DNA of 64,000 nucleotides from Gillisia sp. CAL575. Lineage in GTDB: Bacteria > Bacteroidota > Bacteroidia > Flavobacteriales > Flavobacteriaceae. Location: the NCBI RefSeq assembly GCF_000403785.1, contig NZ_APHJ01000019.1, positions 62,001 through 126,000 on the forward strand, in the 5' to 3' direction. Below, piece after piece: positions 1-64,000 of the stretch; position 1 is the stretch's first letter; each line of letters opens with the position of its first letter. The position numbers and the translations under genes are program-made. A model generated the notes under the pieces. The model was not told the DNA's origin, ran no database searches, and was given only the letters and a program-made list of their open reading frames with translations.

Positions 1-3
1 CAA

Positions 4-474
4 TTAGAATCTATAACCTAGCTTCAAATTCCCATAAGGTATTACTTTAGAAGCTACTGATGGGCCTAGATCTATGCCTAAATTGAAACCATTTTTCCCG
101 AAATAACTGATTCCTATTGGGTGATATCCCATAAAAACACCTGTTTTATCGCTAGTACCCCAAACATCATATGGTTCAGTGAAAATAAAAGATGTGGATA
201 AGCCAACATGAAATAAGACTTTAGATTCTTTAATGTTCCAGGGATAATACTTAAAACCTGCGCCAACACTTGGGATACCCGCACCTATTTCTATACTCAC
301 TTTTTCTGATACAATTCGGTCATAGGTGATTCCAAGTAATGGAGTGCTACCTAAAAAATTAAAAGAAATAGCATTCCTACGCATTTCTTCTATACTTGAA
401 GTTCTTTCCTGAGCTATGCTCGAAAATGAAATAAGGAAAAACGCAAAAATAAGAAGAAAATTATTTTTGGACAT
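4..474 (-). CDS. Small predicted outer-membrane beta-barrel protein
   Basis: The protein has 156 residues and begins with a Sec signal peptide (charged start, hydrophobic stretch, SSIAQ cleavage region near residue 21). The rest is alternating polar and hydrophobic stretches rich in Gly, Tyr and Phe, and it ends in an aromatic Tyr-Arg-Phe, as expected of a small 8-strand outer-membrane barrel. No enzyme motif is visible. It lies about 100 nt downstream of the secreted nuclease on the same strand, so the two could be co-transcribed. The family is not recognised; the outer-membrane location is an inference from composition and the C-terminal Phe. Confidence 0.55.
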   Translation of the reverse strand: MSKNNFLLIFAFFLISFSSIAQERTSSIEEMRRNAISFNFLGSTPLLGITYDRIVSEKVSIEIGAGIPSVGAGFKYYPWNIKESKVLFHVGLSTSFIFTEPYDVWGTSDKTGVFMGYHPIGISYFGKNGFNLGIDLGPSVASKVIPYGNLKLGYRF

Positions 475-572
475 AATAATTGAGAATTCCTATATGGGAA
501 TTCTTTAGCAAGATATGTTAAAGGCCTTAATAAAATTAACAATATTCATAAAATCTGTTAAATATTTTAAGA

Positions 573-1649
573 TTATTGCTCACTAACCAAATAGACAAAA
601 ACGGGAAAATGATCTGAATAGCCACCAGTGTATCCGCTATAATCATAACTTCTAAATGGATAACCACGAAACTGTCCATTTAAAGTAATTAGATAATGTG
701 AATTAAAAATTCCAGCTTGATAAAATTGAAGTCCGCTACGACTACCTAATAAAGATTCAGAAACCAGTATCTGGTCAAATAGATTCCAGCTATCTCTATA
801 TGCTAAAGATCCTTTTCCTTGCTTTGCTAGATTTTCCATAGGATTGAACATTTCTTGAGCTACTATGGTTTCCCGATTATTGCTCGTTTTTAAAACCTTT
901 TTAAAGCTCTTATTGAATGGATCGTCATTAAAATCACCCATTGTGATGATCTTAGCATAAGGGTCTTTTTTGTATAGAGAATCTATAATCTGTTTGTTTA
1001 AATGTGCAGCTTTCTCTCTTCTATAATTTGTTTTTGCCTCACCTCCACTTCGTGATGGCCAATGATTCACAATTATATTAATGGCTTCTCCATTTAACTT
1101 CCCAGAAACTACCAACTGGTCTCTTGTAAATACTCTTTTTGTAGGATCTTCTATTTCATAAAGCATCAATCTTCTAGACTGAGAATCGTCTAGAGTGAAT
1201 AAGGATCTTTGATATAATAGTGCTACATCTACGCCACGCCGATCTGGAGAATCGTAATGAATTATTTGATAATTAAATTTCTCTAAAAGAGGATGACTTA
1301 CAAGATCTTCAAGTACTTGTAAGTTTTCAATTTCACATAATCCTATGATCGCAGGGGCGGTTTTAGTATTGTCTAGACCAATTTCAGAAATCACTCTGGC
1401 AATGTTCTTTATTTTATCCTGATATTTTTCTAGAGTCCAAACATCTTTTCCTAGAGGTGTTCTATCATCATCAAAGGTTAAAGGATCATCTTCAGTATCA
1501 AAAAGGTTTTCGACATTGTAAAATGCTATTGTATTTATGTTATAATCTTTTCTTTCTTGGCCCAAGGAAATATGTGTAATTAATAAAGCTATAATTAGAG
1601 TAATTATAAGCATTCTCAGATTTATACAATTATAAGGAATCTGTTTCAT
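573..1649 (-). CDS. Secreted endonuclease/exonuclease/phosphatase family protein
   Basis: This is an EEP-superfamily phosphodiesterase (DNase I-like fold). Visible motifs are an N-terminal N-V-E-N-L-F-D block near residue 45, G-L-C-E-I-E-N near 103 (metal-binding Glu), N-H-W-P-S-R near 195, G-D-F-N-D near 237 and S-D-H-F-P-V near 344 (catalytic Asp-His). A hydrophobic stretch at residues 13-30 ending in a Gly-Gln cleavage region is a signal peptide, so it acts outside the cytoplasm. Met13 (position 1613) is a plausible alternative start that puts the signal peptide at the terminus. It is divergent from a TonB receptor and DUF5689 lipoprotein, a grouping familiar in flavobacteria that suggests breakdown of nucleic acid or another phosphodiester. 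The substrate is not determined. Confidence 0.85.
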   Translation of the reverse strand: MKQIPYNCINLRMLIITLIIALLITHISLGQERKDYNINTIAFYNVENLFDTEDDPLTFDDDRTPLGKDVWTLEKYQDKIKNIARVISEIGLDNTKTAPAIIGLCEIENLQVLEDLVSHPLLEKFNYQIIHYDSPDRRGVDVALLYQRSLFTLDDSQSRRLMLYEIEDPTKRVFTRDQLVVSGKLNGEAINIIVNHWPSRSGGEAKTNYRREKAAHLNKQIIDSLYKKDPYAKIITMGDFNDDPFNKSFKKVLKTSNNRETIVAQEMFNPMENLAKQGKGSLAYRDSWNLFDQILVSESLLGSRSGLQFYQAGIFNSHYLITLNGQFRGYPFRSYDYSGYTGGYSDHFPVFVYLVSEQ

Positions 1650-1744
1650 TAATTTTAAAAGTTAAATTATAAGTGAATTTACATTTTTTATTAGCTTGAA
1701 TTAATTAAAAGACTATCTTAATTGCTGAAATTGAGTGATTTATA

Positions 1745-4555
1745 ATGAAAAGCACAAAGCTTTTATTATTTCTGATGCTTCTCGGCATCCTCAAGATTTC
1801 TGCTCAAAACACCGCCCTTACAGGTTCCGTAGTGGACGCCTTGTCTAATGATCCTATTGCAGGGGCTCGCCTGAAATTGGAGGGAACTGCGTATATTAAG
1901 GTTTCAAGTCCAGATGGTAGTTTTTCCTTTGATGACAGTTCTTTAGAATCTGCCGCTTACATCTTGGAAGTTTCAAAACCCGGATATACGGTTATGAGAA
2001 TTCCAATAAATCTAATCAGCGGTCAGCTTAAACAGTTAGGTCAAATTCCAATTCAACTAGATCTTATGAAAGAACAAATTCAGTTGGCAACCATTAGTTT
2101 GTCAGAATCTGAATTAAGTGAAGATCAAGGAGGAACAGATAATATTGCGGGATTACTTCATGCTTCTAGAGATGTTTTTCTTAATGCTGCCGCATTCGAT
2201 TTTAGTAGCACATTTTTTAAGCCTAGAGGATTAGGTAGTGAATATGGGACGGTTTCTATTAATGGCTTAGAGATGAATAAATTCTTCGATGGAAAACCAC
2301 AATGGAGTAATTGGGGTGGACTAAATGACCTTCAACGAAATCAGATTTTCGCAAAAGGATTGCTACCTGGTGAAACTACATTTGGCGGACTAGCAGGAAA
2401 CACCAATATTTTAATGAGGGCATCACAATATAGTAGAAATGCGAAAGTGTCTTATGCTGCTGCAAACAGAAGTTATAAGGGGAGGATTATGGCGACTTAT
2501 AGCTCGGGAGAAAAACCTGGTGGCTGGTGGTATGCTTTAGGTCTCGCAAGGAGATTCGCCAGTGAGGCTTATATAGATGGAACTTTGTATGATGCAAACT
2601 CTTTTTTTATTTCCATAGAGAAAAAGTTGAATAATATTCATAGTATAAATTTCACTGGATTTTATACTCCGAATAGTCGGGGGAAATCCTCTGCAAACAC
2701 TCAAGAGGTTTTTAACTTAAATGGCAGAAAGTATAATTCCTTCTGGGGGTTTCAAGATGGCGAGATTAGAAATAGCAGGATTAAGGAAGTAAGAGAGCCC
2801 ATTTTGATGCTGAATCATTTTTGGAAGCTTTCAGAGAAAATAAAGTTAAATAATAATATCGCTTATCAATTTGGTTCCACAGGAAGCAGTCATTTCGATT
2901 TTGGTGGTACTCGGCTAGTAAATCAGAGTGATGAACAGCAAAGTTTTATTGGTGGAGGCAGTAATCCAGATCCTTCATATTATCAAAAATTGCCCAGTTA
3001 TTTTTTAAGATTTTCTGATAATCAGAATTATGAAGCGGCTTATCGTGCTCAACGAGAGTTTCAAACTAATGGGCAAATAGATTGGCTGGATTTATATAAA
3101 GCTAATGCTTCATCTTTAATTAATGGCGGAAATGCAACTTATGTGATTGCTGAAGATAAGGTGCAAGATAAATTGTTTAGTGCGAATTCAATTTTAACGG
3201 CAAGTATTAATTCTTCATTATTAATAAACGCTAAGCTTAAATTTTCTCACTTAGACAGTGAAAACTTTTCAGAAGTAAAAGACCTTTTAGGAGGAACAGG
3301 ATATCTAGATGTAGATTTCTTTTCTCAGGGTGATAGAGCCCAAAGTGATCTTTTAAATCCAAATAGAATTGCTCGGTTAGAAGAAAGATTTAAATATAAC
3401 TTTAAGTGGAAAGCAACTTCTGCGGATGCATTTATTAATGCAATTATTAGAACCCAAAAGTGGGATTCTTACGCTGCGCTCAATTTATCTCAAACAAATT
3501 ATCAACGCGAGGGCCTGTATAAAAACGGGAATTTTCCTGATAATTCTTTAGGAGATAGTGAAGCTTTAGAATTCACAGATTATGGTGTAAAAGCTGGAAC
3601 CGTATGGAAAATTACAGGGAGACATTTGTTGGAGCTTAATGCTGCCTATTTAACAAAAGCTCCTGCTCTTAAAAACTCATTCTCTAACTCTAGACAAAAT
3701 AATAATGTGGTAGATGGAATAAAAAGCGAACATATTTATTCTGCTGATGGGAGCTATATCTACCGGAGTTCCTTTTTGAAAGCTAGGCTAACGGGATATT
3801 TCACCCAGATAAATGATGCTACAGAAATATCATTTTATTATGCAGATGGTCTTTCTGGATTGGGAAGAAACAGTACAACAGCTTTTGTGCAGGAAGTTTT
3901 AACGGGGATAGACAAACAGCATTTTGGACTTGAAATGGGAGCGGAGGTACAAATTACATCCACTTTAAAGTTAAAGACTGCAATAGCGGTTGGGCAATTT
4001 ATTTATAACAACAATCCAGACTTAAAGCTTACTTCCGACGATTTTATAGAAGCTCAGGATTATGGAGAATCAAAGTTAAAAAATTATAGAATTGCCGGAG
4101 GTCCGCAACGAGTTGGGCAAATTGGTTTTGAATATCGCGATCCAAATTACTGGTGGTTTGGGACAAGCCTCAACTATTTTTCTCATGCTTTTGCAGATGT
4201 TAGTCCGCTTGCGAGAACTGCCAATTTCGCTACAGATTCTGACGGCATGCCGCTTTTGAATTATGATGAGAATATCGCTCGAGACTTATTGAAACAAGAG
4301 CAATTTGATGATTACTTTTTACTGAATGCGGTGGGTGGGAAATCTTGGAGAATAAAGGATTATTACATCGGATTTTTTATGAGCATTAATAATATTTTGG
4401 ATGAATTATATAAAACTGGAGGTTTTGAGCAATCCCGAAACGCAAATTTTAGAACCCTAAATTCAGATAGGGAAAGGGAACAACCGGTATTTGGATCTAA
4501 GTATTGGTATGGAACAGGCGCTTCCTATTATGGAAATGTATATATAAGATTTTAA
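1745..4555 (+). CDS. TonB-dependent outer-membrane receptor
   Basis: The 936-residue protein has a signal peptide (about residues 1-20, ending SAQ), a carboxypeptidase-like regulatory beta-sandwich at roughly 22-110, a plug domain at about 130-240 and a long beta barrel that ends in Tyr-Ile-Arg-Phe. It is an energy-dependent importer of a large or scarce substrate across the outer membrane. No SusD homologue sits beside it, so it is not a standard SusCD pair. The partner 15 nt downstream is a DUF5689 lipoprotein that probably sits on the cell surface. The substrate cannot be read from the sequence; the neighbouring secreted nuclease suggests a nucleic-acid product or phosphate ester, which is inference. 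Confidence 0.88.
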   Translation: MKSTKLLLFLMLLGILKISAQNTALTGSVVDALSNDPIAGARLKLEGTAYIKVSSPDGSFSFDDSSLESAAYILEVSKPGYTVMRIPINLISGQLKQLGQIPIQLDLMKEQIQLATISLSESELSEDQGGTDNIAGLLHASRDVFLNAAAFDFSSTFFKPRGLGSEYGTVSINGLEMNKFFDGKPQWSNWGGLNDLQRNQIFAKGLLPGETTFGGLAGNTNILMRASQYSRNAKVSYAAANRSYKGRIMATYSSGEKPGGWWYALGLARRFASEAYIDGTLYDANSFFISIEKKLNNIHSINFTGFYTPNSRGKSSANTQEVFNLNGRKYNSFWGFQDGEIRNSRIKEVREPILMLNHFWKLSEKIKLNNNIAYQFGSTGSSHFDFGGTRLVNQSDEQQSFIGGGSNPDPSYYQKLPSYFLRFSDNQNYEAAYRAQREFQTNGQIDWLDLYKANASSLINGGNATYVIAEDKVQDKLFSANSILTASINSSLLINAKLKFSHLDSENFSEVKDLLGGTGYLDVDFFSQGDRAQSDLLNPNRIARLEERFKYNFKWKATSADAFINAIIRTQKWDSYAALNLSQTNYQREGLYKNGNFPDNSLGDSEALEFTDYGVKAGTVWKITGRHLLELNAAYLTKAPALKNSFSNSRQNNNVVDGIKSEHIYSADGSYIYRSSFLKARLTGYFTQINDATEISFYYADGLSGLGRNSTTAFVQEVLTGIDKQHFGLEMGAEVQITSTLKLKTAIAVGQFIYNNNPDLKLTSDDFIEAQDYGESKLKNYRIAGGPQRVGQIGFEYRDPNYWWFGTSLNYFSHAFADVSPLARTANFATDSDGMPLLNYDENIARDLLKQEQFDDYFLLNAVGGKSWRIKDYYIGFFMSINNILDELYKTGGFEQSRNANFRTLNSDREREQPVFGSKYWYGTGASYYGNVYIRF

Positions 4556-4570
4556 AATTTAAACAGAAAG

Positions 4571-5968
4571 ATGATGAAGAGAAAGAAAATTTTTAACTGT
4601 GTAAGTCTATTAATCATAGTTTTATTAGGCAATTCTTGTGTAAAAACTGATGATTTTGAAGTGCCAGTTATCAACGAAGTCGCTGACACCTTTGATGAGA
4701 ACCTAACAAGTATTTCTGCGATCAAGGGAAATTATAATCCTCAAACCGCTGCTATTTATACATTTAAAAATACAGAAACAATTATCGAAGGTTTTGTAAT
4801 TTCTAGTGATGAAGCTGGCAATTTTTATAAAAAAATAGTAATTCAAGATAAGGCTACAAACCCTACTTCTGGCATTCAGATTTTAGTAGATGAGACTTCT
4901 TTATTTGACACTTATGAGTTTGGTAGAAAGGTCTATATAAAATTGGAAGGTCTAAGCCTGTGGTTCAATAATGGAGTGTTTCAATTAGGAATTCAAAATA
5001 GAGGAGATGTAGTAGCGATTCCACAATCATTAATAGACGAGCATATTATTAGATCTTCCATTACTTCAGAAATTGAACCTATAAGTCTGGATATTTTAGA
5101 TTTCTCTGAAGAATACAGGAATCTTTATATTCGTTTAGAAAATATTCAATTCAACAAAAACTTAGTTAGGGAAGACCAACGATTTACATTTGCGGCTGAG
5201 GTGACAGATAGGTTTGACGGAGAACGGCAAATAGAGAGCTGTGAGACAGGAAGCGCAAGTTTCTTAAGTACAAGCACCTTTTCAGATTTTAAATCCCTGT
5301 TGCTGCCTCAGTTTTCTGGAAGCATAGAAGGAGTTTTAAGTCGTAATTTTTATAATGATCATTTTGTTATGATTTTGAATTCTCCTGAAAATCTCCAATT
5401 TGCAGAGGATTCCAGATGTGATCCTAATTATTTGAACTGTGGAAACAATGAAACATTAGGTCCAAAAGTTTTATTTGAAGAGAATTTTGTAGGCATAAGC
5501 AATGAGAATCTTCTTGACGGAAGAGGCTGGACAAATATAAATGTTAATGGAGGAAACGAAAGATTTGAAGATGGAATTCTGAATAGCGATCGATATATTA
5601 GAATTTCTGCATATGGTACTTCTGAAAATCCTATGGAGGCTTGGTTAATTACTCCTGGAATTAATTTGAATTCCACCACAGCTGAAGTTTTGAGTTTTGA
5701 TATGAAAGCCTCCTATGATAACGGAATTTTTCTTTCAGTTTTAATCACCAACAGTTTTACAGGAAATCTGCTAACCACAGAGTGGCAATTGCTAGATGCT
5801 AATATTCCGGTTGGGCCAAGCAATCAATTTGGCACTGCTTTTAGAAATTCTCAAATAGACATTTCTTGTTTGGAAGGAACTATTAATGTGGCCTTTAAAT
5901 ACCTAGGTGCCGCACCAGATAAAACAACGACTTACGATATTGATAATATTCGGATAACAGGAAATTGA
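4571..5968 (+). CDS. DUF5689 / choice-of-anchor J surface lipoprotein
   Basis: A lipoprotein signal peptide ends at Cys23 (L-G-N-S-C). Residues about 40-255 fit DUF5689, an OB-fold-like domain often found with extracellular nucleases in Bacteroidota. Residues about 295-465 look like a choice-of-anchor J beta-sandwich (an F-E-E-N-F start, W-L-I-T-P-G, and an ending on Y-D-I-D-N-I-R-I). The gene follows the TonB receptor by 15 nt and is surely co-transcribed. The likely role is a surface binding partner of the receptor, in place of SusD. There is no catalytic motif. Domain names are from memory of the families; ligand and topology are inferred. Confidence 0.78.
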   Translation: MMKRKKIFNCVSLLIIVLLGNSCVKTDDFEVPVINEVADTFDENLTSISAIKGNYNPQTAAIYTFKNTETIIEGFVISSDEAGNFYKKIVIQDKATNPTSGIQILVDETSLFDTYEFGRKVYIKLEGLSLWFNNGVFQLGIQNRGDVVAIPQSLIDEHIIRSSITSEIEPISLDILDFSEEYRNLYIRLENIQFNKNLVREDQRFTFAAEVTDRFDGERQIESCETGSASFLSTSTFSDFKSLLLPQFSGSIEGVLSRNFYNDHFVMILNSPENLQFAEDSRCDPNYLNCGNNETLGPKVLFEENFVGISNENLLDGRGWTNINVNGGNERFEDGILNSDRYIRISAYGTSENPMEAWLITPGINLNSTTAEVLSFDMKASYDNGIFLSVLITNSFTGNLLTTEWQLLDANIPVGPSNQFGTAFRNSQIDISCLEGTINVAFKYLGAAPDKTTTYDIDNIRITGN

Positions 5969-6292
5969 CATCAGGTCTTAATTCTAATGATTTCTCTTTA
6001 AATATTAAATTTAATTGTTAAAATTCAACCTAAATTTCTTTATTTGTTAATAGCTATCAAACAAGCTTGTAGCGGTCTATTTTAAAGGGCTTATCAAAAA
6101 AATATCAGTTTTTAGCCAAAATCTAAATCGTATAGACAATTGTTTGATTATTAATACTTTAATTATAATTTTTAACATAAATTTAAGAGTAATAAAAATG
6201 CTCTCTGTTAAAAACTTTGTTGAAAACGTTTGCTCATTTTCCAATGATAGTAAGGGCTAACAGCTTACATTTATAAAATGTTTTGAGACATT

Positions 6293-6320
6293 AAAAAAAC
6301 CGAAGCTGGCACTCCGGTTT
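6293..6320 (-). terminator. Rho-independent terminator candidate for hflX
   Basis: Arms 6297-6306 and 6311-6320 pair at 8 of 10 positions around a 4-nt loop. A run of seven A on the plus strand (6293-6299) becomes the U tract on the minus strand. It lies 260 nt past the hflX stop, so hflX may have a long 3' tail, or this ends a small RNA. Confidence 0.45.
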
Positions 6321-6419
6321 ATAATAATCTGAATTCTAACTAAATCTTAAAAAATGGAGACAACCATTTGTTTATTATTGATCTATATGATCATCAGAGA
6401 ATTGTAAAATTCTTATCAG

Positions 6420-6450
6420 AACCCGTTTACTGAAATAAGCGGGTTTTGTT
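6420..6450 (+). terminator. Terminator candidate, plus strand
   Basis: Arms AACCCGTTTA (6420-6429) and TAAGCGGGTT (6436-6445) pair along all ten positions with one G-U, followed by a T-rich TTGTTATT. It could end read-through from the receptor/DUF5689 operon or a small RNA. Confidence 0.5.
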
Positions 6451-6579
6451 ATTAATAATAGCAAATATATATAATATGAAATTTGATTAAAAACTTCTAA
6501 TAGAAATTAATTCAAATTTATAAACACAATTATCAACAACAACAACTAAAATTTAAATTCCAAAGTGAATAAATAAACC

Positions 6580-7809
6580 TTATTCCTCTTCTTGGTCTTC
6601 AGCAATTGTTTCGTATTCTGGATAAAGTAAGTTATTATAAGGGAATCTGGTAATATGAATTTCTCTTACAGTTTCATAAACTTTTTTTCTGAATTCTTCC
6701 ATATTATCTTTATTCAATGCTGAAATAAACAATACGTTATCACCCATTCTATTCATCCAGGTACGTCTCCATTCTTCTAGAGAATAGTGTTCCTCATTAT
6801 GTTCTGTAATAAGATCATCTTCTGCTATTTTTTCTTCAACAAAGGCATCTATCTTATTAAAAACCATGATCGTTGGTTTGTTATTACTCTTTATATCTGC
6901 CAATGTCTGATTTACAGATTCAATATGATCTTCGAAATTTGGATGGGAAATATCCACCACATGCAATAAAAGATCGGCTTCTCTCACTTCATCTAAAGTA
7001 GACTTAAAGGATTCTACTAATTGAGTTGGCAATTTTCTGATAAAACCTACCGTATCAGTTAGAAGAAAAGGCAAGTTCCGGATCACCACTTTTCTTACTG
7101 TAGTGTCTAGGGTTGCAAATAATTTATTTTCAGCAAAAACCTCACTTTTACTAATCACATTCATCAATGTAGATTTCCCCACATTCGTATAACCTACAAG
7201 CGCTACCCGAACCATCGCTCCGCGGTTTCCACGTTGTACACCCATTTGCTTATCAATGGTCTCCAATTTCTTTTTAAGCAAAGAAATTTTATCACGTACT
7301 ATACGTCTATCTGTTTCAATCTCTGTTTCTCCAGGACCACGCATTCCAATACCACCACGCTGACGTTCCAAGTGAGTCCACATCCCGGCTAGTCTTGGCA
7401 GTAAATATTGGTATTGCGCTAGCTCTACCTGAGTTCTTGAATTACTAGTTTGAGCTCTTTGTGCAAAGATGTCTAATATCAGATTCGTTCTATCCAGAAT
7501 CTTGCAATTAAGGATCTTTTCTATATTTTTTTGTTGTGCAGGAGAAAGTTCATCATCAAAAATGGCAGTTCCAACATTGTTAGCTTCAATAAAAACTCTA
7601 ACATCTTCAATCTTTCCGGTTCCAATAAATGTTTTTGGATTCGGTTTTTCCATTTTCTGAGTAAAGCGCTTTAAAACCTCACCACCGGCGGTATATGTTA
7701 GAAATTCAAGTTCATCTAAATATTCATTTAGTTTATCTTCACTTTGCTTCTGGGTAACAACTCCAATTAGCACAGTTTTCTCGTAAGTTAAATCAGTCTT
7801 TTCTATCAT
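6580..7809 (-). CDS. hflX: GTPase HflX (ribosome-splitting)
   Basis: HflX is a translational GTPase that binds the 50S subunit and rescues or splits stalled ribosomes under stress. The N-terminal HflX domain is followed by a glycine-rich segment (R-G-G-I-G-M-R-G-P-G-E-T-E) and the G domain, with P-loop G-Y-T-N-V-G-K-S-T near residue 205, D-T-V-G-F and N-K-I-D. An acidic tail ends the protein. I chose ATG at 7809 over an upstream GTG at 7827 because a consensus -7 element lies at 7815-7822, between the two. Length (409 residues) is normal. It stands alone, with its terminator candidate at 6293-6320. Confidence 0.93.
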   Translation of the reverse strand: MIEKTDLTYEKTVLIGVVTQKQSEDKLNEYLDELEFLTYTAGGEVLKRFTQKMEKPNPKTFIGTGKIEDVRVFIEANNVGTAIFDDELSPAQQKNIEKILNCKILDRTNLILDIFAQRAQTSNSRTQVELAQYQYLLPRLAGMWTHLERQRGGIGMRGPGETEIETDRRIVRDKISLLKKKLETIDKQMGVQRGNRGAMVRVALVGYTNVGKSTLMNVISKSEVFAENKLFATLDTTVRKVVIRNLPFLLTDTVGFIRKLPTQLVESFKSTLDEVREADLLLHVVDISHPNFEDHIESVNQTLADIKSNNKPTIMVFNKIDAFVEEKIAEDDLITEHNEEHYSLEEWRRTWMNRMGDNVLFISALNKDNMEEFRKKVYETVREIHITRFPYNNLLYPEYETIAEDQEEE

Positions 7810-7814
7810 AATCA

Positions 7815-7822
7815 CAAAGTTA
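7815..7822 (-). promoter_or_regulatory. Bacteroidota -7 promoter element of hflX
   Basis: On the minus strand the sequence reads TAACTTTG, a full match to TAnnTTTG, and ends only 5 nt before the hflX ATG. No clear -33 TTG is seen. If used, the mRNA would be leaderless or nearly so. Confidence 0.45.
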
Positions 7823-8153
7823 CACAATAGATTGTAATCGGAATCTTAGAGAAGATTATTCAACAAAAATTTAACTATATGATTTTTTTTAAGGCTTATG
7901 AATGTCCTGAGCTGATTGTAATACCGAATACAGTGAGGAATCTCATATAAGTAATTAATATTATTGAGATCCATTGATAGGCTTATAGTGATAAGATTAA
8001 AATGAAGTTAATTAGAGCTGTCATTCTGAAGGAAGCGAAGTGGACTGAAGAATCTCATTAAAGAAGAATCAATTTAATCAAATAAACACCCGAATCTTGG
8101 GCTTACATAAATAATACAATTTAGTTTAGTGGAAGTCTAAAACCATATTAAAC
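7823..8153. repeat. Gene-free spacer with degenerate REP-like repeats
   Basis: The spacer upstream of hflX holds no gene. A REP-like unit of the common flavobacterial type (TGTCATTCTGAAGG, then GAAG and GAATCTCAT) lies at 8018-8058. A decayed relative ending in GAGGAATCTCAT lies near 7902-7950. A further copy fragment (CACATTTCGACAGG and its mirror ATGTGAC) is at 8201-8225, past the terminator of the suf operon. Confidence 0.5.
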
Positions 8154-8184
8154 AAAAAAATCCAGAACATACAATGTTCCGGAT
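8154..8184 (-). terminator. Terminator of the suf operon
   Basis: Arms 8160-8170 and 8174-8184 pair at 10 of 11 positions with a 3-nt loop. Seven A on the plus strand (8154-8160) give a U tract on the minus strand. It lies about 60 nt past the DUF3078 stop. Confidence 0.7.
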
Positions 8185-8245
8185 CTTTAGATTATGAATT
8201 CACATTTCGACAGGCGCAATGTGACATATTTAGTTTGGATGTTTT

Positions 8246-9145
8246 CTAGAATTTATGATTGATTCCAAGTCCGAACACTTCTCTAATCTGAAAAGCACCT
8301 ACGGTATTATCATCATAAATTGCTTGGAAGATTATATTAGCAGAAAGATATTTGTTGATGCTCATATTTACATTCAGCAAATAATCTATATCTACATTTC
8401 CGGGTTTATCCAAATAATTGGAATATAAGTTCAGGCTGTGTTCTGCAGTTACATTTTCTAACAAGAACATTTTGGCTTGAACGCCAACAGAAGCACCAAA
8501 TTCAAATCTAGTAGATTTACCTTGGTCAACTCCAAAATAATCTCCATCTACATATTCTGGCATTGTGGTAAATTGATCATCAACAAAAATAAGCCTAGCC
8601 GTTGCGGGTGCCACATTTACACTTAAGTATTCATTGTATTTCCATAATAGTCCAGGTCCTGTTTGAAGGTATCCCGGAGACAGAAAATGTGTAGTTTCTG
8701 TTCTAATAGTTTGTCCAGTTTCTGCATCTTCACTAAACTCATACCCTTTGGTGAATTGAGATCTAAAATTAAGAAAGTAAGAATAGTACCATTTAGATTC
8801 TTGAATCTGTTTCCCTGCGATAGAGTTGAATTCTACTCTATCACTAGTTTTTCGGGCAAATTCATCATCCTTCAATTTAGTAAGACCATAATTGGCTAGA
8901 ATTCGGTTATCCCAAGTAAAACCGTCCATTCTATAGTTAAAATCGTAATTCAAGGTTAGGTTTCCAGAAATGCTAGAAGTTCCTCCGCCTGTCCATTCCT
9001 TATTGAAAGCAGATTGATTAAATAATAATTGGATGTTACCTTCTTTATTCCATCCATTAGGTGGAACTTCTGTTGCTATAGCATCTTGAGCGTGTACATT
9101 AGATGCAGAAATCAATACTAATAATGCAAGTAAAAATCTTTTCAT
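8246..9145 (-). CDS. DUF3078 domain outer-membrane protein
   Basis: The 299-residue protein has a signal peptide (residues 1-19, cleavage after VHA), then a DUF3078-like body starting with G-W-N-K-E-G and many beta-strand-like segments. It ends in Asn-His-Lys-Phe, typical of an outer-membrane barrel. The function of DUF3078 is unknown. It is the last gene of the suf gene run, 10 nt after DUF2480, and is followed by a strong terminator. Co-transcription with iron-sulfur genes is suggested by spacing only. Confidence 0.75.
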   Translation of the reverse strand: MKRFLLALLVLISASNVHAQDAIATEVPPNGWNKEGNIQLLFNQSAFNKEWTGGGTSSISGNLTLNYDFNYRMDGFTWDNRILANYGLTKLKDDEFARKTSDRVEFNSIAGKQIQESKWYYSYFLNFRSQFTKGYEFSEDAETGQTIRTETTHFLSPGYLQTGPGLLWKYNEYLSVNVAPATARLIFVDDQFTTMPEYVDGDYFGVDQGKSTRFEFGASVGVQAKMFLLENVTAEHSLNLYSNYLDKPGNVDIDYLLNVNMSINKYLSANIIFQAIYDDNTVGAFQIREVFGLGINHKF

Positions 9146-9155
9146 TCTATTAAGC

Positions 9156-9662
9156 TTATTTGTTTTTAAATAATGGCACAGAAGAACAGGCCTCCCCGTA
9201 TAATATACTTTTAGCTACGGGTTGTAATTTTTCTATTAATAATAAATATGCATTTTTTGGTACTGGTTTGTGGGAACAACCTTTTACTATGATCGGTTTT
9301 CCTACTAAATCAGAGACATCTAGATCTTTTATGATCTCGGTATAAAGTACGGTTTCTAGCAATTCAAGATTCCCAGTAATCACTTTCTTAGCAAAAGGCT
9401 GTAAATGTGTGGCAAGTAACATATATGCCCAAGCGGGAATTATTGCATCTGTAGAACATAGCAAAGCAACATAAGTGTCTTGGTATTTACTCCAATCATG
9501 AGCCATTGCTTTTTCTCTAAACACAGTTTCGCGCAAAACTAAACCTTCAAGAAGCCAGTCTTTAATATCGAAAATCACACGCTCTCCTTGAGGATAGAAA
9601 TCTTCCAGATTAAAAGTGACTAACTTACTATTGGCAACTCTATTAACTATTTCTGTAGACAT
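9156..9662 (-). CDS. DUF2480 family protein
   Basis: A cytosolic-looking 168-residue protein with no signal peptide or membrane span. It matches the DUF2480 family, which in Bacteroidota commonly follows sufE/sufT. Motifs include F-D-I-K-D-W-L, C-S-T-D-A-I-I-P-A-W-A-Y and V-K-G-C-S-H-K-P-V-P near residue 130. The conserved Cys and His might bind metal or an Fe-S intermediate, which is inference. The gene lies 37 nt downstream of sufT and 10 nt upstream of the DUF3078 gene. Confidence 0.8.
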   Translation of the reverse strand: MSTEIVNRVANSKLVTFNLEDFYPQGERVIFDIKDWLLEGLVLRETVFREKAMAHDWSKYQDTYVALLCSTDAIIPAWAYMLLATHLQPFAKKVITGNLELLETVLYTEIIKDLDVSDLVGKPIIVKGCSHKPVPKNAYLLLIEKLQPVAKSILYGEACSSVPLFKNK

Positions 9663-9699
9663 AGATTATTTTAAAAATTTCGATTAAAGCTGAAAATTA

Positions 9700-10023
9700 T
9701 TAAAGCATTCCAAGTTCCAGTTTTGCTTCTTCACTCATTAGATCCTGAGTCCAAGGTGGATCGAAAGTGATCTCAACCTCACAGTCTTTTACATCTTCTA
9801 AGGTCTTCACTTTATCTTCCACTTCTTTCGGCAAGCTTTCAGCAACCGGACAATTAGGTGTGGTTAAAGTCATTAAGATCTTTACGTCGTAATCTGTATT
9901 TACCATTACGTCGTAGATAAGCCCTAATTCGTAAATATCTACAGGTATTTCAGGATCATAAATAGATTTTAGAACACGTACTATTTTTTCGCCTAATTCC
10001 TGAGTGTTTATTTCTGTTTCCAT
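9700..10023 (-). CDS. sufT: SufT-type Fe-S assembly protein (DUF59/MIP18)
   Basis: The 107-residue protein is a single MIP18/DUF59 domain: S-I-Y-D-P-E-I-P-V-D-I-Y-E-L-G-L near residue 20, T-T-P-N-C-P-V-A-E with the conserved Cys near 58, and F-D-P-P-W near 89. This family helps mature Fe-S proteins and is found in suf operons (SufT). It is separated from sufE by one base, so translation is probably coupled. The gene name follows operon position; PaaD-like paralogues share the domain. Confidence 0.88.
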   Translation of the reverse strand: METEINTQELGEKIVRVLKSIYDPEIPVDIYELGLIYDVMVNTDYDVKILMTLTTPNCPVAESLPKEVEDKVKTLEDVKDCEVEITFDPPWTQDLMSEEAKLELGML

Positions 10024-10024
10024 C

Positions 10025-10465
10025 TTAATCTAATTGCGTTTGATATGCGATTGCATACATTTTTAATTGCTTTATCATACTAACTAAGCCATTAGCTCTG
10101 GTAGGTGAAAGGTGCTCTTTTAAACCTATTTCATCTATAAACTTATTGTCTGCTTCTAAAATGTCTGTAGGATGCTGGTTGGAATAGGCACGAATAAGGA
10201 TAGCAACAATCCCTTTAGTTATTATAGCATCGCTATCTGCACTAAAAGCAAGTTTGTCACCAATTAAATCGGCATGTACCCAAACTTTACTTTGACAGCC
10301 TTTAATTAAATTCTCTTCAACTTTATATTTCTCTTCGATCAAAGGCAAGGATTTCCCTAACTCGATCATATATTCATATCGTTGCATCCAGTCGTCAAAC
10401 ATAGAAAACTCATCAACAATTTCTTCCTGTATTTCTTGTATTGTCATACCTGGTATTTTATGCAA
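10025..10465 (-). CDS. sufE: SufE sulfur-transfer protein
   Basis: SufE accepts sulfur from the SufS persulfide and passes it to the SufBCD scaffold. The catalytic Cys57 lies in L-I-K-G-C-Q-S-K-V-W, the family hallmark. The C-terminal half (S-P-T-R-A-N-G-L near residue 118) also fits. The start may instead be Met7 (10447), which gives M-T-I-Q-E-I-Q and a typical length of 140 residues. It precedes sufT with a one-base gap. Confidence 0.92.
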   Translation of the reverse strand: MHKIPGMTIQEIQEEIVDEFSMFDDWMQRYEYMIELGKSLPLIEEKYKVEENLIKGCQSKVWVHADLIGDKLAFSADSDAIITKGIVAILIRAYSNQHPTDILEADNKFIDEIGLKEHLSPTRANGLVSMIKQLKMYAIAYQTQLD

Positions 10466-10485
10466 AAGTACAATAACAAGATTTG

Positions 10486-10917
10486 CTATTCAACTGTTTC
10501 TCCCAATCTTAGTATAGCTTTAACCAATGATTTTAACTCTGAAGGCGGATTGCCGTGATCGAAAGAATTAGTCTTATAAACCTCATCCCCTTTTTTGATA
10601 GTTAGAATAGCATGAGCGGCTCCATCAAAAGTTCTTTTATCACTTGGTGGCTTTAGTTTACTAATATTAGAAACATCAATTTCTTTCATTTTCTCCAATA
10701 AATTTTCCCAATCTTTAGATGTCATTTTTTCTGAAGCCTTGATTTCGCCACCCATATTTCTAACAACCTTGATATCTTCTTTCGTCAAAGTGTAATTAGC
10801 TCTAGAGCCACGAGTCATGGTTTCATAAGTGAAGCTTATTTCTTTGTTCTGTTCATTGTTTTGAGAACAAGTTTCAGCCATTAGTATCGGGAATAGGAGT
10901 ATGAATATAAGTTTCAT
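10486..10917 (-). CDS. Small exported hypothetical protein within the suf operon
   Basis: The protein has 143 residues. A hydrophobic N-terminus (residues 3-14) is followed by Ala-Glu-Thr-Cys, which could be a weak lipobox with the Cys at 17, so it may be a lipoprotein. The mature part is a small charged domain with no recognised motif. It sits between sufS (155 nt upstream) and sufE (20 nt downstream) on the same strand, an unusual place for an exported protein. Function unknown. Confidence 0.7.
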   Translation of the reverse strand: MKLIFILLFPILMAETCSQNNEQNKEISFTYETMTRGSRANYTLTKEDIKVVRNMGGEIKASEKMTSKDWENLLEKMKEIDVSNISKLKPPSDKRTFDGAAHAILTIKKGDEVYKTNSFDHGNPPSELKSLVKAILRLGETVE

Positions 10918-11072
10918 AAGGGGAGATTTTAAAATGATGTGGTTAAAATTGAGGAGTTAAATTACGAAATCTATCAGGTATTTATAGAACTCCATTAAAC
11001 TTTTTGATAAGGTCTTTACAGTACCTAGCAAAAATGGATAATCAAGAGCAATGTGATTTTTTGTAATTGGAG

Positions 11073-12311
11073 CTATTGAAGCATCATTTTAGCCTTTTTT
11101 ATCGCGGAGATAAAAACATCTACTTCTTCAAAAGTGTTGTAAAAAGAGAAACTTGCACGCACAGTTCCTGGAATTTTAAAGAAATCCATAATTGGCTGAG
11201 CACAGTGATGACCAGTACGAACGGCAATACCTAATTTATCTACTATGGTGCCAATATCGTAAGGATGAAGCCCTTCAATATTAAAAGAAATTACTGCAGT
11301 TTTATCTTTTGAAGTCCCATAGATTTTTAAACCTTCAATTTCCAGAAGCTCTTTGGTTGCATATTCTAAAAGCATATGCTCATAAGAAGCAATGTTTTCA
11401 AAACCAATAGCATTCATATAATCTAGTGCAGCGCCAAAGGCAATTCCTCCGCAGATGTTTGGTGTTCCTGCTTCAAATTTATGTGGAAGTTCTGCATAGG
11501 TGGTTTTTTCGAAACTTACCGTGGCAATCATTTCACCACCACCTTGATAAGGAGGTAATTTGTTTAACCATTTTTCTTTACCGTATAACATTCCAACTCC
11601 TGTTGGACCACACATTTTATGTGCGGAAACTACATAAAAATCTACATCCAAAGCTTGTAGATCTGCTTTAATATGTGGTGCAGCTTGTGCACCATCTACT
11701 AGAATAGCAGCTCCAGCTTTATGTGTAGCTTCAATTATTTCTTCAATAGGGTTAACGGTACCAAGGGCGTTGGAAACATGGTTCACAAAAACCATTTTAG
11801 TTTTATCTGAAAGTAACTTGTGAAAAGCATCCATATCCAATTCCCCTTCCTGGGTCATTGGAATCACTTTTAAAACAGCGCCAGTTTTTTCACATAACAT
11901 TTGCCAAGGCACAATATTAGAATGATGTTCTAATGCTGATACTATTATTTCGTCACCCGTGTTTAACTCTTGTGCAAATCCATTAGCCACTAAGTTAATA
12001 CTATGCGTAGTTCCAGAAGTAAAGATGATCTCATGAGATTTAGCCACATTAAAGTGCTGCTGAATTTTCTTTCTAGCAGCTTCGTATTTATCTGTAGCTT
12101 CTTGAGAAAGGCTGTGTACTCCTCTGTGGATGTTAGCATTGTAATTAGAATAATAATCTACAATTACATCTATAACTTGTTGGGGAGTTTGTGAAGTCGC
12201 TGCATTATCTAAATATACCAAGGGATATCCATTAACCTTCCTTTTTAAGATTGGAAAATCTAAACGGATAGTTTCGATATCTAATGGCAATTTATCGGCA
12301 ACAGCTTTCAT
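11073..12311 (-). CDS. sufS: Cysteine desulfurase SufS
   Basis: A class V PLP enzyme that removes sulfur from cysteine for Fe-S assembly. The Schiff-base Lys lies in V-S-A-H-K near residue 231. The catalytic Cys is near residue 370 in R-T-G-H-H-C-A-Q-P, the group II (SufS) form that needs SufE. Family landmarks include D-N-A-A-T-S near 36 and R-G-V-H-S-L-S near 64. Length (412) is typical. The spacer to sufD is about 50 nt. Co-occurrence with sufBCD and sufE makes the assignment secure. Confidence 0.95.
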   Translation of the reverse strand: MKAVADKLPLDIETIRLDFPILKRKVNGYPLVYLDNAATSQTPQQVIDVIVDYYSNYNANIHRGVHSLSQEATDKYEAARKKIQQHFNVAKSHEIIFTSGTTHSINLVANGFAQELNTGDEIIVSALEHHSNIVPWQMLCEKTGAVLKVIPMTQEGELDMDAFHKLLSDKTKMVFVNHVSNALGTVNPIEEIIEATHKAGAAILVDGAQAAPHIKADLQALDVDFYVVSAHKMCGPTGVGMLYGKEKWLNKLPPYQGGGEMIATVSFEKTTYAELPHKFEAGTPNICGGIAFGAALDYMNAIGFENIASYEHMLLEYATKELLEIEGLKIYGTSKDKTAVISFNIEGLHPYDIGTIVDKLGIAVRTGHHCAQPIMDFFKIPGTVRASFSFYNTFEEVDVFISAIKKAKMMLQ

Positions 12312-12360
12312 AAAGATTCAATTTTTGTCTTAAGAAAATAACTTTTTAAAATTCAAGTTG

Positions 12361-13677
12361 TTAAAGATCGAAACCTAGCTTAACTCCTAACTTAAGTGCA
12401 ATTTGATGTGTAATTCTCTTTTTGATCTCTGGAATCTTTACACTTTCCATAACATTATTAGCAAAAGCATACATTAAAAGAGCACGAGCTTCTTTTAACG
12501 GGATTCCTCTGGATCGCATATAAAACAAAGATTCTTCATCCAATTGTCCAATGGTACAACCATGACTACACTTTACATCATCTGCAAAGATCTCTAATTG
12601 AGGCTTCGAGTTTATTGTTGCCTTATCGTCCATCAAAATATTATTGTTAGACTGAAAAGCGTTAATCTTTTGTGCATCTCTATCTACTAATACCCTTCCG
12701 TTGAAAACCCCTACAGAATTATCGGCGAAAATGCCTTTATAATCTTGGTGGCTTTCACAATTAGGTGAAGTATGGTGTACCAGCGTATTATGATCTACAT
12801 GTTGCTTCCCTTCAATAATAGTAATCCCCTTCAAAGTAGATTCAGAACGTTCTCCTTTTTGATAAAAATTTAAATTGTTTCGGGTTAATTTTCCACCGAA
12901 AGAGAAGGTATGCATAAAGCAATAGCTCTCATCTTTTTGCTCAATAAACGTATTATCAATTAATGAAGCAGAATCTCTATCATTCTGGATCTTATAATAA
13001 TCTACAATTGCTCTCTTTTCAGCAAAAACCTCTGTTACAGAATTGGTAAAAACAGGATGATCTGTTAAACTCTGGTGTCTTTCTATAATCTGAACCTGAG
13101 AGTTTTCTCCAACTACAATAAGGTTTCTAGGTTGAACCAATAATGCCGATTCATTACCTGTAGAAAAATTGATTATTTGAATTGGCATATCTGCCGATTT
13201 ATTATCGTGAATATGGATAAATGCTCCTTCTTTAGAAAACGCAGTGTTCAACGCATTTAATCCACTATTTTTTGGAACTATTTTATTAAAATAATTCTCT
13301 ATTATAGGCTTGTATTTAGACTTGCTTAAAGCAGAAGACATTAAACAAACATCAATTTTATCGTGTGTAGTTTGCGATAAATGAGAAGAGTAAATCCCAT
13401 CTATAAAGATCAATTTATAAGAATCGATATCATGAATTAGATATTTCTTGATATCCTTATAGTCTATAGCATCTTCCTTGTTCGGGAAAACGCTATAATC
13501 ATGCTTTAGGACCGAATTTAAAGAAGTGTATTTCCAGGCTTCATCTTTTTTAGATGGAAAACCTAAAGTTTCAAATTCTTTAATGGCATCGCTTCTTAAT
13601 TGATGTATGTCTGTATCTACATCAAAAGCTTCTTCAAAAGCCATAAATGAGGATACTAATTTATCTTTTAATTCCAT
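12361..13677 (-). CDS. sufD: Fe-S scaffold protein SufD
   Basis: SufD is the partner of SufB in the SufBC2D scaffold. The C-terminal beta-helix core ends with H-G-C-T-I-G-Q-L-D and F-Y-M-R-S-R-G-I-P, as in SufB/SufD. I place the start at ATG 13677 (438 residues, M-E-L-K-D-K-L). An in-frame start at 13725 would add 16 residues read entirely from the repeat array that ends the upstream S23 element, so it is unlikely to be native. The true SufD start therefore lies just downstream of that insertion. Confidence 0.93.
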   Translation of the reverse strand: MELKDKLVSSFMAFEEAFDVDTDIHQLRSDAIKEFETLGFPSKKDEAWKYTSLNSVLKHDYSVFPNKEDAIDYKDIKKYLIHDIDSYKLIFIDGIYSSHLSQTTHDKIDVCLMSSALSKSKYKPIIENYFNKIVPKNSGLNALNTAFSKEGAFIHIHDNKSADMPIQIINFSTGNESALLVQPRNLIVVGENSQVQIIERHQSLTDHPVFTNSVTEVFAEKRAIVDYYKIQNDRDSASLIDNTFIEQKDESYCFMHTFSFGGKLTRNNLNFYQKGERSESTLKGITIIEGKQHVDHNTLVHHTSPNCESHQDYKGIFADNSVGVFNGRVLVDRDAQKINAFQSNNNILMDDKATINSKPQLEIFADDVKCSHGCTIGQLDEESLFYMRSRGIPLKEARALLMYAFANNVMESVKIPEIKKRITHQIALKLGVKLGFDL

Positions 13678-13711
13678 TTTGTGCGTATCAAGTTTTCTGC
13701 CCAAGGGGCAG

Positions 13712-14156
13712 GTTTCAAGTTTCAAGTTTTAAACTTTACACCTTGAAAATCTTTTTTATTTAAATAGGATATGAAACTTGCAATTTTTCTGCTTAAACTT
13801 TCATAACCGCTCTTTAATTCTATGAACTTTTCTTCTTTAATATATTCCGAATCATATAATCTATATAATTGGGATCGGACTTCACCCGCAGAGCCTTTTG
13901 CTATAGATAGAAATTGTCTAAACTCCAAGTTTCCATCTCTTTCAAAACCTTCAGCAATATTATCCATTACAGAACCTGATGCTCCTTTTATTTGATCTCT
14001 TAATTTAAAATCTAATTTTAAATCGGTTGTTTTGGAAATTATAATTATCTCCTTTGCTAAATCACGTGCTGCATTCCAAATCTTCAAAATTTTTAATGGT
14101 AGCCATAATTTCAAAAATTTATGTTGATTTAAACCTTAAACCTTAAACCTTAAACC
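13712..14156 (-). mobile_element. Candidate S23 element 1 (heptamer arrays around the S23 gene)
   Basis: On the plus strand, TTAAACC is repeated four times at 14129-14156, just 5' of the S23 gene. GTTTCAA, GTTTCAA, GTTTTAA follow one another at 13712-13732, at its 3' end. In coding orientation these are GGTTTAA x4 and TTAAAAC-TTGAAAC-TTGAAAC. The two arrays are approximate inverted repeats of each other (about 6 of 7 pairs per heptamer if G-U is allowed). Mobility is inferred from recurrence at other operon spacers in this window, not shown. Confidence 0.4.
13722..14106 (-). pseudogene. S23-type four-helix-bundle protein, frameshifted near its start
   Basis: The main frame encodes a protein of the 23S rRNA intervening-sequence (S23, four helix bundle) family: D-Q-I-K-G-A-S-G-S-V, N-I-A-E-G-F-E-R and Q-F-L-S-I-A-K-G-S-A-G-E-V are the family core. 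The expected N-terminus M-A-T-I-K-N-F-E-D-L-E starts at ATG 14106 but in another frame. The two frames meet at 14071-14085, where one copy of an 8-nt repeat (ATTTGGAA on the coding strand) seems lost; restoring it gives F-E-D-L-E-I-W-N-A-A-R in one frame. Only TTG starts remain in the main frame. Inserted between sufC and sufD. Function of the family is unknown. Confidence 0.7.
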
Positions 14157-14176
14157 TTAAAAATGGCGAAACTCCT

Positions 14177-14929
14177 TTAAACCGATTTTTCTTGTTTCAC
14201 CCAGTCATAACCTCTTTCTTCCAATTCGTAAGCCAACTCTTTATTACCAGATTTCACAATTTTTCCATCAACCATAACGTGAACAAAATCTGGAACTATA
14301 TAATCCAATAAACGTTGGTAGTGCGTGATCAATAAAACTGCATTATCCTCGCTTCTCAATTTATTTACACCATTAGCAACAACTTTAAGAGCATCGATAT
14401 CCAGACCGGAATCTGTTTCATCCAAAATTGCCAACTTAGGGTTTAACATTGCCATTTGGAAAATCTCATTTCTCTTCTTTTCACCACCTGAAAATCCTTG
14501 ATTTAAAGAGCGAGATAAGAATTTGCGATCTATTTCCAATAATTCAGATTTATCACGAATCATTTTCAACATATCCTTTGCAGGCATATCTTCTAAACCT
14601 TGAGCCTTTCTATGCGCATTTAGAGATGCTTTCATGAAATTTGTTACTGAAACTCCTGGGATTTCTACAGGATATTGAAAGGATAAGAAAATACCTTTGT
14701 GAGCTCTTTCTTCGGGATCTAATTCTGAAAGATCTTCTCCTTCGAACAAGATCTCTCCACCCGTCATTGTATATTCCTCCTTACCAGCAATAACAGAAGA
14801 AAGCGTGCTCTTACCAGAACCATTAGGTCCCATTATAGCATGAACTTCCCCTGGATTGATTTCAAGATTTATTCCTTTAAGGATTTCTTTATCCTCTATG
14901 TTGGCCTGTAAATTCTTTATTTTAAGCAT
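14177..14929 (-). CDS. sufC: Fe-S assembly ATPase SufC
   Basis: ABC-type ATPase of the SufBC2D scaffold. Walker A G-P-N-G-S-G-K-S-T is near residue 35, the signature F-S-G-G-E-K-K-R-N-E near 147 (the SufC-specific form) and Walker B L-A-I-L-D-E-T-D-S-G-L-D near 165. There is no membrane domain, as expected. Length 250 is normal. It lies 40 nt downstream of a small lipoprotein gene and upstream of the inserted S23 element that separates it from sufD. Confidence 0.96.
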   Translation of the reverse strand: MLKIKNLQANIEDKEILKGINLEINPGEVHAIMGPNGSGKSTLSSVIAGKEEYTMTGGEILFEGEDLSELDPEERAHKGIFLSFQYPVEIPGVSVTNFMKASLNAHRKAQGLEDMPAKDMLKMIRDKSELLEIDRKFLSRSLNQGFSGGEKKRNEIFQMAMLNPKLAILDETDSGLDIDALKVVANGVNKLRSEDNAVLLITHYQRLLDYIVPDFVHVMVDGKIVKSGNKELAYELEERGYDWVKQEKSV

Positions 14930-14969
14930 GTGTTTATTATATTTTTCCGAAAAAAATCGGATAAATTAT

Positions 14970-15344
14970 TTATTCATTTTCTATAATGGGTTTCGCCATT
15001 ATATCCACCACTTCAGTTATCTCAATTAATTTTGAATAGCCGGTAGCTTGTACATTATCTTTAACTTGTCCTTTAACTTTTATTGGAATAATGCTGTTTT
15101 CGCCTTTTTTGAAAGCATTTAAGCTATCATTCAGTTTGAAAGCAATAGAATCCATTTTCACTTGATAAACGAATTTATCACCTTTTAAAACCGCCATTTT
15201 TCCAACAGAGATAAAATCACCTTCGTATACCTGAATACTGTCCACTACTTTTTCAGTAATCTGCGTTTCTGGTTGCTTTTCAGGCTCATTATCACATGCT
15301 AGAGCAAGTGTTATAATGCTTATTATAAGTAAAAACTTCTTCAT
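14970..15344 (-). CDS. Small lipoprotein between sufB and sufC
   Basis: The 124-residue protein has a clear lipobox (L-A-L-A-C, Cys17) followed by an acidic linker and a small beta-rich domain (about 35-115). It resembles no family I can name. The gene starts 8 nt after sufB and ends 40 nt before sufC, so it is certainly within the operon. An exported lipoprotein inside a cytosolic scaffold gene set is unexpected; a link to periplasmic metal or redox sensing would be speculation. Confidence 0.75.
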   Translation of the reverse strand: MKKFLLIISIITLALACDNEPEKQPETQITEKVVDSIQVYEGDFISVGKMAVLKGDKFVYQVKMDSIAFKLNDSLNAFKKGENSIIPIKVKGQVKDNVQATGYSKLIEITEVVDIMAKPIIENE

Positions 15345-15352
15345 TCTTCAAT

Positions 15353-16798
15353 TTATCCTACAGATCCTTCAAGGGATATTTCCAATAATTTTTGTGCCTC
15401 TACAGCAAATTCCATTGGTAAGTTGTTCAATACTTCCTTACTAAAACCATTCACGATAAGTGCAATAGCTTTCTCGGTAGATATCCCACGTTGATTGCAA
15501 TAGAAAATTTGATCTTCACCAATTTTACTGGTAGTTGCTTCATGCTCTACTTGAGCAGTTTTGTTTTTTACTTCTATATAGGGGAAGGTATGCGCTCCAC
15601 AGTCATTCCCCATTAAAAGGGAGTCACATTGGGAAAAATTTCGAGCATTATCTGCCCTACTATTTATCTGAACTAATCCTCGATAAGAATTCTGGGATTT
15701 CCCAGCAGAAATACCTTTCGAGATAATAGTACTTTTAGTATTCTTACCTAAATGGATCATTTTTGTTCCAGTATCGGCTTGCTGAAAATTGTTGGTTACA
15801 GCAATAGAATAAAACTCACCTATTGAATTATCTCCTTTTAGAATACAAGAAGGATACTTCCAAGTAACAGCAGATCCTGTCTCAACTTGTGTCCATGAGA
15901 TCTTCGCGTTTTTTTCACAAATTCCACGTTTGGTCACAAAGTTATAAACTCCACCTTTTCCTTCTTTATTACCGGGAAACCAGTTTTGAACTGTAGAATA
16001 TTTTATCTCTGCATCGTCTAAAGCAATAAGTTCCACAACCGCAGCGTGTAATTGATTTTCATCTCTGGAAGGGGCAGTGCATCCTTCTAGGTAACTTACA
16101 TAACTCCCTTCATCTGCAACTAAAAGAGTTCTTTCAAATTGCCCAGTATTGGCTTGATTTATTCTGAAATAAGTTGAAAGTTCCATTGGGCATTTCACAC
16201 CTTTTGGAATATAACAGAAAGAACCATCACTAAATACAGCTGAATTTAAAGCTGCATAAAAATTATCTTTCTGTGGAACCACAGTCCCAAGGTATTTTCT
16301 CACGAGTTCTGGATGTTCTTTAATCGCATCAGAAATACTCATAAAAATAATTCCCTTTTCTCCCAAGGTTTTCTTGAAAGTTGTAGCAACCGAAACTGAA
16401 TCTACTACAATATCCATTGCAACATTGTTCATTTTCTTTTGCTCATCTACAGAGATCCCTAATTTTTTGTACATCGCTAATAGATCTGGATCTACATCGT
16501 CTAATGTTTTATTTGGGTCTACCGTTTGTGGGGCCGAATAATAGGAAATAGCTTGAAAATCTGGTTTCGTGTAATGTACATTTGCCCATTCTGGCTCTGT
16601 CATTGTTTGCCATATTCTAAATGCCTCCAATCTCCAATTGGTCATCCATTCTGGCTCCTCTTTTTTCTTTGAAATAGCCCGAACAATATCTTCATTTAAA
16701 CCAATAGGAAATGTTTCCGATTTTAAATCGGTATAAAAGCCATACTCATACTCTTTGGTTTCAAGCTCCTTCTTTAAATCGTCTTCAGTATATGCCAT
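15353..16798 (-). CDS. sufB: Fe-S scaffold protein SufB
   Basis: SufB is the Fe-S building subunit of SufBC2D. Length 481 and the blocks [10 protein letters not shown] near residue 197, E-G-C-T-A-P near 239, [10 protein letters not shown] near 300 and [13 protein letters not shown] near 390 are diagnostic. It is the second gene of the operon after sufA, from which it is now separated by the second S23 element (about 450 nt). Confidence 0.96.
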
Positions 16799-16810
16799 AA
16801 TTTTTTTCTA

Positions 16811-17247
16811 GTTTTAAGGTTAAAAAGTTTAAAAGTTAAAATGTAGATTTTAGGTATTTAATTAATCCACTTATCAGTTTTGAAACTTCACTAACTTTTA
16901 AATTTAACCTTTCAAATTCGTCGTTTGATACATATTTTAAATCAGTAGCAAGATATAATTGGGAACGAAATTCTCCTGAGGAGGCTTTTGCTATATATAA
17001 AAAACGTATAAATTCTTTCGTTGTTTCCCGTTCAAACCCTTCTGCAATATTAGATGTTATTGAAATACTTGCCCTCCTAATTTGATCCCTTAATCCATAA
17101 TCTTTGGAAAAATCTCCGTGACCAGTAATCAAATAAAGTTCGGAATTTAATTCCCTTGCCTTTTGCCAGGCAATGATCTCTTCAAAGGAATTGAATTTTG
17201 CCATCCAAACTTTACAAACTTTAAAACATTTAAACTTTAATACTTTA
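16811..17247 (-). mobile_element. Candidate S23 element 2 (octamer arrays around the S23 gene)
   Basis: On the plus strand 16811-16850 reads as five octamers (GTTTTAAG, GTTAAAAA, GTTTAAAA, GTTAAAAT, GTAGATTT). The other flank, 17207-17247, reads as AAACTTTA (plus one C), AAACTTTA, AAACATTT, AAACTTTA, ATACTTTA. The period is 8 on both sides, and the arrays match in inverted orientation. Element boundaries are approximate. The AT-rich composition makes chance matches easier, so confidence is moderate. Confidence 0.4.
16836..17204 (-). CDS. S23-type four-helix-bundle protein (intact copy)
   Basis: The 122-residue protein is all-helical, with the family core Y-G-L-R-D-Q-I-R-R-A-S-I-S-I, N-I-A-E-G-F-E-R, E-F-I-R-F-L-Y-I-A-K-A-S-S-G-E-F-R-S-Q-L-Y near residues 38-85. 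The N-terminal F-N-S-F-E-E-I-I-A-W-Q-K-A-R matches the family start. This is the only copy of three in the window with an undisturbed frame. It lies in the sufB-sufA spacer in the operon's own direction. The family was named from open frames inside 23S rRNA intervening sequences; no biochemical role is established to my knowledge. Confidence 0.85.
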   Translation of the reverse strand: MAKFNSFEEIIAWQKARELNSELYLITGHGDFSKDYGLRDQIRRASISITSNIAEGFERETTKEFIRFLYIAKASSGEFRSQLYLATDLKYVSNDEFERLNLKVSEVSKLISGLIKYLKSTF

Positions 17248-17248
17248 T

Positions 17249-17578
17249 TTATAGTGAAAAACTTTCACCACATCCACAGGTTCGTTGTGCGTTCGGATTA
17301 TTGAAAACAAAACCCTTTCCGTTTAGTCCGCCAGAATATTCAAGAATTGTTCCCGCCAGATATAATACACTTTTCTTGTCGACAACAATTTTTACATCAT
17401 TATCTGTAAAAAGCTTATCGCTTTCTTGTTGGGATTTATCAAACTTCAATTCGTAAGATAATCCGGAACAACCTCCACTTTTAACACCAACGCGTACAAA
17501 GTCTATAGATGCATTATAACCTTCATCGGTCATAAGCATTGAGATCCTTTTTTTTGCGTCTTCGCTTACCTTTATCAT
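17249..17578 (-). CDS. sufA: A-type Fe-S carrier protein (SufA/IscA family)
   Basis: HesB/IscA-type carrier of 109 residues with the three conserved cysteines: Cys37 in S-G-G-C-S-G-L and Cys101/Cys103 in R-T-C-G-C-G-E-S-F. It receives clusters from SufBCD and hands them to targets. I place the start at ATG 17578 (M-I-K-V-S-E-D-A). A longer in-frame start at 17620 lies upstream of a consensus -7 promoter element (17607-17614) and would not be transcribed from it. It is the first gene of the suf operon. IscA or ErpA are alternative names. Confidence 0.92.
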   Translation of the reverse strand: MIKVSEDAKKRISMLMTDEGYNASIDFVRVGVKSGGCSGLSYELKFDKSQQESDKLFTDNDVKIVVDKKSVLYLAGTILEYSGGLNGKGFVFNNPNAQRTCGCGESFSL

Positions 17579-17606
17579 ACTTAAAAGATTAGTCATAATT
17601 TGACTG

Positions 17607-17614
17607 CAAATATA
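17607..17614 (-). promoter_or_regulatory. Bacteroidota -7 promoter element of the suf operon
   Basis: TATATTTG on the minus strand matches TAnnTTTG in full and ends 28 nt before the sufA ATG. No -33 TTG is seen at the usual 17-23 nt spacing. No obvious IscR-type site was recognised. Confidence 0.45.
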
Positions 17615-17816
17615 CATCAAATCAAGCGGTTTACCATAGCTGAGAGATTTGTTTTAAGAATAGAGATATAGGCAAGTCTAATGAGCTTTTTAGGTGTTTT
17701 TAGCTCAATAAATCAATAATATTCTAGCTTGCCAGATCCTATCTTAAAATCACAAATGCTATTAAAACAGTGATTTTTGAGAGAATATTCAGTTATTTTG
17801 CACATTCAAAAATTAA

Positions 17817-18881
17817 ATGCACATGATAGAAGATAGTCAACAAAGTAGAACAAAACTTTCAGAATTGGGGGAATTTGGTTTAATAGACCTTTTAACTAAA
17901 AATCTTGAAAGTAAATTACCATCAACTATCAAAGGAATTGGAGATGATGCTGCTATATTAAATTTTGAAGGAAAACAAACTATTCTAACTACAGATTTGT
18001 TAGTAGAAGGGGTGCATTTTGATCTAGCTTATATGCCTCTAAAGCATTTAGGATATAAAGCGGTGATGGTTAATCTTTCTGATGTTTATGCTATGAATGG
18101 GGTAGCAACTCAAATTACTGTCGGGATTGCTTGTTCAAATAGGTTTCCAGTAGAAGCCTTGGAGGAGCTATATTCTGGTATAGAACTAGCGGCTAAAATG
18201 TATAATATAGACGTTGTTGGTGGCGATACCACTTCTTCAACGAAAGGTCTTTTAATTAGTATTACCGCAATAGGCGTAGCAGATAAAGAAGATGTAGTTT
18301 ATAGAAGCGGTGCAAAGCCAAATGATTTATTAGTGGTTACTGGAGATCTTGGAGCAGCTTATATGGGATTGCAGATTTTAGAGCGTGAAAAAGAAGTTTT
18401 TAAAGTGAACCCTAATTCACAACCAGATCTTGATGCATATACTTATTTAATAGAAAGACAACTGAAGCCAGAAGCTAGAAGAGATATTTCAGGCTTACTT
18501 AAAGCTTTAGAGGTAAAACCTACGTCTATGATCGATATAAGTGATGGATTATCTTCTGAAATTATGCATTTGTGTAAAAACTCAAAAACTGGAGTTAACT
18601 TATTTGAAGATAAAATCCCATTAGATCCAGCAGTGATCTCGGTATGTGAGGAATTTGATATTGATAGCACCACAATTGCATTAAGTGGTGGAGAAGATTA
18701 TGAATTATTATTCACGGTGGCTCAAACTGATTTCGAAAAGATCAAGGCGAATCCTAATTTTTCAATTATTGGTCATATGACAGAGGAAAATGAAGGAATG
18801 CATTTAGTGACCAGAAGTAATACCAAGATTCCATTGATTGCAAAAGGCTGGAATGCTATGGAAAACGATGCAGAAGATTAG
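17817..18881 (+). CDS. thiL: Thiamine-monophosphate kinase
   Basis: ThiL phosphorylates thiamine phosphate to the active cofactor thiamine diphosphate. The PurM-like fold shows G-I-G-D-D-A-A-I near residue 41, T-T-D-L-L-V-E-G-V-H-F-D near 58, N-L-S-D-V-Y-A-M near 85, V-V-G-G-D-T-T near 132 and D-I-S-D-G-L near 241. Start could be ATG 17817 or the third codon, 17823. It transcribes alone, divergent from the suf operon. Its stop overlaps that of the convergent downstream gene by 4 nt. Confidence 0.93.
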   Translation: MHMIEDSQQSRTKLSELGEFGLIDLLTKNLESKLPSTIKGIGDDAAILNFEGKQTILTTDLLVEGVHFDLAYMPLKHLGYKAVMVNLSDVYAMNGVATQITVGIACSNRFPVEALEELYSGIELAAKMYNIDVVGGDTTSSTKGLLISITAIGVADKEDVVYRSGAKPNDLLVVTGDLGAAYMGLQILEREKEVFKVNPNSQPDLDAYTYLIERQLKPEARRDISGLLKALEVKPTSMIDISDGLSSEIMHLCKNSKTGVNLFEDKIPLDPAVISVCEEFDIDSTTIALSGGEDYELLFTVAQTDFEKIKANPNFSIIGHMTEENEGMHLVTRSNTKIPLIAKGWNAMENDAED

Positions 18882-19138
18882 GATGCGTTTGCGAACTGAC
18901 GCTGTCTGCGTGCACTTCTTCTTTTATAAAAATTAGCTAAAAATTTATTAGTCTCTTTAAATTTCGGAGTTAACTTCGCCAGTAATCCATTTGCGGTATC
19001 TGTCATTTCAACTCCACATTTAGCGCATTGATATTCATGAATATGATCTGTAACATTTTTGGAAACTTTTAATTGATGTCCGAAGATGCTGCAATATGCT
19101 ACTGCGAACGAAAATGATTTAGGGGATTTTGGTTTCAT
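18878..19138 (-). CDS. Small putative zinc-binding protein
   Basis: The 86-residue basic protein has a Cys-x3-Gly-His pair near residues 17-22 and a Cys-Ala-Lys-Cys pair near 40-43, a spacing that suggests one zinc site (DUF1660-like in pattern). The tail is rich in Arg and Lys (R-R-S-A-R-R-Q-R-Q), which suggests nucleic-acid binding. Its stop overlaps the thiL stop by 4 nt in convergent orientation. Function unknown; the metal site is an inference from residue spacing. Confidence 0.65.
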   Translation of the reverse strand: MKPKSPKSFSFAVAYCSIFGHQLKVSKNVTDHIHEYQCAKCGVEMTDTANGLLAKLTPKFKETNKFLANFYKRRSARRQRQFANAS

Positions 19139-19209
19139 ATAAGCTTATTTTCTTGATGGCAAATTTAAAAGTAATAAAAAAAAGTTAATTAACCGACGTA
19201 ATACGTTAA

Positions 19210-19980
19210 TTAATCGATAAAGTGCATAATTTTTTCTATTTCATTTTTATTTTCTATAAAGGATAAATGCCCGCCAGACAGGGGTAAAAAAATACAATTT
19301 GTCTTATTCGCAACTATTTCAGCATCACTAAATTTAAGTATGGGATCATTAACTCCAGCAATCATATATTTTGTGCCATTATACAAAGCTAATGTTGAAG
19401 TTTCGTCTGTACGAATTTTCATACCTTTTAAAGCTGCTATAATTCCTTCTTCGGAAAAATTTAAAGCTTCTTTTTTTAGTTTTTCCAGCTGCTCAGGAAA
19501 TAATTCCCTGTTTTTAACACTCAGTAAATTCGAGATTGCCATACTTATATAAGAATTTTTGCTCTTTCTAATAATCTTAATAGCTCGATCTCTATTTTTT
19601 CTGCGTTCTTCATTATCTGATTCTGGTGTAGAATTCAGAAGCACAAGTCCTTTGGTTAGTATAGGGAATTTTTTGCAGAAAGCCAAACTTACATATCCAC
19701 CCATAGAATGGCCAATAAAAGTAACTTCCTTTACTTCAAGTTTCTGCAAAATATATAATACAACCTCAGCCATTAATTCCATGCTATGGGTCTCCTTAAA
19801 ATTTCCGGATTTTCCATGTCCGGGAAGGTCTATTGTGATCACCTGTCGCTTTTCCGAAAGTTTCTCAATAAAGGGATGCCAAATAGAACTACTCTCTAAA
19901 AATCCGTGTAAGAGAACTAAGGGATTTCCTGTTCCCTTAGAACTGTAAAAGAGCGGGGTATTTTTATATATTTGTATCAT
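19210..19980 (-). CDS. Alpha/beta hydrolase
   Basis: The 256-residue protein is a typical alpha/beta-hydrolase: oxyanion region L-L-H-G-F-L-E-S near residue 23, D-L-P-G-H-G-K-S near 51, nucleophile elbow G-H-S-M-G-G near 95 and the catalytic His in G-G-H-L-S-F near 240. No signal peptide is present, so it is cytosolic. Substrate unknown; it resembles the MenH/esterase-like group. It is divergent from brnQ with about 100 nt between them. Confidence 0.85.
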   Translation of the reverse strand: MIQIYKNTPLFYSSKGTGNPLVLLHGFLESSSIWHPFIEKLSEKRQVITIDLPGHGKSGNFKETHSMELMAEVVLYILQKLEVKEVTFIGHSMGGYVSLAFCKKFPILTKGLVLLNSTPESDNEERRKNRDRAIKIIRKSKNSYISMAISNLLSVKNRELFPEQLEKLKKEALNFSEEGIIAALKGMKIRTDETSTLALYNGTKYMIAGVNDPILKFSDAEIVANKTNCIFLPLSGGHLSFIENKNEIEKIMHFID

Positions 19981-20094
19981 TTCTACAATATATTATAATA
20001 ATTTAATTGGCAATATTAAACTCGCCTCTTCTAATTATAAAATCAAATAGGAGATTCACAGATAAATTCAATTAGATAATCCCATAAAAAATAG

Positions 20095-21384
20095 TTTAAA
20101 TTCAATAAAGAAGGTTTAATAGTTGGCTTTGCGCTATTTGCATTATTCTTTGGGGCAGGTAATTTAATTTTACCTCCTTTTTTAGGTTTTTTAAACGGTT
20201 CCCAATGGTATCTCGTAGCTTTAGGATTTGTTATATCTGCCGTAGGACTGCCATTATTGGGCATTTTTGCGCACGCTAGATTACAGGGGAATATGTTCAA
20301 TTTTGCTGAAAAGATCTCTCCCATCTTTAGTTTGATCTTCTGTTTACTTATCTATGTAATAGTTATTGCTTTGCCTAGTCCCAGAACTGCAGCAGTCACA
20401 CATGAGATTGCTATAGCACCTTTCTTCGATATCTCTCCACTTACTACAAGTATTATTTATTTCTTATTGGTTTTTGTATTTGTAATTAAACGATCCACGG
20501 TTATAAATAACATTGGAAAGTTCTTGACGCCTGCTATTTTACTCTTGTTATTGGCAATTATTTTTTCAGGGTTTTTTACTGAATATGAGCCCATGGGAAC
20601 CGATTTAGCAGAACTTCCGATACTTAGTGGCTTCTTTGAAGGATATCAAACTTTCGACGCAATTGCGGCCCTGGTGGTGGGAGGAGTTATAATCATCTCA
20701 GTAAAACTGGAAGGGTATAATTCTCCTGTAGAGATCCGCCAACTAATTACCACCGCGGCAATATTGTCTGGATTAGGATTATTGTTGGTGTATGGCGGAC
20801 TCATATATAACGGGGCAATGGTAAATTCAGAATTTCCTCAGGATGTAACACGTACCGAATTACTGTCTGGAATTAGCCTCTTAAACCTAGGTAGTTTTGC
20901 TCAAATTTGTCTTGCAATTTTAGTTGCCTTAGCTTGTTTTACTACAGCAGTGGGAATTGTAACAGGAACTGCCGATTTTATGTCTGAACAAATCAAGCGC
21001 CCGCATGTTTATTCTATCACCGTTTTCTTGGCTTGTTTTCTAGGAGTTATTATTGGAGCACTATCTGTAAATGCTATTATTGAAATTGCGCTGCCAGTAT
21101 TATTATTGGTTTATCCTTTAACTATAGTTTTAATTTTGTTGAATGTAATGCCGGCCAATTTTAGAACTAGATCAATAATGATGATGACAGTAATTGCAAC
21201 AACACTTTTTAGCCTTCCAGATGCACTGAAATATGTAGTGTCTGAAGAATTGTTCTCGAACATCCAATTATATATTCCTTTATCTGAATTTGGATTTGGC
21301 TGGGTAATCCCGGCATCTATTGCATTTTTTGGAACTTATTTTTATGAGCATAGTATTTCGAATCGTTCACCTCAAACTGAGTAA
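20095..21384 (+). CDS. brnQ: Branched-chain amino acid transporter BrnQ, 5' end apparently damaged
   Basis: The open frame after the stop at 20092-20094 codes for a full-length BrnQ (about 429 codons, 12 hydrophobic spans) with the family N-terminal block G-F-A-L-F-A-L-F-F-G-A-G-N-L-I near residue 9. The substrate class is Leu/Ile/Val with Na+ or H+. No ATG, GTG or TTG lies upstream of this block in frame. The first possible starts, TTG 20257 and ATG 20293, would remove about the first 55 residues, including conserved spans. A second frame reads I-K-N-S-L-N-S-I-K from ATA 20084, as if an ATG start had become ATA and one A been lost near 20107. It may be a pseudogene, use a non-standard start, or hold a sequence error. 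Confidence 0.75.
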   Translation, partial: FKFNKEGLIVGFALFALFFGAGNLILPPFLGFLNGSQWYLVALGFVISAVGLPLLGIFAHARLQGNMFNFAEKISPIFSLIFCLLIYVIVIALPSPRTAAVTHEIAIAPFFDISPLTTSIIYFLLVFVFVIKRSTVINNIGKFLTPAILLLLLAIIFSGFFTEYEPMGTDLAELPILSGFFEGYQTFDAIAALVVGGVIIISVKLEGYNSPVEIRQLITTAAILSGLGLLLVYGGLIYNGAMVNSEFPQDVTRTELLSGISLLNLGSFAQICLAILVALACFTTAVGIVTGTADFMSEQIKRPHVYSITVFLACFLGVIIGALSVNAIIEIALPVLLLVYPLTIVLILLNVMPANFRTRSIMMMTVIATTLFSLPDALKYVVSEELFSNIQLYIPLSEFGFGWVIPASIAFFGTYFYEHSISNRSPQTE

Positions 21385-21648
21385 ACTTTAAACTTTGCGA
21401 AGACATCTCGACTCCGCTCGATGTGATTGGATAAATATAATTGAGCAATTGAAATTATGTGATTTGTCAACCTGAGCGGAGTCGAAGGGTCTCTGATAAC
21501 TCTGAATAAGATTTTTAAAAAAAACAACCCTGCTAAAACCTACTATTCTAAAACTAGGCTTCGACAGGCTCAACCTGACAATTTCGTGTTTTTGTCATTC
21601 CAATTTAGAAAACTTTCAGGAGAAATCTCAATCAAAGGGATTCTGTAT
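21385..21648. repeat. Spacer with inverted REP-like repeats
   Basis: No gene is seen here. CGACTCCGCTC at 21409-21419 and its exact reverse complement GAGCGGAGTCG at 21474-21484 form an 11-bp inverted pair. A further unit in inverse orientation (GGCTTCGACAGGCTCAACCTG) lies around 21558-21578, and TGTCATTCC with AGGAGAAATCTC around 21593-21629. These are the GTC..CTGAGCGGAGTCGAAGG type of repeat scattered in flavobacterial spacers. Confidence 0.65.
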
Positions 21649-21683
21649 AAAAAAAGCCTGTTGAAAATAATTTCAACAGGCTT
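21649..21683 (-). terminator. Terminator of the aminopeptidase P gene
   Basis: Perfect 13-bp arms (AAGCCTGTTGAAA at 21654-21666 and its complement at 21671-21683) around a 4-nt loop. A run of A at 21649-21655 gives a U tract on the minus strand. Confidence 0.8.
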
Positions 21684-21710
21684 AATCTGATAATTCAGTA
21701 TTTAAAAACT

Positions 21711-23003
21711 TTATGAGTTCATAAGATCTTCGATCTCATCAGCTTCAATAGGGATATTTCGCATTAAATTGAACGGTTCTCCTTTTTCTTGTATTACAAG
21801 ATCATCTTCCAATCTAATTCCAAATCCTTCCGCAGGAATATAAATCCCTGGCTCCACCGTAAACACCTGGTTTGCTTGCATTGGCTCAGTTAAAATACCA
21901 TAATCATGAGTATCTAAACCAATATGGTGAGAGGTCCCGTGCATGAAATATTTCTTATATGCTGGCCATTCTGGATCTTCATTTTTCACATCGGCTTTGT
22001 CTAATAATCCAAGACCTAATAATTCTGAGGTCATAAGTTTTCCAACTTCAACATGATAATCTGCCCAAATAGTTCCTGGAACCAACATTTTTTGAGCGTC
22101 GTTTTTTACTCTATTCACTGCATTGTAAACATCTTTTTGTCTGGCAGAGAACTTTCCTGAAACAGGAATTGTTCTAGACATATCACTGGAGTAATTTGCA
22201 TATTCTGCTCCTGTGTCCAATAATATAAGATCTCCCGCTTTACATTGCTGATTGTTCTCTACATAATGTAGCACATTTGCGTTATTTCCACTGGCAATAA
22301 TTGGAGTATATGCAAATCCTTGAGATCGATTGTACAAGAATTCGTGCATCATTTCTGCCTCAATTTGATATTCCCAAACCCCTGGTTTTACAAAGCCTAA
22401 AGTTCTGCGAAAACCTTTTTCAGTAATATCACAAGCTTTCTGCATTTGTTCCAATTCTATTGGGTCTTTTACAGATCTTAATCTTTGAAGGATTGGATTA
22501 CTCTTAGCTACTTGATGTGCAGGATATTTTTGTTTACACCATTCAATAAATCTTGCTTCTCTGGTTTGAGTTTCCACATTTGCACGATAGTGCTCATTGG
22601 TGTTAAAATAGATGGTTTCAGATTGCGTCATGATCTCGAAAAACACTTTTTCGAATTCTTTCAACCAATACACAGTTTTGATACCACTGGTTTCAAAAGC
22701 TTTCTCCTTTGTCAACTTTTCACCCTCCCAAACAGCAATATGATCATTGGTTTCAGTTAGAAAAAGAATCTCTCTATGCTTTTTATTTGGAGCATCAGGA
22801 AATAAAACCAAAATACTTTTATCTTGGTCTACACCACTTAAGTAGAAAATATCACGAGCTTGCTGAAACGGCATCGTGCTATCTGCACTAATCGGGTAAA
22901 TATCGTTAGAGTTAAAAACCGCCAAGCTATTAGGCTTCATTTTAGATATGAAGTTTTTGCGGTTCTTAGTATAAAGTGAATTGTCTATTAAATCGTATTT
23001 CAT
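21711..23003 (-). CDS. Aminopeptidase P family metallopeptidase (Xaa-Pro)
   Basis: The 430-residue M24B enzyme removes an N-terminal residue before proline. The pita-bread domain keeps the five metal ligands: Asp in L-L-D-T-G-A-E and S-S-D-M-S-R-T near residues 247-260, His in H-G-T-S-H-H-I-G near 348, Glu in V-E-P-G-I-Y near 382 and Glu in R-L-E-D-D near 398. The N-terminal aminopeptidase-P domain fills residues 1-170. There is no signal peptide. It stands alone, with a strong terminator just downstream. Confidence 0.9.
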   Translation of the reverse strand: MKYDLIDNSLYTKNRKNFISKMKPNSLAVFNSNDIYPISADSTMPFQQARDIFYLSGVDQDKSILVLFPDAPNKKHREILFLTETNDHIAVWEGEKLTKEKAFETSGIKTVYWLKEFEKVFFEIMTQSETIYFNTNEHYRANVETQTREARFIEWCKQKYPAHQVAKSNPILQRLRSVKDPIELEQMQKACDITEKGFRRTLGFVKPGVWEYQIEAEMMHEFLYNRSQGFAYTPIIASGNNANVLHYVENNQQCKAGDLILLDTGAEYANYSSDMSRTIPVSGKFSARQKDVYNAVNRVKNDAQKMLVPGTIWADYHVEVGKLMTSELLGLGLLDKADVKNEDPEWPAYKKYFMHGTSHHIGLDTHDYGILTEPMQANQVFTVEPGIYIPAEGFGIRLEDDLVIQEKGEPFNLMRNIPIEADEIEDLMNS

Positions 23004-23134
23004 AAAATGTATTTAGATTTAGCTGAAGCAAGAAAAGATTTCCCGTCTGCACTTAAAAATTCAAATTTAAAAAAGATAAGTTCAAATGCTGTTAAACTAA
23101 GCGTAAAAGACTTGGCATTTCTTTAACATTTCGC

Positions 23135-23425
23135 TTATTCATAAAGACCTAACCTATTTCTTAGGGCTAAATTTTCCTCCTTCAATTTGTTTTGCCTATC
23201 TAGTAAATGTTTGATGGCTTCTAAACCTTCTAAATTAATATCTAGATCAAAATGTAAGCGCAACAGTTTTTCGAAGTTTGCCATGTTATCACAGTGCACA
23301 TATTCTCTTTTTTCCACCGTAATCACTTCTATTAGACCACTATTATTTAAAGATCTTATAAAAGTGTGTTCTACGCTATAGCGTTCACAAAGTTCTTCGG
23401 TTGCAATTAATTCCTCTAAGTTCAT
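23135..23425 (-). CDS. cbpM: Chaperone modulator CbpM-like protein
   Basis: The 96-residue protein begins with a MerR-type helix-turn-helix-like segment (E-L-C-E-R-Y-S-V) and ends with a heptad-like helix (L-L-D-R-Q-N-K-L-K-E-E-N). This fits CbpM, which binds and inhibits the J domain of CbpA. Its ATG overlaps the cbpA stop by 4 nt, which supports paired function. The identification relies mainly on this pairing. Confidence 0.8.
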   Translation of the reverse strand: MNLEELIATEELCERYSVEHTFIRSLNNSGLIEVITVEKREYVHCDNMANFEKLLRLHFDLDINLEGLEAIKHLLDRQNKLKEENLALRNRLGLYE

Positions 23426-24339
23426 GATCGTAATTTTTGTAATTCGGTGTACAGTTCCTTTTCTTTTGATGAAAGATCTGTTGGAACTTTAATGTTATAT
23501 GTAATAAACAAATCTCCATAATCACTTTCCTTTTTATATTTAGTAAAACCCTTGCCTTTCAGTTTCACGCGCGTGCCATTTTGTGTTTCCGGTTTAATAG
23601 GTAGTTTAACTTTCCCGTTATAGGTGTCTATGGTAATTTCTCCTCCAAGTAGCGCCGTGTAAAAATCCAGATCTATATTGCTATATAAATTCTCTTTTTC
23701 TCTTTTGAATTTGGTGTTGTTCAATATTTTAAATGTGATAAAAAGATCACCTTTTGGTCCGCCTTGTGCTCCTGGACCACCATGTCCTGAAATCTTGATA
23801 GTTTGTTCATTTTCTACTCCTGCGGGAATTGTAAGCCTTAGGCTTTTTCCATTTACGGTAAGAGTTTGTTTATGGCTGGAATAAACGTCGGTTAGATTTA
23901 ACTGAAGCTCTGCATTAAAATCCTGACCTTTAAACTGTGGGGATCTTCCTGTTCCTCGAGACCTTGCGCCACCTCCAAACATTGTTTCAAAGAAATCTGA
24001 GAAATTATCATCATCAAAACTACCAGAATAGGATTGTCCTTGTCCGCCGCCAAATCCACTTGGACCGCCTCTTTGTTGGCCTCTCTGTCTTTTTTGTTGC
24101 TCAAATTGATCTGCATGCTGCCAATCTTTCCCATATTCGTCAAATTTCTTTCGCTTTTCAGGATCGCTTAAAACTTCATTAGCCTCATTGATCTGCTGAA
24201 AACGTCTTTTGGAACTTTCATCATCTGGGTTTAAGTCTGGGTGATATTTTCGTGCAAGTCTTCTATATGCTTTTTTGACATCTGCTTTGGTTGCAGATTT
24301 GTCTAATTCTAATGTTTTGTAATAGTCTATAAATTCCAT
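23422..24339 (-). CDS. cbpA: DnaJ-type co-chaperone CbpA
   Basis: A type II J-domain protein of 305 residues. The J domain (1-70) holds the H-P-D motif at 33-35. A Gly/Phe-rich linker (about 80-125) follows, then two C-terminal beta domains and a dimerisation end. There are no Cys zinc repeats, so it is CbpA-like rather than DnaJ proper. It stimulates DnaK. It overlaps cbpM by 4 nt. Confidence 0.9.
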   Translation of the reverse strand: MEFIDYYKTLELDKSATKADVKKAYRRLARKYHPDLNPDDESSKRRFQQINEANEVLSDPEKRKKFDEYGKDWQHADQFEQQKRQRGQQRGGPSGFGGGQGQSYSGSFDDDNFSDFFETMFGGGARSRGTGRSPQFKGQDFNAELQLNLTDVYSSHKQTLTVNGKSLRLTIPAGVENEQTIKISGHGGPGAQGGPKGDLFITFKILNNTKFKREKENLYSNIDLDFYTALLGGEITIDTYNGKVKLPIKPETQNGTRVKLKGKGFTKYKKESDYGDLFITYNIKVPTDLSSKEKELYTELQKLRS

Positions 24340-24583
24340 TGAAATAGTAGTAAGTATCGTGTTGTATTATGAGATACTGAAATTACTAAAAATGAAACAT
24401 ACAATCAGTTAAGTTTATCTAAAAAGCCGAAAGTGCTTTAAAATATTCTGAATTTCGAAAAGTGGGATCGCGTATTTAGACTTAGATTTAGAATATTAAC
24501 GCAAGTGTTTGTTACAGATGGTTCAACAAATACTAAAGTACTTTGGTTTAGTTCTAAATTGGCATTGAAATACACCTTAAAGT
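24340..24583. other. Spacer between cbpA and sdhC
   Basis: No gene or repeat is seen in the first 240 nt. The sdhC promoter occupies the last part of the intergenic region (24584-24614). Confidence 0.5.
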
Positions 24584-24614
24584 TTGTGTGTAACTATTTT
24601 CAGATGTATTTTTG
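24584..24614 (+). promoter_or_regulatory. Promoter of the sdhCAB operon
   Basis: TTG at 24584-24586, a 20-nt spacer, and TATTTTTG at 24607-24614 match the Bacteroidota consensus (TTG, 17-23 nt, TAnnTTTG) completely. The -7 element ends 31 nt before the sdhC ATG. Confidence 0.65.
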
Positions 24615-24645
24615 CTCTTAAAATTTCACAAAAATAATCAAACCA

Positions 24646-25308
24646 ATGGGTGGATTACTTAAATCTTCAGTAGCAAAAAAGTTTGCTATGGCCTTATCGG
24701 GACTTTTCTTAGTCCTATTTTTAGCTCAACACTTTACTATTAATTTAACTTCGGTAATAAGCCCCGATACTTTTAATGAGATCTCTCACTTTATGGGGAC
24801 TAATTTCTTAGTACAGGCAATTTTACAGCCCATACTTATTTTGGGTGTGATATTTCATTTTATTATGGGTTTTGTATTAGAAATTCAGAACAGAAATGCA
24901 AGAGTTAAGAGTTATGTAAAATATAACGGAAGTGCAAATTCTAGTTGGATGTCAAGAAATATGATCTATTCTGGAGCAGTTGTGTTGGCCTTTTTAGGAC
25001 TTCACTTTTACGATTTTTGGGTTCCGGAATTAGTGCATAAATATATAGAGTCTCATCCGGCAGATGCCACAAGGTATTACGGAGAGTTAGTAGCAAAATT
25101 TGTAAGCCCTGTGAGAACTGGTTTATATGTAGTTTCATTTGTGTTTTTAATGCTACACTTACTACACGGCTTTTCTTCTTCTTTTCAATCTATGGGAATA
25201 AGAAATAAATATTCTGAAGGAATAAGAAAATTCACTGTTGGATACGCTATCATCATTCCATTAGGATTTATCTTTATAGCGCTGTTTCATTATTTTAATA
25301 ACCTTTAA
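24646..25308 (+). CDS. sdhC: Succinate dehydrogenase cytochrome b subunit
   Basis: The 220-residue membrane protein has about five transmembrane spans and conserved His residues (for example A-Q-H-F-T near residue 28 and L-H-L-L-H-G-F near 165) for two haems b. This is the single-anchor form used by Bacteroidota, so no separate sdhD is expected. It anchors SdhAB to the cytoplasmic membrane and passes electrons to menaquinone. First gene of the operon, 12 nt before sdhA. Confidence 0.92.
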   Translation: MGGLLKSSVAKKFAMALSGLFLVLFLAQHFTINLTSVISPDTFNEISHFMGTNFLVQAILQPILILGVIFHFIMGFVLEIQNRNARVKSYVKYNGSANSSWMSRNMIYSGAVVLAFLGLHFYDFWVPELVHKYIESHPADATRYYGELVAKFVSPVRTGLYVVSFVFLMLHLLHGFSSSFQSMGIRNKYSEGIRKFTVGYAIIIPLGFIFIALFHYFNNL

Positions 25309-25320
25309 AAGGTAAGATTT

Positions 25321-27324
25321 ATGTCAATTTTAGATTCAAAGATACCGAAAGGACCACTAGAAGATAAGTGGAGCAACTATAAGAATGATATTAACTTAGT
25401 TAACCCTGCCAATAAACGTAACATTGATGTTATTGTAATTGGAACAGGTTTAGCAGGAGGAAGTGCTGCGGCAACATTAGCAGAACTGGGATATAACGTA
25501 AAAACATTTTGCTATCAGGATTCTCCAAGACGAGCACACTCTATTGCAGCGCAAGGAGGAATTAATGCAGCTAAGAATTATCAGGGAGATGGAGATTCTA
25601 GTTATAGATTGTTTTACGATACTATAAAAGGTGGAGATTACAGGTCTAGAGAAGGAAATGTTTACCGACTTGCGGAAGTTTCTGGAAATATTATAGATCA
25701 ATGTGTTGCTCAAGGAGTACCATTTGCAAGAGAATATGGTGGAATGTTAGATAACCGTTCTTTTGGAGGGGTATTGGTTTCACGTACTTTTTATGCAAAA
25801 GGTCAAACGGGACAACAATTATTGTTAGGTGCTTATTCGGCAATGAACCGCCAGATAAACCGTGGTAAAATTCAGGCTTTTAACCGTCATGAGATGATGG
25901 ATGTAGTTCTTGTTGGTGGAAAGGCCCGAGGAATTATTGCTAGAGATATGGTAACCGGAGCAATCGAGCGTCATTCTGCTCACGCAGTAGTTTTAGCTTC
26001 AGGAGGATATGGAAATGTATTTTTCTTATCTACCAATGCAATGGGAAGTAACGTAATGGCTGCCTGGAGAGCGCACCGTAGAGGAGCATATTTCGCAAAT
26101 CCATGTTACACACAAATTCACCCAACTTGTATTCCAGTTTCAGGAGATCATCAGTCCAAATTGACTTTGATGTCTGAGTCTCTTCGAAATGACGGTAGAA
26201 TTTGGGTTCCGAAGAAATTAGAAGATGCAGAAGCAATTCGTGCTGGTAAGAAAAAGCCAACAGATCTTGCTGAAGAAGATAGAGATTATTACTTAGAGAG
26301 AAGATATCCTGCTTTTGGAAACTTAGTACCACGTGATGTAGCTTCTAGGGCTGCAAAAGAACGTTGTGATGCAGGTTTTGGAGTAAATAAAACAGGAGAA
26401 GCTGTTTACTTGGATTTTGCTAGTGCAATAGAGCGCTACGGAAAAGAGAAAGCATTTACTTCTGGTCATAAAAACCCTTCAAAAGAGGAAGTATATAAAT
26501 TAGGAAAGGACGTTGTTGAGTCTAAATACGGAAACCTGTTCCAGATGTACGAGAAGATCGTAGATCAGAACCCATATAAAACTCCAATGATGATTTATCC
26601 TGCGGTTCACTATACTATGGGTGGACTTTGGGTAGACTATAACTTGCAAACTACCATTCCTGGGTGTTATGCCGCAGGAGAGGCGAACTTCTCTGATCAC
26701 GGCGCAAACAGACTAGGGGCTTCAGCCTTAATGCAAGGTTTAGCAGATGGATATTTCGTGTTGCCTTATACTATTGGAGATTACCTATCTAAAGATATTA
26801 GAACTGGAAAGATCCCAACTGATACTTCAGAATTTGATTCTGCAGAAAAAGAGGTTACAGATAGAATAAATAAATTAATGAATGCTGGTGGACAACATTC
26901 TGTAGATTTTTACCATAAGAAATTAGGTAAAATTATGTGGAACAAATGTGGAATGTCTAGAAATGCTGTAGAGCTTAAAGAGGCTATTAATGAAATAGCT
27001 GAATTGCGTGAGGATTTCTGGAAGAATGTAAAGGTTCCTGGAACTGCAGATACTAAGAATGCTGAATTAGAAAAAGCAGGAAGAGTTGCAGATTTCCTTG
27101 AATTAGGAGAGCTTTTTGCAAAAGATGCATTACATAGAGAAGAATCTTGTGGTGGGCATTTTAGAGAAGAGTATCAGACTCCAGACGGGGAAGCGCTTAG
27201 AGATGACGAAAACTTTAAGTACGCAGCAGCTTGGGAGTACACTGGGAAACCAAGTGATGCAATTCTACATAAGGAAGAATTGATATTCGAAAACATTGAG
27301 TTGAAAACAAGAAGTTATAAATAG
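25321..27324 (+). CDS. sdhA: Succinate dehydrogenase/fumarate reductase flavoprotein
   Basis: The 667-residue catalytic subunit starts its FAD-binding fold at G-T-G-L-A-G-G near residue 41. The covalent FAD His lies in [10 protein letters not shown] near 64. Active-site and capping regions include H-P-T-C near 261, H-Y-T-M-G-G near 430 and G-A-N-R-L-G-A-S-A near 460. It oxidises succinate to fumarate in the TCA cycle. sdhB follows only after a 450-nt interruption holding an S23 element. Confidence 0.96.
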
Positions 27325-27327
27325 GTA

Positions 27328-27765
27328 TTAAAAATTAATGGTTAATAGTTAGTGGGAAATTGAAATGGATAAGATAAAATCTTTTGAAGATCTCAATTGT
27401 TGGAAAACGGGAAGAGAATTAAGACAAGAGATTTCAACTTTAATTTTACAATTTCCAAGCTATGAAAAATTTGAATTAGTTTCTCAAATGAGAAGAGCTT
27501 CAAGATCTGTTACGCATAATAATGCTGAAGGGTATGGGAGATTTCATTATAAAGAGAACGCACAGTTTTGCAGAATTCTAGAGGGTCCTTATATGAGTTG
27601 TCAGATCAATTAATAACGGCACTAGACGAAGGTTATATAGAAGAAGAGTATTACAAAAAATTGAAGATAAAGGTTGTTGAATGTATTGCAATTTTGAATG
27701 AGTATATAAAGTATTTAATAAATGCAAATCAAACCAATAACATTTAACTTTTAATCAATTAACAT
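27328..27765 (+). mobile_element. Candidate S23 element 3 (heptamer arrays around the S23 gene)
   Basis: 5' array: TTAAAAA, TTAATGG, TTAATAG, TTAGTGG at 27328-27355. 3' array: ATAACAT, TTAACTT, TTAATCA (plus one A), TTAACAT at 27737-27765. The period is 7 on both sides. The 3' array read in reverse complement gives TTAATTGA, TTAAAAG, TTAAATG, like the 5' array. It lies entirely within the sdhA-sdhB spacer. Confidence 0.4.
27365..27747 (+). pseudogene. S23-type four-helix-bundle protein, frameshifted
   Basis: The first 70 or so codons (M-D-K-I-K-S-F-E-D-L-N-C-W-K, S-Q-M-R-R-A-S-R-S-V, N-A-E-G-Y-G-R-F) match the S23 family. The frame then runs into a stop at 27611-27613. A single missing base near 27576-27579 explains this: adding one T in G-C-A-G-A-A-T-T-C-T restores F-C-R-I-S-R-G-S-L-Y-E-L-S-D-Q-L and an open frame to the stop at 27745-27747. 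The rest of that frame is normal family sequence. Inserted between sdhA and sdhB in the operon's direction. Confidence 0.8.
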
Positions 27766-27774
27766 TATAAGGTA

Positions 27775-28518
27775 ATGAAGCTTACATTAAAAATATGGCG
27801 TCAAGAAAATGCCACAGCTAAAGGTAAAATGGTAGATTATACCATTGACGGAATAGACGGTGATATGTCTTTTCTTGAAATGTTAGATGTACTTAACGAG
27901 GAGTTGGTAAATAAAGGTGAGCAGCCAGTAGAATTTGATCACGATTGTCGTGAGGGAATTTGTGGTTCATGTTCATTACAAATTAACGGAGAACCACATG
28001 GTCCAGATAAGTTAATTACTACATGTCAATTGCACATGCGTACCTTTAAAGATGGAGATACTATTGTTATCGAACCTTTTAGAGCAAAAGCATTTCCTGT
28101 TATAAAAGACCTTATTGTAGACCGAACTGCCTTCGATAGAATTCAGCAGGCTTATGGGTATATTTCTGTAAACACCTCTGGAAACACTATAGATGCGAAT
28201 ACAATTCCTATTGAAAAGGAGAAAGCAGATGACTCTTTTAATGCTGCAACTTGTATTGGATGTGGAGCTTGTGTAGCTGCTTGTAAAAATGCAAGTGCTA
28301 TGTTATTCACTTCTGCAAAAGTTAGTCAGTTTGCATTATTACCGCAAGGAGAAGTAGAAGCAGACAGACGTGTTTTAGCAATGGTAGAGCAAATGGATCA
28401 AGAAGGTTTTGGAAACTGTACGAATACTGGGGCATGTGAGATTGAATGTCCTAAGGGAATTTCACTGGAGAACATAGCAAGAATGAATAGAGAATATTTG
28501 AAAGCTAGCGTAAAGTAA
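27775..28518 (+). CDS. sdhB: Succinate dehydrogenase iron-sulfur subunit
   Basis: The 247-residue protein carries the [2Fe-2S] ferredoxin motif (C-R-E-G-I-C-G-S-C near residue 61, with a fourth Cys near 80), the [4Fe-4S] motif [11 protein letters not shown] near 159 and the [3Fe-4S]/[4Fe-4S] cysteines in [12 protein letters not shown] near 220. It passes electrons from SdhA to the cytochrome b subunit. The ATG directly follows the end of the S23 element's 3' array. Confidence 0.96.
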
Positions 28519-28536
28519 GTTTTTAAAAACAGTTAT

Positions 28537-28570
28537 AAAAAAATCCCGAAGTTTAGCTTCGGGATTTTTT
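28537..28570. terminator. Bidirectional terminator between sdhB and the YagU-like gene
   Basis: Perfect 11-bp arms (AAATCCCGAAG at 28541-28551 and its complement at 28557-28567) around a 5-nt loop, with A-run before and T-run after. It serves sdhB on the plus strand and the gene ending at 28573 on the minus strand. Confidence 0.85.
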
Positions 28571-28572
28571 AT

Positions 28573-29094
28573 TTAATTCCTATTTCGTTGGGATCGTTTC
28601 ATTCGTTCATTAATAAAGCTTCTTACAAACTCCGTTGTTATTCCGAAGGCTACATGTGCAATAAGTTCATTTGCCTGCATTTTAATTGGAATGTCTGTTG
28701 GTTTAGACTCTAATCCCATAAGCGGTAACGAAGTTTCATGGGTTGAAACCCAAGTAGTAGCGCCAAATATCACTCCATCTGCAATATTCATAACATCTTT
28801 GTCTTTTTTACCATATCCATAAGCGGCACCTATACTCGCTCCAAAAGGAAAATTCACTAATTGAGCTGCTAAAGCTTCATTTTCAACACTAATAGGTGTT
28901 CCTGTAATCTTTGTTGAGAGATCGTCCACAATCTTTAATTGTGCAGATTTCTGCTCTATCTTTCTAACCGGTAAGAATTCCTCAATCAAAGTTTTAACAG
29001 CTGTTCCGGCTAAACCACCAACAAATCCAGAAATTAGCCCTCTGGAAGTATTAGATAAATAAGTGTCCTTTTGTAAAAAAGCATCTAGATTCAT
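28573..29094 (-). CDS. YagU/DUF1440-like membrane protein
   Basis: The 173-residue protein has Gly/Ala-rich hydrophobic segments (S-G-F-V-G-G-L-A-G-T-A-V-K near residue 22, F-P-F-G-A-S-I-G-A-A-Y-G near 82, I-F-G-A-T-T-W near 108) and conserved H-E-T-S-L-P near 119, as in the YagU family of inner-membrane proteins. YagU is linked to acid resistance in E. coli; that role is not implied here. It is a single gene convergent with sdhB. Confidence 0.65.
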   Translation of the reverse strand: MNLDAFLQKDTYLSNTSRGLISGFVGGLAGTAVKTLIEEFLPVRKIEQKSAQLKIVDDLSTKITGTPISVENEALAAQLVNFPFGASIGAAYGYGKKDKDVMNIADGVIFGATTWVSTHETSLPLMGLESKPTDIPIKMQANELIAHVAFGITTEFVRSFINERMKRSQRNRN

Positions 29095-29198
29095 AAGTGT
29101 TTCAATTTTAAGATAAAGCTATTTATATTCTCTTTTTCCGCCAACCTTTTAACACGTATTTAATAACGGTCAATTTATTTTTTATAATTTTACTAGAC

Positions 29199-29972
29199 AT
29201 GGAAAAATTAAAAATAGCGCTTATTCAGGCAGATCTTGTCTGGGAAAATATCAATAATAATCTGAAGCAATTTGAAGGAAAGATTTTAGAGGTAACTGCT
29301 GAAGTTGATCTATTTATACTGCCAGAAATGTTTAGTACTGGCTTCACTATGAATGCTGTAAAACTGGCTGAATCTTCAAATGGTATTACTCTAAAATGGA
29401 TGAAGCGCATGGCTAAGGAAAAAAATGCTGCTCTTACAGGAAGTGTTATTACCAAGGATAATGATGAGTTTTATAACCGACTCTATTTCGTATTTCCAGA
29501 TGGAACTTATAAACACTATGATAAACGTCACACCTTTACATTAGCAAAGGAGGATGAAACTTATAGCGCTGGTAAAGATCGATTGTTGATAGAGTTTAAG
29601 GGATGGAAAATTTGCCCATTAATATGTTATGATCTTCGATTTCCTGTGTGGGCTAGAAATACGGTAGACTACGATCTATTAATCTTTGTTGCCAATTGGC
29701 CAAAAACAAGGATTCTTGCTTGGGATGTGTTGTTGCAAGCAAGGGCTATAGAAAATGTGGCTTATTGTGTTGGAGTTAATAGAACAGGACTTGATGGAAA
29801 TAAGTATGAATATATTGGACATTCTGCTATTTACGATGCTTTAGGTGCTCCATTGTGTAAATTGGAGGAAGGTGAATTTACTGAAATAGTAACCTTAGAA
29901 AAACATTCACTGCAAGAGACAAGAAACAAACTTAAATTTCTTCAGGATCGTGATAAATTTACTTTAAAATAA
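29199..29972 (+). CDS. Nitrilase-superfamily amidohydrolase (omega-amidase-like)
   Basis: The 257-residue C-N hydrolase shows the Glu-Lys-Cys triad: Glu43 in L-P-E-M-F, Lys in D-K-R-H-T-F near residue 109 and Cys in L-I-C-Y-D-L-R-F near 149. The M-F-S-T-G-F and C-Y-D-L-R-F-P signatures point to the YafV/Nit2 omega-amidase group (2-oxoglutaramate or 2-oxosuccinamate hydrolysis, methionine salvage side reaction). Substrate not proven. Its 3' end overlaps the convergent Ig-like gene by 14 nt. Confidence 0.85.
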   Translation: MEKLKIALIQADLVWENINNNLKQFEGKILEVTAEVDLFILPEMFSTGFTMNAVKLAESSNGITLKWMKRMAKEKNAALTGSVITKDNDEFYNRLYFVFPDGTYKHYDKRHTFTLAKEDETYSAGKDRLLIEFKGWKICPLICYDLRFPVWARNTVDYDLLIFVANWPKTRILAWDVLLQARAIENVAYCVGVNRTGLDGNKYEYIGHSAIYDALGAPLCKLEEGEFTEIVTLEKHSLQETRNKLKFLQDRDKFTLK

Positions 29973-31569
29973 AGCTCTGGTTAATGTCCCAGTTTGGTCT
30001 TACCTCTAAAAGTTCAGGAAAATAAATGATCTCTTCCGGATTGGTTTTCAGTAAAAAATTACCAGTATCCCATTGTCCATTCGCATTTGTATCGTAGATC
30101 ACTCTAATAAGATATTTGGCAGGAGGAATTAATTCAAAAGTAATATTACTTTGATCCTCAGATTTTTTCTCTTCTTTTATAACTCCTTTTTCATCTGTTA
30201 ATTGAACTATAATAGGATAACTCTGTACATTCTTTAAGTTCAAACGCACATTTCCATAATCAGATAAAGCTTTGGTCTTTAAGGTTCTATAGATGGTATC
30301 ATTTGTGGCGTTAAAAAAATCTGTAATCGCTCCTGGGAGTAATTGAATTTTGTACGTTTCATTTTCATTCTTCTCGAATGCAAGATGAATAGAATTCTCC
30401 AATTTCTTTAACTCCGAGGTAAATGCAACTTCAAGAGAATCTTTATTCAAGATCTTAATGAGGCTATCATCCTTAGCTGTTAAAGGAGTGTTTGCTTTTA
30501 TGAGGAAATTTTTATTAAATTCTAAAGTTCCTGAAGGTTCTGTATTAATTACTAAACTATCACTCTTCATTTCAGAAATTCGTGCAATTAAACTGGTCGT
30601 GTCCTTTTGGGAATTAAATTTGAATCTTAAGCTATCTGTTTCTACTAAAGGTTTGTACCATAAGTATAAACTATCTTTATCTATCACTTTGGTAAAGCGA
30701 TATTCAAAATCTGATGGCACTGTTGTAATAGGATCAATGGAAATACTGTCTAAGTTTGTTTTTCCTTTATATCCAACCAATATTTTTTGTTTCGCAACCT
30801 GCTTTGGTCGACCTGCTTCAAAGGCATTATTTTCTTTAAATAATTGTAAATTATAAGTTGTGTCTGCAGGTACTGTAATTGTCTCTTTTAAAAATGCTAT
30901 TTTCTCTTTTCCGGGATTATATTTATAGTCGTTATTTAGATCTCTAATTGCAACTAAATGATATTTGCCTTCTTTAATATTGCTAAGTTCAAAACTTCTA
31001 AGGCTATCTAAGGTATTAGTAATGTATCTTGGTGGAGTAGTAAACACCAGCGAGTCATTGTAGGCTTTATCTGCATCGTACAACATTATAGAAATAAATG
31101 GATCTGCCTCTTTAAGTAGCGCATCAGAAACCGTTCCTACCACAGTTAAAGAATCTATATAATCTCCTGTAGAAAAAACATATTTAAAATATGGAAGAGG
31201 ATTTCCTTCGTTATTATCAACTACACTATTCCCGAAATTTATAGCATAAGTTGTGTTTTTTCTTAAAGTATCATTTAATTTTATTCTAATGTATTTACTT
31301 GGAGAACCTAAAGGAGTTATCTCAGGCTTAATGGCCATTGGTGGCGAAATGATAATTTGTTTTTGCGCATCGTCCAATTTGATATATTCATCAAAATATA
31401 TCCTGATCTCATCTTTATTGAATTGTGTTGAATAGTTTTCAGGAGTTGCTCTTAAGAATTTTGGAGGATCAAGGTCCAAATCCCCACCTTGGGGATTTCC
31501 TTTTTTTGCACATTGTACAAATGTTAGAGAAAGAAACATGATCAATAAACCTGAAAAATATTTTTTCAT
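29959..31569 (-). CDS. Ig-like domain lipoprotein
   Basis: The 536-residue lipoprotein has its lipobox at T-F-V-Q-C (Cys20). A bacterial Ig-like domain of the Big_5 type spans about 35-135 (P-P-K-F-L-R-A-T-P near the start, F-S-T-G-D at the end). The rest is beta-rich with no catalytic motif and ends in a segment like an SdrD-type calcium-linked strand (D-T-N-A-N-G-Q-W-D near 500). It is probably surface- or periplasm-facing. Function unknown. It precedes nothing on its strand and overlaps the amidase gene end by 14 nt. Confidence 0.75.
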   Translation of the reverse strand: MKKYFSGLLIMFLSLTFVQCAKKGNPQGGDLDLDPPKFLRATPENYSTQFNKDEIRIYFDEYIKLDDAQKQIIISPPMAIKPEITPLGSPSKYIRIKLNDTLRKNTTYAINFGNSVVDNNEGNPLPYFKYVFSTGDYIDSLTVVGTVSDALLKEADPFISIMLYDADKAYNDSLVFTTPPRYITNTLDSLRSFELSNIKEGKYHLVAIRDLNNDYKYNPGKEKIAFLKETITVPADTTYNLQLFKENNAFEAGRPKQVAKQKILVGYKGKTNLDSISIDPITTVPSDFEYRFTKVIDKDSLYLWYKPLVETDSLRFKFNSQKDTTSLIARISEMKSDSLVINTEPSGTLEFNKNFLIKANTPLTAKDDSLIKILNKDSLEVAFTSELKKLENSIHLAFEKNENETYKIQLLPGAITDFFNATNDTIYRTLKTKALSDYGNVRLNLKNVQSYPIIVQLTDEKGVIKEEKKSEDQSNITFELIPPAKYLIRVIYDTNANGQWDTGNFLLKTNPEEIIYFPELLEVRPNWDINQSFILK

Positions 31570-31614
31570 TTAAATCGAAATTTTAAGCAAAGAAACAATT
31601 ATTTTTTGTTTTAG

Positions 31615-32295
31615 TCATGCTGTAAAAGCCATTGTGACAATGCTGATCTTTACATTTTCGGCTTCAAGCAGAACATCTGCACAGGCTTCTAAAGTAGCAC
31701 CCGTAGTAATAAGATCATCTACCAGCAAGATATGTTTGTTTTTAATTTTTTCAGAATTAAATAAAACAAAGCTCTCCTCAGTATTTCCCCATCTTGCAAG
31801 TCTTGTTTTAAGTGTTTGGGTTGTAGAGAAAGAGGTTTTCAAAAGAACATCATCTATATAAAGAATATTTAGAGCTTTGGCGATCTCTTGTCCAAATCCT
31901 TCTACTTGATTAAATCCTCTTGCTTCAAGTTTCTTTTTGTGAAGCGGCACTGGGATCACAATATCTATGTCCTTATAAGAATTTATTTTGGCAAGTTCTG
32001 CTCCTATCCAGGCACCTATATAAGATCCAATTTCTCGATGACCTCTATATTTTAATCGATGTATTAATTTCTGAACACTTCCTTTCTTTTTGAAAACCAA
32101 AAGAGACGTAGCATTTTCAATAGGGACTCGCCCATAGAATACTTTTCTAACAGGATTCTCGTTATCCAAATGAAAATTAGTGATGGGCAGTTCATTTATA
32201 CAGCTTGTGCAAAGAACGTTTTGATTTTTATGCAATTCAGTATCGCATATTTGGCAAATATTAGGATAAAATAAATTGATTAAATCTTGAAACAT
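31615..32295 (-). CDS. comF: ComF family phosphoribosyltransferase-like protein
   Basis: ComF proteins are needed for DNA uptake or processing in naturally competent bacteria. The N-terminal zinc finger shows C-Q-I-C near residue 15 and C-T-S-C near 29. The phosphoribosyltransferase site is I-L-L-V-D-D-L-I-T-T-G-A-T near residue 188. K-K-L-E-A-R-G-F-N-Q is the usual ComF block. Length 226 is typical. The neighbours do not include other competence genes. Confidence 0.88.
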   Translation of the reverse strand: MFQDLINLFYPNICQICDTELHKNQNVLCTSCINELPITNFHLDNENPVRKVFYGRVPIENATSLLVFKKKGSVQKLIHRLKYRGHREIGSYIGAWIGAELAKINSYKDIDIVIPVPLHKKKLEARGFNQVEGFGQEIAKALNILYIDDVLLKTSFSTTQTLKTRLARWGNTEESFVLFNSEKIKNKHILLVDDLITTGATLEACADVLLEAENVKISIVTMAFTA

Positions 32296-32354
32296 TAGTT
32301 AATGTATTGTAATTTCGCTAATTAAACCATTAATTTACAAACTAAATCACATTT

Positions 32355-33239
32355 ATGATGACCGAAACAAAAAGTAATACGGCCCTTAAGATTTTAACAG
32401 GGATTTTGGCCGTTGCCCTAGTGGCGCTGGGTATTTATACGGTTAAATTTTATAATGAAGAAAAAGAAAACAAGGCTATACTTCAAAAGGAAAAAACTGT
32501 TATTGAAGATGAGTTGAATGATCTTATTGTTAAGTATGATGAAGCTATTGCAACCAATGAAGTGATGGACCAGGATATGGTAAATGCAAGAGAGCGTATT
32601 TCTAGATTGTTAGATTCTGTTAAAGATTCTGAAGCAAACCTTGTGTTGATCTCCAGATATAGACGAGAGATCGGGGCATTAAAAAGTGAAAAAGATAGAT
32701 TATTTAGAGTGGTAGATAGTTTAAGCAATCAAACACGAATGATGGCATTGACCATAGACAGTACAAATACAGTATTGGCTCAGCGAGTACGTTTAGCAGA
32801 TTCATTACAAGTGAATAACCAGAGTCTTTCTACAAAGGTAGATAAGGCTTCACAGTTAAAAATCACCTCTCTAAAAGGAGAAGGGGTTATAGTGAGGAAT
32901 AGCGGGAAATTGATTGAGAATGATAAAACTCGTAGAATAGACCAAATAAGAACGTGTTTTACAATTAGTTCTAATGACCTTGCTCCTTCTGGAGAAAAAA
33001 CTATGTATGTGCAAGTTTACAATCCAGATAACGAGTTAGTTGGAGATCAAATTGCCGTGAAACATGAAGGCGGGGTTATGATGTACAGTGCAACTTCTAC
33101 GGTTTTTTATGAAAAGGAAGAATTAGATGTATGTATCCTTTCAAAAACTCAAGGAGATAAATTAGTAGACGGAGCTTATAAGGTTTATGTTTATGAAGGT
33201 TCCCAACTTATTGGTACTTCAACTTTCAACCTTAATTAA
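32355..33239 (+). CDS. Membrane-anchored coiled-coil protein of unknown function
   Basis: The 294-residue protein has one membrane span (about 13-30), a long coiled coil (35-175, charged heptads such as E-K-T-V-I-E-D-E-L) and a C-terminal beta domain (about 190-294). No signal-peptide cleavage site is clear, so it is probably anchored in the inner membrane facing the periplasm. No family is recognised. It lies between comF (divergent) and glyS, and is followed by a terminator. Confidence 0.7.
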   Translation: MMTETKSNTALKILTGILAVALVALGIYTVKFYNEEKENKAILQKEKTVIEDELNDLIVKYDEAIATNEVMDQDMVNARERISRLLDSVKDSEANLVLISRYRREIGALKSEKDRLFRVVDSLSNQTRMMALTIDSTNTVLAQRVRLADSLQVNNQSLSTKVDKASQLKITSLKGEGVIVRNSGKLIENDKTRRIDQIRTCFTISSNDLAPSGEKTMYVQVYNPDNELVGDQIAVKHEGGVMMYSATSTVFYEKEELDVCILSKTQGDKLVDGAYKVYVYEGSQLIGTSTFNLN

Positions 33240-33257
33240 TAAAAAAACAAATTTCAC

Positions 33258-33291
33258 AAACCGCCTTGAGATTTATCAGGGCGGTTTTTTT
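33258..33291 (+). terminator. Terminator of the coiled-coil gene
   Basis: 12-nt arms at 33258-33269 and 33276-33287 pair with one G-U, followed by seven T. It overlaps the candidate glyS promoter. Confidence 0.8.
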
Positions 33292-33298
33292 ATTTTTG
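33266..33298 (+). promoter_or_regulatory. Promoter of glyS nested in the upstream terminator
   Basis: TTG at 33266-33268 lies in the 5' arm of the upstream terminator, and TATTTTTG at 33291-33298 in its T-rich end, with a 22-nt spacer. The glyS ATG is at 33303, four bases after the -7 element, so the transcript would be leaderless or nearly so. Confidence 0.5.
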
Positions 33299-33302
33299 TG
33301 AT

Positions 33303-34841
33303 ATGGCAAAACAAGAAGATTTATTTAAAAATGTAGTTTCCCATGCTAAAGAGTATGGATATATTTTCGCTTCTAGTGAAATATACGATGGATTAAGTGC
33401 TGTTTACGACTACGGTCAGAACGGAGCTGAATTAAAAAAGAACATAAAAGAGTACTGGTGGAAAAGTATGGTGCAATTGCATCAGAATATTGTGGGGATA
33501 GATGCTTCTATTCTTATGCACCCAAAAACATGGAAAGCCTCTGGTCACGTAGATGCTTTTACAGATCCTTTAATAGATAATAAAGATTCCAAAAAAAGAT
33601 ACCGTGCAGATGTTTTGGTAGAAGATTATGCTGAAAAATTAAACATCAAAGCATTAAAAGAGATAGCTAAGGCTAAGAAACGATTTGGAGATGCGTTTAA
33701 TGAAGAAGAATTTGTTTCTACAAACCCGCGAGTGCTTGGATATTTAGCAGACAGAAAACGAATTTTAGAGCGATTGGCGAGTTCTTTAACTAAAGAAGAT
33801 CTTGAAGATGTAAAGGCATTAATTGAAGAATTAGAAATTGCCGATCCCGATACAGGTTCCCGTAATTGGACGGAAGTTCGCCAGTTCAATTTGATGTTTG
33901 GTACTAAAATGGGTGCTTCTGCAGACACTTCTACCGATCTTTATTTGAGACCAGAAACTGCACAAGGGATTTTTGTGAACTTTGCAAATGTTCAGAAAAC
34001 AGGAAGAATGAAAATTCCATTTGGAATTGCTCAAATTGGGAAGGCTTTCAGAAACGAAATAGTAGCAAGACAATTCATCTTTAGAATGCGAGAATTTGAA
34101 CAAATGGAAATGCAATTTTTTGTGCGTCCAGGAGATGAGATGAAATGGTATGAGCACTGGAAAGAGCAACGTATTAAGTGGCATTATTCCCTTAATTTAG
34201 GTGAAGAGAATTATAGATTTCACGATCACGAGAAATTAGCGCATTATGCAAATGCCGCAGCAGATATAGAATTTAATTTCCCATTTGGATTTAAAGAATT
34301 GGAAGGAATTCATTCTAGAACAGATTTTGACCTTAAAGCGCATGAAGAATTCTCAGGGAAAAAACTTAGGTTTTTTGATCCAGAATTGAATGAGAATTAT
34401 GTGCCTTATGTGATAGAAACATCTATAGGTCTAGATAGAATGTTCTTAGCAGTTCTTTCTTCATCTTTAAAAGAAGAAACACTAGAAGATGGTTCTTCTA
34501 GAACGGTATTAAAATTACCGGCAATTTTGGCACCAACAAAAGCAGCTATTTTACCGCTAGTTAAGAAAGATGGATTGCCAGAGTTAGCTCAAAAGATCAT
34601 AGATGATCTTAAGTGGGATTTTAAAGTTCAGTATGACGAAAAAGATGCTATTGGTAGAAGATATAGAAGACAAGATGCTGCTGGAACACCGCTATGTATA
34701 ACTGTAGATCATGATTCTTTAGAGGATAATTCGGTAACTATTAGATATAGGGATACAATGGAGCAGAAACGTGTTGCGATCTCTGAGTTGCCTAAACTGA
34801 TAAATCAAGAAATCGATTTTAAACACTGGATGAAGGACTAA
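33303..34841 (+). CDS. glyS: Glycine-tRNA ligase (dimeric type)
   Basis: The 512-residue class II synthetase is of the eukaryote/archaea-like dimeric form, not the two-subunit form. It starts with an N-terminal D-G-L-S-A-V-Y-D-Y-G-Q-N-G block (near residue 28) and has motif 2 region F-R-N-E-I near 245, and I-G-L-D-R-M near 378 as motif 3. The C-terminal anticodon-binding domain covers about 410-512. It stands alone, with its terminator at 34863-34900. Confidence 0.95.
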   Translation: MAKQEDLFKNVVSHAKEYGYIFASSEIYDGLSAVYDYGQNGAELKKNIKEYWWKSMVQLHQNIVGIDASILMHPKTWKASGHVDAFTDPLIDNKDSKKRYRADVLVEDYAEKLNIKALKEIAKAKKRFGDAFNEEEFVSTNPRVLGYLADRKRILERLASSLTKEDLEDVKALIEELEIADPDTGSRNWTEVRQFNLMFGTKMGASADTSTDLYLRPETAQGIFVNFANVQKTGRMKIPFGIAQIGKAFRNEIVARQFIFRMREFEQMEMQFFVRPGDEMKWYEHWKEQRIKWHYSLNLGEENYRFHDHEKLAHYANAAADIEFNFPFGFKELEGIHSRTDFDLKAHEEFSGKKLRFFDPELNENYVPYVIETSIGLDRMFLAVLSSSLKEETLEDGSSRTVLKLPAILAPTKAAILPLVKKDGLPELAQKIIDDLKWDFKVQYDEKDAIGRRYRRQDAAGTPLCITVDHDSLEDNSVTIRYRDTMEQKRVAISELPKLINQEIDFKHWMKD

Positions 34842-34862
34842 TTTAAAGCTCCCTTTTTGTAA

Positions 34863-34900
34863 ATAAAAGCGGCAATTAATATATTAATTGCCGCTTTTAT
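34863..34900. terminator. Terminator after glyS
   Basis: A near-perfect palindrome with 18-bp arms (34863-34880 and 34883-34900) and a 2-nt loop, T-rich on the plus side. It can act in both directions. Confidence 0.85.
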
Positions 34901-34967
34901 TTATTTTATTTTTTATAAATGCCTATTTTTAAGTTTTAATAATAGGATGCTCTCCTTGTACGCTAAT

Positions 34968-37958
34968 ATGATTAAAACTATACGATATTTCATTTTACTC
35001 ATTTTTCTCTTTTCATTACAGATTTCTGCGCAAAAAAGAGAAACATCCGGGCCGGTTTATATAGATTCTGCAATGGCAGTTCCAGTGTCTGCTATTTCTA
35101 CAAGAAAAATGAAGGCGCCTTCTACAGAATATAAGTTAGTGAATCCAAGGAATAGAGGGATTAATAAAGTGGTTCCCGGTAAAGGTTTTCCAAAATCCCA
35201 AGATGCAGCACTTCAATCTAAAATGGGAAAACTGCCTTCCAAAGCTCCAATTTTATCTTTTGATGCGGCCATCACAAGGTCTACTCCTACAGATCCTACG
35301 GGGGCTGCCGGTCCAAATCATTATGTGAATGGCTATAATTCGGCTTTTTCTATTTTCGATAAATCAGGAAATCAAATTGTTGCTCCCGCCGATCTTTCTA
35401 GTATTGGAGGGGAATTTACAAACGAAAATTTAGGAGATCCAATTATACTTTATGATGAATTTGCAGATCGTTTTTTAATAACTCAGTTTAGTGATACACC
35501 AGAAAGTTTTTTAGTTGCAGTTTCACAAACTTCAGATCCTGTGAACGGTGGTTGGGATACTTATAGATTCCCCACAAACGGAGCATTACCAGATTATCCA
35601 AAAATTTCTGTATGGAGCGATGGGTATTATGTTACCACAAATAAAAATTCAAATACAGCAAGCACAAGTCAGGTGGTTTATGTTTTTGAACGTGATAAAA
35701 TGTTAGCAGGGGAAAGTGCTAAAGTCATTTCATTTCCATTACCTGGTATTAGAACAAATGGATTTTACAGTCCAGCGGGATTTCATGCCATGGGAGGAGA
35801 ACTACCGCCAAGAGGAAACTCTCCAATTGTATTTTTACAAGATGATGCCTGGGCTGGTGTTTCTGAAGATCATCTGAAATTATGGAATATCAATATAGAT
35901 TGGAATTCACCAGCAAATTCTACTATTGCTGAATCTCAAGAATTAGGAACTAATAACGGAGTTACTCCTTTTATAGCAACATTTGATGGGGGTGCATTTT
36001 CAAATCTGGCTCAACCAGGAGATACTCCAGATGTAGATGTTTTACAAGCCACCATGATGTACATGACTCAGTATAGACGTTTTCCTACATATAACACTGC
36101 AGTAATGAATTTCGTGGTAGATGTAGATGCTACTGCGGCAGAGCACGCCGGAATTCGTTGGTATGAGCTTAGACAACCTTCTGATGGGGGACAATGGTCA
36201 GTTTTTCAGGAAGGAACATATGCGCCAGATAAAAGTGATAGATTCTCCGGAAGTATTGGAATGGATAAAAACGGGAATATTGGTTTAGGCTTTACGGTAT
36301 TAGACGACAGTCCTGAAACTCCAATTTTTCCATCGATAAGATATACTGGAAGGTTTAATAATGATCCTAAAGGTCAGATGACTGTCAAGGAAGAAGTTAT
36401 AATACAAGGTGTTAGCGCCGATCCTTCTTCAAGATACGGTGATTATGCTCATTTAACAGTAGATCCTGCAGACGATCTAACTTTTTGGCATAATGCAGAA
36501 TATTTTGATAGTTCAGATAGAAAGAATAGAGTGGGCGTTTTTAAGCTTGCTCCCGATTTTACAAATGATGTGGGTATTGTTGCGTTGGTGACGCCTACAA
36601 ATTCAACTTTAACTTCATCTGAAGTAGTAACTGTGACTATTCGAAATTTCGGAATCGCTTCTCAAACTAATATTCCTGTAAGTTATTCTGTAGATGGAGG
36701 AGCCGTTATTACTGAAACTTTTACAGGTACCGTTCCTGGAACAAGCTCTGTTGATTTTACGTTTTCAACAAATGCGAATCTTGGAACTATTGGCCAATCC
36801 TATACGTTCGTTGCTTCTACCAATTTAGGTACAGATGAGAACGAGAATAACGATACTCTTACAATAGAGGTTAAGAATTTATTTGCAAAAGATGTAGGGA
36901 TTACCTCCATAGATTCTCCAAGAACAGGACTCAATTTAACCTCTACAGAAGATGTAACAGTTACCATCGAGAATTTTGGAGGAGAGCCACAATCCAATAT
37001 TCCTGTTGCTTATAAAATTGAGAATAATAGAAAAATAAATGAAGTTTTTCAAGGAACAATTCCAGTAGGAGAGAATGCGGTTTATACCTTTTCTCAAAAA
37101 GCAAATCTTTCTAATTCTGGTAGATATAAAATTTATGCAGAAACTAATTTAGTAGAGGATCAGGATAATACCAATAATTCTAAAACAAAGTCTGTAGCTA
37201 ACTTAAATTGTATTCCAGTAGGCTCAGACTGTACTAGTTTTGGAGATGGAATTAGTTATTTTCAGCTTGAAGATATTTTAAACGAGCGTATTCCTTGTAC
37301 TAGTGGATATGCAGATTTTATTGGATTTTCTACCGATCTTGATCGTTCTCAAGGTTTATTTACGGTTACTGTTAAAACCCTTTTTGATAATCCACAAGAC
37401 GAAAAATTTTCTATGTGGATAGATCTTAACGATAATGGAGCGTTTGATGACTCTGAAATTTTAATTTCTGCCGAGAATATTCCAACTGCCAATACTGCAT
37501 TTTCTTTTGATTTCACATTACCAAAAGATGCAGCTTTAGGTCAGCACTTACTAAGGGTTCGAGCAGGAGACACTTCTTTTGGAGGAGATTTAAATAATCC
37601 TTGTAGCGTTATGGATTTTGGAACTACACATGATTATAGTGTTAGAATTGTAGATTCAACTTTAAATATTGATGATTTTCTTCTGAATGAAGCAAATCTT
37701 GAGATCATTGAACAAAGCGCAAATCCAAATGGCAGGGATGGTGTTTATAATATATTTCTAGAAACCCAATTTAACCAACCTTTGCGTATTACTGTTCATA
37801 ATTTACTAGGACAAAAAATGCTTGAAAATCAAGTTAAAAATGTGAGCGGACAGGGATATGAATATGATATAGATATGTCTTACGCAGCAACCGGAGTTTA
37901 TCTATTAAGAATTGGAACCAGAGATGTTGGAATTGTAAAAAGGTTCTTAGTTAAATAA
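34968..37958 (+). CDS. Large secreted protein with CARDB, GEVED and T9SS sorting domains
   Basis: From ATG 34968 the protein has a signal peptide (M-I-K-T-I-R-Y-F, hydrophobic core, ending SAQ). A beta-rich N-terminal region of about 530 residues starts with T-D-P-T-G-A-A-G-P-N-H-Y. Two CARDB-like repeats follow (each opens with D-V-G-I, near 533 and 645). A GEVED domain lies around 745-890 (Cys-rich ends, W-I-D-L-N-D-N-G), and a type IX secretion sorting domain ends in G-I-V-K-R-F-L-V-K. It is therefore exported by T9SS to the surface or medium. Activity unknown. ATG 34947 is an alternative, less likely, start. Confidence 0.85.
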   Translation: MIKTIRYFILLIFLFSLQISAQKRETSGPVYIDSAMAVPVSAISTRKMKAPSTEYKLVNPRNRGINKVVPGKGFPKSQDAALQSKMGKLPSKAPILSFDAAITRSTPTDPTGAAGPNHYVNGYNSAFSIFDKSGNQIVAPADLSSIGGEFTNENLGDPIILYDEFADRFLITQFSDTPESFLVAVSQTSDPVNGGWDTYRFPTNGALPDYPKISVWSDGYYVTTNKNSNTASTSQVVYVFERDKMLAGESAKVISFPLPGIRTNGFYSPAGFHAMGGELPPRGNSPIVFLQDDAWAGVSEDHLKLWNINIDWNSPANSTIAESQELGTNNGVTPFIATFDGGAFSNLAQPGDTPDVDVLQATMMYMTQYRRFPTYNTAVMNFVVDVDATAAEHAGIRWYELRQPSDGGQWSVFQEGTYAPDKSDRFSGSIGMDKNGNIGLGFTVLDDSPETPIFPSIRYTGRFNNDPKGQMTVKEEVIIQGVSADPSSRYGDYAHLTVDPADDLTFWHNAEYFDSSDRKNRVGVFKLAPDFTNDVGIVALVTPTNSTLTSSEVVTVTIRNFGIASQTNIPVSYSVDGGAVITETFTGTVPGTSSVDFTFSTNANLGTIGQSYTFVASTNLGTDENENNDTLTIEVKNLFAKDVGITSIDSPRTGLNLTSTEDVTVTIENFGGEPQSNIPVAYKIENNRKINEVFQGTIPVGENAVYTFSQKANLSNSGRYKIYAETNLVEDQDNTNNSKTKSVANLNCIPVGSDCTSFGDGISYFQLEDILNERIPCTSGYADFIGFSTDLDRSQGLFTVTVKTLFDNPQDEKFSMWIDLNDNGAFDDSEILISAENIPTANTAFSFDFTLPKDAALGQHLLRVRAGDTSFGGDLNNPCSVMDFGTTHDYSVRIVDSTLNIDDFLLNEANLEIIEQSANPNGRDGVYNIFLETQFNQPLRITVHNLLGQKMLENQVKNVSGQGYEYDIDMSYAATGVYLLRIGTRDVGIVKRFLVK

Positions 37959-38052
37959 CTCCCTCACTATTCCATATTAAATCACATTAATTCTATCTTC
38001 AAAAAATTTGAGAGTATTTGCTATTCCTTTTTTTTGAGAAATTTTAAAATTC

Positions 38053-38832
38053 ATGAAAATAATATCTTATAACGTCAACGGAATTAGAGCAGCCCTTAGA
38101 AAAGGATTTATAGAATGGTTAAATGCAGCAGATCCCGATGTTGTTTGTCTTCAAGAAATAAAAGCTTCTCCAGATCAATTAGATCTTAGTGTTTTTGAAG
38201 ATGCCGGATATAAATATAATTACTGGTACCCAGCCCAAAAAAAAGGATATAGCGGAGTTGCTATTTTAAGCAAACATGAGCCAAAACATGTTGAATATGG
38301 CACAGGGATAGATTCTATGGATTTTGAGGGTCGAAATATTAGAGCAGATTTTGATGGTTTTTCAATAATGAGCCTATATCTTCCTTCAGGAACTAATATT
38401 AATAGATTGGAGTTTAAACTTCAGTTTATGGCCGGTTTTCAAGTATATATAGATAATTTAAAAATGCAAATCCCAAATTTAATTATTTGTGGTGATTATA
38501 ATATTTGTCATGAAGCGGTAGATATACACGATCCTGTAAGATTAAAAAACACATCAGGATTCCTTCCTATAGAAAGAGAGTGGATAGATGGATTTATGAA
38601 TAGTGGCTTTATAGACTCTTTTCGTCATCTTAATAAAGAAGCTGTAGATCAATACTCTTGGTGGAGCTACAGAGCTAACGCACGAGCGAATAATAAAGGC
38701 TGGCGTATAGATTATAATTTGATCTCTAAGCCAATGGAATCCAAGCTGAGGCGCGCTGTGATCCTTCAGGATGCTATGCATAGTGATCATTGCCCTGTAT
38801 TACTTGAAATTGATTCTACTTATACTAATTAA
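38053..38832 (+). CDS. xth: Exodeoxyribonuclease III
   Basis: A 259-residue cytosolic EEP-family AP endonuclease. Landmarks: I-I-S-Y-N-V-N-G-I-R-A at the start (Asn7), L-Q-E-I-K near residue 34 (metal Glu), G-D-Y-N-I-C-H near 148 and S-D-H-C-P-V near 246. It repairs abasic sites in DNA. It lies alone between the T9SS protein and the aldo/keto reductase, 41 nt upstream of the latter. Confidence 0.92.
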   Translation: MKIISYNVNGIRAALRKGFIEWLNAADPDVVCLQEIKASPDQLDLSVFEDAGYKYNYWYPAQKKGYSGVAILSKHEPKHVEYGTGIDSMDFEGRNIRADFDGFSIMSLYLPSGTNINRLEFKLQFMAGFQVYIDNLKMQIPNLIICGDYNICHEAVDIHDPVRLKNTSGFLPIEREWIDGFMNSGFIDSFRHLNKEAVDQYSWWSYRANARANNKGWRIDYNLISKPMESKLRRAVILQDAMHSDHCPVLLEIDSTYTN

Positions 38833-38873
38833 AAATTATTAAATCTTCTTCAGAAAAAATTTAAACTCTCATT

Positions 38874-39908
38874 ATGAAATATACAAATCTTCCAAATTCC
38901 GATATTAAAGTAAGTAAGATCTGTTTGGGATCTATGACGTGGGGTGAACAGAACACAGAGGAAGAGGGGCATGCTCAGATGGATTATGCATTAGAGCAAG
39001 GAGTGAATTTTATAGATACCGCTGAGATGTATTCCACTCCAGCAAGTAAAGAAACTCAGGGAAGTACAGAAAAAATTATAGGAACTTGGTTTCAGAAATC
39101 GGGTAATAGAGATAAAGTAGTATTAGCTACCAAAATTGCTGGTCCAGGAAAAGCCGTGGCTCATATTAGGCCTAATTTAGGTTTTTCTAAGGATGCTATG
39201 AATGATGCACTTTCCAATAGTTTAAAGCGATTAAAGACAGATTATATAGATCTGTATCAATTGCACTGGCCAGAGAGAAATTCTAATTTCTTCGGAAAGA
39301 GAGGGTTTATAAATGATCCATTTGAAGAATGGGAAGATAATTTTAAAGAGATCCTTTTCAATTTAAATGAATTTATTAAAGAAGGTAAGATTAGAAAGAT
39401 CGGACTTTCTAATGAATCTCCATATGGAGTAATGCGATGCTTGGAAGAGGCTAGAAACGGAGCTCCGAAAATTAGTACAGTTCAGAATCCCTATAGTTTA
39501 ATTAATAGAAAAGATGAAATAGGTTTAACTGAAATTTATCATAGAGAAGAGGTGGGCTTGTTTCCATATTCGCCATTAGGAATGGGTTCTCTTAGTGGTA
39601 AATATTTAAACGATAAAAACGCAAAAGGGAGGTTAACTCTTTTTCCTCAATACAATAGGTATGGAAATGCTCAAGCCGTAAAGGCTATTGAAAAGTATGT
39701 GAACATTGCTAAAGATCATCAGTTAAAACCTGCGCAAATGGCATTGGCATTTGTAAATATGCAACCCTTTGTAACCAGTAATATTATAGGCGCAACAACC
39801 CTAGATCAATTAAAAGAAAATATTGGAAGTATAGATTTAGAACTTTCAGATAAAATTATAGAGGAGATAAATGAGGTACACGAACAAATCCCTAATCCTG
39901 CTCCCTAA
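38874..39908 (+). CDS. Aldo/keto reductase
   Basis: The 344-residue NADPH-dependent oxidoreductase shows the family tetrad: Asp in F-I-D-T-A-E near residue 47, Tyr in A-E-M-Y near 53, Lys in L-A-T-K-I near 84 and His in Y-Q-L-H-W near 125. It is close to the Tas-like group by its long insert. Substrate unknown. The stop overlaps that of the convergent M23 peptidase by 4 nt. Confidence 0.9.
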   Translation: MKYTNLPNSDIKVSKICLGSMTWGEQNTEEEGHAQMDYALEQGVNFIDTAEMYSTPASKETQGSTEKIIGTWFQKSGNRDKVVLATKIAGPGKAVAHIRPNLGFSKDAMNDALSNSLKRLKTDYIDLYQLHWPERNSNFFGKRGFINDPFEEWEDNFKEILFNLNEFIKEGKIRKIGLSNESPYGVMRCLEEARNGAPKISTVQNPYSLINRKDEIGLTEIYHREEVGLFPYSPLGMGSLSGKYLNDKNAKGRLTLFPQYNRYGNAQAVKAIEKYVNIAKDHQLKPAQMALAFVNMQPFVTSNIIGATTLDQLKENIGSIDLELSDKIIEEINEVHEQIPNPAP

Positions 39909-41038
39909 TTTAGGGGGCTTGCTAGGGAAGAATGAAGAAAAGATGAATTCATAGAACTTGAGGCTTTGATATGATACCAATCAAGAGTTTTTCCTAAAAT
40001 ATGGATGGTGTCTCCTGTGGAAAGTTTCTGAATTATTTGAGAATTTTTTACTGAATTGGAGTTGCGTAGATTTGCAAGGTTATTAACTATTGCCAGCTGA
40101 TTCTTCGGGAGAAAAGAGCTGTCTATGGGTTCCTTATTTTCATTCTGCTTAATAAAATAATAAGGATTAATTGCACCTCCATATCTGCGATAAATACCAA
40201 AATGTAAATGGGGAGCAGTAGTTCTGGCATTTCCTGTATTTCCCACAAAACCCAAGGTGTCTCCAGCTTTAACCTGATAATTTTTGATAGGAGCTACACT
40301 ATCTAAATGTGCATAATATAAGGATTGTCCTCTTTTTGTATCTCGTAGCCAAACTTGTTTTCCTCCCAAACCTTTCTCTCCGCTAGAGGTGATTCTTCCA
40401 TCCACAGTTGCTATTACAGGTGTCCCCCGACTAGCGAAAATATCAATTCCTTCATGAGATCGTTTGCCTCCATCTCGCTGAGCACCCCAAAAGCTTTGGG
40501 CATCCCGGTTTTTCCCACCTGCAACGGGAAAAAGATATACTGGAGATCTTTGTATTTCTATATTAAAAAATGAACTGGCATCAATTTCAGGCTGAATAAC
40601 AACTTTGTAGAGATTGTCTTTTTCAATTTCAAATTGCAGTTCCGGTTTTCTGAAATCTGAACTTTTAATTTTTTTATAAGTTGAATTCTCCATCGAGAAA
40701 ACGTCAATAAAAGTTAGGGATGAGGTAGAATCTTGCTTAATATTTACCGAAAGCAAGTCTCCGCGATGAAGTTCTATTAGATAAGTATAAACAGAAAAGC
40801 TTTTTGGGAAAAACTTACCAGATTCGTGATAAGGTAATTCAATAAAAATACTGTCATTTTGTAGCGACTTTTCTTTTTCTGTCTCCCAGATTGCAAATAG
40901 CTGGTCATTAATTTTTAAATCTCTTTGATATATTTCTCGTGCAGAGGGATTGCTAATTAAATCTTTGGCTTTGTTAATTTCAGAACAGCCTTCTAAAATT
41001 AGAATTAGTAATAAAAGCCATAAAACTCTACTCTTCAT
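39905..41038 (-). CDS. M23 (LytM) peptidoglycan endopeptidase lipoprotein
   Basis: The 377-residue lipoprotein has its lipobox at L-E-G-C (Cys18). The M23 domain lies around 185-290 with S-H-E-G-I-D (His and Asp zinc ligands), Y-Y-A-H-L and H-L-H-F-G. A C-terminal SH3b-like region (about 310-370, D-T-I-H-I-L-G-K-T) follows. It cleaves peptide cross-links in the cell wall, or recruits amidases. It is upstream of nothing on its strand; its terminus collides with the aldo/keto reductase. Confidence 0.9.
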   Translation of the reverse strand: MKSRVLWLLLLILILEGCSEINKAKDLISNPSAREIYQRDLKINDQLFAIWETEKEKSLQNDSIFIELPYHESGKFFPKSFSVYTYLIELHRGDLLSVNIKQDSTSSLTFIDVFSMENSTYKKIKSSDFRKPELQFEIEKDNLYKVVIQPEIDASSFFNIEIQRSPVYLFPVAGGKNRDAQSFWGAQRDGGKRSHEGIDIFASRGTPVIATVDGRITSSGEKGLGGKQVWLRDTKRGQSLYYAHLDSVAPIKNYQVKAGDTLGFVGNTGNARTTAPHLHFGIYRRYGGAINPYYFIKQNENKEPIDSSFLPKNQLAIVNNLANLRNSNSVKNSQIIQKLSTGDTIHILGKTLDWYHIKASSSMNSSFLHSSLASPLN

Positions 41039-41081
41039 TATATCAATATTTGGACCTGTAAAAAGCAGTAATTATGCCAGA

Positions 41082-42446
41082 TTATTCAAATAGATAGCTA
41101 ACCACATCTTCAATTTTCGCTACTTTTTGTATTGTAATAGCATAGTTGGCTTTAGGAAGTTTAGTTTGTGTAGAGATCATAATACTAGAAAAACCTAGTT
41201 TCTCTGCTTCCATAATACGCTGCTCTGCTCTTGGTACCGGTCTTATTTCTCCTGCCAATCCAATTTCAGCAGCAAAACAAATATCTTTAGGAATCGCAAT
41301 ATCTTCATTAGATGATAGTATAGCCGCAATAACGGCAAGATCTATCGCAGGATCGTCTACACTAATCCCTCCGGTAACATTTAGAAAAACATCTTTTGCT
41401 CCTAATCTAAAACCCGCGCGTTTTTCCAGCACAGCCAGAAGCATGTTTAATCGTTTGGAATTGTAGCCGGTTGTAGAGCGCTGTGGTGTTCCATAAACGG
41501 CAGAGCTTACCAAAGCTTGAATTTCGATCATTAATGGCCTCATGCCTTCTAAGGTTGCAGAAATTGCAGTCCCGCTTAGGCCTTCATCATTTTTTGAAAT
41601 CAATATTTCAGATGGATTGGAGACTTCTCGCAATCCACTCCCCAGCATTTCATAAATCCCCAACTCATGAGTAGATCCAAATCTATTTTTATTAGCTCTT
41701 AAAATTCTATAGACATGGTTTCTATCGCCTTCAAACTGTAAAACGGTATCTACCATGTGTTCTAAGACCTTTGGGCCTGCAATACTTCCCTCCTTGGTGA
41801 TGTGCCCAATCAAAATTACAGGCACTCCTGATTCTTTTGCAAACTTTATTAATTCTGCTGTACATTCCCGAACTTGGGAGATGCTGCCAGGGGAACTTTC
41901 GATATAATCGCTATGTAAAGTTTGAATAGAATCTACAATTACAATTTCGGGTTGTAAAGCTTCAATCTGCTTAAATATATTCTGGGTTTTGGTTTCCGTA
42001 AGAATATAACAATTAGCAGGATTAGGATTTATGCGTTCTGCCCGCATTTTAATTTGTTGCTGACTTTCCTCTCCGGAAACATATAAGGTTTTATGGCTTA
42101 AATGAAGAGAGATCTGTAGCAATAAAGTGCTCTTTCCAATTCCTGGCTCTCCTCCTAATAACGTAAGTGATCCTGGCACTATTCCTCCGCCGAGAACTCT
42201 ATTTAACTCTGAGTTATTGGTGTCTAACCTTGTTTCCGAAGAAACTTCTATTTCAGCAATTTTGAGAGGTTTAGAAACCTTTTTTGTCTCTCTAGTGGTA
42301 GGTGATTTCCAATCTATTTTATCTGGAGTTTGAATCACTTCTTCTACCAGTGTATTCCACTCTTTACAGGCAGAACATTGTCCCTGCCATTTGGAATGTT
42401 GTGTGCCACAATTCTGACAATAAAATGTGGTTTTTAGCTTCGCCAT
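41082..42446 (-). CDS. radA: DNA repair protein RadA
   Basis: The 454-residue RecA-like branch-migration ATPase (Sms). An N-terminal zinc finger has C-Q-N-C and C-S-A-C at 9-32. Walker A G-E-P-G-I-G-K-S-T is near 98, the RadA-specific K-N-R-F-G near 253, and a C-terminal Lon-like domain covers 280-454. It processes recombination intermediates. 41 nt separate it from the esterase gene upstream. Confidence 0.95.
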   Translation of the reverse strand: MAKLKTTFYCQNCGTQHSKWQGQCSACKEWNTLVEEVIQTPDKIDWKSPTTRETKKVSKPLKIAEIEVSSETRLDTNNSELNRVLGGGIVPGSLTLLGGEPGIGKSTLLLQISLHLSHKTLYVSGEESQQQIKMRAERINPNPANCYILTETKTQNIFKQIEALQPEIVIVDSIQTLHSDYIESSPGSISQVRECTAELIKFAKESGVPVILIGHITKEGSIAGPKVLEHMVDTVLQFEGDRNHVYRILRANKNRFGSTHELGIYEMLGSGLREVSNPSEILISKNDEGLSGTAISATLEGMRPLMIEIQALVSSAVYGTPQRSTTGYNSKRLNMLLAVLEKRAGFRLGAKDVFLNVTGGISVDDPAIDLAVIAAILSSNEDIAIPKDICFAAEIGLAGEIRPVPRAEQRIMEAEKLGFSSIMISTQTKLPKANYAITIQKVAKIEDVVSYLFE

Positions 42447-42487
42447 AATACAATTGAAATGAAAACCTGATTTGTTCTAATAAGCAG

Positions 42488-43636
42488 TTAATATCCGAAA
42501 TCCTTCTTGATTTTATCTGCTTTTTCAAGCATGAAATCTGTTGTTAAAAAAGAAATAGATTCTTTTCCATAGCCATTTTGGTAATTACGCATTGCTTTTT
42601 TAGGATTCCCTGTTTCTTCTTCAAATCTAGCTTCAAAATAAGTTCCAAGCATGGTTTTTGGATAATGCTTATCTGCAAGTTTAGAGAGATCATGAAGCTC
42701 TTCCCATTTTTCAGTTTTTTCTATAGCATTATATACTGCCATAAAATCATTCAATCTTATTTGCTTATTAACATGAAATAAGGTTTGAATACTCTCATAT
42801 TTTTCAACTAAATAATCATAGGAAGAAACCGATGTTTGTAATAATGTTCGATTATAGTCGAAAATGGAAATAGGTCTATAAACTTCGAAGATCTGCTCAA
42901 TAGCTTTTGGAATGGCATTTCCGGCCAAAGTATAGTGAGATCCTTTTGGAAAATTATCGAAATTATATTTTACATTTTTGTTTTCTATATTTTTCAATTG
43001 ATTATCAAAATTCAATATATCTTCTTTCAAAGAAGGAATATCTTCTTCAGCAGTAGCTAGATAGTACCAAATTTTACTTTCAGATTTGGTTAAAGCCGCT
43101 GAAACTCTGTCTGCCATTTCCGGTGCCAGATCTGGACTAATATTAATATAACCTTGAAAAAGCGGATTTTCTTTAAGCAGATAGTAATTAATGAAATTTG
43201 AGGTGTAATCATGTCCCATAATTACTCTAAAAGGCGCTGTGCGATACTGAGAGTCTAAATAGGTCATTAATTCCATACCTATAAATTCAAAGAATTTCGC
43301 CCCGGTTTCTGAAGGTAGAAAACGTTCTGTGTCATAAAAAGCATCTGAATCTCTAGAATTACTTTGATTGATTCCTACAACGATCATCTCTGGAATATCT
43401 TCCCAGTAGGAGTAGAAATCTACGTTTCCTGCTACAGGTTCAAACAAATAATCGCCATCTAAAACGATGAGGACAGGATAGGATTTCTCTTTATTTTTGT
43501 CGTAATTTCTAGGAAGTTGAATTTTTAATTCTCTCTCTTCTCCTAGCTTTGAGGACTTTAAAGATTTGTAAACGGTTTGTGCTGTAAATAGGTTAGGGGC
43601 AATAAACAGACAAATTAAAAGTAGTTTTTTATACAT
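42488..43636 (-). CDS. Secreted esterase-like alpha/beta hydrolase
   Basis: The 382-residue protein has a signal peptide (about 1-19, ending TAQ). The hydrolase domain of the esterase D/Fes-like group covers about 20-270: L-V-L-D-G-D-Y-L near residue 57, and H-Y-T-L-A-G near 247 as a catalytic His region. The usual G-x-S-x-G nucleophile is replaced by M-G-H-D-Y-T near 146, so the catalytic Ser appears missing and activity is doubtful. The C-terminal third is helical, TPR-like. Substrate unknown. Confidence 0.75.
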   Translation of the reverse strand: MYKKLLLICLFIAPNLFTAQTVYKSLKSSKLGEERELKIQLPRNYDKNKEKSYPVLIVLDGDYLFEPVAGNVDFYSYWEDIPEMIVVGINQSNSRDSDAFYDTERFLPSETGAKFFEFIGMELMTYLDSQYRTAPFRVIMGHDYTSNFINYYLLKENPLFQGYINISPDLAPEMADRVSAALTKSESKIWYYLATAEEDIPSLKEDILNFDNQLKNIENKNVKYNFDNFPKGSHYTLAGNAIPKAIEQIFEVYRPISIFDYNRTLLQTSVSSYDYLVEKYESIQTLFHVNKQIRLNDFMAVYNAIEKTEKWEELHDLSKLADKHYPKTMLGTYFEARFEEETGNPKKAMRNYQNGYGKESISFLTTDFMLEKADKIKKDFGY

Positions 43637-43672
43637 ATATTAAGTTTAATTGTCATGCCCAATATAGGATTT

Positions 43673-44638
43673 TTATTTTTTACGATTATAAATGGGAAGA
43701 AACAAAAATGAAAGTCCTCCTACAATAATGATGAGCAAAGTTTGTGTTCCCCATGTGATCCATCCAAAGGCTTCTCCTCCCTGTTTGCTAATGCCAAAAA
43801 GCATAAGACTTGCTCCTATAGCTATAGGGTAAACCCCGATCCCGCCATTGGTGGCTGAAATTGCAAAGGAGCCTACAACAAAAGCCAATAATACTACTCC
43901 AAATGGTAGATTCGCAGTTTCTGGCACTGTAAATATTAATGAATAGAACATGCAGATATACATGATCCATATAAAAAAGGTATGAAAAAGGAAAGCTCCT
44001 TTCTGCTTCATTTTTAATATACTTCGCATTCCTTCTAAAAGTCCTTTTGCGAATTTTTTTATTTTTTTGAAAATGCCAATTTTAGAATTTCTAATCAATT
44101 TCAACACTAAAACGCCAACAGCTATAAGCCCAAGTAAGATTGCGAAAGTTAAAAATGGATTGATATTGTTATCTTCAAAATAAGATAAAAGATATTCTGT
44201 TTGAAGAATCATCGCAGCTGTAACTACAAGTAAAAGCATAATAAAGTCTGCAATTCTTTCAGAAATTATAGTTCCAAAGGCTTTTTCAAAAGGAATATTT
44301 TCATAACTGGAAATTGTAACACCTCTAAGTACTTCTCCTGATCTTGGGATCCCGAAATTTGCAAGGTAAGCTACCATCACAGCCATAAAACTGTTTGGAA
44401 ATTTGGGTTTATAGCCTAAAGGTTCGAGAAGAAATTTCCATCTATAAGCTCTTGAAAGATGAGATAGAAGTCCACAAATTATAGAAATAAGAATAAAGAT
44501 TGGATTTGCAGATCTAATGTTATTCAAGAGTTCCTCTCTTTCTAGAGGTGTAGAATTTCTAATTGAAAACCAGATCAAAAAAACTCCCAGCGAAAGCGGG
44601 AGTATGATCTTTAGAATTTTAATTGTGGTTTTCTTCAA
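43673..44638 (-). CDS. Flippase-like integral membrane protein (UPF0104/LPG synthase TM domain)
   Basis: The 321-residue protein has about eight hydrophobic spans and the family blocks S-H-L-S-R-A-Y-R-W near residue 60, N-F-G-I-P-R-S-G-E near 94 and N-G-G-I-G-V-Y-P near 263. This is the membrane half of lysylphosphatidylglycerol synthase alone; the soluble transferase domain is absent, so it is more likely a lipid translocase. It abuts panD by 3 nt, so the two may be co-transcribed with panC-panD. Confidence 0.85.
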   Translation of the reverse strand: MKKTTIKILKIILPLSLGVFLIWFSIRNSTPLEREELLNNIRSANPIFILISIICGLLSHLSRAYRWKFLLEPLGYKPKFPNSFMAVMVAYLANFGIPRSGEVLRGVTISSYENIPFEKAFGTIISERIADFIMLLLVVTAAMILQTEYLLSYFEDNNINPFLTFAILLGLIAVGVLVLKLIRNSKIGIFKKIKKFAKGLLEGMRSILKMKQKGAFLFHTFFIWIMYICMFYSLIFTVPETANLPFGVVLLAFVVGSFAISATNGGIGVYPIAIGASLMLFGISKQGGEAFGWITWGTQTLLIIIVGGLSFLFLPIYNRKK

Positions 44639-44641
44639 GAA

Positions 44642-44992
44642 TTAATTTAATAGATTGCTTTCTTCATTTGGGAAAACCAAAGCAGGTTTAAAAGTTTTTG
44701 CTTCTTCTAATTCCATTATGGCATAAGTAATAAGAATAAGGATATCTCCTTTTGCAACTCTTCTTGCAGCGGCTCCGTTTAGAGTGATCTCGCCGGAATT
44801 TCTTGGGCCAGGAATTGCGTAAGTTTCTATGCGTTCTCCGTTATTATTATTTACAATTTGAACTTTTTCGCCTTCAATAATGTTGGCAGCTTCCATAAGA
44901 TCTTGATCTATGGTTATACTTCCAATGTAATTAAGATCTGCGCCGGTACATTTTACGCGATGGATTTTAGATTTTACTACGTGAATCAACAT
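44642..44992 (-). CDS. panD: Aspartate 1-decarboxylase
   Basis: PanD makes beta-alanine for pantothenate. The self-cleavage site Gly24-Ser25 in Y-I-G-S-I-T-I-D creates the pyruvoyl group. Length 116 is normal. It follows panC by 9 nt, so both precursors of the pantothenate ligation step are encoded together. Confidence 0.95.
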
Positions 44993-45001
44993 ATAATTTT
45001 T

Positions 45002-45853
45002 TTAATAGTTTAAGGCTATATTATCTATAAGCCTAATGTCTTCAGAATATACCGCGATAAATGCACGAAATTTTTTATCGCCAATTTCCGTAGTTATTGG
45101 CTTTAAAGTTTCACTATCTGCAATTTCAAAATATTCCAATTTAAAATAGGGGTGAGCTTTAAACTCATTTTCAACCCATATTGCTATTTGATTTGCACTT
45201 TCTGTGCCAAATTTATCTTTAACTTTCAAGAGTGTTTCGTGTATAAAAGAAGCTTCAAGACGAATTTTTGGAGTTAGTCGTTCATTTCTAGAACTCCTTG
45301 CTAATCCGTTGTTTTCTCTATAAATTGGACAGCCTATTACTTCTACTCCAAGTTGGTAGCGCTTTACGAGCGTTTTTATTATTTGTAATTGTTGGAAATC
45401 TTTTTCCCCAAAAAAAGCTTTGTCTGGTTGTACGATTTCAAAAAGTTTTTTTACTACCGTTCCAACTCCGTCAAAATGTCCATTTCTAAATTTCCCCTCC
45501 ATTTCATATTCCAAACCGTCAAATTGAAAATGTTCGGACACAATCTGCTTATTGTAAAGTTCAATTGCCGTTGGAGTGAAAATGATAAGATTAAGATCTA
45601 ATTCTTCCAACTTTTTAACGTCAGAATCTAGTGTTCTAGGGTAATTATCTAGATCTGTAGTGTTATCAAACTGGGTTGGATTAATAAATATACTCACTAC
45701 TACCACGTCGCAATCTGTAGCAGCTTGTCTAACTAAAGACAAGTGCCCATTGTGCAATGCGCCCATTGTAGGCACGAATCCTATACGGGAATCTTCGGAT
45801 TTTAATTTAGAAATAACCTCTCTTAAGGCCGCTTTCTCTTTAATAATCTGCAT
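45002..45853 (-). CDS. panC: Pantothenate synthetase
   Basis: PanC joins pantoate and beta-alanine using ATP. The HIGH-type motif P-T-M-G-A-L-H-N-G-H-L is at about 28-38. G-E-K-D-F-Q-Q near 148 and S-S-R-N-E-R-L near 187 (KMSKS-like) complete the active site. Length 283 is typical. It is divergent from the starch-synthase-like gene, with both -7 elements in a 100-nt gap. Confidence 0.95.
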   Translation of the reverse strand: MQIIKEKAALREVISKLKSEDSRIGFVPTMGALHNGHLSLVRQAATDCDVVVVSIFINPTQFDNTTDLDNYPRTLDSDVKKLEELDLNLIIFTPTAIELYNKQIVSEHFQFDGLEYEMEGKFRNGHFDGVGTVVKKLFEIVQPDKAFFGEKDFQQLQIIKTLVKRYQLGVEVIGCPIYRENNGLARSSRNERLTPKIRLEASFIHETLLKVKDKFGTESANQIAIWVENEFKAHPYFKLEYFEIADSETLKPITTEIGDKKFRAFIAVYSEDIRLIDNIALNY

Positions 45854-45876
45854 TTTTTTATAAAATTAACAGCGTG

Positions 45877-45884
45877 CAAACTTA
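45877..45884 (-). promoter_or_regulatory. -7 promoter element of panC
   Basis: TAAGTTTG on the minus strand matches TAnnTTTG and ends 23 nt before the panC ATG. No clear -33 TTG. Confidence 0.4.
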
Positions 45885-45915
45885 ATATATTAAGGGCAAA
45901 CTGCATAAAATTTTG

Positions 45916-45923
45916 TAATTTTG
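45916..45923 (+). promoter_or_regulatory. -7 promoter element of the starch-synthase-like gene
   Basis: TAATTTTG matches TAnnTTTG. It excludes the GTG at 45925 as start, since transcription would begin at or after it, and supports ATG 45955. Confidence 0.45.
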
Positions 45924-45954
45924 CGTGTTTTTTATTCGCAAAAGCAAAATATTT

Positions 45955-46767
45955 ATGAAAGATAAGAGGATATTGTACGTATCATCTGAAGTTATACCTT
46001 ACTTGCCCGAAACCGATATATCATCTATGTCTTTTGAAGCTGCCAGAATGGTAAATGGTTTAGGAGGACAAATTAGGATTTTTATGCCGCGTTATGGCAA
46101 CATCAATGAAAGAAGGCATCAATTGCACGAAGTGATTAGATTGTCTGGAATGAATTTGGTGATTGATGATTTGGATATGCCGTTAATTATTAAGGTTGCA
46201 TCTATTCCAAAAGAACGGATGCAGGTTTACTTTATAGATAACGAAGATTATTTCAAAAGAAAAGCAACACTTACAGATGAAGAAGGAAATTTATTTCCAG
46301 ACAACGATGAGCGCGCAATTTTCTTTGCAAAAGGAGTAATAGAAACAGTTAAGAAATTAAATTGGGCTCCAGATATTATTCATGTCCATGGTTGGCTATC
46401 TTCCTTATTGCCATTATATCTAAGAAATTATTATGGAAACGAGCCATTATTTTCTGGCGCAAAAATTGTTACATCTGTATACAATCAAAGTTTCGATGAG
46501 TCGTTAGATACAAGCATGCACAAAAAAATTCTTTTTGATGGGTTGGATAATGATAATGTAAAACATTTGAAAAAACCAACTTATGTTAATTTGATGAAAA
46601 CTGCAATAGATAACTCTGACGCAGTAATTATTGGAGGAGATGACATACCTGCAGAACTATCAAAATACTTAAAGAAATTGGAAAAACCTGTTTTGGATTA
46701 TAAAACTCCTGAGGAATTTTCTACGGCATACCAAGATTTTTACAACACTCAAGTTTTATCGCAATAA
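45955..46767 (+). CDS. Half-size glycogen/starch synthase-like protein (GT5 catalytic-domain only)
   Basis: The 270-residue protein resembles only the N-terminal GT5 domain: R-I-L-Y-V-S-S-E-V at the start, M-P-R-Y-G near residue 49, D-N-E-D-Y-F near 90 and I-I-H-V-H-G-W near 143. The C-terminal nucleotide-sugar domain is missing. The ADP-glucose-binding K-T-G-G-L of true synthases, expected near residue 15, is here E-T-D-I-S. Synthase activity is therefore unlikely. It is followed by DUF4270 and glmS, an order I recall as common in flavobacteria. Function unknown. Confidence 0.75.
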   Translation: MKDKRILYVSSEVIPYLPETDISSMSFEAARMVNGLGGQIRIFMPRYGNINERRHQLHEVIRLSGMNLVIDDLDMPLIIKVASIPKERMQVYFIDNEDYFKRKATLTDEEGNLFPDNDERAIFFAKGVIETVKKLNWAPDIIHVHGWLSSLLPLYLRNYYGNEPLFSGAKIVTSVYNQSFDESLDTSMHKKILFDGLDNDNVKHLKKPTYVNLMKTAIDNSDAVIIGGDDIPAELSKYLKKLEKPVLDYKTPEEFSTAYQDFYNTQVLSQ

Positions 46768-46781
46768 GTAATTTATACCGA

Positions 46782-48353
46782 ATGATATTTTTGAAAAGAG
46801 CACGCTTAGTTCCTTTAGCTTTGCTAATGGTTTTAGCATTTACCTCATGTGATAATGATTTTAATACCATTGGAGGAAGGCTTATTGGTCAATTTGATTC
46901 TATCCCTTTATACGAGGCTGGAATAATTGGTTATAGCAATAAGATTGGTCCAGTTCAAACTAATGGGCTTCCCGTAAATTCGTTAGGAGTTTATAATGAC
47001 CCTGTTTATGGACAGCAAGTTTCGAGTGTTTTAACGCAGTTATCCTTAGGTACTACAAATCCTGAATTTGGAACGGATGCTGTTGTAGATAGTGTAGTAC
47101 TAACATTACCTTATTTTAATACTGAACTAGAAGCGGGAGAAGATGGAAATGCTGTTTATCAATTAGATTCTCTTTTTGGGAATTCTCCTTATAAATTAAC
47201 CATAAGTAGATCTAATTTTTTCATTAATAATTTTGATCCAGAAGCAGATTTTGCAAGTGTTCAAAAGTATTACTCAAATCAGGGTCCTGTTTTTGAAAAT
47301 AGTTTAGTTGGTTCTCCTCTATATTCAAATGAAAGTTTTTTCCCATCAAATGCAGAAGTGGTGCATGGAGAATTTAATGATGAAAACGAAGTAGATACTA
47401 TTTTTGATGCGCCTAGACTTCGAGTAAATTTACCTGTGCAATTCTTTCAAGAGAATATTATTGATAAGGTAGGGTCTTCTGAGCTTTTTAATAATAACAA
47501 CTTCAGGAATTTTATTAGAGGAATTTATTTTAAAGCTGAGCCACTAAATGGTGATGGTAATTTGTTACTGCTTGATTTCAATAGCGCGACTAATGCAGAT
47601 GCTGGAATTACTATTTATTATACTTCTCAAGTTACAGATGCTTCAGATTCTGATGGGGACGGTGATATTACAGAATTAATAGGACAGTCTTCTTCATATA
47701 AATTAAATTTCGGATCTAATACAGTAAATACATTTTCTCAAGAATTTCCAGCTGCAATTGCTTCAGAAATAAGTGGAGCTAATAAGGGAATAGGTGCGGA
47801 GAAATTATATTTAAAGGGAGGAGAAGGTACAGTTACAGTAATTAAGTTATTTGAAGATGAAGCAGAATTAGCTGAATTGAGAGCTAATAACTGGTTGATT
47901 AACGAGGCGAATTTGACCTTTTTTGTTGATCAAGATAGGGTTGATGGTGGAGATGCTGAGCCGGAAAATATTTACCTTTATAATTTAGAAACTTATCAAC
48001 CAATTATTGATTATTATGTGTTTACTTCTACAGCTGCTACGCAAGATCCAAACCACGCTCCCGCACTTGAAAGAGAAGAGACGGGGGAAGGAATAAAATA
48101 TAAGATTAGAATCACAGATCATATTATACAAATTTTAAATAATAATACTACCAATGTAAAATTGGGATTGGTGGTTATGCAGAACACCAATGTGGTTACA
48201 AATTCTGCCTTGAAAACTACAATAGATAGTATTGCAAGAGTTCCTAGTTCAGCTGTTATTTCTCCTGAAGGTACTGTGCTGCATGGGAACCTTTCTCCCG
48301 ATGCGGACAAAAGATTGAAATTTAATATTTATTATACAGAAACAAACAATTAG
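46782..48353 (+). CDS. DUF4270 family lipoprotein
   Basis: The 523-residue lipoprotein has its lipobox at A-F-T-S-C (Cys24), then D-N-D-F-N-T-I-G, the usual start of DUF4270. The rest is beta-rich with a D-S-D-G-D-G-D-I-like acidic loop near residue 288 that may bind calcium. DUF4270 is widespread in Bacteroidota with no known activity. It sits 14 nt after the starch-synthase-like gene and 3 nt before glmS. Confidence 0.82.
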   Translation: MIFLKRARLVPLALLMVLAFTSCDNDFNTIGGRLIGQFDSIPLYEAGIIGYSNKIGPVQTNGLPVNSLGVYNDPVYGQQVSSVLTQLSLGTTNPEFGTDAVVDSVVLTLPYFNTELEAGEDGNAVYQLDSLFGNSPYKLTISRSNFFINNFDPEADFASVQKYYSNQGPVFENSLVGSPLYSNESFFPSNAEVVHGEFNDENEVDTIFDAPRLRVNLPVQFFQENIIDKVGSSELFNNNNFRNFIRGIYFKAEPLNGDGNLLLLDFNSATNADAGITIYYTSQVTDASDSDGDGDITELIGQSSSYKLNFGSNTVNTFSQEFPAAIASEISGANKGIGAEKLYLKGGEGTVTVIKLFEDEAELAELRANNWLINEANLTFFVDQDRVDGGDAEPENIYLYNLETYQPIIDYYVFTSTAATQDPNHAPALEREETGEGIKYKIRITDHIIQILNNNTTNVKLGLVVMQNTNVVTNSALKTTIDSIARVPSSAVISPEGTVLHGNLSPDADKRLKFNIYYTETNN

Positions 48354-48356
48354 ATT

Positions 48357-50207
48357 ATGTGTGGAATTGTCGGTTATATAGGGCATAGAGAAGCTTATCC
48401 TATAGTATTAAAAGGGCTACATAGATTAGAGTATAGAGGTTATGATAGTGCTGGTATTGCATTGTTTGATGGAAAAGAACTAAATCTTTGTAAGACAAAA
48501 GGTAAAGTTGCAGATCTTGAAGCAAAATTTAAGGCTACCACTTCTACGAGTGGTAATGTAGGAATTGGTCATACAAGATGGGCAACACATGGTGTTCCAA
48601 ATGATGTGAATTCGCATCCACATTATTCTAATTCAGGGAACTTAGTTATAATTCATAATGGGATTATAGAAAATTATTCTTCGCTTAAAAAGGAATTAAT
48701 AAAAAGAGGTTATACTTTTCAATCTGATACCGATACAGAAGTGTTGGTGAATCTTATTGAAGATGTAATGATCAATGAAAATGTAATGTTGGGGAAGGCA
48801 GTGCAAATTGCACTTAACCAAACCGTTGGGGCTTATGCAATCACCGTTTTTGACAAGAGAAAAGAGAACGAATTAGTAGTTGCTAGGTTAGGTAGTCCAT
48901 TAGCTATTGGAATTGGTGAAAACGAATTCTTTATAGCATCAGACGCTTCTCCATTTATTGAGTTTACTAATAATGCTATTTATCTTGAAGATGGAGAAAT
49001 GGCTGTAGTAAGACTTGGTAAAGAAATTAAAGTTAGGAAAATACAAGATGACTCTTTAGTAGATCCTTATGTTCAAGAATTGCAATTGAATTTAGAGCAG
49101 ATTGAAAAAGGAGGTTACGATCACTTTATGCTTAAAGAGATCTATGAGCAGCCTAGTGCTATAACAGATACCTATAGAGGGCGAATGTTAGTTGATGAAG
49201 GCATCATTAGAATGGCTGGAGTAGATGATAATATCGAGCGCATTGCTAAGGCAAAAAGAATTTTAATTGTTGCGTGTGGAACTTCTTGGCATGCAGGACT
49301 GGTAGCAGAATATATTTTTGAAGATCTTGCTAGAATTCCTGTTGAAGTAGAATATGCATCTGAATTTAGATATAGAAATCCTGTTATTTACGAAAATGAC
49401 GTAGTAATAGCTATATCCCAAAGTGGGGAAACTGCAGATACTATGGCTGCAATTAAATTAGCTAAAGAAAAAGGAGCTTTTGTATTTGGAGTTTGTAATG
49501 TTGTAGGTTCCTCAATATCTAGAGAAACTCATGCGGGAGCATATACTCATGCTGGTCCAGAAATAGGAGTTGCTTCAACAAAAGCATTTACTACTCAGAT
49601 CACAGTACTTACTTTAATGGCTTTAAAATTAGCTAAATATAGAGGTACAATATCCGATTCAGATTTTAGACATCATTTACAGCAATTGGAGGCCATTCCT
49701 GCAAAGATCGCTAAGGTTCTAGAAACTACGAATGAGCATATTAAAGATATCGCTTTTAAATACAAAGAAGCTACAAATTGTCTTTATCTAGGTAGAGGTT
49801 ATAATTTCCCAGTTGCTTTAGAAGGAGCCTTGAAATTAAAGGAGATTTCTTATATCCATGCTGAAGGATACCCTGCAGCAGAAATGAAACATGGTCCTAT
49901 TGCATTGATTGATGAGCAAATGCCAGTTGTGGTTATAGCAACTAAAATGGGTCATTATGATAAAGTTGTAAGTAACATTCAGGAAATTAAATCCAGAAAA
50001 GGAAAAATAATTGGAATAGTTACTGAAGGTGATGAAGAAGTGAGAGATATTGCAGATTATGTAATTGAAATTCCAGATACAATAGAATCTCTAACTCCGC
50101 TGTTAACCACAATCCCTATGCAGCTGCTTTCTTACCATATTGCAGTGATGCTTGGTAAAAATGTAGATCAACCAAGAAATTTGGCTAAATCTGTTACAGT
50201 AGAATAA
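48357..50207 (+). CDS. glmS: Glutamine-fructose-6-phosphate aminotransferase
   Basis: GlmS starts the UDP-GlcNAc pathway by making glucosamine-6-phosphate. The amidotransferase nucleophile is Cys2 in M-C-G-I-V-G. Two SIS isomerase domains lie at about 290-430 (C-G-T-S-W-H-A-G near 307) and 460-600. The C-terminus ends in L-A-K-S-V-T-V-E, as the family does. Length 616 is normal. A strong terminator follows. Confidence 0.96.
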   Translation: MCGIVGYIGHREAYPIVLKGLHRLEYRGYDSAGIALFDGKELNLCKTKGKVADLEAKFKATTSTSGNVGIGHTRWATHGVPNDVNSHPHYSNSGNLVIIHNGIIENYSSLKKELIKRGYTFQSDTDTEVLVNLIEDVMINENVMLGKAVQIALNQTVGAYAITVFDKRKENELVVARLGSPLAIGIGENEFFIASDASPFIEFTNNAIYLEDGEMAVVRLGKEIKVRKIQDDSLVDPYVQELQLNLEQIEKGGYDHFMLKEIYEQPSAITDTYRGRMLVDEGIIRMAGVDDNIERIAKAKRILIVACGTSWHAGLVAEYIFEDLARIPVEVEYASEFRYRNPVIYENDVVIAISQSGETADTMAAIKLAKEKGAFVFGVCNVVGSSISRETHAGAYTHAGPEIGVASTKAFTTQITVLTLMALKLAKYRGTISDSDFRHHLQQLEAIPAKIAKVLETTNEHIKDIAFKYKEATNCLYLGRGYNFPVALEGALKLKEISYIHAEGYPAAEMKHGPIALIDEQMPVVVIATKMGHYDKVVSNIQEIKSRKGKIIGIVTEGDEEVRDIADYVIEIPDTIESLTPLLTTIPMQLLSYHIAVMLGKNVDQPRNLAKSVTVE

Positions 50208-50230
50208 TATTTAAAATACCTATAGTTTCT

Positions 50231-50265
50231 AAAATACCCTTCTCACACTGAGAAGGGTATTTTTT
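50231..50265 (+). terminator. Terminator after glmS
   Basis: Perfect 15-bp arms (50231-50245 and 50249-50263) with a 3-nt loop and a T run. Confidence 0.88.
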
Positions 50266-50393
50266 GTTGGGATATTTTTCAATACAACTTGCTGTGCGTA
50301 TTGTTTTTAAGGTAATTTACTTCTGAAACGAAATTTTTAAAAAACTTGAAAAAAAGTTGTGCATTAGCTTATATGTTTTTATAAAGAAAAAAC

Positions 50394-50401
50394 TATATTT
50401 G
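50394..50401 (+). promoter_or_regulatory. -7 promoter element of atpDC
   Basis: TATATTTG matches TAnnTTTG; the atpD ATG is 82 nt downstream, leaving a leader of about 75 nt. No -33 TTG seen at usual spacing. Confidence 0.45.
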
Positions 50402-50480
50402 CAGCCTGAAAATAGGTTAAGATAAATTCATTTTTATCCAACTTATTTCAAAGATTTCAATATTAAACATAAAGAATTAG

Positions 50481-51995
<1,515 letters not shown>

Positions 51996-51998
51996 ACT

Positions 51999-52075
51999 AG
52001 TATTTAGATTTGAGATATTAGATTTGAGAGATCATTTTTCTAATTACTTAATACTAACTACTCAATACTAAAAAA
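51999..52075. repeat. Heptad-periodic inverted array filling the atpD-atpC spacer
   Basis: The spacer reads as eleven consecutive 7-mers: AGTATTT, AGATTTG, AGATATT, AGATTTG, AGAGATC (51999-52033), a 7-nt centre (52034-52040), then TAATTAC, TTAATAC, TAACTAC, TCAATAC, TAAAAAA (52041-52075). The reverse complement of the second half gives AGTATTG, AGTAGTT, AGTATTA, AGTAATT, like the first half. This is the array-array structure of the three S23 elements but without a gene. Confidence 0.6.
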
Positions 52076-52076
52076 T

Positions 52077-52364
52077 ATGTATTTAGAAATAGTTACTCCG
52101 GAAGCAGTTGTATTTGGTGCAGAAGTAGTATCGGTGAGAGTTCCCGGAATTGATGGCGAATTTCAGATGTTAAATCATCATGCTGCAATTGTTTCACTTT
52201 TAGTAGAAGGGGAAGTAAAGATAGATTTAGTATCGGCAAGTCCAGAAATGCTAAAAAGTCTTCCTTCAGCTTTCAGGAAAGAAGCTAACAATGTACTATT
52301 CTACCCAATTAAAGGTGGTGTGCTTGAAATGAAAGATAATAAAGCGATCGTATTGGCTGATTAA
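52077..52364 (+). CDS. atpC: F1Fo ATP synthase epsilon subunit (short form)
   Basis: The 95-residue protein matches the N-terminal beta-sandwich of epsilon (I-V-T-P-E-A near residue 5, G-I-D-G-E-F near 25, L-N-H-H-A-A near 33). The C-terminal helical hairpin, which in other bacteria inhibits ATP hydrolysis, is absent. This short form is usual in Bacteroidota and so not a local truncation. A terminator lies 20 nt downstream. Confidence 0.92.
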   Translation: MYLEIVTPEAVVFGAEVVSVRVPGIDGEFQMLNHHAAIVSLLVEGEVKIDLVSASPEMLKSLPSAFRKEANNVLFYPIKGGVLEMKDNKAIVLAD

Positions 52365-52384
52365 TTAGCTGAAAAATTATATTT

Positions 52385-52419
52385 AAAAAGCCTGTTGAAT
52401 TTCTACAGGCTTTTTTTTT
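52385..52419 (+). terminator. Terminator after atpDC
   Basis: 11-bp arms (52385-52395 and 52405-52415) with a 9-nt loop and nine T. The arm sequence AAGCCTGTTGAA is shared with the aminopeptidase P terminator at 21654. Confidence 0.85.
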
Positions 52420-52440
52420 GTTTTAGACTTTATTCACATT

Positions 52441-52489
52441 TTGACAGGCTCAATGTAACAGCAGAATGTCACCCTGAGCCTATTGAAGG
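52441..52489. repeat. REP-like inverted repeat
   Basis: TTGACAGGCTCAATGT at 52441-52456 faces GTCACCCTGAGCCTATTGAA starting at 52468. It is a degenerate copy of the repeat family seen at 21409-21629, between convergent atpC and the M61 gene. Confidence 0.55.
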
Positions 52490-52505
52490 ATATGTAAATT
52501 AATTT

Positions 52506-54278
52506 TTATTTCGTGGCTAACCAAGCTTCTCTAGTTTTTACAGCTTTTTTATCTGCATTCTCATCGATGCTAATAGTATAGGTTGGATCTTTAGAAAGTG
52601 TAACCTTTGTCTTAGCTTCCTTCTTGTCTCTCGTATAAGAAATATTTAATTCAGTTCCTGGTTTGCTTTCTTTTAAGATGTTTTCCCAATCTTCCATGGA
52701 GGAAATAAGGCTTCCATTCACAGTAGTTATTTTATCTCCACTAGTTAAATTCGCTGTATATGCTGGACTAGCAATCTTTGGATTGCTTATTATTTGTACT
52801 AAACTGTCATTAATTTTCAGTGATGCTCCAAAATATCCTTTTTCAGCATCTTGCTTAAGGTTTAATCCTACCGATACAAAAAGCTCATTATACTTAGGCA
52901 TTTCGCTTTTATAGATATAGTTTTCGAAGAATTTATCTGCAATTTCTGATCCTGCGTATTTTTTTAGACTTTCCTGAAGATTTTCAATTGTATAGGAAAC
53001 CTCTGTTTTTCCGTAGGTATTCCAAACCTGCTTCATGAAATCGTCTAAATTCAAACCTTTACTTCTAAGTTCTAAATCTAATGCTAGTCCAAGAATGCTT
53101 CCGTAAGAATAATAAGATATAAAGGTATTTTCTCTATTTACAGGATCTACTGAAGTCGCTGCATCTACGAAAGGAGCTTGATAACTCATTTCAATTGGAT
53201 TAAAAAATTGATGCGCTGGGGAATTCCAAACATAGTTGAAAGTCCCATTTAAGCTCTTCACATATTCTTCTTCAGTCAAAACTTTGGCTCTATGAAGAAT
53301 GAGATTGGTGTAATAACTTGTGAAACCTTCTGCAAACCATAAAGATCCTGACATATTAGCCTTAGAAAAATTAAATGGCTCCAGATCGTTCGGTCTTATT
53401 CTTTCCACATTCCAAGAGTGAAAAAATTCATGAGAAACAGTACCTATATTTCCTTTCATTCCTCCATCCTTTAAACTTTCGGTGTCCGTTAAAATAGTAC
53501 TATTTCTATGCTCCATTCCATCGCCAGATACATTAGGTAAATAGCAAGCTATAAAGGTGTATTCATCATAATCATAATCAGGTAATTCCCCAAAAACTTG
53601 CTTTTCTTGTTGTACAATTCGCTTTACCTGATCAAAATACTCATCCAATTCCGCATCAGTACCATCGTGATGTAATGCAAATCGGATATTTTTTCCATCC
53701 AATTTGAATTCCCTTAAGCTAAAATCACTTAATTCTGTGGGGCTATCCATAAAATAATAAAGATCTGGAGCCATATAGGTGTTTCCTTCAACTGGCTTAA
53801 GTTGCGAGGCAACCTTCCAATTTGAATTTTCGGGTGTGTTGAAAGTTATTTCTATGGGTCTATGATCAAGTTCTTCGGCATACATAAAAGTAGCAGGCAT
53901 GTTTAGATGCGCATGGGTGTTATCTATTTGAGAATAGGTGCCATCTGCCCGATTCCCGAATAACGAATATTCAACATTTACGGTTCCATCATGTCCAGTT
54001 ATATTCCAGGAATATGGATCTTTTCTGGTCACTTCCAATTGGTTCCCTTTACTATCTGTAGCCTTAAATGCATAGACATTTTTAGCAAATTCATGAATAG
54101 CATATCTTCCAGGAGAAGATCTACTCATGGAAACAACAAGTTCATGCGATTTTACATTTGGAAAGCTAGCTTTAATTTTAGCTTCGTGATGAATTGCATT
54201 ATCAAAAGATATCTCATAAGTATTGGTTTGAGAGAATGAAACAGCAGAAATAAGCAATAGAAATAAAAATTTACGCAT
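52506..54278 (-). CDS. M61 family metallopeptidase with PDZ domain
   Basis: The 590-residue exported peptidase has a signal peptide (1-16, ending SFSQ). The glycyl-aminopeptidase-like zinc site is S-H-E-F-F-H-S-W-N near residue 283, with a downstream Glu in W-F-A-E-G-F-T near 315. A PDZ domain (about 465-545, I-A-S-P-A-Y-T-A-N-L) follows. It likely trims peptides in the periplasm or outside the cell. Single gene. Confidence 0.9.
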   Translation of the reverse strand: MRKFLFLLLISAVSFSQTNTYEISFDNAIHHEAKIKASFPNVKSHELVVSMSRSSPGRYAIHEFAKNVYAFKATDSKGNQLEVTRKDPYSWNITGHDGTVNVEYSLFGNRADGTYSQIDNTHAHLNMPATFMYAEELDHRPIEITFNTPENSNWKVASQLKPVEGNTYMAPDLYYFMDSPTELSDFSLREFKLDGKNIRFALHHDGTDAELDEYFDQVKRIVQQEKQVFGELPDYDYDEYTFIACYLPNVSGDGMEHRNSTILTDTESLKDGGMKGNIGTVSHEFFHSWNVERIRPNDLEPFNFSKANMSGSLWFAEGFTSYYTNLILHRAKVLTEEEYVKSLNGTFNYVWNSPAHQFFNPIEMSYQAPFVDAATSVDPVNRENTFISYYSYGSILGLALDLELRSKGLNLDDFMKQVWNTYGKTEVSYTIENLQESLKKYAGSEIADKFFENYIYKSEMPKYNELFVSVGLNLKQDAEKGYFGASLKINDSLVQIISNPKIASPAYTANLTSGDKITTVNGSLISSMEDWENILKESKPGTELNISYTRDKKEAKTKVTLSKDPTYTISIDENADKKAVKTREAWLATK

Positions 54279-54329
54279 CGTGGTATAAGGTTTTAGGCTC
54301 TAAAATAAGCAATAACCTAAAGTCTACTA

Positions 54330-54539
54330 TTAATCTTCATCGATATATTCCAGAATATCTCCAGGTTGACATTCCAGAACTTTGCAAATAGCTTCTAAGG
54401 TAGAAAATCTAACTGCTTTTGCTTTCCCAGTTTTAAGTATAGAAAGATTGGCGGTAGTAATATTTATAGCTTCAGCTAGCTCATTGCTCTTCATCCCTCT
54501 TTTATCTAAAACGGCATCTAAGTTTATAATTATAGCCAT
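54330..54539 (-). CDS. XRE family transcriptional regulator
   Basis: The 69-residue protein is a single Cro/CI helix-turn-helix (S-N-E-L-A-E-A-I-N-I-T-T-A-N-L-S) of the short YozG-like type with an acidic end. It follows the DUF2975 gene by 3 nt, a pairing seen in many bacteria where the small repressor controls its own membrane partner. The regulated signal is unknown. Confidence 0.87.
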   Translation of the reverse strand: MAIIINLDAVLDKRGMKSNELAEAINITTANLSILKTGKAKAVRFSTLEAICKVLECQPGDILEYIDED

Positions 54540-54542
54540 AAT

Positions 54543-55052
54543 CTAAACGGTTAAATCGTTTTCTTGTTTTAGCATTCGGGCCTTATTAAAAATCTGAGAT
54601 AGAAATATTAAAAATGTACCTATTGCAATTACAAACCAAAAGTCAAATAAGTCAAATTCTATTTCTAAACGGCTATTAAGTATTGCTTTTACAATCACTA
54701 TAGATAATGCATCTAAAATGCTTGTAAAAATTATTAATTGACCAATTAAATTGAAGCTAGCGATCTGTAGCTTTGTGAATAACGGGCCATAAATTAGATT
54801 CTGTATTAGATTTTTAAATACATATAATATATAAATCCAAAGTGCGCCAGACAATAATCCATATGTTAGACAAGTATAAAGGGCGTTCTCCGATTTGATT
54901 TGAAATTCCTCAGCATCTCCCATAACTTCTAGAATTTCATCAGAATTAATGAATATAGCGTAAAGTAATATGCCCAATAGAAGTATCCACCCAATAACCA
55001 GCAAATAATAAGTTACACTGAAAATATTTTTAGTCCATTCTGAAGATCTCAT
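54543..55052 (-). CDS. DUF2975 membrane protein
   Basis: The 169-residue protein has four hydrophobic spans (near residues 17-35, 58-76, 98-118, 138-157), typical of DUF2975. No catalytic motif. It forms a two-gene operon with the XRE regulator downstream. The promoter at 55079-55108 reads into it. Function unknown. Confidence 0.85.
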   Translation of the reverse strand: MRSSEWTKNIFSVTYYLLVIGWILLLGILLYAIFINSDEILEVMGDAEEFQIKSENALYTCLTYGLLSGALWIYILYVFKNLIQNLIYGPLFTKLQIASFNLIGQLIIFTSILDALSIVIVKAILNSRLEIEFDLFDFWFVIAIGTFLIFLSQIFNKARMLKQENDLTV

Positions 55053-55078
55053 ACTTATTTATTATCGTTTTTCAATAA

Positions 55079-55108
55079 CAAACCTACTAATTAATTATTG
55101 ATAAACAA
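55079..55108 (-). promoter_or_regulatory. Promoter of the DUF2975-XRE pair
   Basis: On the minus strand TTG (55106-55108), a 19-nt spacer and TAGGTTTG (55079-55086) match the Bacteroidota consensus. The -7 element lies 26 nt before the start. The spacer region contains an inverted repeat (ATTATTG...CAATAAT, 55095-55112) that could be an operator for the XRE regulator. Confidence 0.6.
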
Positions 55109-55219
55109 TAATTAATTTTTTAATTTCAGGAGCATAGGGTTTATATTTATAGATTTAATTCTGTATAATGCTTTGTATTTTATATGGAACTAGTGTTCTT
55201 ATTCCTCAATAATAACTAT

Positions 55220-55227
55220 TATATTTG
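55220..55227 (+). promoter_or_regulatory. -7 promoter element of the mrp operon
   Basis: TATATTTG matches TAnnTTTG and lies 26 nt before the ATG at 55254. At -33 spacing only TTC is found (55196-55198). Confidence 0.45.
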
Positions 55228-55253
55228 CGGAACACTGAATTTTGAAGTTGCCC

Positions 55254-57560
55254 ATGCTTATAGCTATACTCTTAGGTTTTGTTTTTTCTCTTTTTCTGGT
55301 TTTTACTGGAAAATTTTTTAAAGGGAAATTTTCTATCCTTGCGGCAGGGATTCCATTAGCGCTATTTGTTTACTTTGCTCAATTCATTAGTAGAATTTCA
55401 AATGGAGAGGTAATTTCTCAATTCCATTCCTGGATTCCGGCTTTTGGTGTAAACCTTGGTTTTACTTTAGACGGACTTTCCCTCCTATTCTCATTAATGA
55501 TTACCGGAATCGGATTTCTGGTATTTGTATATACATCAGCATATTTAAAAGGTCATAAATATTTAGACAGATTTTATGGATATTTGAGTATGTTCATGGC
55601 CGCTATGCTTGGCCTTGTGCTATCTGACAACCTGATTTCACTATTTGTTTTCTGGGAATTAACAAGTATCTCATCTTTTTTCCTGATTGGATTTAATAAT
55701 ACAAGTCGAGAATCTAGAAAATCTGCATTAATAGCATTAGCAATAACAGGGATTGGAGGTCTTTCGTTATTGGTAGGTTCATTATTTTTAGGATCAATTA
55801 CTGGGACTTATAGCATTGCTGAAATGCTAACAATGAATCCTGAGATTGCTTCTAATCCTTATTATATTTTAGTAGTAGCTCTTATTTTTGGAGCAGGCTT
55901 CACTAAATCGGCACAATTCCCATTCCATTTCTGGTTACCAGGAGCAATGAAAGCACCAACTCCAGTATCTACCTATTTGCACTCCGCAACGATGGTAAAG
56001 GCGGGGATATATCTTCTAATGAGGTTAACTCCTGTTTTAGGAGATCATGAATTTTGGAATACAACTTTAATAATCGTTGGGGCTATCACTATGGTCTATT
56101 CTGCCATCCATACACTCTTTAGAACAGATCTTAAGGGAGTTCTGGCCTATTCAACGATATCTGCTTTAGGAATTTTAGTATTTTTAATTGGACAGGGTAC
56201 TGTAGATGCACTTACTGCAGCGGCAGTATTTATAATTGTGCACGCTTTATATAAAGCAACACTTTTCTTGGTTACAGGTATAATAGATCATCAAACTGGG
56301 ACAAGAGATACTACTGTTTTACGCGGATTAAGAAAAGTATTATTTCCAGTTGCTATAGCTGGGTTCTTAGCAGCACTTTCTAGTGCTGGTATACCTCCAA
56401 CAATTGGATTTATAGGAAAAGAACTTACCTATGAATCTACATTGCATTTTGGTAATATGGCAATTTTATTGATGGTTTTAATTGTAATTACCAAGATATT
56501 ATTGCTTTATGCTGGTTTTGTAGCGGGAATAAAACCCTTTACAGGATCGCTTCCTGAAAGGTTTGAGAAAACTAAAATGCCCAGCTTTCTAATGTGGCTT
56601 CCTCCAGTGATATTGGCCGTTGGATGTTTAGTGTTCGGGATTTTTCCCGGACTCATTGAAGGCTCTTTGGTGAAACCTATGGTTAGTTCTATGGGATTAG
56701 ATGAAAGTGATATTCACTTAAAATTATTTCACGGTTTTAATGTTATTCTATTGCTAAGTGTAATCACTATAGCTTTAGGAACGGTGCTTTACTTTAAACT
56801 GAAGCCAACAAAAAAACTGGAAGCATGGATAGCTAAATTCGAAAAATTCTCCCCTCAAACGATCATCACTAATTCATGGGCTTTCTTTTTTAAGTTTTCT
56901 AATGGTTGGACCAATTTATTCCAGAATGGATATTTAAGAAATTATGTATCTACGATAATGATATTTCTTATTGCATTAACTGGCTATTCATTGTTTAGTA
57001 AAGCCAACTTTGCGGTAGATTTTAATTCCTTTTCACCTATTACTGTTTATGAAGCTGCAACTTCTATAGTAATGCTTATTGCAATTGGATATACTGTTTT
57101 TACAAGATCTAGATTGGCTGCGGTGGCATCCATGGGAATTATTGGTTATGCTATATGTATCTTATTCGTAATTTATAGTGCTCCAGATCTAGCAATGACT
57201 CAGTTTTCTATAGATACACTTACTGTGATCCTATTTGTACTAGTACTTTATAAATTACCGAAGTATCTCAAATTGTCAGATTATAAAATGAGGATTCGGG
57301 ATGGTGTACTTTCAATAGCTTTTGGAACCATTATAACCTTGCTGATTTTAGAAGTTTTAGCTGAACCAAAAAGTAGTGAGGTAAGTGATTATTATGCAGC
57401 AAACGCATATATTCTTGCACATGGTAAAAATGTGGTAAATGTTATTTTAGTAGATTTTAGAGGATCAGATACTATGATAGAAATTTCGGTTTTGGCAATT
57501 GCTGCAATTGGAGTATTTGCATTATTAAAATTAAGATTGAAAAAATCTGATCAGCGTTAA
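55254..57560 (+). CDS. mrpA: Mrp Na+/H+ antiporter subunit A
   Basis: The large proton-pumping-like subunit, related to complex I NuoL. The long membrane protein (768 residues from ATG 55254) has F-W-E-L-T-S-I-S-S near residue 128, F-H-F-W-L-P-G-A-M near 225 and H-S-A-T-M-V-K-A-G near 241. The C-terminal part holds MbhD/MbhE-like segments (S-A-P-D-L-A-M-T-Q-F near 645, D-F-R-G-S-D-T near 735). I prefer the ATG over TTG at 55242 because it gives the usual M-L-I-A-I-L-L-G start. First gene of mrpABCDEFG. Confidence 0.93.
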   Translation: MLIAILLGFVFSLFLVFTGKFFKGKFSILAAGIPLALFVYFAQFISRISNGEVISQFHSWIPAFGVNLGFTLDGLSLLFSLMITGIGFLVFVYTSAYLKGHKYLDRFYGYLSMFMAAMLGLVLSDNLISLFVFWELTSISSFFLIGFNNTSRESRKSALIALAITGIGGLSLLVGSLFLGSITGTYSIAEMLTMNPEIASNPYYILVVALIFGAGFTKSAQFPFHFWLPGAMKAPTPVSTYLHSATMVKAGIYLLMRLTPVLGDHEFWNTTLIIVGAITMVYSAIHTLFRTDLKGVLAYSTISALGILVFLIGQGTVDALTAAAVFIIVHALYKATLFLVTGIIDHQTGTRDTTVLRGLRKVLFPVAIAGFLAALSSAGIPPTIGFIGKELTYESTLHFGNMAILLMVLIVITKILLLYAGFVAGIKPFTGSLPERFEKTKMPSFLMWLPPVILAVGCLVFGIFPGLIEGSLVKPMVSSMGLDESDIHLKLFHGFNVILLLSVITIALGTVLYFKLKPTKKLEAWIAKFEKFSPQTIITNSWAFFFKFSNGWTNLFQNGYLRNYVSTIMIFLIALTGYSLFSKANFAVDFNSFSPITVYEAATSIVMLIAIGYTVFTRSRLAAVASMGIIGYAICILFVIYSAPDLAMTQFSIDTLTVILFVLVLYKLPKYLKLSDYKMRIRDGVLSIAFGTIITLLILEVLAEPKSSEVSDYYAANAYILAHGKNVVNVILVDFRGSDTMIEISVLAIAAIGVFALLKLRLKKSDQR

Positions 57561-57591
57561 TTGAATCTGAAATAATTTAAAACGATTAAAG

Positions 57592-58005
57592 ATGAAAACA
57601 ATAATTTTAAGAACAGCCTCTACTTACCTTTTGCCGGTATTGCTGTTGTTTTCAATATTTATACTTCTAAGGGGTCATTATTCCCCAGGAGGTGGATTTG
57701 TAGGCGGATTAATAGCTTCTATTGCTTTTGTATTACATTCATTTGCTAGAGGCTTAGATAATACAAAAGATTTACTTAAAATACACCCGGGATTTTTAAT
57801 GCCTGTAGGTCTAGCACTGGCCTTTTTGGCTGGTGTCACTCCTGTGATATTTTTCGATCAGCCATATATGACTGGATTATGGTATCCAGAACACTTACCT
57901 GTTTTAGGGTCTTTAGGTACCGCTTTGTTTTTTGACCTTGGTGTTTACTTGGTTGTTGTTGGCGTAACCTTAACTATAATTTTTACAATTTCAGAATCTG
58001 CTTAA
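57592..58005 (+). CDS. mrpB: Mrp antiporter subunit B
   Basis: The 137-residue MnhB-type membrane protein has about four spans. G-H-Y-S-P-G-G-G-F-V-G-G-L near residue 28 is the family signature. It is the second gene of the operon, 31 nt after mrpA and 3 nt before mrpC. Confidence 0.92.
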   Translation: MKTIILRTASTYLLPVLLLFSIFILLRGHYSPGGGFVGGLIASIAFVLHSFARGLDNTKDLLKIHPGFLMPVGLALAFLAGVTPVIFFDQPYMTGLWYPEHLPVLGSLGTALFFDLGVYLVVVGVTLTIIFTISESA

Positions 58006-58008
58006 ACT

Positions 58009-58362
58009 ATGGAAATACTTTTAGCGATAATGATCGGAGTTTTATACGCAGCAGGTATCTACATGATTCTACGTAGAAGTTTAGTGAAGTTAATTCTCGG
58101 AATTATTATTTTAGGTAATGGTGCAAATTTGCTCATTTTTCTACTTGGAAGAGTAGTAAAGGGAAGCCCTCCAATTATTCCTGCAGATTCCGATGTATTC
58201 CAATCTGTATACGCAGATCCTGTTCCACAAGCACTTATATTAACCGCAATTGTAATTAGTTTTGGATTGCAGTCTTTTGCTATTATTTTAATAAAAAGAG
58301 CTTTTAAGGTAGTAAAAACAGACGATTTAGATGAAATGAACGCAATAGATAAAGATTCATGA
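58009..58362 (+). CDS. mrpC: Mrp antiporter subunit C
   Basis: The 117-residue NuoK-like subunit has three spans, with L-G-N-G-A-N-L near residue 35 and [14 protein letters not shown] near 70 (both typical). It overlaps mrpD by 4 nt, indicating translational coupling. Confidence 0.93.
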
Positions 58363-59891
58363 CACAACAGTTAGTATTATATCCACTATTGCTTCAAATG
58401 TTTCTAAGCATCCTTTTGATGTTTTGTTGGAGAAAAATTTCATGGCAACGTGTAATCAGCATTGTTGGAAGCATCATTAATGTTGGGGTTTCTATCTGGT
58501 TATTTAGTTATATCTGGGAAAATGGAACTCAAATTGTAATGGCAGGGAACTGGAAACCTCCATTTGGAATTATATTTGTGGCAGATACACTTTCGGCTAC
58601 ACTAGTATTACTTACTGCAATTTCAGGACTTGCTGTATCCAGTTTCTCCTCGGCTTCCGTAGTTGCTGCACGTTTAAAATTTGGGTACTTTCCAATCTTT
58701 CATTTTCTGCTTTTAGGATTAAATGGAGCTTTTTTAACTGGAGATATATTCAACTTATATGTATGGTTTGAGATTATAATAATTTCCTCCTTTGTTCTAA
58801 TTACTCTTGGGGGCGAAAAAGCACAATTAGAAGGTTCAGTAAAATATTTCACACTTAATATTTTGGCTTCCATGATCTTCCTTACTGCTATTGCAGTATT
58901 ATATGGTCTTACAGGATCACTAAATATGGCAGATCTTGCTTTAAAAGTTGCAGCCATAGAGAACAGAGGTTTGGTTGAGATCACTGCGATACTATTTCTG
59001 GTCGCATTCGGCATCAAAGCAGCTGTATTCCCGCTTTATTTCTGGTTGCCAGACTCCTATCATACCCCGCCATCAGCAGTTGCTGCAATATTTGGAGGCT
59101 TACTAACTAAAGTTGGTGTCTATGCCCTAATTAGGGTGTTTACTTTAATATTTGTGGGGGATCATTTTATAGAAAATATTATTCTCATTATGGCCGTACT
59201 CACGCTGTTTAGTGGTGGTCTTGGAGCTTTGGTTCAGAATAATTTAAGAAAGGTGTTCTCCTATCTTATCATCTGTCATATTGGTTATATGATTGCAGGT
59301 TTAGGATTATTTACAGAAGTGGCTATAGCTGGAACGATATTCTATTTAATTCATGACATTATTGTAAAAACAAACCTTTTTATGGTTAGTGGATTGATAT
59401 TTAGAATAAGAGGAACTAATAGCATTAGGAACTTAGGAGGATTGTATGCAGATTTTCCAAAGTTGAGTTTATTAATTGCGATCCCATTATTTTCATTGGT
59501 AGGAATTCCTCCTTTATCTGGATTCTGGCCAAAAATTTCATTGATAATTGCAGGATTCGAATCTGAAAGATGGTGGGTGGTAGCAGCGATTATTTTTGCA
59601 AGTTTAATTACACTTATAGTAATTGCGAAGGTTTGGGCAAGTGTGGTTTGGAAAGAAAAGAAAGAACTTCCTGTAAGATTGAATTTTAGATATTTTGATA
59701 AACTTAAAACCATCAGAAAGGCTCAAATGATTGCGCCTATGATATTTTTATCATTGGTATCTTTGTATATTGGATTTGGAGCTGAACATATACAACAAGT
59801 ATCTTCTAGAGTCGCTGGAGAACTAATAGATAATGAGCAATATATTGAAGCGGTATTGGGAAAAGAGCAAATTATAGATCATGAAGAATAG
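58359..59891 (+). CDS. mrpD: Mrp antiporter subunit D
   Basis: The 510-residue NuoM/N-like antiporter subunit has about 14 spans. F-N-L-Y-V-W-F-E-I near residue 128 (channel Glu), [11 protein letters not shown] near 224 and G-G-L-L-T-K-V-G near 246 are diagnostic. It overlaps mrpC by 4 nt and mrpE by 11 nt. Confidence 0.94.
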
Positions 59892-60357
59892 ATTTTTATC
59901 CAACATAATATTAATGGGTATTTGGGTAGCTCTTACGGGAGATTTCACCTTTGCCAATTATATATTTGGGTTTGCTTTTAGTTTTTTCACGATGAGAATG
60001 ATCACCACAGGTTCAGGAAACGCAAAGTATTTCAAGATCTTGCCAAAAGTGCTTGCATTTATTTTCTTCTTTCTATATGAACTTATTAAGGCAAATGTGC
60101 AGGTAGCTTATGAAGTTATGACGCCTCACTACAACATGAGTCCGGGAATTGTGAAAATTCCGCTTTCAGCAAAAACAAATGTAGAGATCACACTTCTTGC
60201 TAATATGATAACTCTTACTCCCGGGACTTTAAGTCTGGATGTTTCAGATGATCGAAAGGTACTATATGTGCATTCTATGTATATAACCTCAAGAGAGAAA
60301 TTTATAGATAGTATTAAGAACGGATTTGAAAAACGTATACTAGAGATATTAAGATGA
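59881..60357 (+). CDS. mrpE: Mrp antiporter subunit E
   Basis: The 158-residue MnhE-type subunit has two N-terminal spans and a soluble C-terminus with T-L-T-P-G-T-L-S-L-D near residue 112, the family signature. It overlaps mrpD by 11 nt and mrpF by 4 nt. Confidence 0.92.
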   Translation: MKNRFLSNIILMGIWVALTGDFTFANYIFGFAFSFFTMRMITTGSGNAKYFKILPKVLAFIFFFLYELIKANVQVAYEVMTPHYNMSPGIVKIPLSAKTNVEITLLANMITLTPGTLSLDVSDDRKVLYVHSMYITSREKFIDSIKNGFEKRILEILR

Positions 60358-60626
60358 CATTACACGAGTTTATATTTTATATCGTAATTCCTATTCTATC
60401 GCTTTCGGTATTACTAATTATGTATAGGTTTTTAAAGGGTCCGAGTATTGTTGACAGGATCATAGCCTTAGATTTAATTATTACAACAGGAATTGGGTTT
60501 ATTGGCGGTTACAGTATACTCACCAACAGACCATCTTTTTTAGATGTTGCAATGATCTTGGCTCTTATCGCATTTTTAGGTACTGTTGCATTTTCGTATT
60601 ATATTCAAAAAAGAAACAAAAAATGA
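60354..60626 (+). CDS. mrpF: Mrp antiporter subunit F
   Basis: The 90-residue subunit has three spans, with R-F-L-K-G-P-S-I-V-D-R-I-I-A-L-D near residue 25, the MnhF signature. It overlaps mrpE and mrpG by 4 nt each. Confidence 0.92.
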   Translation: MTLHEFIFYIVIPILSLSVLLIMYRFLKGPSIVDRIIALDLIITTGIGFIGGYSILTNRPSFLDVAMILALIAFLGTVAFSYYIQKRNKK

Positions 60627-61042
60627 CAGATATTTTAGTAGCAATATTTTCATTCTCCGGAGCTATTTTTATTCTGTTAGCAAGTATTGGGCTTATAAGA
60701 ATGCCAGATTCTTACCTAAGAATATCTGTAACTACTAAAGCCGCTACCTTGGGGGTCGGTCTATTGCTTATAGCAGCTGCAATCCATTTTCAGGATTTTT
60801 CTATTACTACAAGAGTTTTAGCTATAATTCTTTTTATTCTCCTCACTGCCCCCATAAGTGGGCATTTAATTGGAAGAGCTAGTTATTTTTCTGGAGTAAA
60901 ATTATGGAAACACTCTATAATGGACGATATGGAAGGGAAATATAATAAAGCAACTCAGGAATTAAAGAGTGAAGATGTTGAGGAATTAAAGAAGCGCGAA
61001 AAGAACGAAAAGGCCTTGGTTAAAAAAAAGCCTCTTAAATAA
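60623..61042 (+). CDS. mrpG: Mrp antiporter subunit G
   Basis: The 139-residue subunit has three spans, G-L-I-R-M-P-D-S-Y-L-R near residue 23 (MnhG signature) and a highly charged cytoplasmic tail (about 105-139) longer than in many homologues. It is the last gene of the operon, which extrudes Na+ using the proton gradient and fits a marine lifestyle. Confidence 0.92.
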   Translation: MTDILVAIFSFSGAIFILLASIGLIRMPDSYLRISVTTKAATLGVGLLLIAAAIHFQDFSITTRVLAIILFILLTAPISGHLIGRASYFSGVKLWKHSIMDDMEGKYNKATQELKSEDVEELKKREKNEKALVKKKPLK

Positions 61043-61164
61043 TTTTTTTTCTTCTGAAGAATTTATAACAAAACACAACATTGAATAGTTTATTGTGAGA
61101 ATCTCTAAACAAATCACTATCTACTTCAAATATTATAGATTTCTGAATGTTGTAATTTAGGTCG

Positions 61165-62325
61165 ATGCAAAAATTCCCTTTAAAATTAGAGAAAAGCCTT
61201 GAAAACAGAAGGCATCAAAATGCTTTTAGAGAATTGGGATCTTCCAATAATTTATTAGATTTTGCGTCTAACGACTATTTGGGGTTTGCATTAAATCCTG
61301 AATTGTTTTCTAGGGCTCAGAGAATTTTGGAAGAATCCAAACTGCTTCAAAATGGTGCTACAGGCTCTAGATTACTTTCTGGGAATCATAAATTATATCC
61401 AATATCAGAAAAGCAAATCGCAGAATTTCACAATACCAAAGCTGCATTGATATTTAATTCTGGATACGATGCTAATATTGGTTTTTTCTCTGCCATTCCT
61501 CAAAGGGGGGATCTCATCCTTTATGATGAATTAGTGCATGCCTCTATCCGGGATGGGATTAAAATGAGCAATGCAAAAGCTTATAAATTCCGTCACAATG
61601 ATCTTGAAGATCTTAAAAAAAGATTGAGTCTAGTTACTACAGAAGCAAATGCCGAAATATACGTAGTCACAGAATCTGTATTTTCTATGGATGGGGATAG
61701 TCCAGATCTAAAAGCTTTTTCAAATTTCGCAGAAGAAGAGGGTCTTCATATGGTAATAGATGAAGCCCATGCAGTAGGTGTTTTTGGCAAGAAAGGTAAA
61801 GGTCTAGTTCAGGCTTTAGGATTGGAGAAAATGGTTTTTGCTAGAATTATCACTTTTGGAAAAGCACTTGGAGTTCACGGCGCAGCAATTTTAGGAAGTG
61901 AATTACTGGCTCAGTATTTAGTGAATTTTTGCAGAAGTTTTATTTATACTACGGCGTTATCGCCACATTCAGTAGCTTCAATCCATGCAGCCTATCAATG
62001 TTTAGAGCAATTGGACGCTTCTAAAAATTCAGAATTAAAAAAACTTCAAGAAAATATCATATTTTTTAGATCTGAAATAGAAAGACTTAATCTTCAGCAG
62101 TACTTTATAAATAGCAATTCTGCGATACACTGTTGTATAGTTTCTGGGAATAATGAGGTTAAAAATATCGCGCATCAAATTCAAAATAAAGGTTTCAGTG
62201 TTAAACCTATTTTAAGTCCCACAATTACAAAGGGTAAAGAAAGGCTTCGGTTTTGTTTGCATAGTTGTAATTCAAAAGAGGAGATAAAGGATGTTCTTGA
62301 ACTATTGGCTACTTTTATAAAATGA
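61165..62325 (+). CDS. bioF: 8-amino-7-oxononanoate synthase-like PLP enzyme
   Basis: The 386-residue alpha-oxoamine synthase condenses pimeloyl-ACP and alanine in biotin synthesis. F-A-S-N-D-Y-L-G near residue 33, G-A-T-G-S-R-L-L-S-G-N near 71, D-E-A-H-A-V-G near 199 and the PLP Lys in I-T-F-G-K-A near 233 are diagnostic. The biotin context (bioD, bioA) favours bioF over the paralogous kbl. It overlaps the next gene by 4 nt. Confidence 0.92.
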   Translation: MQKFPLKLEKSLENRRHQNAFRELGSSNNLLDFASNDYLGFALNPELFSRAQRILEESKLLQNGATGSRLLSGNHKLYPISEKQIAEFHNTKAALIFNSGYDANIGFFSAIPQRGDLILYDELVHASIRDGIKMSNAKAYKFRHNDLEDLKKRLSLVTTEANAEIYVVTESVFSMDGDSPDLKAFSNFAEEEGLHMVIDEAHAVGVFGKKGKGLVQALGLEKMVFARIITFGKALGVHGAAILGSELLAQYLVNFCRSFIYTTALSPHSVASIHAAYQCLEQLDASKNSELKKLQENIIFFRSEIERLNLQQYFINSNSAIHCCIVSGNNEVKNIAHQIQNKGFSVKPILSPTITKGKERLRFCLHSCNSKEEIKDVLELLATFIK

Positions 62326-62738
62326 AAGAAACCTTTTCTAAAATAGCGGTATTTCAATACTCTTCAGAAGCTCAAATAATCAAATCTAGATTAGAGGCTG
62401 AAGGTATAGAGGTTTTTTTATACGACCAGTTTACGGTAGATACAGATCCTTTGGTGAGTAATGCAATTGGAGGAGTAAAACTAAAGGTTTGGCAAGAAGA
62501 TGAAGATAAGGCCATGATAATCTTAAGATCTATCAGCGACTATTCTTTAGATAATAATGGGCATGAAATAGAATGTCCAGTTTGTGGTAGTCCAAAAGTG
62601 GAACTTTTCACCAATGTTAGAGGATTAAAATCTATGTTCTTTTTTCTTTTCTCATTTTTAACGACTGCTTTACCAATCTACACACGCTACGAATACAGGT
62701 GTGAAACCTGTAAACAAAAATTTAATTTAGATGAATAA
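62322..62738 (+). CDS. DUF2007 protein with membrane span and zinc ribbon
   Basis: The 138-residue protein has a DUF2007 (signal-transducing-like) domain at 1-75, with S-E-A-Q-I-I-K-S-R-L-E near 15. It continues with C-P-V-C (about 86-89), a hydrophobic span (about 102-118) and C-E-T-C near 130. The two Cys pairs, set on either side of the span, could form one zinc ribbon. It overlaps bioF by 4 nt and bioD by 8 nt, so it is locked into the biotin operon. Function unknown; a link to biotin is based only on position. Confidence 0.78.
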   Translation: MKETFSKIAVFQYSSEAQIIKSRLEAEGIEVFLYDQFTVDTDPLVSNAIGGVKLKVWQEDEDKAMIILRSISDYSLDNNGHEIECPVCGSPKVELFTNVRGLKSMFFFLFSFLTTALPIYTRYEYRCETCKQKFNLDE

Positions 62739-63354
62739 TACTTATTTTATAACTGGCATTGGGACAGATGTTGGTAAAACTATTACCGCTGCCATTATAA
62801 CGGAATCTTTAAAGGCAGATTACTGGAAGCCAATTCAGGCTGGAGACTTGGAAAATAGTGATTCAAAAAAGGTTGAAAAGCTCATTTCTAATGATGAAAC
62901 ATTTTTCTATCCTGAAGGAGTAAAATTAAATTCTCCTATGAGTCCTCATGCAGCAGCAGAAATAGATGGAATTAATTTAATAGGGAAGAAGTTAAAGCGT
63001 CCAAAAACATCTAAACATCTTGTTATTGAAGGTGCTGGAGGATTATTAGTTCCAATAAATTTAAAAGAAACCATTGCAGATATTATGCTGCCTACAGATA
63101 AGATTATTCTTGTATCCAGACATTACTTAGGAAGTATCAATCATACTTTGCTTACTATTGAAGTTTTAAAAAGTAAAGGATTGAGCATTGCAGGAATCAT
63201 TTTTAATGGAGATGAAAATGAGAGTACAGAAAAAGTAATTCTGGAAATGACAGGTATTAAATTTATTGGAAGAATTGATATCGAGCCTTATTTCGACCGA
63301 AATGTGATTAAGGAATATGCTAGTATTTTTCACGAAAATCTAAAGTCTCTTTAA
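62731..63354 (+). CDS. bioD: Dethiobiotin synthetase
   Basis: BioD closes the ureido ring of dethiobiotin with ATP and CO2. The 207-residue protein has the P-loop G-I-G-T-D-V-G-K-T near residue 8, K-P-I-Q-A-G near 33 and E-G-A-G-G-L-L-V-P near 99, all diagnostic. It overlaps the DUF2007 gene by 8 nt and precedes bioA by 27 nt. Confidence 0.93.
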   Translation: MNNTYFITGIGTDVGKTITAAIITESLKADYWKPIQAGDLENSDSKKVEKLISNDETFFYPEGVKLNSPMSPHAAAEIDGINLIGKKLKRPKTSKHLVIEGAGGLLVPINLKETIADIMLPTDKIILVSRHYLGSINHTLLTIEVLKSKGLSIAGIIFNGDENESTEKVILEMTGIKFIGRIDIEPYFDRNVIKEYASIFHENLKSL

Positions 63355-63381
63355 AAATATAATATCCCTAAGTATTAAGAA

Positions 63382-64000
63382 ATGACATTATCTGAAAGAG
63401 ACAAAAAGCACCTTTGGCACCCTTTAACTCAGCATAAAACTTCTCCAGATACTCTGGCGATCGTGAAGGCTAAAGGAGTGAAATTATGGGATGAGAACGG
63501 GAAAGTATACATAGACGGGATTTCCAGTTGGTATACTGCTATGTACGGGCATTGTAATCCTTTTATTACCAATAAAGTTGCCGCGCAAATGCAGAAATTA
63601 GATCAGGTTGTATTTAGCGGATTTACCCATGAACCAGCGATCCAGCTTTCTGAAGAGTTAATTAAGATCTTACCTCCAAATCAAGAAAAGTTATTTTTTA
63701 GCGACAATGGCTCTACTTCTACAGAAATTGGGATCAAGATGGCCTTGCAATATCACTTTAACCTTGGTAACGATAGAAAAGTGATGCTGGCTTTTGAAGA
63801 AGGATTCCATGGAGATACGTTTGGGGCAATGTCAGTTTCTGGACTTTCAGTTTATAACGGGGCTTTTGAAGATCATTTTTTGGAAGTTGTTCGTATTCCT
63901 ACTCCTAATGGTGAGAATAATAAAGAAGTTCTTCAGTTGTTAGACAATTTAATGAAAGTGAATGGCATTGCAGGATTTATATATGAACCACTTGTTCAAG
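63382..64000 (+). CDS. bioA: Adenosylmethionine-8-amino-7-oxononanoate aminotransferase (partial, runs off window)
   Basis: The first 206 codons of BioA: L-W-H-P-L-T-Q-H near residue 11, W-Y-T-A-M-Y-G-H near 51, S-D-N-G-S-T-S-T-E near 111 and H-G-D-T-F-G-A near 142. It transfers an amino group from S-adenosylmethionine to make DAPA, the substrate of BioD. The PLP Lys would lie beyond the window. The start ATG at 63382 follows bioD closely. Confidence 0.93.
   Translation, partial: MTLSERDKKHLWHPLTQHKTSPDTLAIVKAKGVKLWDENGKVYIDGISSWYTAMYGHCNPFITNKVAAQMQKLDQVVFSGFTHEPAIQLSEELIKILPPNQEKLFFSDNGSTSTEIGIKMALQYHFNLGNDRKVMLAFEEGFHGDTFGAMSVSGLSVYNGAFEDHFLEVVRIPTPNGENNKEVLQLLDNLMKVNGIAGFIYEPLVQ

Follow-up and report, generated by a model that had tools for sequence, protein, structure and literature searches.

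Heptad repeats beside a gene for the S23 protein have been described in the intervening sequence (IVS) of Coxiella 23S rRNA, where, according to the available part of that report (PMC4990558), GACAGAT heptads stand ahead of the S23 start, the number of repeats differs among strains and the first of them coincides with an RNase III site. Heptads have also been reported between genes. MacGregor (2015, PMC4679880, available in part) described TAACTGA heptads that precede start codons in Beggiatoaceae, Cyanobacteria and five Bacteroidetes, as well as other heptamers in Gramella spacers, with 0 occurrences of the term S23 in the available text, and the accessible part of Rehm (2015, PMC4692102) reports G-rich heptamer repeats in Xanthomonas and Nostoc. 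Among the literature matches listed, none dealt with a link between S23 and heptads outside rRNA and none with an array in the atpD-atpC spacer, most subscription journals being beyond reach. Structures have been solved for two S23 relatives (2GSC and 2RLD). Here we describe the atpD-atpC spacer of Gillisia sp. CAL575, which lies in a stretch of 64,000 nucleotides (the window) and has the following layout:

50484..51995, + strand: atpD (F1 beta subunit), the upstream gene (Pfam PF00006, PF22919, PF02874)
51996..52076, + strand: atpD-atpC spacer of 81 nt, the heptad array (lag-7 identity 45/74, 0 of 20,000 shuffles)
51999..52033, + strand: left arm of five AGATTTG-type 7-mers, from the sequence (within-arm lag-7 identity 0.64)
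52034..52040, + strand: 7-nt centre ATTTTTC, from the sequence
52041..52075, + strand: right arm of five TNAATAC-type 7-mers, from the sequence (within-arm lag-7 identity 0.68)
52063..52076, + strand: 14 nt preceding the atpC start, predicted to stay unpaired
52077..52364, + strand: atpC (epsilon subunit), the downstream gene (Pfam PF02823)

The left arm consists of AGTATTT, AGATTTG, AGATATT, AGATTTG and AGAGATC and the right arm of TAATTAC, TTAATAC, TAACTAC, TCAATAC and TAAAAAA, the fifth unit of each being degenerate, and a single nucleotide separates the last unit from the atpC ATG at 52077. Identity was 45/74 at lag 7, 42/67 at lag 14 and 30/60 at lag 21, with the remaining lags at 0.25-0.38, and no dinucleotide shuffle out of 20,000 matched the lag-7 value. 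The arms are complementary at 75% across 24 nt, and the + strand RNA is predicted to fold at -14.3 kcal/mol (z -2.63; 2 of 200 shuffles equal or better) into helices of 3-6 bp with mostly two-base internal loops between them, in a rhythm of about 7; the - strand gives -13.6 kcal/mol (z -2.21). Given this complementarity and fold score, the inverted character is real, though modest in the single sequence. The preliminary description of this DNA, which read the spacer as two sets of five 7-mers around a 7-nt centre, with approximately inverse complementary halves reaching almost to the atpC start, and which suggested the periodicity statistics and the folding reported here, is thus borne out in its architecture. 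The spacer has the complementary ends closing a loop that characterize S23-bearing IVSs, as well as the inverted heptad arms between co-directional genes that characterize S23 elements in operons. Rfam 15 gave 0 matches above the gathering score in the 64-kb window, and the closest named relatives of AtpC are from Gillisia.

For comparison across the Flavobacteriales we assembled 95 loci, namely those of 15 Gillisia genomes (CAL575 included) and the best 80 of 333 GTDB loci, and a second set of 60 loci chosen manually to span genera and families among the listed matches of an evenly spread sample of the order, in which 286 of 296 genomes matched; since some species occur in both sets, the 155 loci represent 139 distinct spacers. 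S23 was found in none of the 155 loci (95 + 60), and all of these spacers, at 3-117 nt, are too short to hold it. As 21 of the 139 distinct spacers measure less than 40 nt, the array is dispensable and can be absent. Among the 118 of at least 40 nt, 93 reached a lag-7 score of 8, a score attained by 14 of 2,360 shuffled spacers, by 0-3 of the 118 at the other lags from 4 to 13 and by 78 at lag 14, and pooled lag-7 identity over 65 spacers was 0.526 vs 0.294 (z 35). The letters are far from uniform: 48 different heptads are dominant, a rotation of TAACTGA (AACTGAT) dominates in 1 of the 118, and the C-bearing arm comes first in the AATTCCA type and the G-bearing arm in most others, as judged by eye.

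The idea that heptads are common to operon spacers at large was rejected, since a lag-7 score of 8 was reached by just one of 123 co-directional control spacers 40-130 nt in length (45 from the G009 sample, 65 from the G005 sample and 13 from the window). In the 400 kb samples of these two genomes, lag-7 counts at that score were 10 (G009) and 3 (G005) vs 2-12 at other lags, without clear excess. Heptad arrays were seen at a few further places: a gene-less one of mixed types (CAAGGTT and CTCAATA) stands directly 5' of a start codon in G009 (L171:418-515), with a similar one in the CAL575 genome (L011, G000:C21:66469-66508), and TAGTTAG units lie right at a gene's stop codon in L012 (G000:C20:179731-179762), where a second arm was not seen.

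Most of the longer spacers are predicted to form a hairpin, with z < -2 in 59 of 65 distinct spacers of at least 55 nt (mean z -4.2), and the non-heptad atpD-atpC spacers L048 and L127 are hairpins as well (z -4.9 and -5.5). Among 55 heptad spacers, the median length left unpaired in the predicted fold is 2 nt behind the atpD stop and 14 nt ahead of the ATG, and the stretch ahead of the ATG measures 12-18 nt in 37. Control co-directional spacers have mean z scores of -0.5 (G009, 45 spacers), -1.6 (G005, 65) and -1.2 (window, 14 including atpD-atpC) and median unpaired ends of 8-11.5 nt, so that the hairpin near the start is unique in strength only and not in kind. The arms of one spacer suit each other better than the mean of swapped arms in 52 of 55 cases (0 of 20,000 permutations as good), while the own arm was the best among all partners in 4 of 55. 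Within type A arrays (31 rows, three of which, L050, L095 and L101, belong to the AATTCCA kind) this advantage is nearly gone, with own arms above the swap mean in 17 of 31 (p 0.018). Of the 26 consensus pairs in five closely related Gillisia, 7 are disrupted and 2 have a compensatory change; strict base-pair covariation was found in neither of these two comparisons. Form and the likeness of the arms are kept, and individual base pairs are not.

The same window holds three S23 genes with heptads beside them, two of them in an operon which we take to be suf, its genes being read from similarity and partly from Pfam:

13722..14114, - strand: S23 gene between sufC and a sufD-like gene (PF05635, E 1.9e-31)
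13709..13744, - strand: heptad arm 3' of that S23 gene, overlapping the gene end (lag-7 score 14.3)
14129..14161, - strand: heptad arm 5' of that S23 gene (lag-7 score 21.0; TRF, 4.7 copies of TTAAACC)
16836..17204, - strand: S23 gene between a sufA-like gene and sufB (PF05635, E 2.6e-36)
16805..16858, - strand: heptad arm 3' of the sufA-like/sufB S23 gene (lag-7 score 10.7)
17207..17247, - strand: degenerate repeat 5' of the sufA-like/sufB S23 gene (TRF period 8, 5 copies, 81%), under the lag-7 threshold
27327..27365, + strand: heptad arm 5' of a broken S23 copy (lag-7 score 9.2)
27386..27699, + strand: broken S23 copy, split over two frames (PF05635 in two pieces)

Non-coding lag-7 segments scoring above 9 in the window occur only at these S23 genes and in the atpD-atpC spacer, and a further non-coding segment at 55085-55126 scores 8.6. 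The broken copy is flanked by + strand ORFs of 667 and 247 aa, with its weak heptad arm ahead. The spacer before sufC (14930-14969 in the window, and also L160-L170) contains a short non-heptad hairpin, whose letters vary between species and whose two sides seem, by eye, to change together. PF05635 matches nine pieces at eight places in the CAL575 draft genome (five without an inner stop, two with one stop and one broken) and is present in 15 of 16 Gillisia genomes, with 0 to 11 matches each.

Heptad flanks are not peculiar to this window. We compared the 65 best-scoring S23 loci (not a random draw), 35 from Gillisia and 30 from seven other genera, the broken locus (L008/L009) being excluded from the flank, swap, tree and orientation analyses. 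Lag-7 identity was 0.416 (5') and 0.385 (3') in the Gillisia flanks and 0.387 and 0.397 in those of the other genera, compared with 0.28 inside the S23 gene bodies. The arms of one element matched each other better than the mean of swapped arms in 25 of 35 Gillisia and 28 of 30 other loci (0 of 20,000 permutations as good), and the own arm was top among all partners in 5 of 35 and 6 of 30, respectively. The S23 gene is co-directional with both neighbours in 62 of the 65 loci and opposed to both in three. The heptad plan is not universal, as some flanks score nothing at lag 7. Individual elements also depart from it, with arms that look direct rather than inverted (L143 and L151) or with flanks of period ~8 instead of 7 and the C-bearing arm first (L148). 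With heptad flanks at S23 loci of eight genera, the kinship of the atpD-atpC array with S23 elements is real, and the spacer can indeed be described as S23-type flanks without a gene.

A recurrent S23 site lies ahead of a gene that is presumably fadA (thiolase-like), occupied in 25 of these best-scoring loci from six genera. Three heptad types (T, G and A) could be labelled on 24 of the 25, seven labels being set by hand, and on the S23 protein tree heptad type needs 2 changes, which is the minimum, vs 10.4 in shuffles. The T group of seven rows spans Gillisia, Salegentibacter, Christiangramia, Salinimicrobium and Mesonia with support 100/100, the G group has support 90/97 and type A needs 2 changes. 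S23 proteins of the same heptad type share a mean identity of 0.69 between genera (75 pairs), and those of different types 0.52 within a genus (40 pairs). From the congruence of tree and heptad type, the gene with its arms is the unit that is inherited or transferred, and replacement at the fad site has happened more than once.

Sites from which S23 is missing look different from the atpD-atpC spacer. The 12 Gillisia sufC-sufD loci comprise six spacers of 0-34 nt, three S23 elements (one broken), one spacer of 64 nt without an array and two longer inserts with heptads, of which that of L162 (243 nt) retains the 3' end of an S23 element (alignment score 111 vs 69 for the best of 200 shuffles). 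The insert of L170 (158 nt) was rejected as an S23 remnant, as its score of 69 compares with a shuffle best of 70 and only the heptads are shared. S23 is present at sufA-sufB in 7 of 12 loci. Taken over the suf-operon sites without S23 or with a shrunken element, 10 of 12 spacers measure 0-67 nt and the others 247 and 286 nt, and none of the 12 reaches a lag-7 score of 8. The fad site carries S23 in 10 of 15 loci (L304 and L315 were not parsed); S23 is absent and apparently a single arm is left in L302 and L309 (genomes G014 and G005), and neither S23 nor arm is present in L312 (G015). None of these suf and fad loss sites resembles the two matched arms of atpD-atpC.

The letters of the atpD-atpC array turn over freely: at least 35 changes of array type are required on a tree of atpD with 86 rows, the labels being noisy (47 of 420 letter-shuffled spacers were also labelled). 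The window and L038 differ in array type with flanking genes 95.5% and 94.4% identical, the window and L039 share their type with flanking genes 94.0% and 93.7% identical, and L071 has a 10-nt spacer vs a 77-nt array in L073 with flanking genes 92.0% and 94.7% identical. L038 and L073, from two genera, have near-identical right arms. The CAL575 genome contains no close dispersed copies of the array (the best other match is 27 nt at 93%), and its draft gave 0 matches to the reverse transcriptase family RVT_1 and 0 to Y1_Tnp (PF01797, RAYT); with no resident mover found there, exchange by recombination is the simpler guess. In the G009 genome, 16 RVT_1 matches of nearly equal score were seen, nine of them at 3.39-3.47 Mb.

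On this evidence we tentatively favour, as a real possibility, that the spacer is a stand-alone, gene-less heptad hairpin that acts in the mRNA and is built like the arms which enclose S23 genes. By analogy with gene-less IVSs it would most likely be an intercistronic mRNA hairpin. Once transcribed, the arms might pair and project from the atpD-atpC mRNA in the manner of an IVS without a gene, as a predicted stem reaching from ~2 nt past the atpD stop to ~14 nt ahead of the atpC start. Such a stem may be a target for an RNase that acts on double strands, a part played by RNase III in rRNA, and either the cut or the stable stem itself could separate atpC from atpD and leave a short, unstructured, A-rich atpC leader, so that the synthesis or turnover of epsilon might differ in level from that of beta. 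ATP synthase needs three beta subunits per epsilon subunit, and the products of atpD and atpC are therefore required in unequal amounts. If mainly the build matters, we propose, the letters would be free for exchange to another array type, which may occur by recombination or insertion and be followed by homogenisation through slippage. We infer each of these steps, from action in the mRNA and cleavage to the effect on stoichiometry and the mode of type exchange.

The preliminary description spoke of an S23 element with no gene and left three options, an empty site before insertion, a remnant after gene loss and a minimal non-coding version. The kinship of the arms in that label stands; S23 was seen in 0 of the 155 loci, and neither an empty site nor a remnant is supported. 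An empty site fits poorly with the mostly short, non-array spacers of the S23-less suf sites. That an ancestral S23 element lost its gene is improbable in our view: the architecture is common to both and S23 loss does occur (L162, and the fad site in G014, G005 and G015), but S23 has not been met at atpD-atpC in the 155 loci, the arms have stayed periodic and matched through dozens of type changes, and the known losses, with L162 as the sole proven remnant, left lop-sided pieces or nothing. Of the outcome that the preliminary description named as a refutation, unrelated and non-periodic spacers in related genomes with no S23 gene in atpDC, half came true: the gene was seen in none of the loci, but the spacers are periodic. 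Considering the absence of S23 from all loci, the prevalence of arrays, their turnover and the lop-sided losses together, the array is a standing gene-less version, neither an empty site nor an obvious remnant, and the minimal non-coding version survives, widespread at atpD-atpC.

The main challenge to a hairpin with a role in the mRNA is a self-sustaining mutational product without function, in which slippage copies the 7-nt units and template switching across the hairpin makes the arms alike, tolerated by the operon because it sits between a stop and a start. Free turnover of letters, with its at least 35 noisily labelled type changes, pairing at the level of type rather than base and the 21 short spacers are what such a process would leave; however, a mutational process is not expected to prefer a single spacer throughout an order, arrays are all but absent (1 of 123) from the co-directional control spacers, the 400 kb samples have no clear lag-7 excess and non-heptad atpD-atpC spacers also form hairpins, and we therefore hold this account to be fairly unlikely. 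We consider it quite unlikely that the array is a small non-autonomous mobile relative of S23 elements, inserted repeatedly at a hotspot and perhaps aided by S23 protein. A whole-array swap between the sisters L037 and L038, presence in L073 and absence in L071, the right arms shared between L038 and L073 and the type-wise replacement of S23 elements at the fad site are in keeping with mobility, yet close dispersed copies and RVT_1 or Y1 transposase matches are missing from the CAL575 genome, and S23 number shows no tie to the atpDC array over 47 searched genomes and Gillisia: seven Christiangramia with 10-nt atpDC spacers have 1 to 12 S23 matches, and the L075 genome has no S23 match and keeps a weak array. 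The G005 genome, also with no S23 match, has an atpDC spacer (L048) that is non-heptad yet a strong hairpin. Least probable of all is a binding site for a translational regulator (S1, Csp or CsrA-like) by the start codon, a role that the accessible text of PMC4679880 suggests for TAACTGA repeats. The array does end 1 nt from the atpC start, but a reader that recognises sequence is hard to reconcile with 48 dominant heptads in the one spacer, and the repeats occupy both arms, not just the start-proximal one.

A bolder extension of the gene-less hairpin, which we regard as rather doubtful when taken as a whole, is that Flavobacteriales possess a family of heptad hairpins in their operon spacers, with or without S23, in which the S23 lineages would be mobile, each with its own heptad, moving as a unit and replacing others across genera as at the fad site, and in which the gene-less form would be permanently seated at atpD-atpC, an active process rewriting its two arms together. 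If so, the long-unexplained S23 protein would gain a role, serving as partner of an mRNA intervening sequence that is mobile or renews itself. Intergenic heptad repeats and the S23 protein of unknown function are tied to one another, and one spacer in a core operon retains its repeat architecture throughout an order, with letters that have been exchanged dozens of times. The atpD-atpC array could thus allow selection on form to be separated from selection on sequence by direct experiment.

Several known systems share part of this build. REP and REPIN sequences are short palindromic elements in operon spacers, as is the atpD-atpC array, but the CAL575 genome has neither dispersed near-copies of it nor a Y1 transposase match. 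The G-rich heptamers of Xanthomonas and Nostoc, in the available part of PMC4692102, are likewise intergenic 7-nt repeats of variable copy number, but they are of G-quadruplex type with one unit and do not form inverted pairs at one set place in an operon. The TAACTGA repeats (PMC4679880, as far as available) resemble the array in being intergenic 7-nt units that end a few bases ahead of start codons; they are direct arrays, whereas the atpD-atpC array is an inverted pair with units of TNAATAC and AGATTTG type instead of TAACTGA. Complementary ends bound the atpD-atpC array as they do the S23p-encoding rRNA IVS, in which, according to the accessible text of PMC4990558, short heptads stand beside the S23 start and a form with S23 protein is described. 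Unlike that IVS, the array lies in an mRNA spacer and not in 23S rRNA, has no S23 gene, and uses 7-nt units that form both arms and vary by species, with cleavage being putative. With the S23 operon elements of the Flavobacteriaceae it shares inverted heptad arms placed right after a stop and before a start between co-directional genes, those elements enclosing a gene of ~120 codons where the atpD-atpC array has a 7-nt centre.
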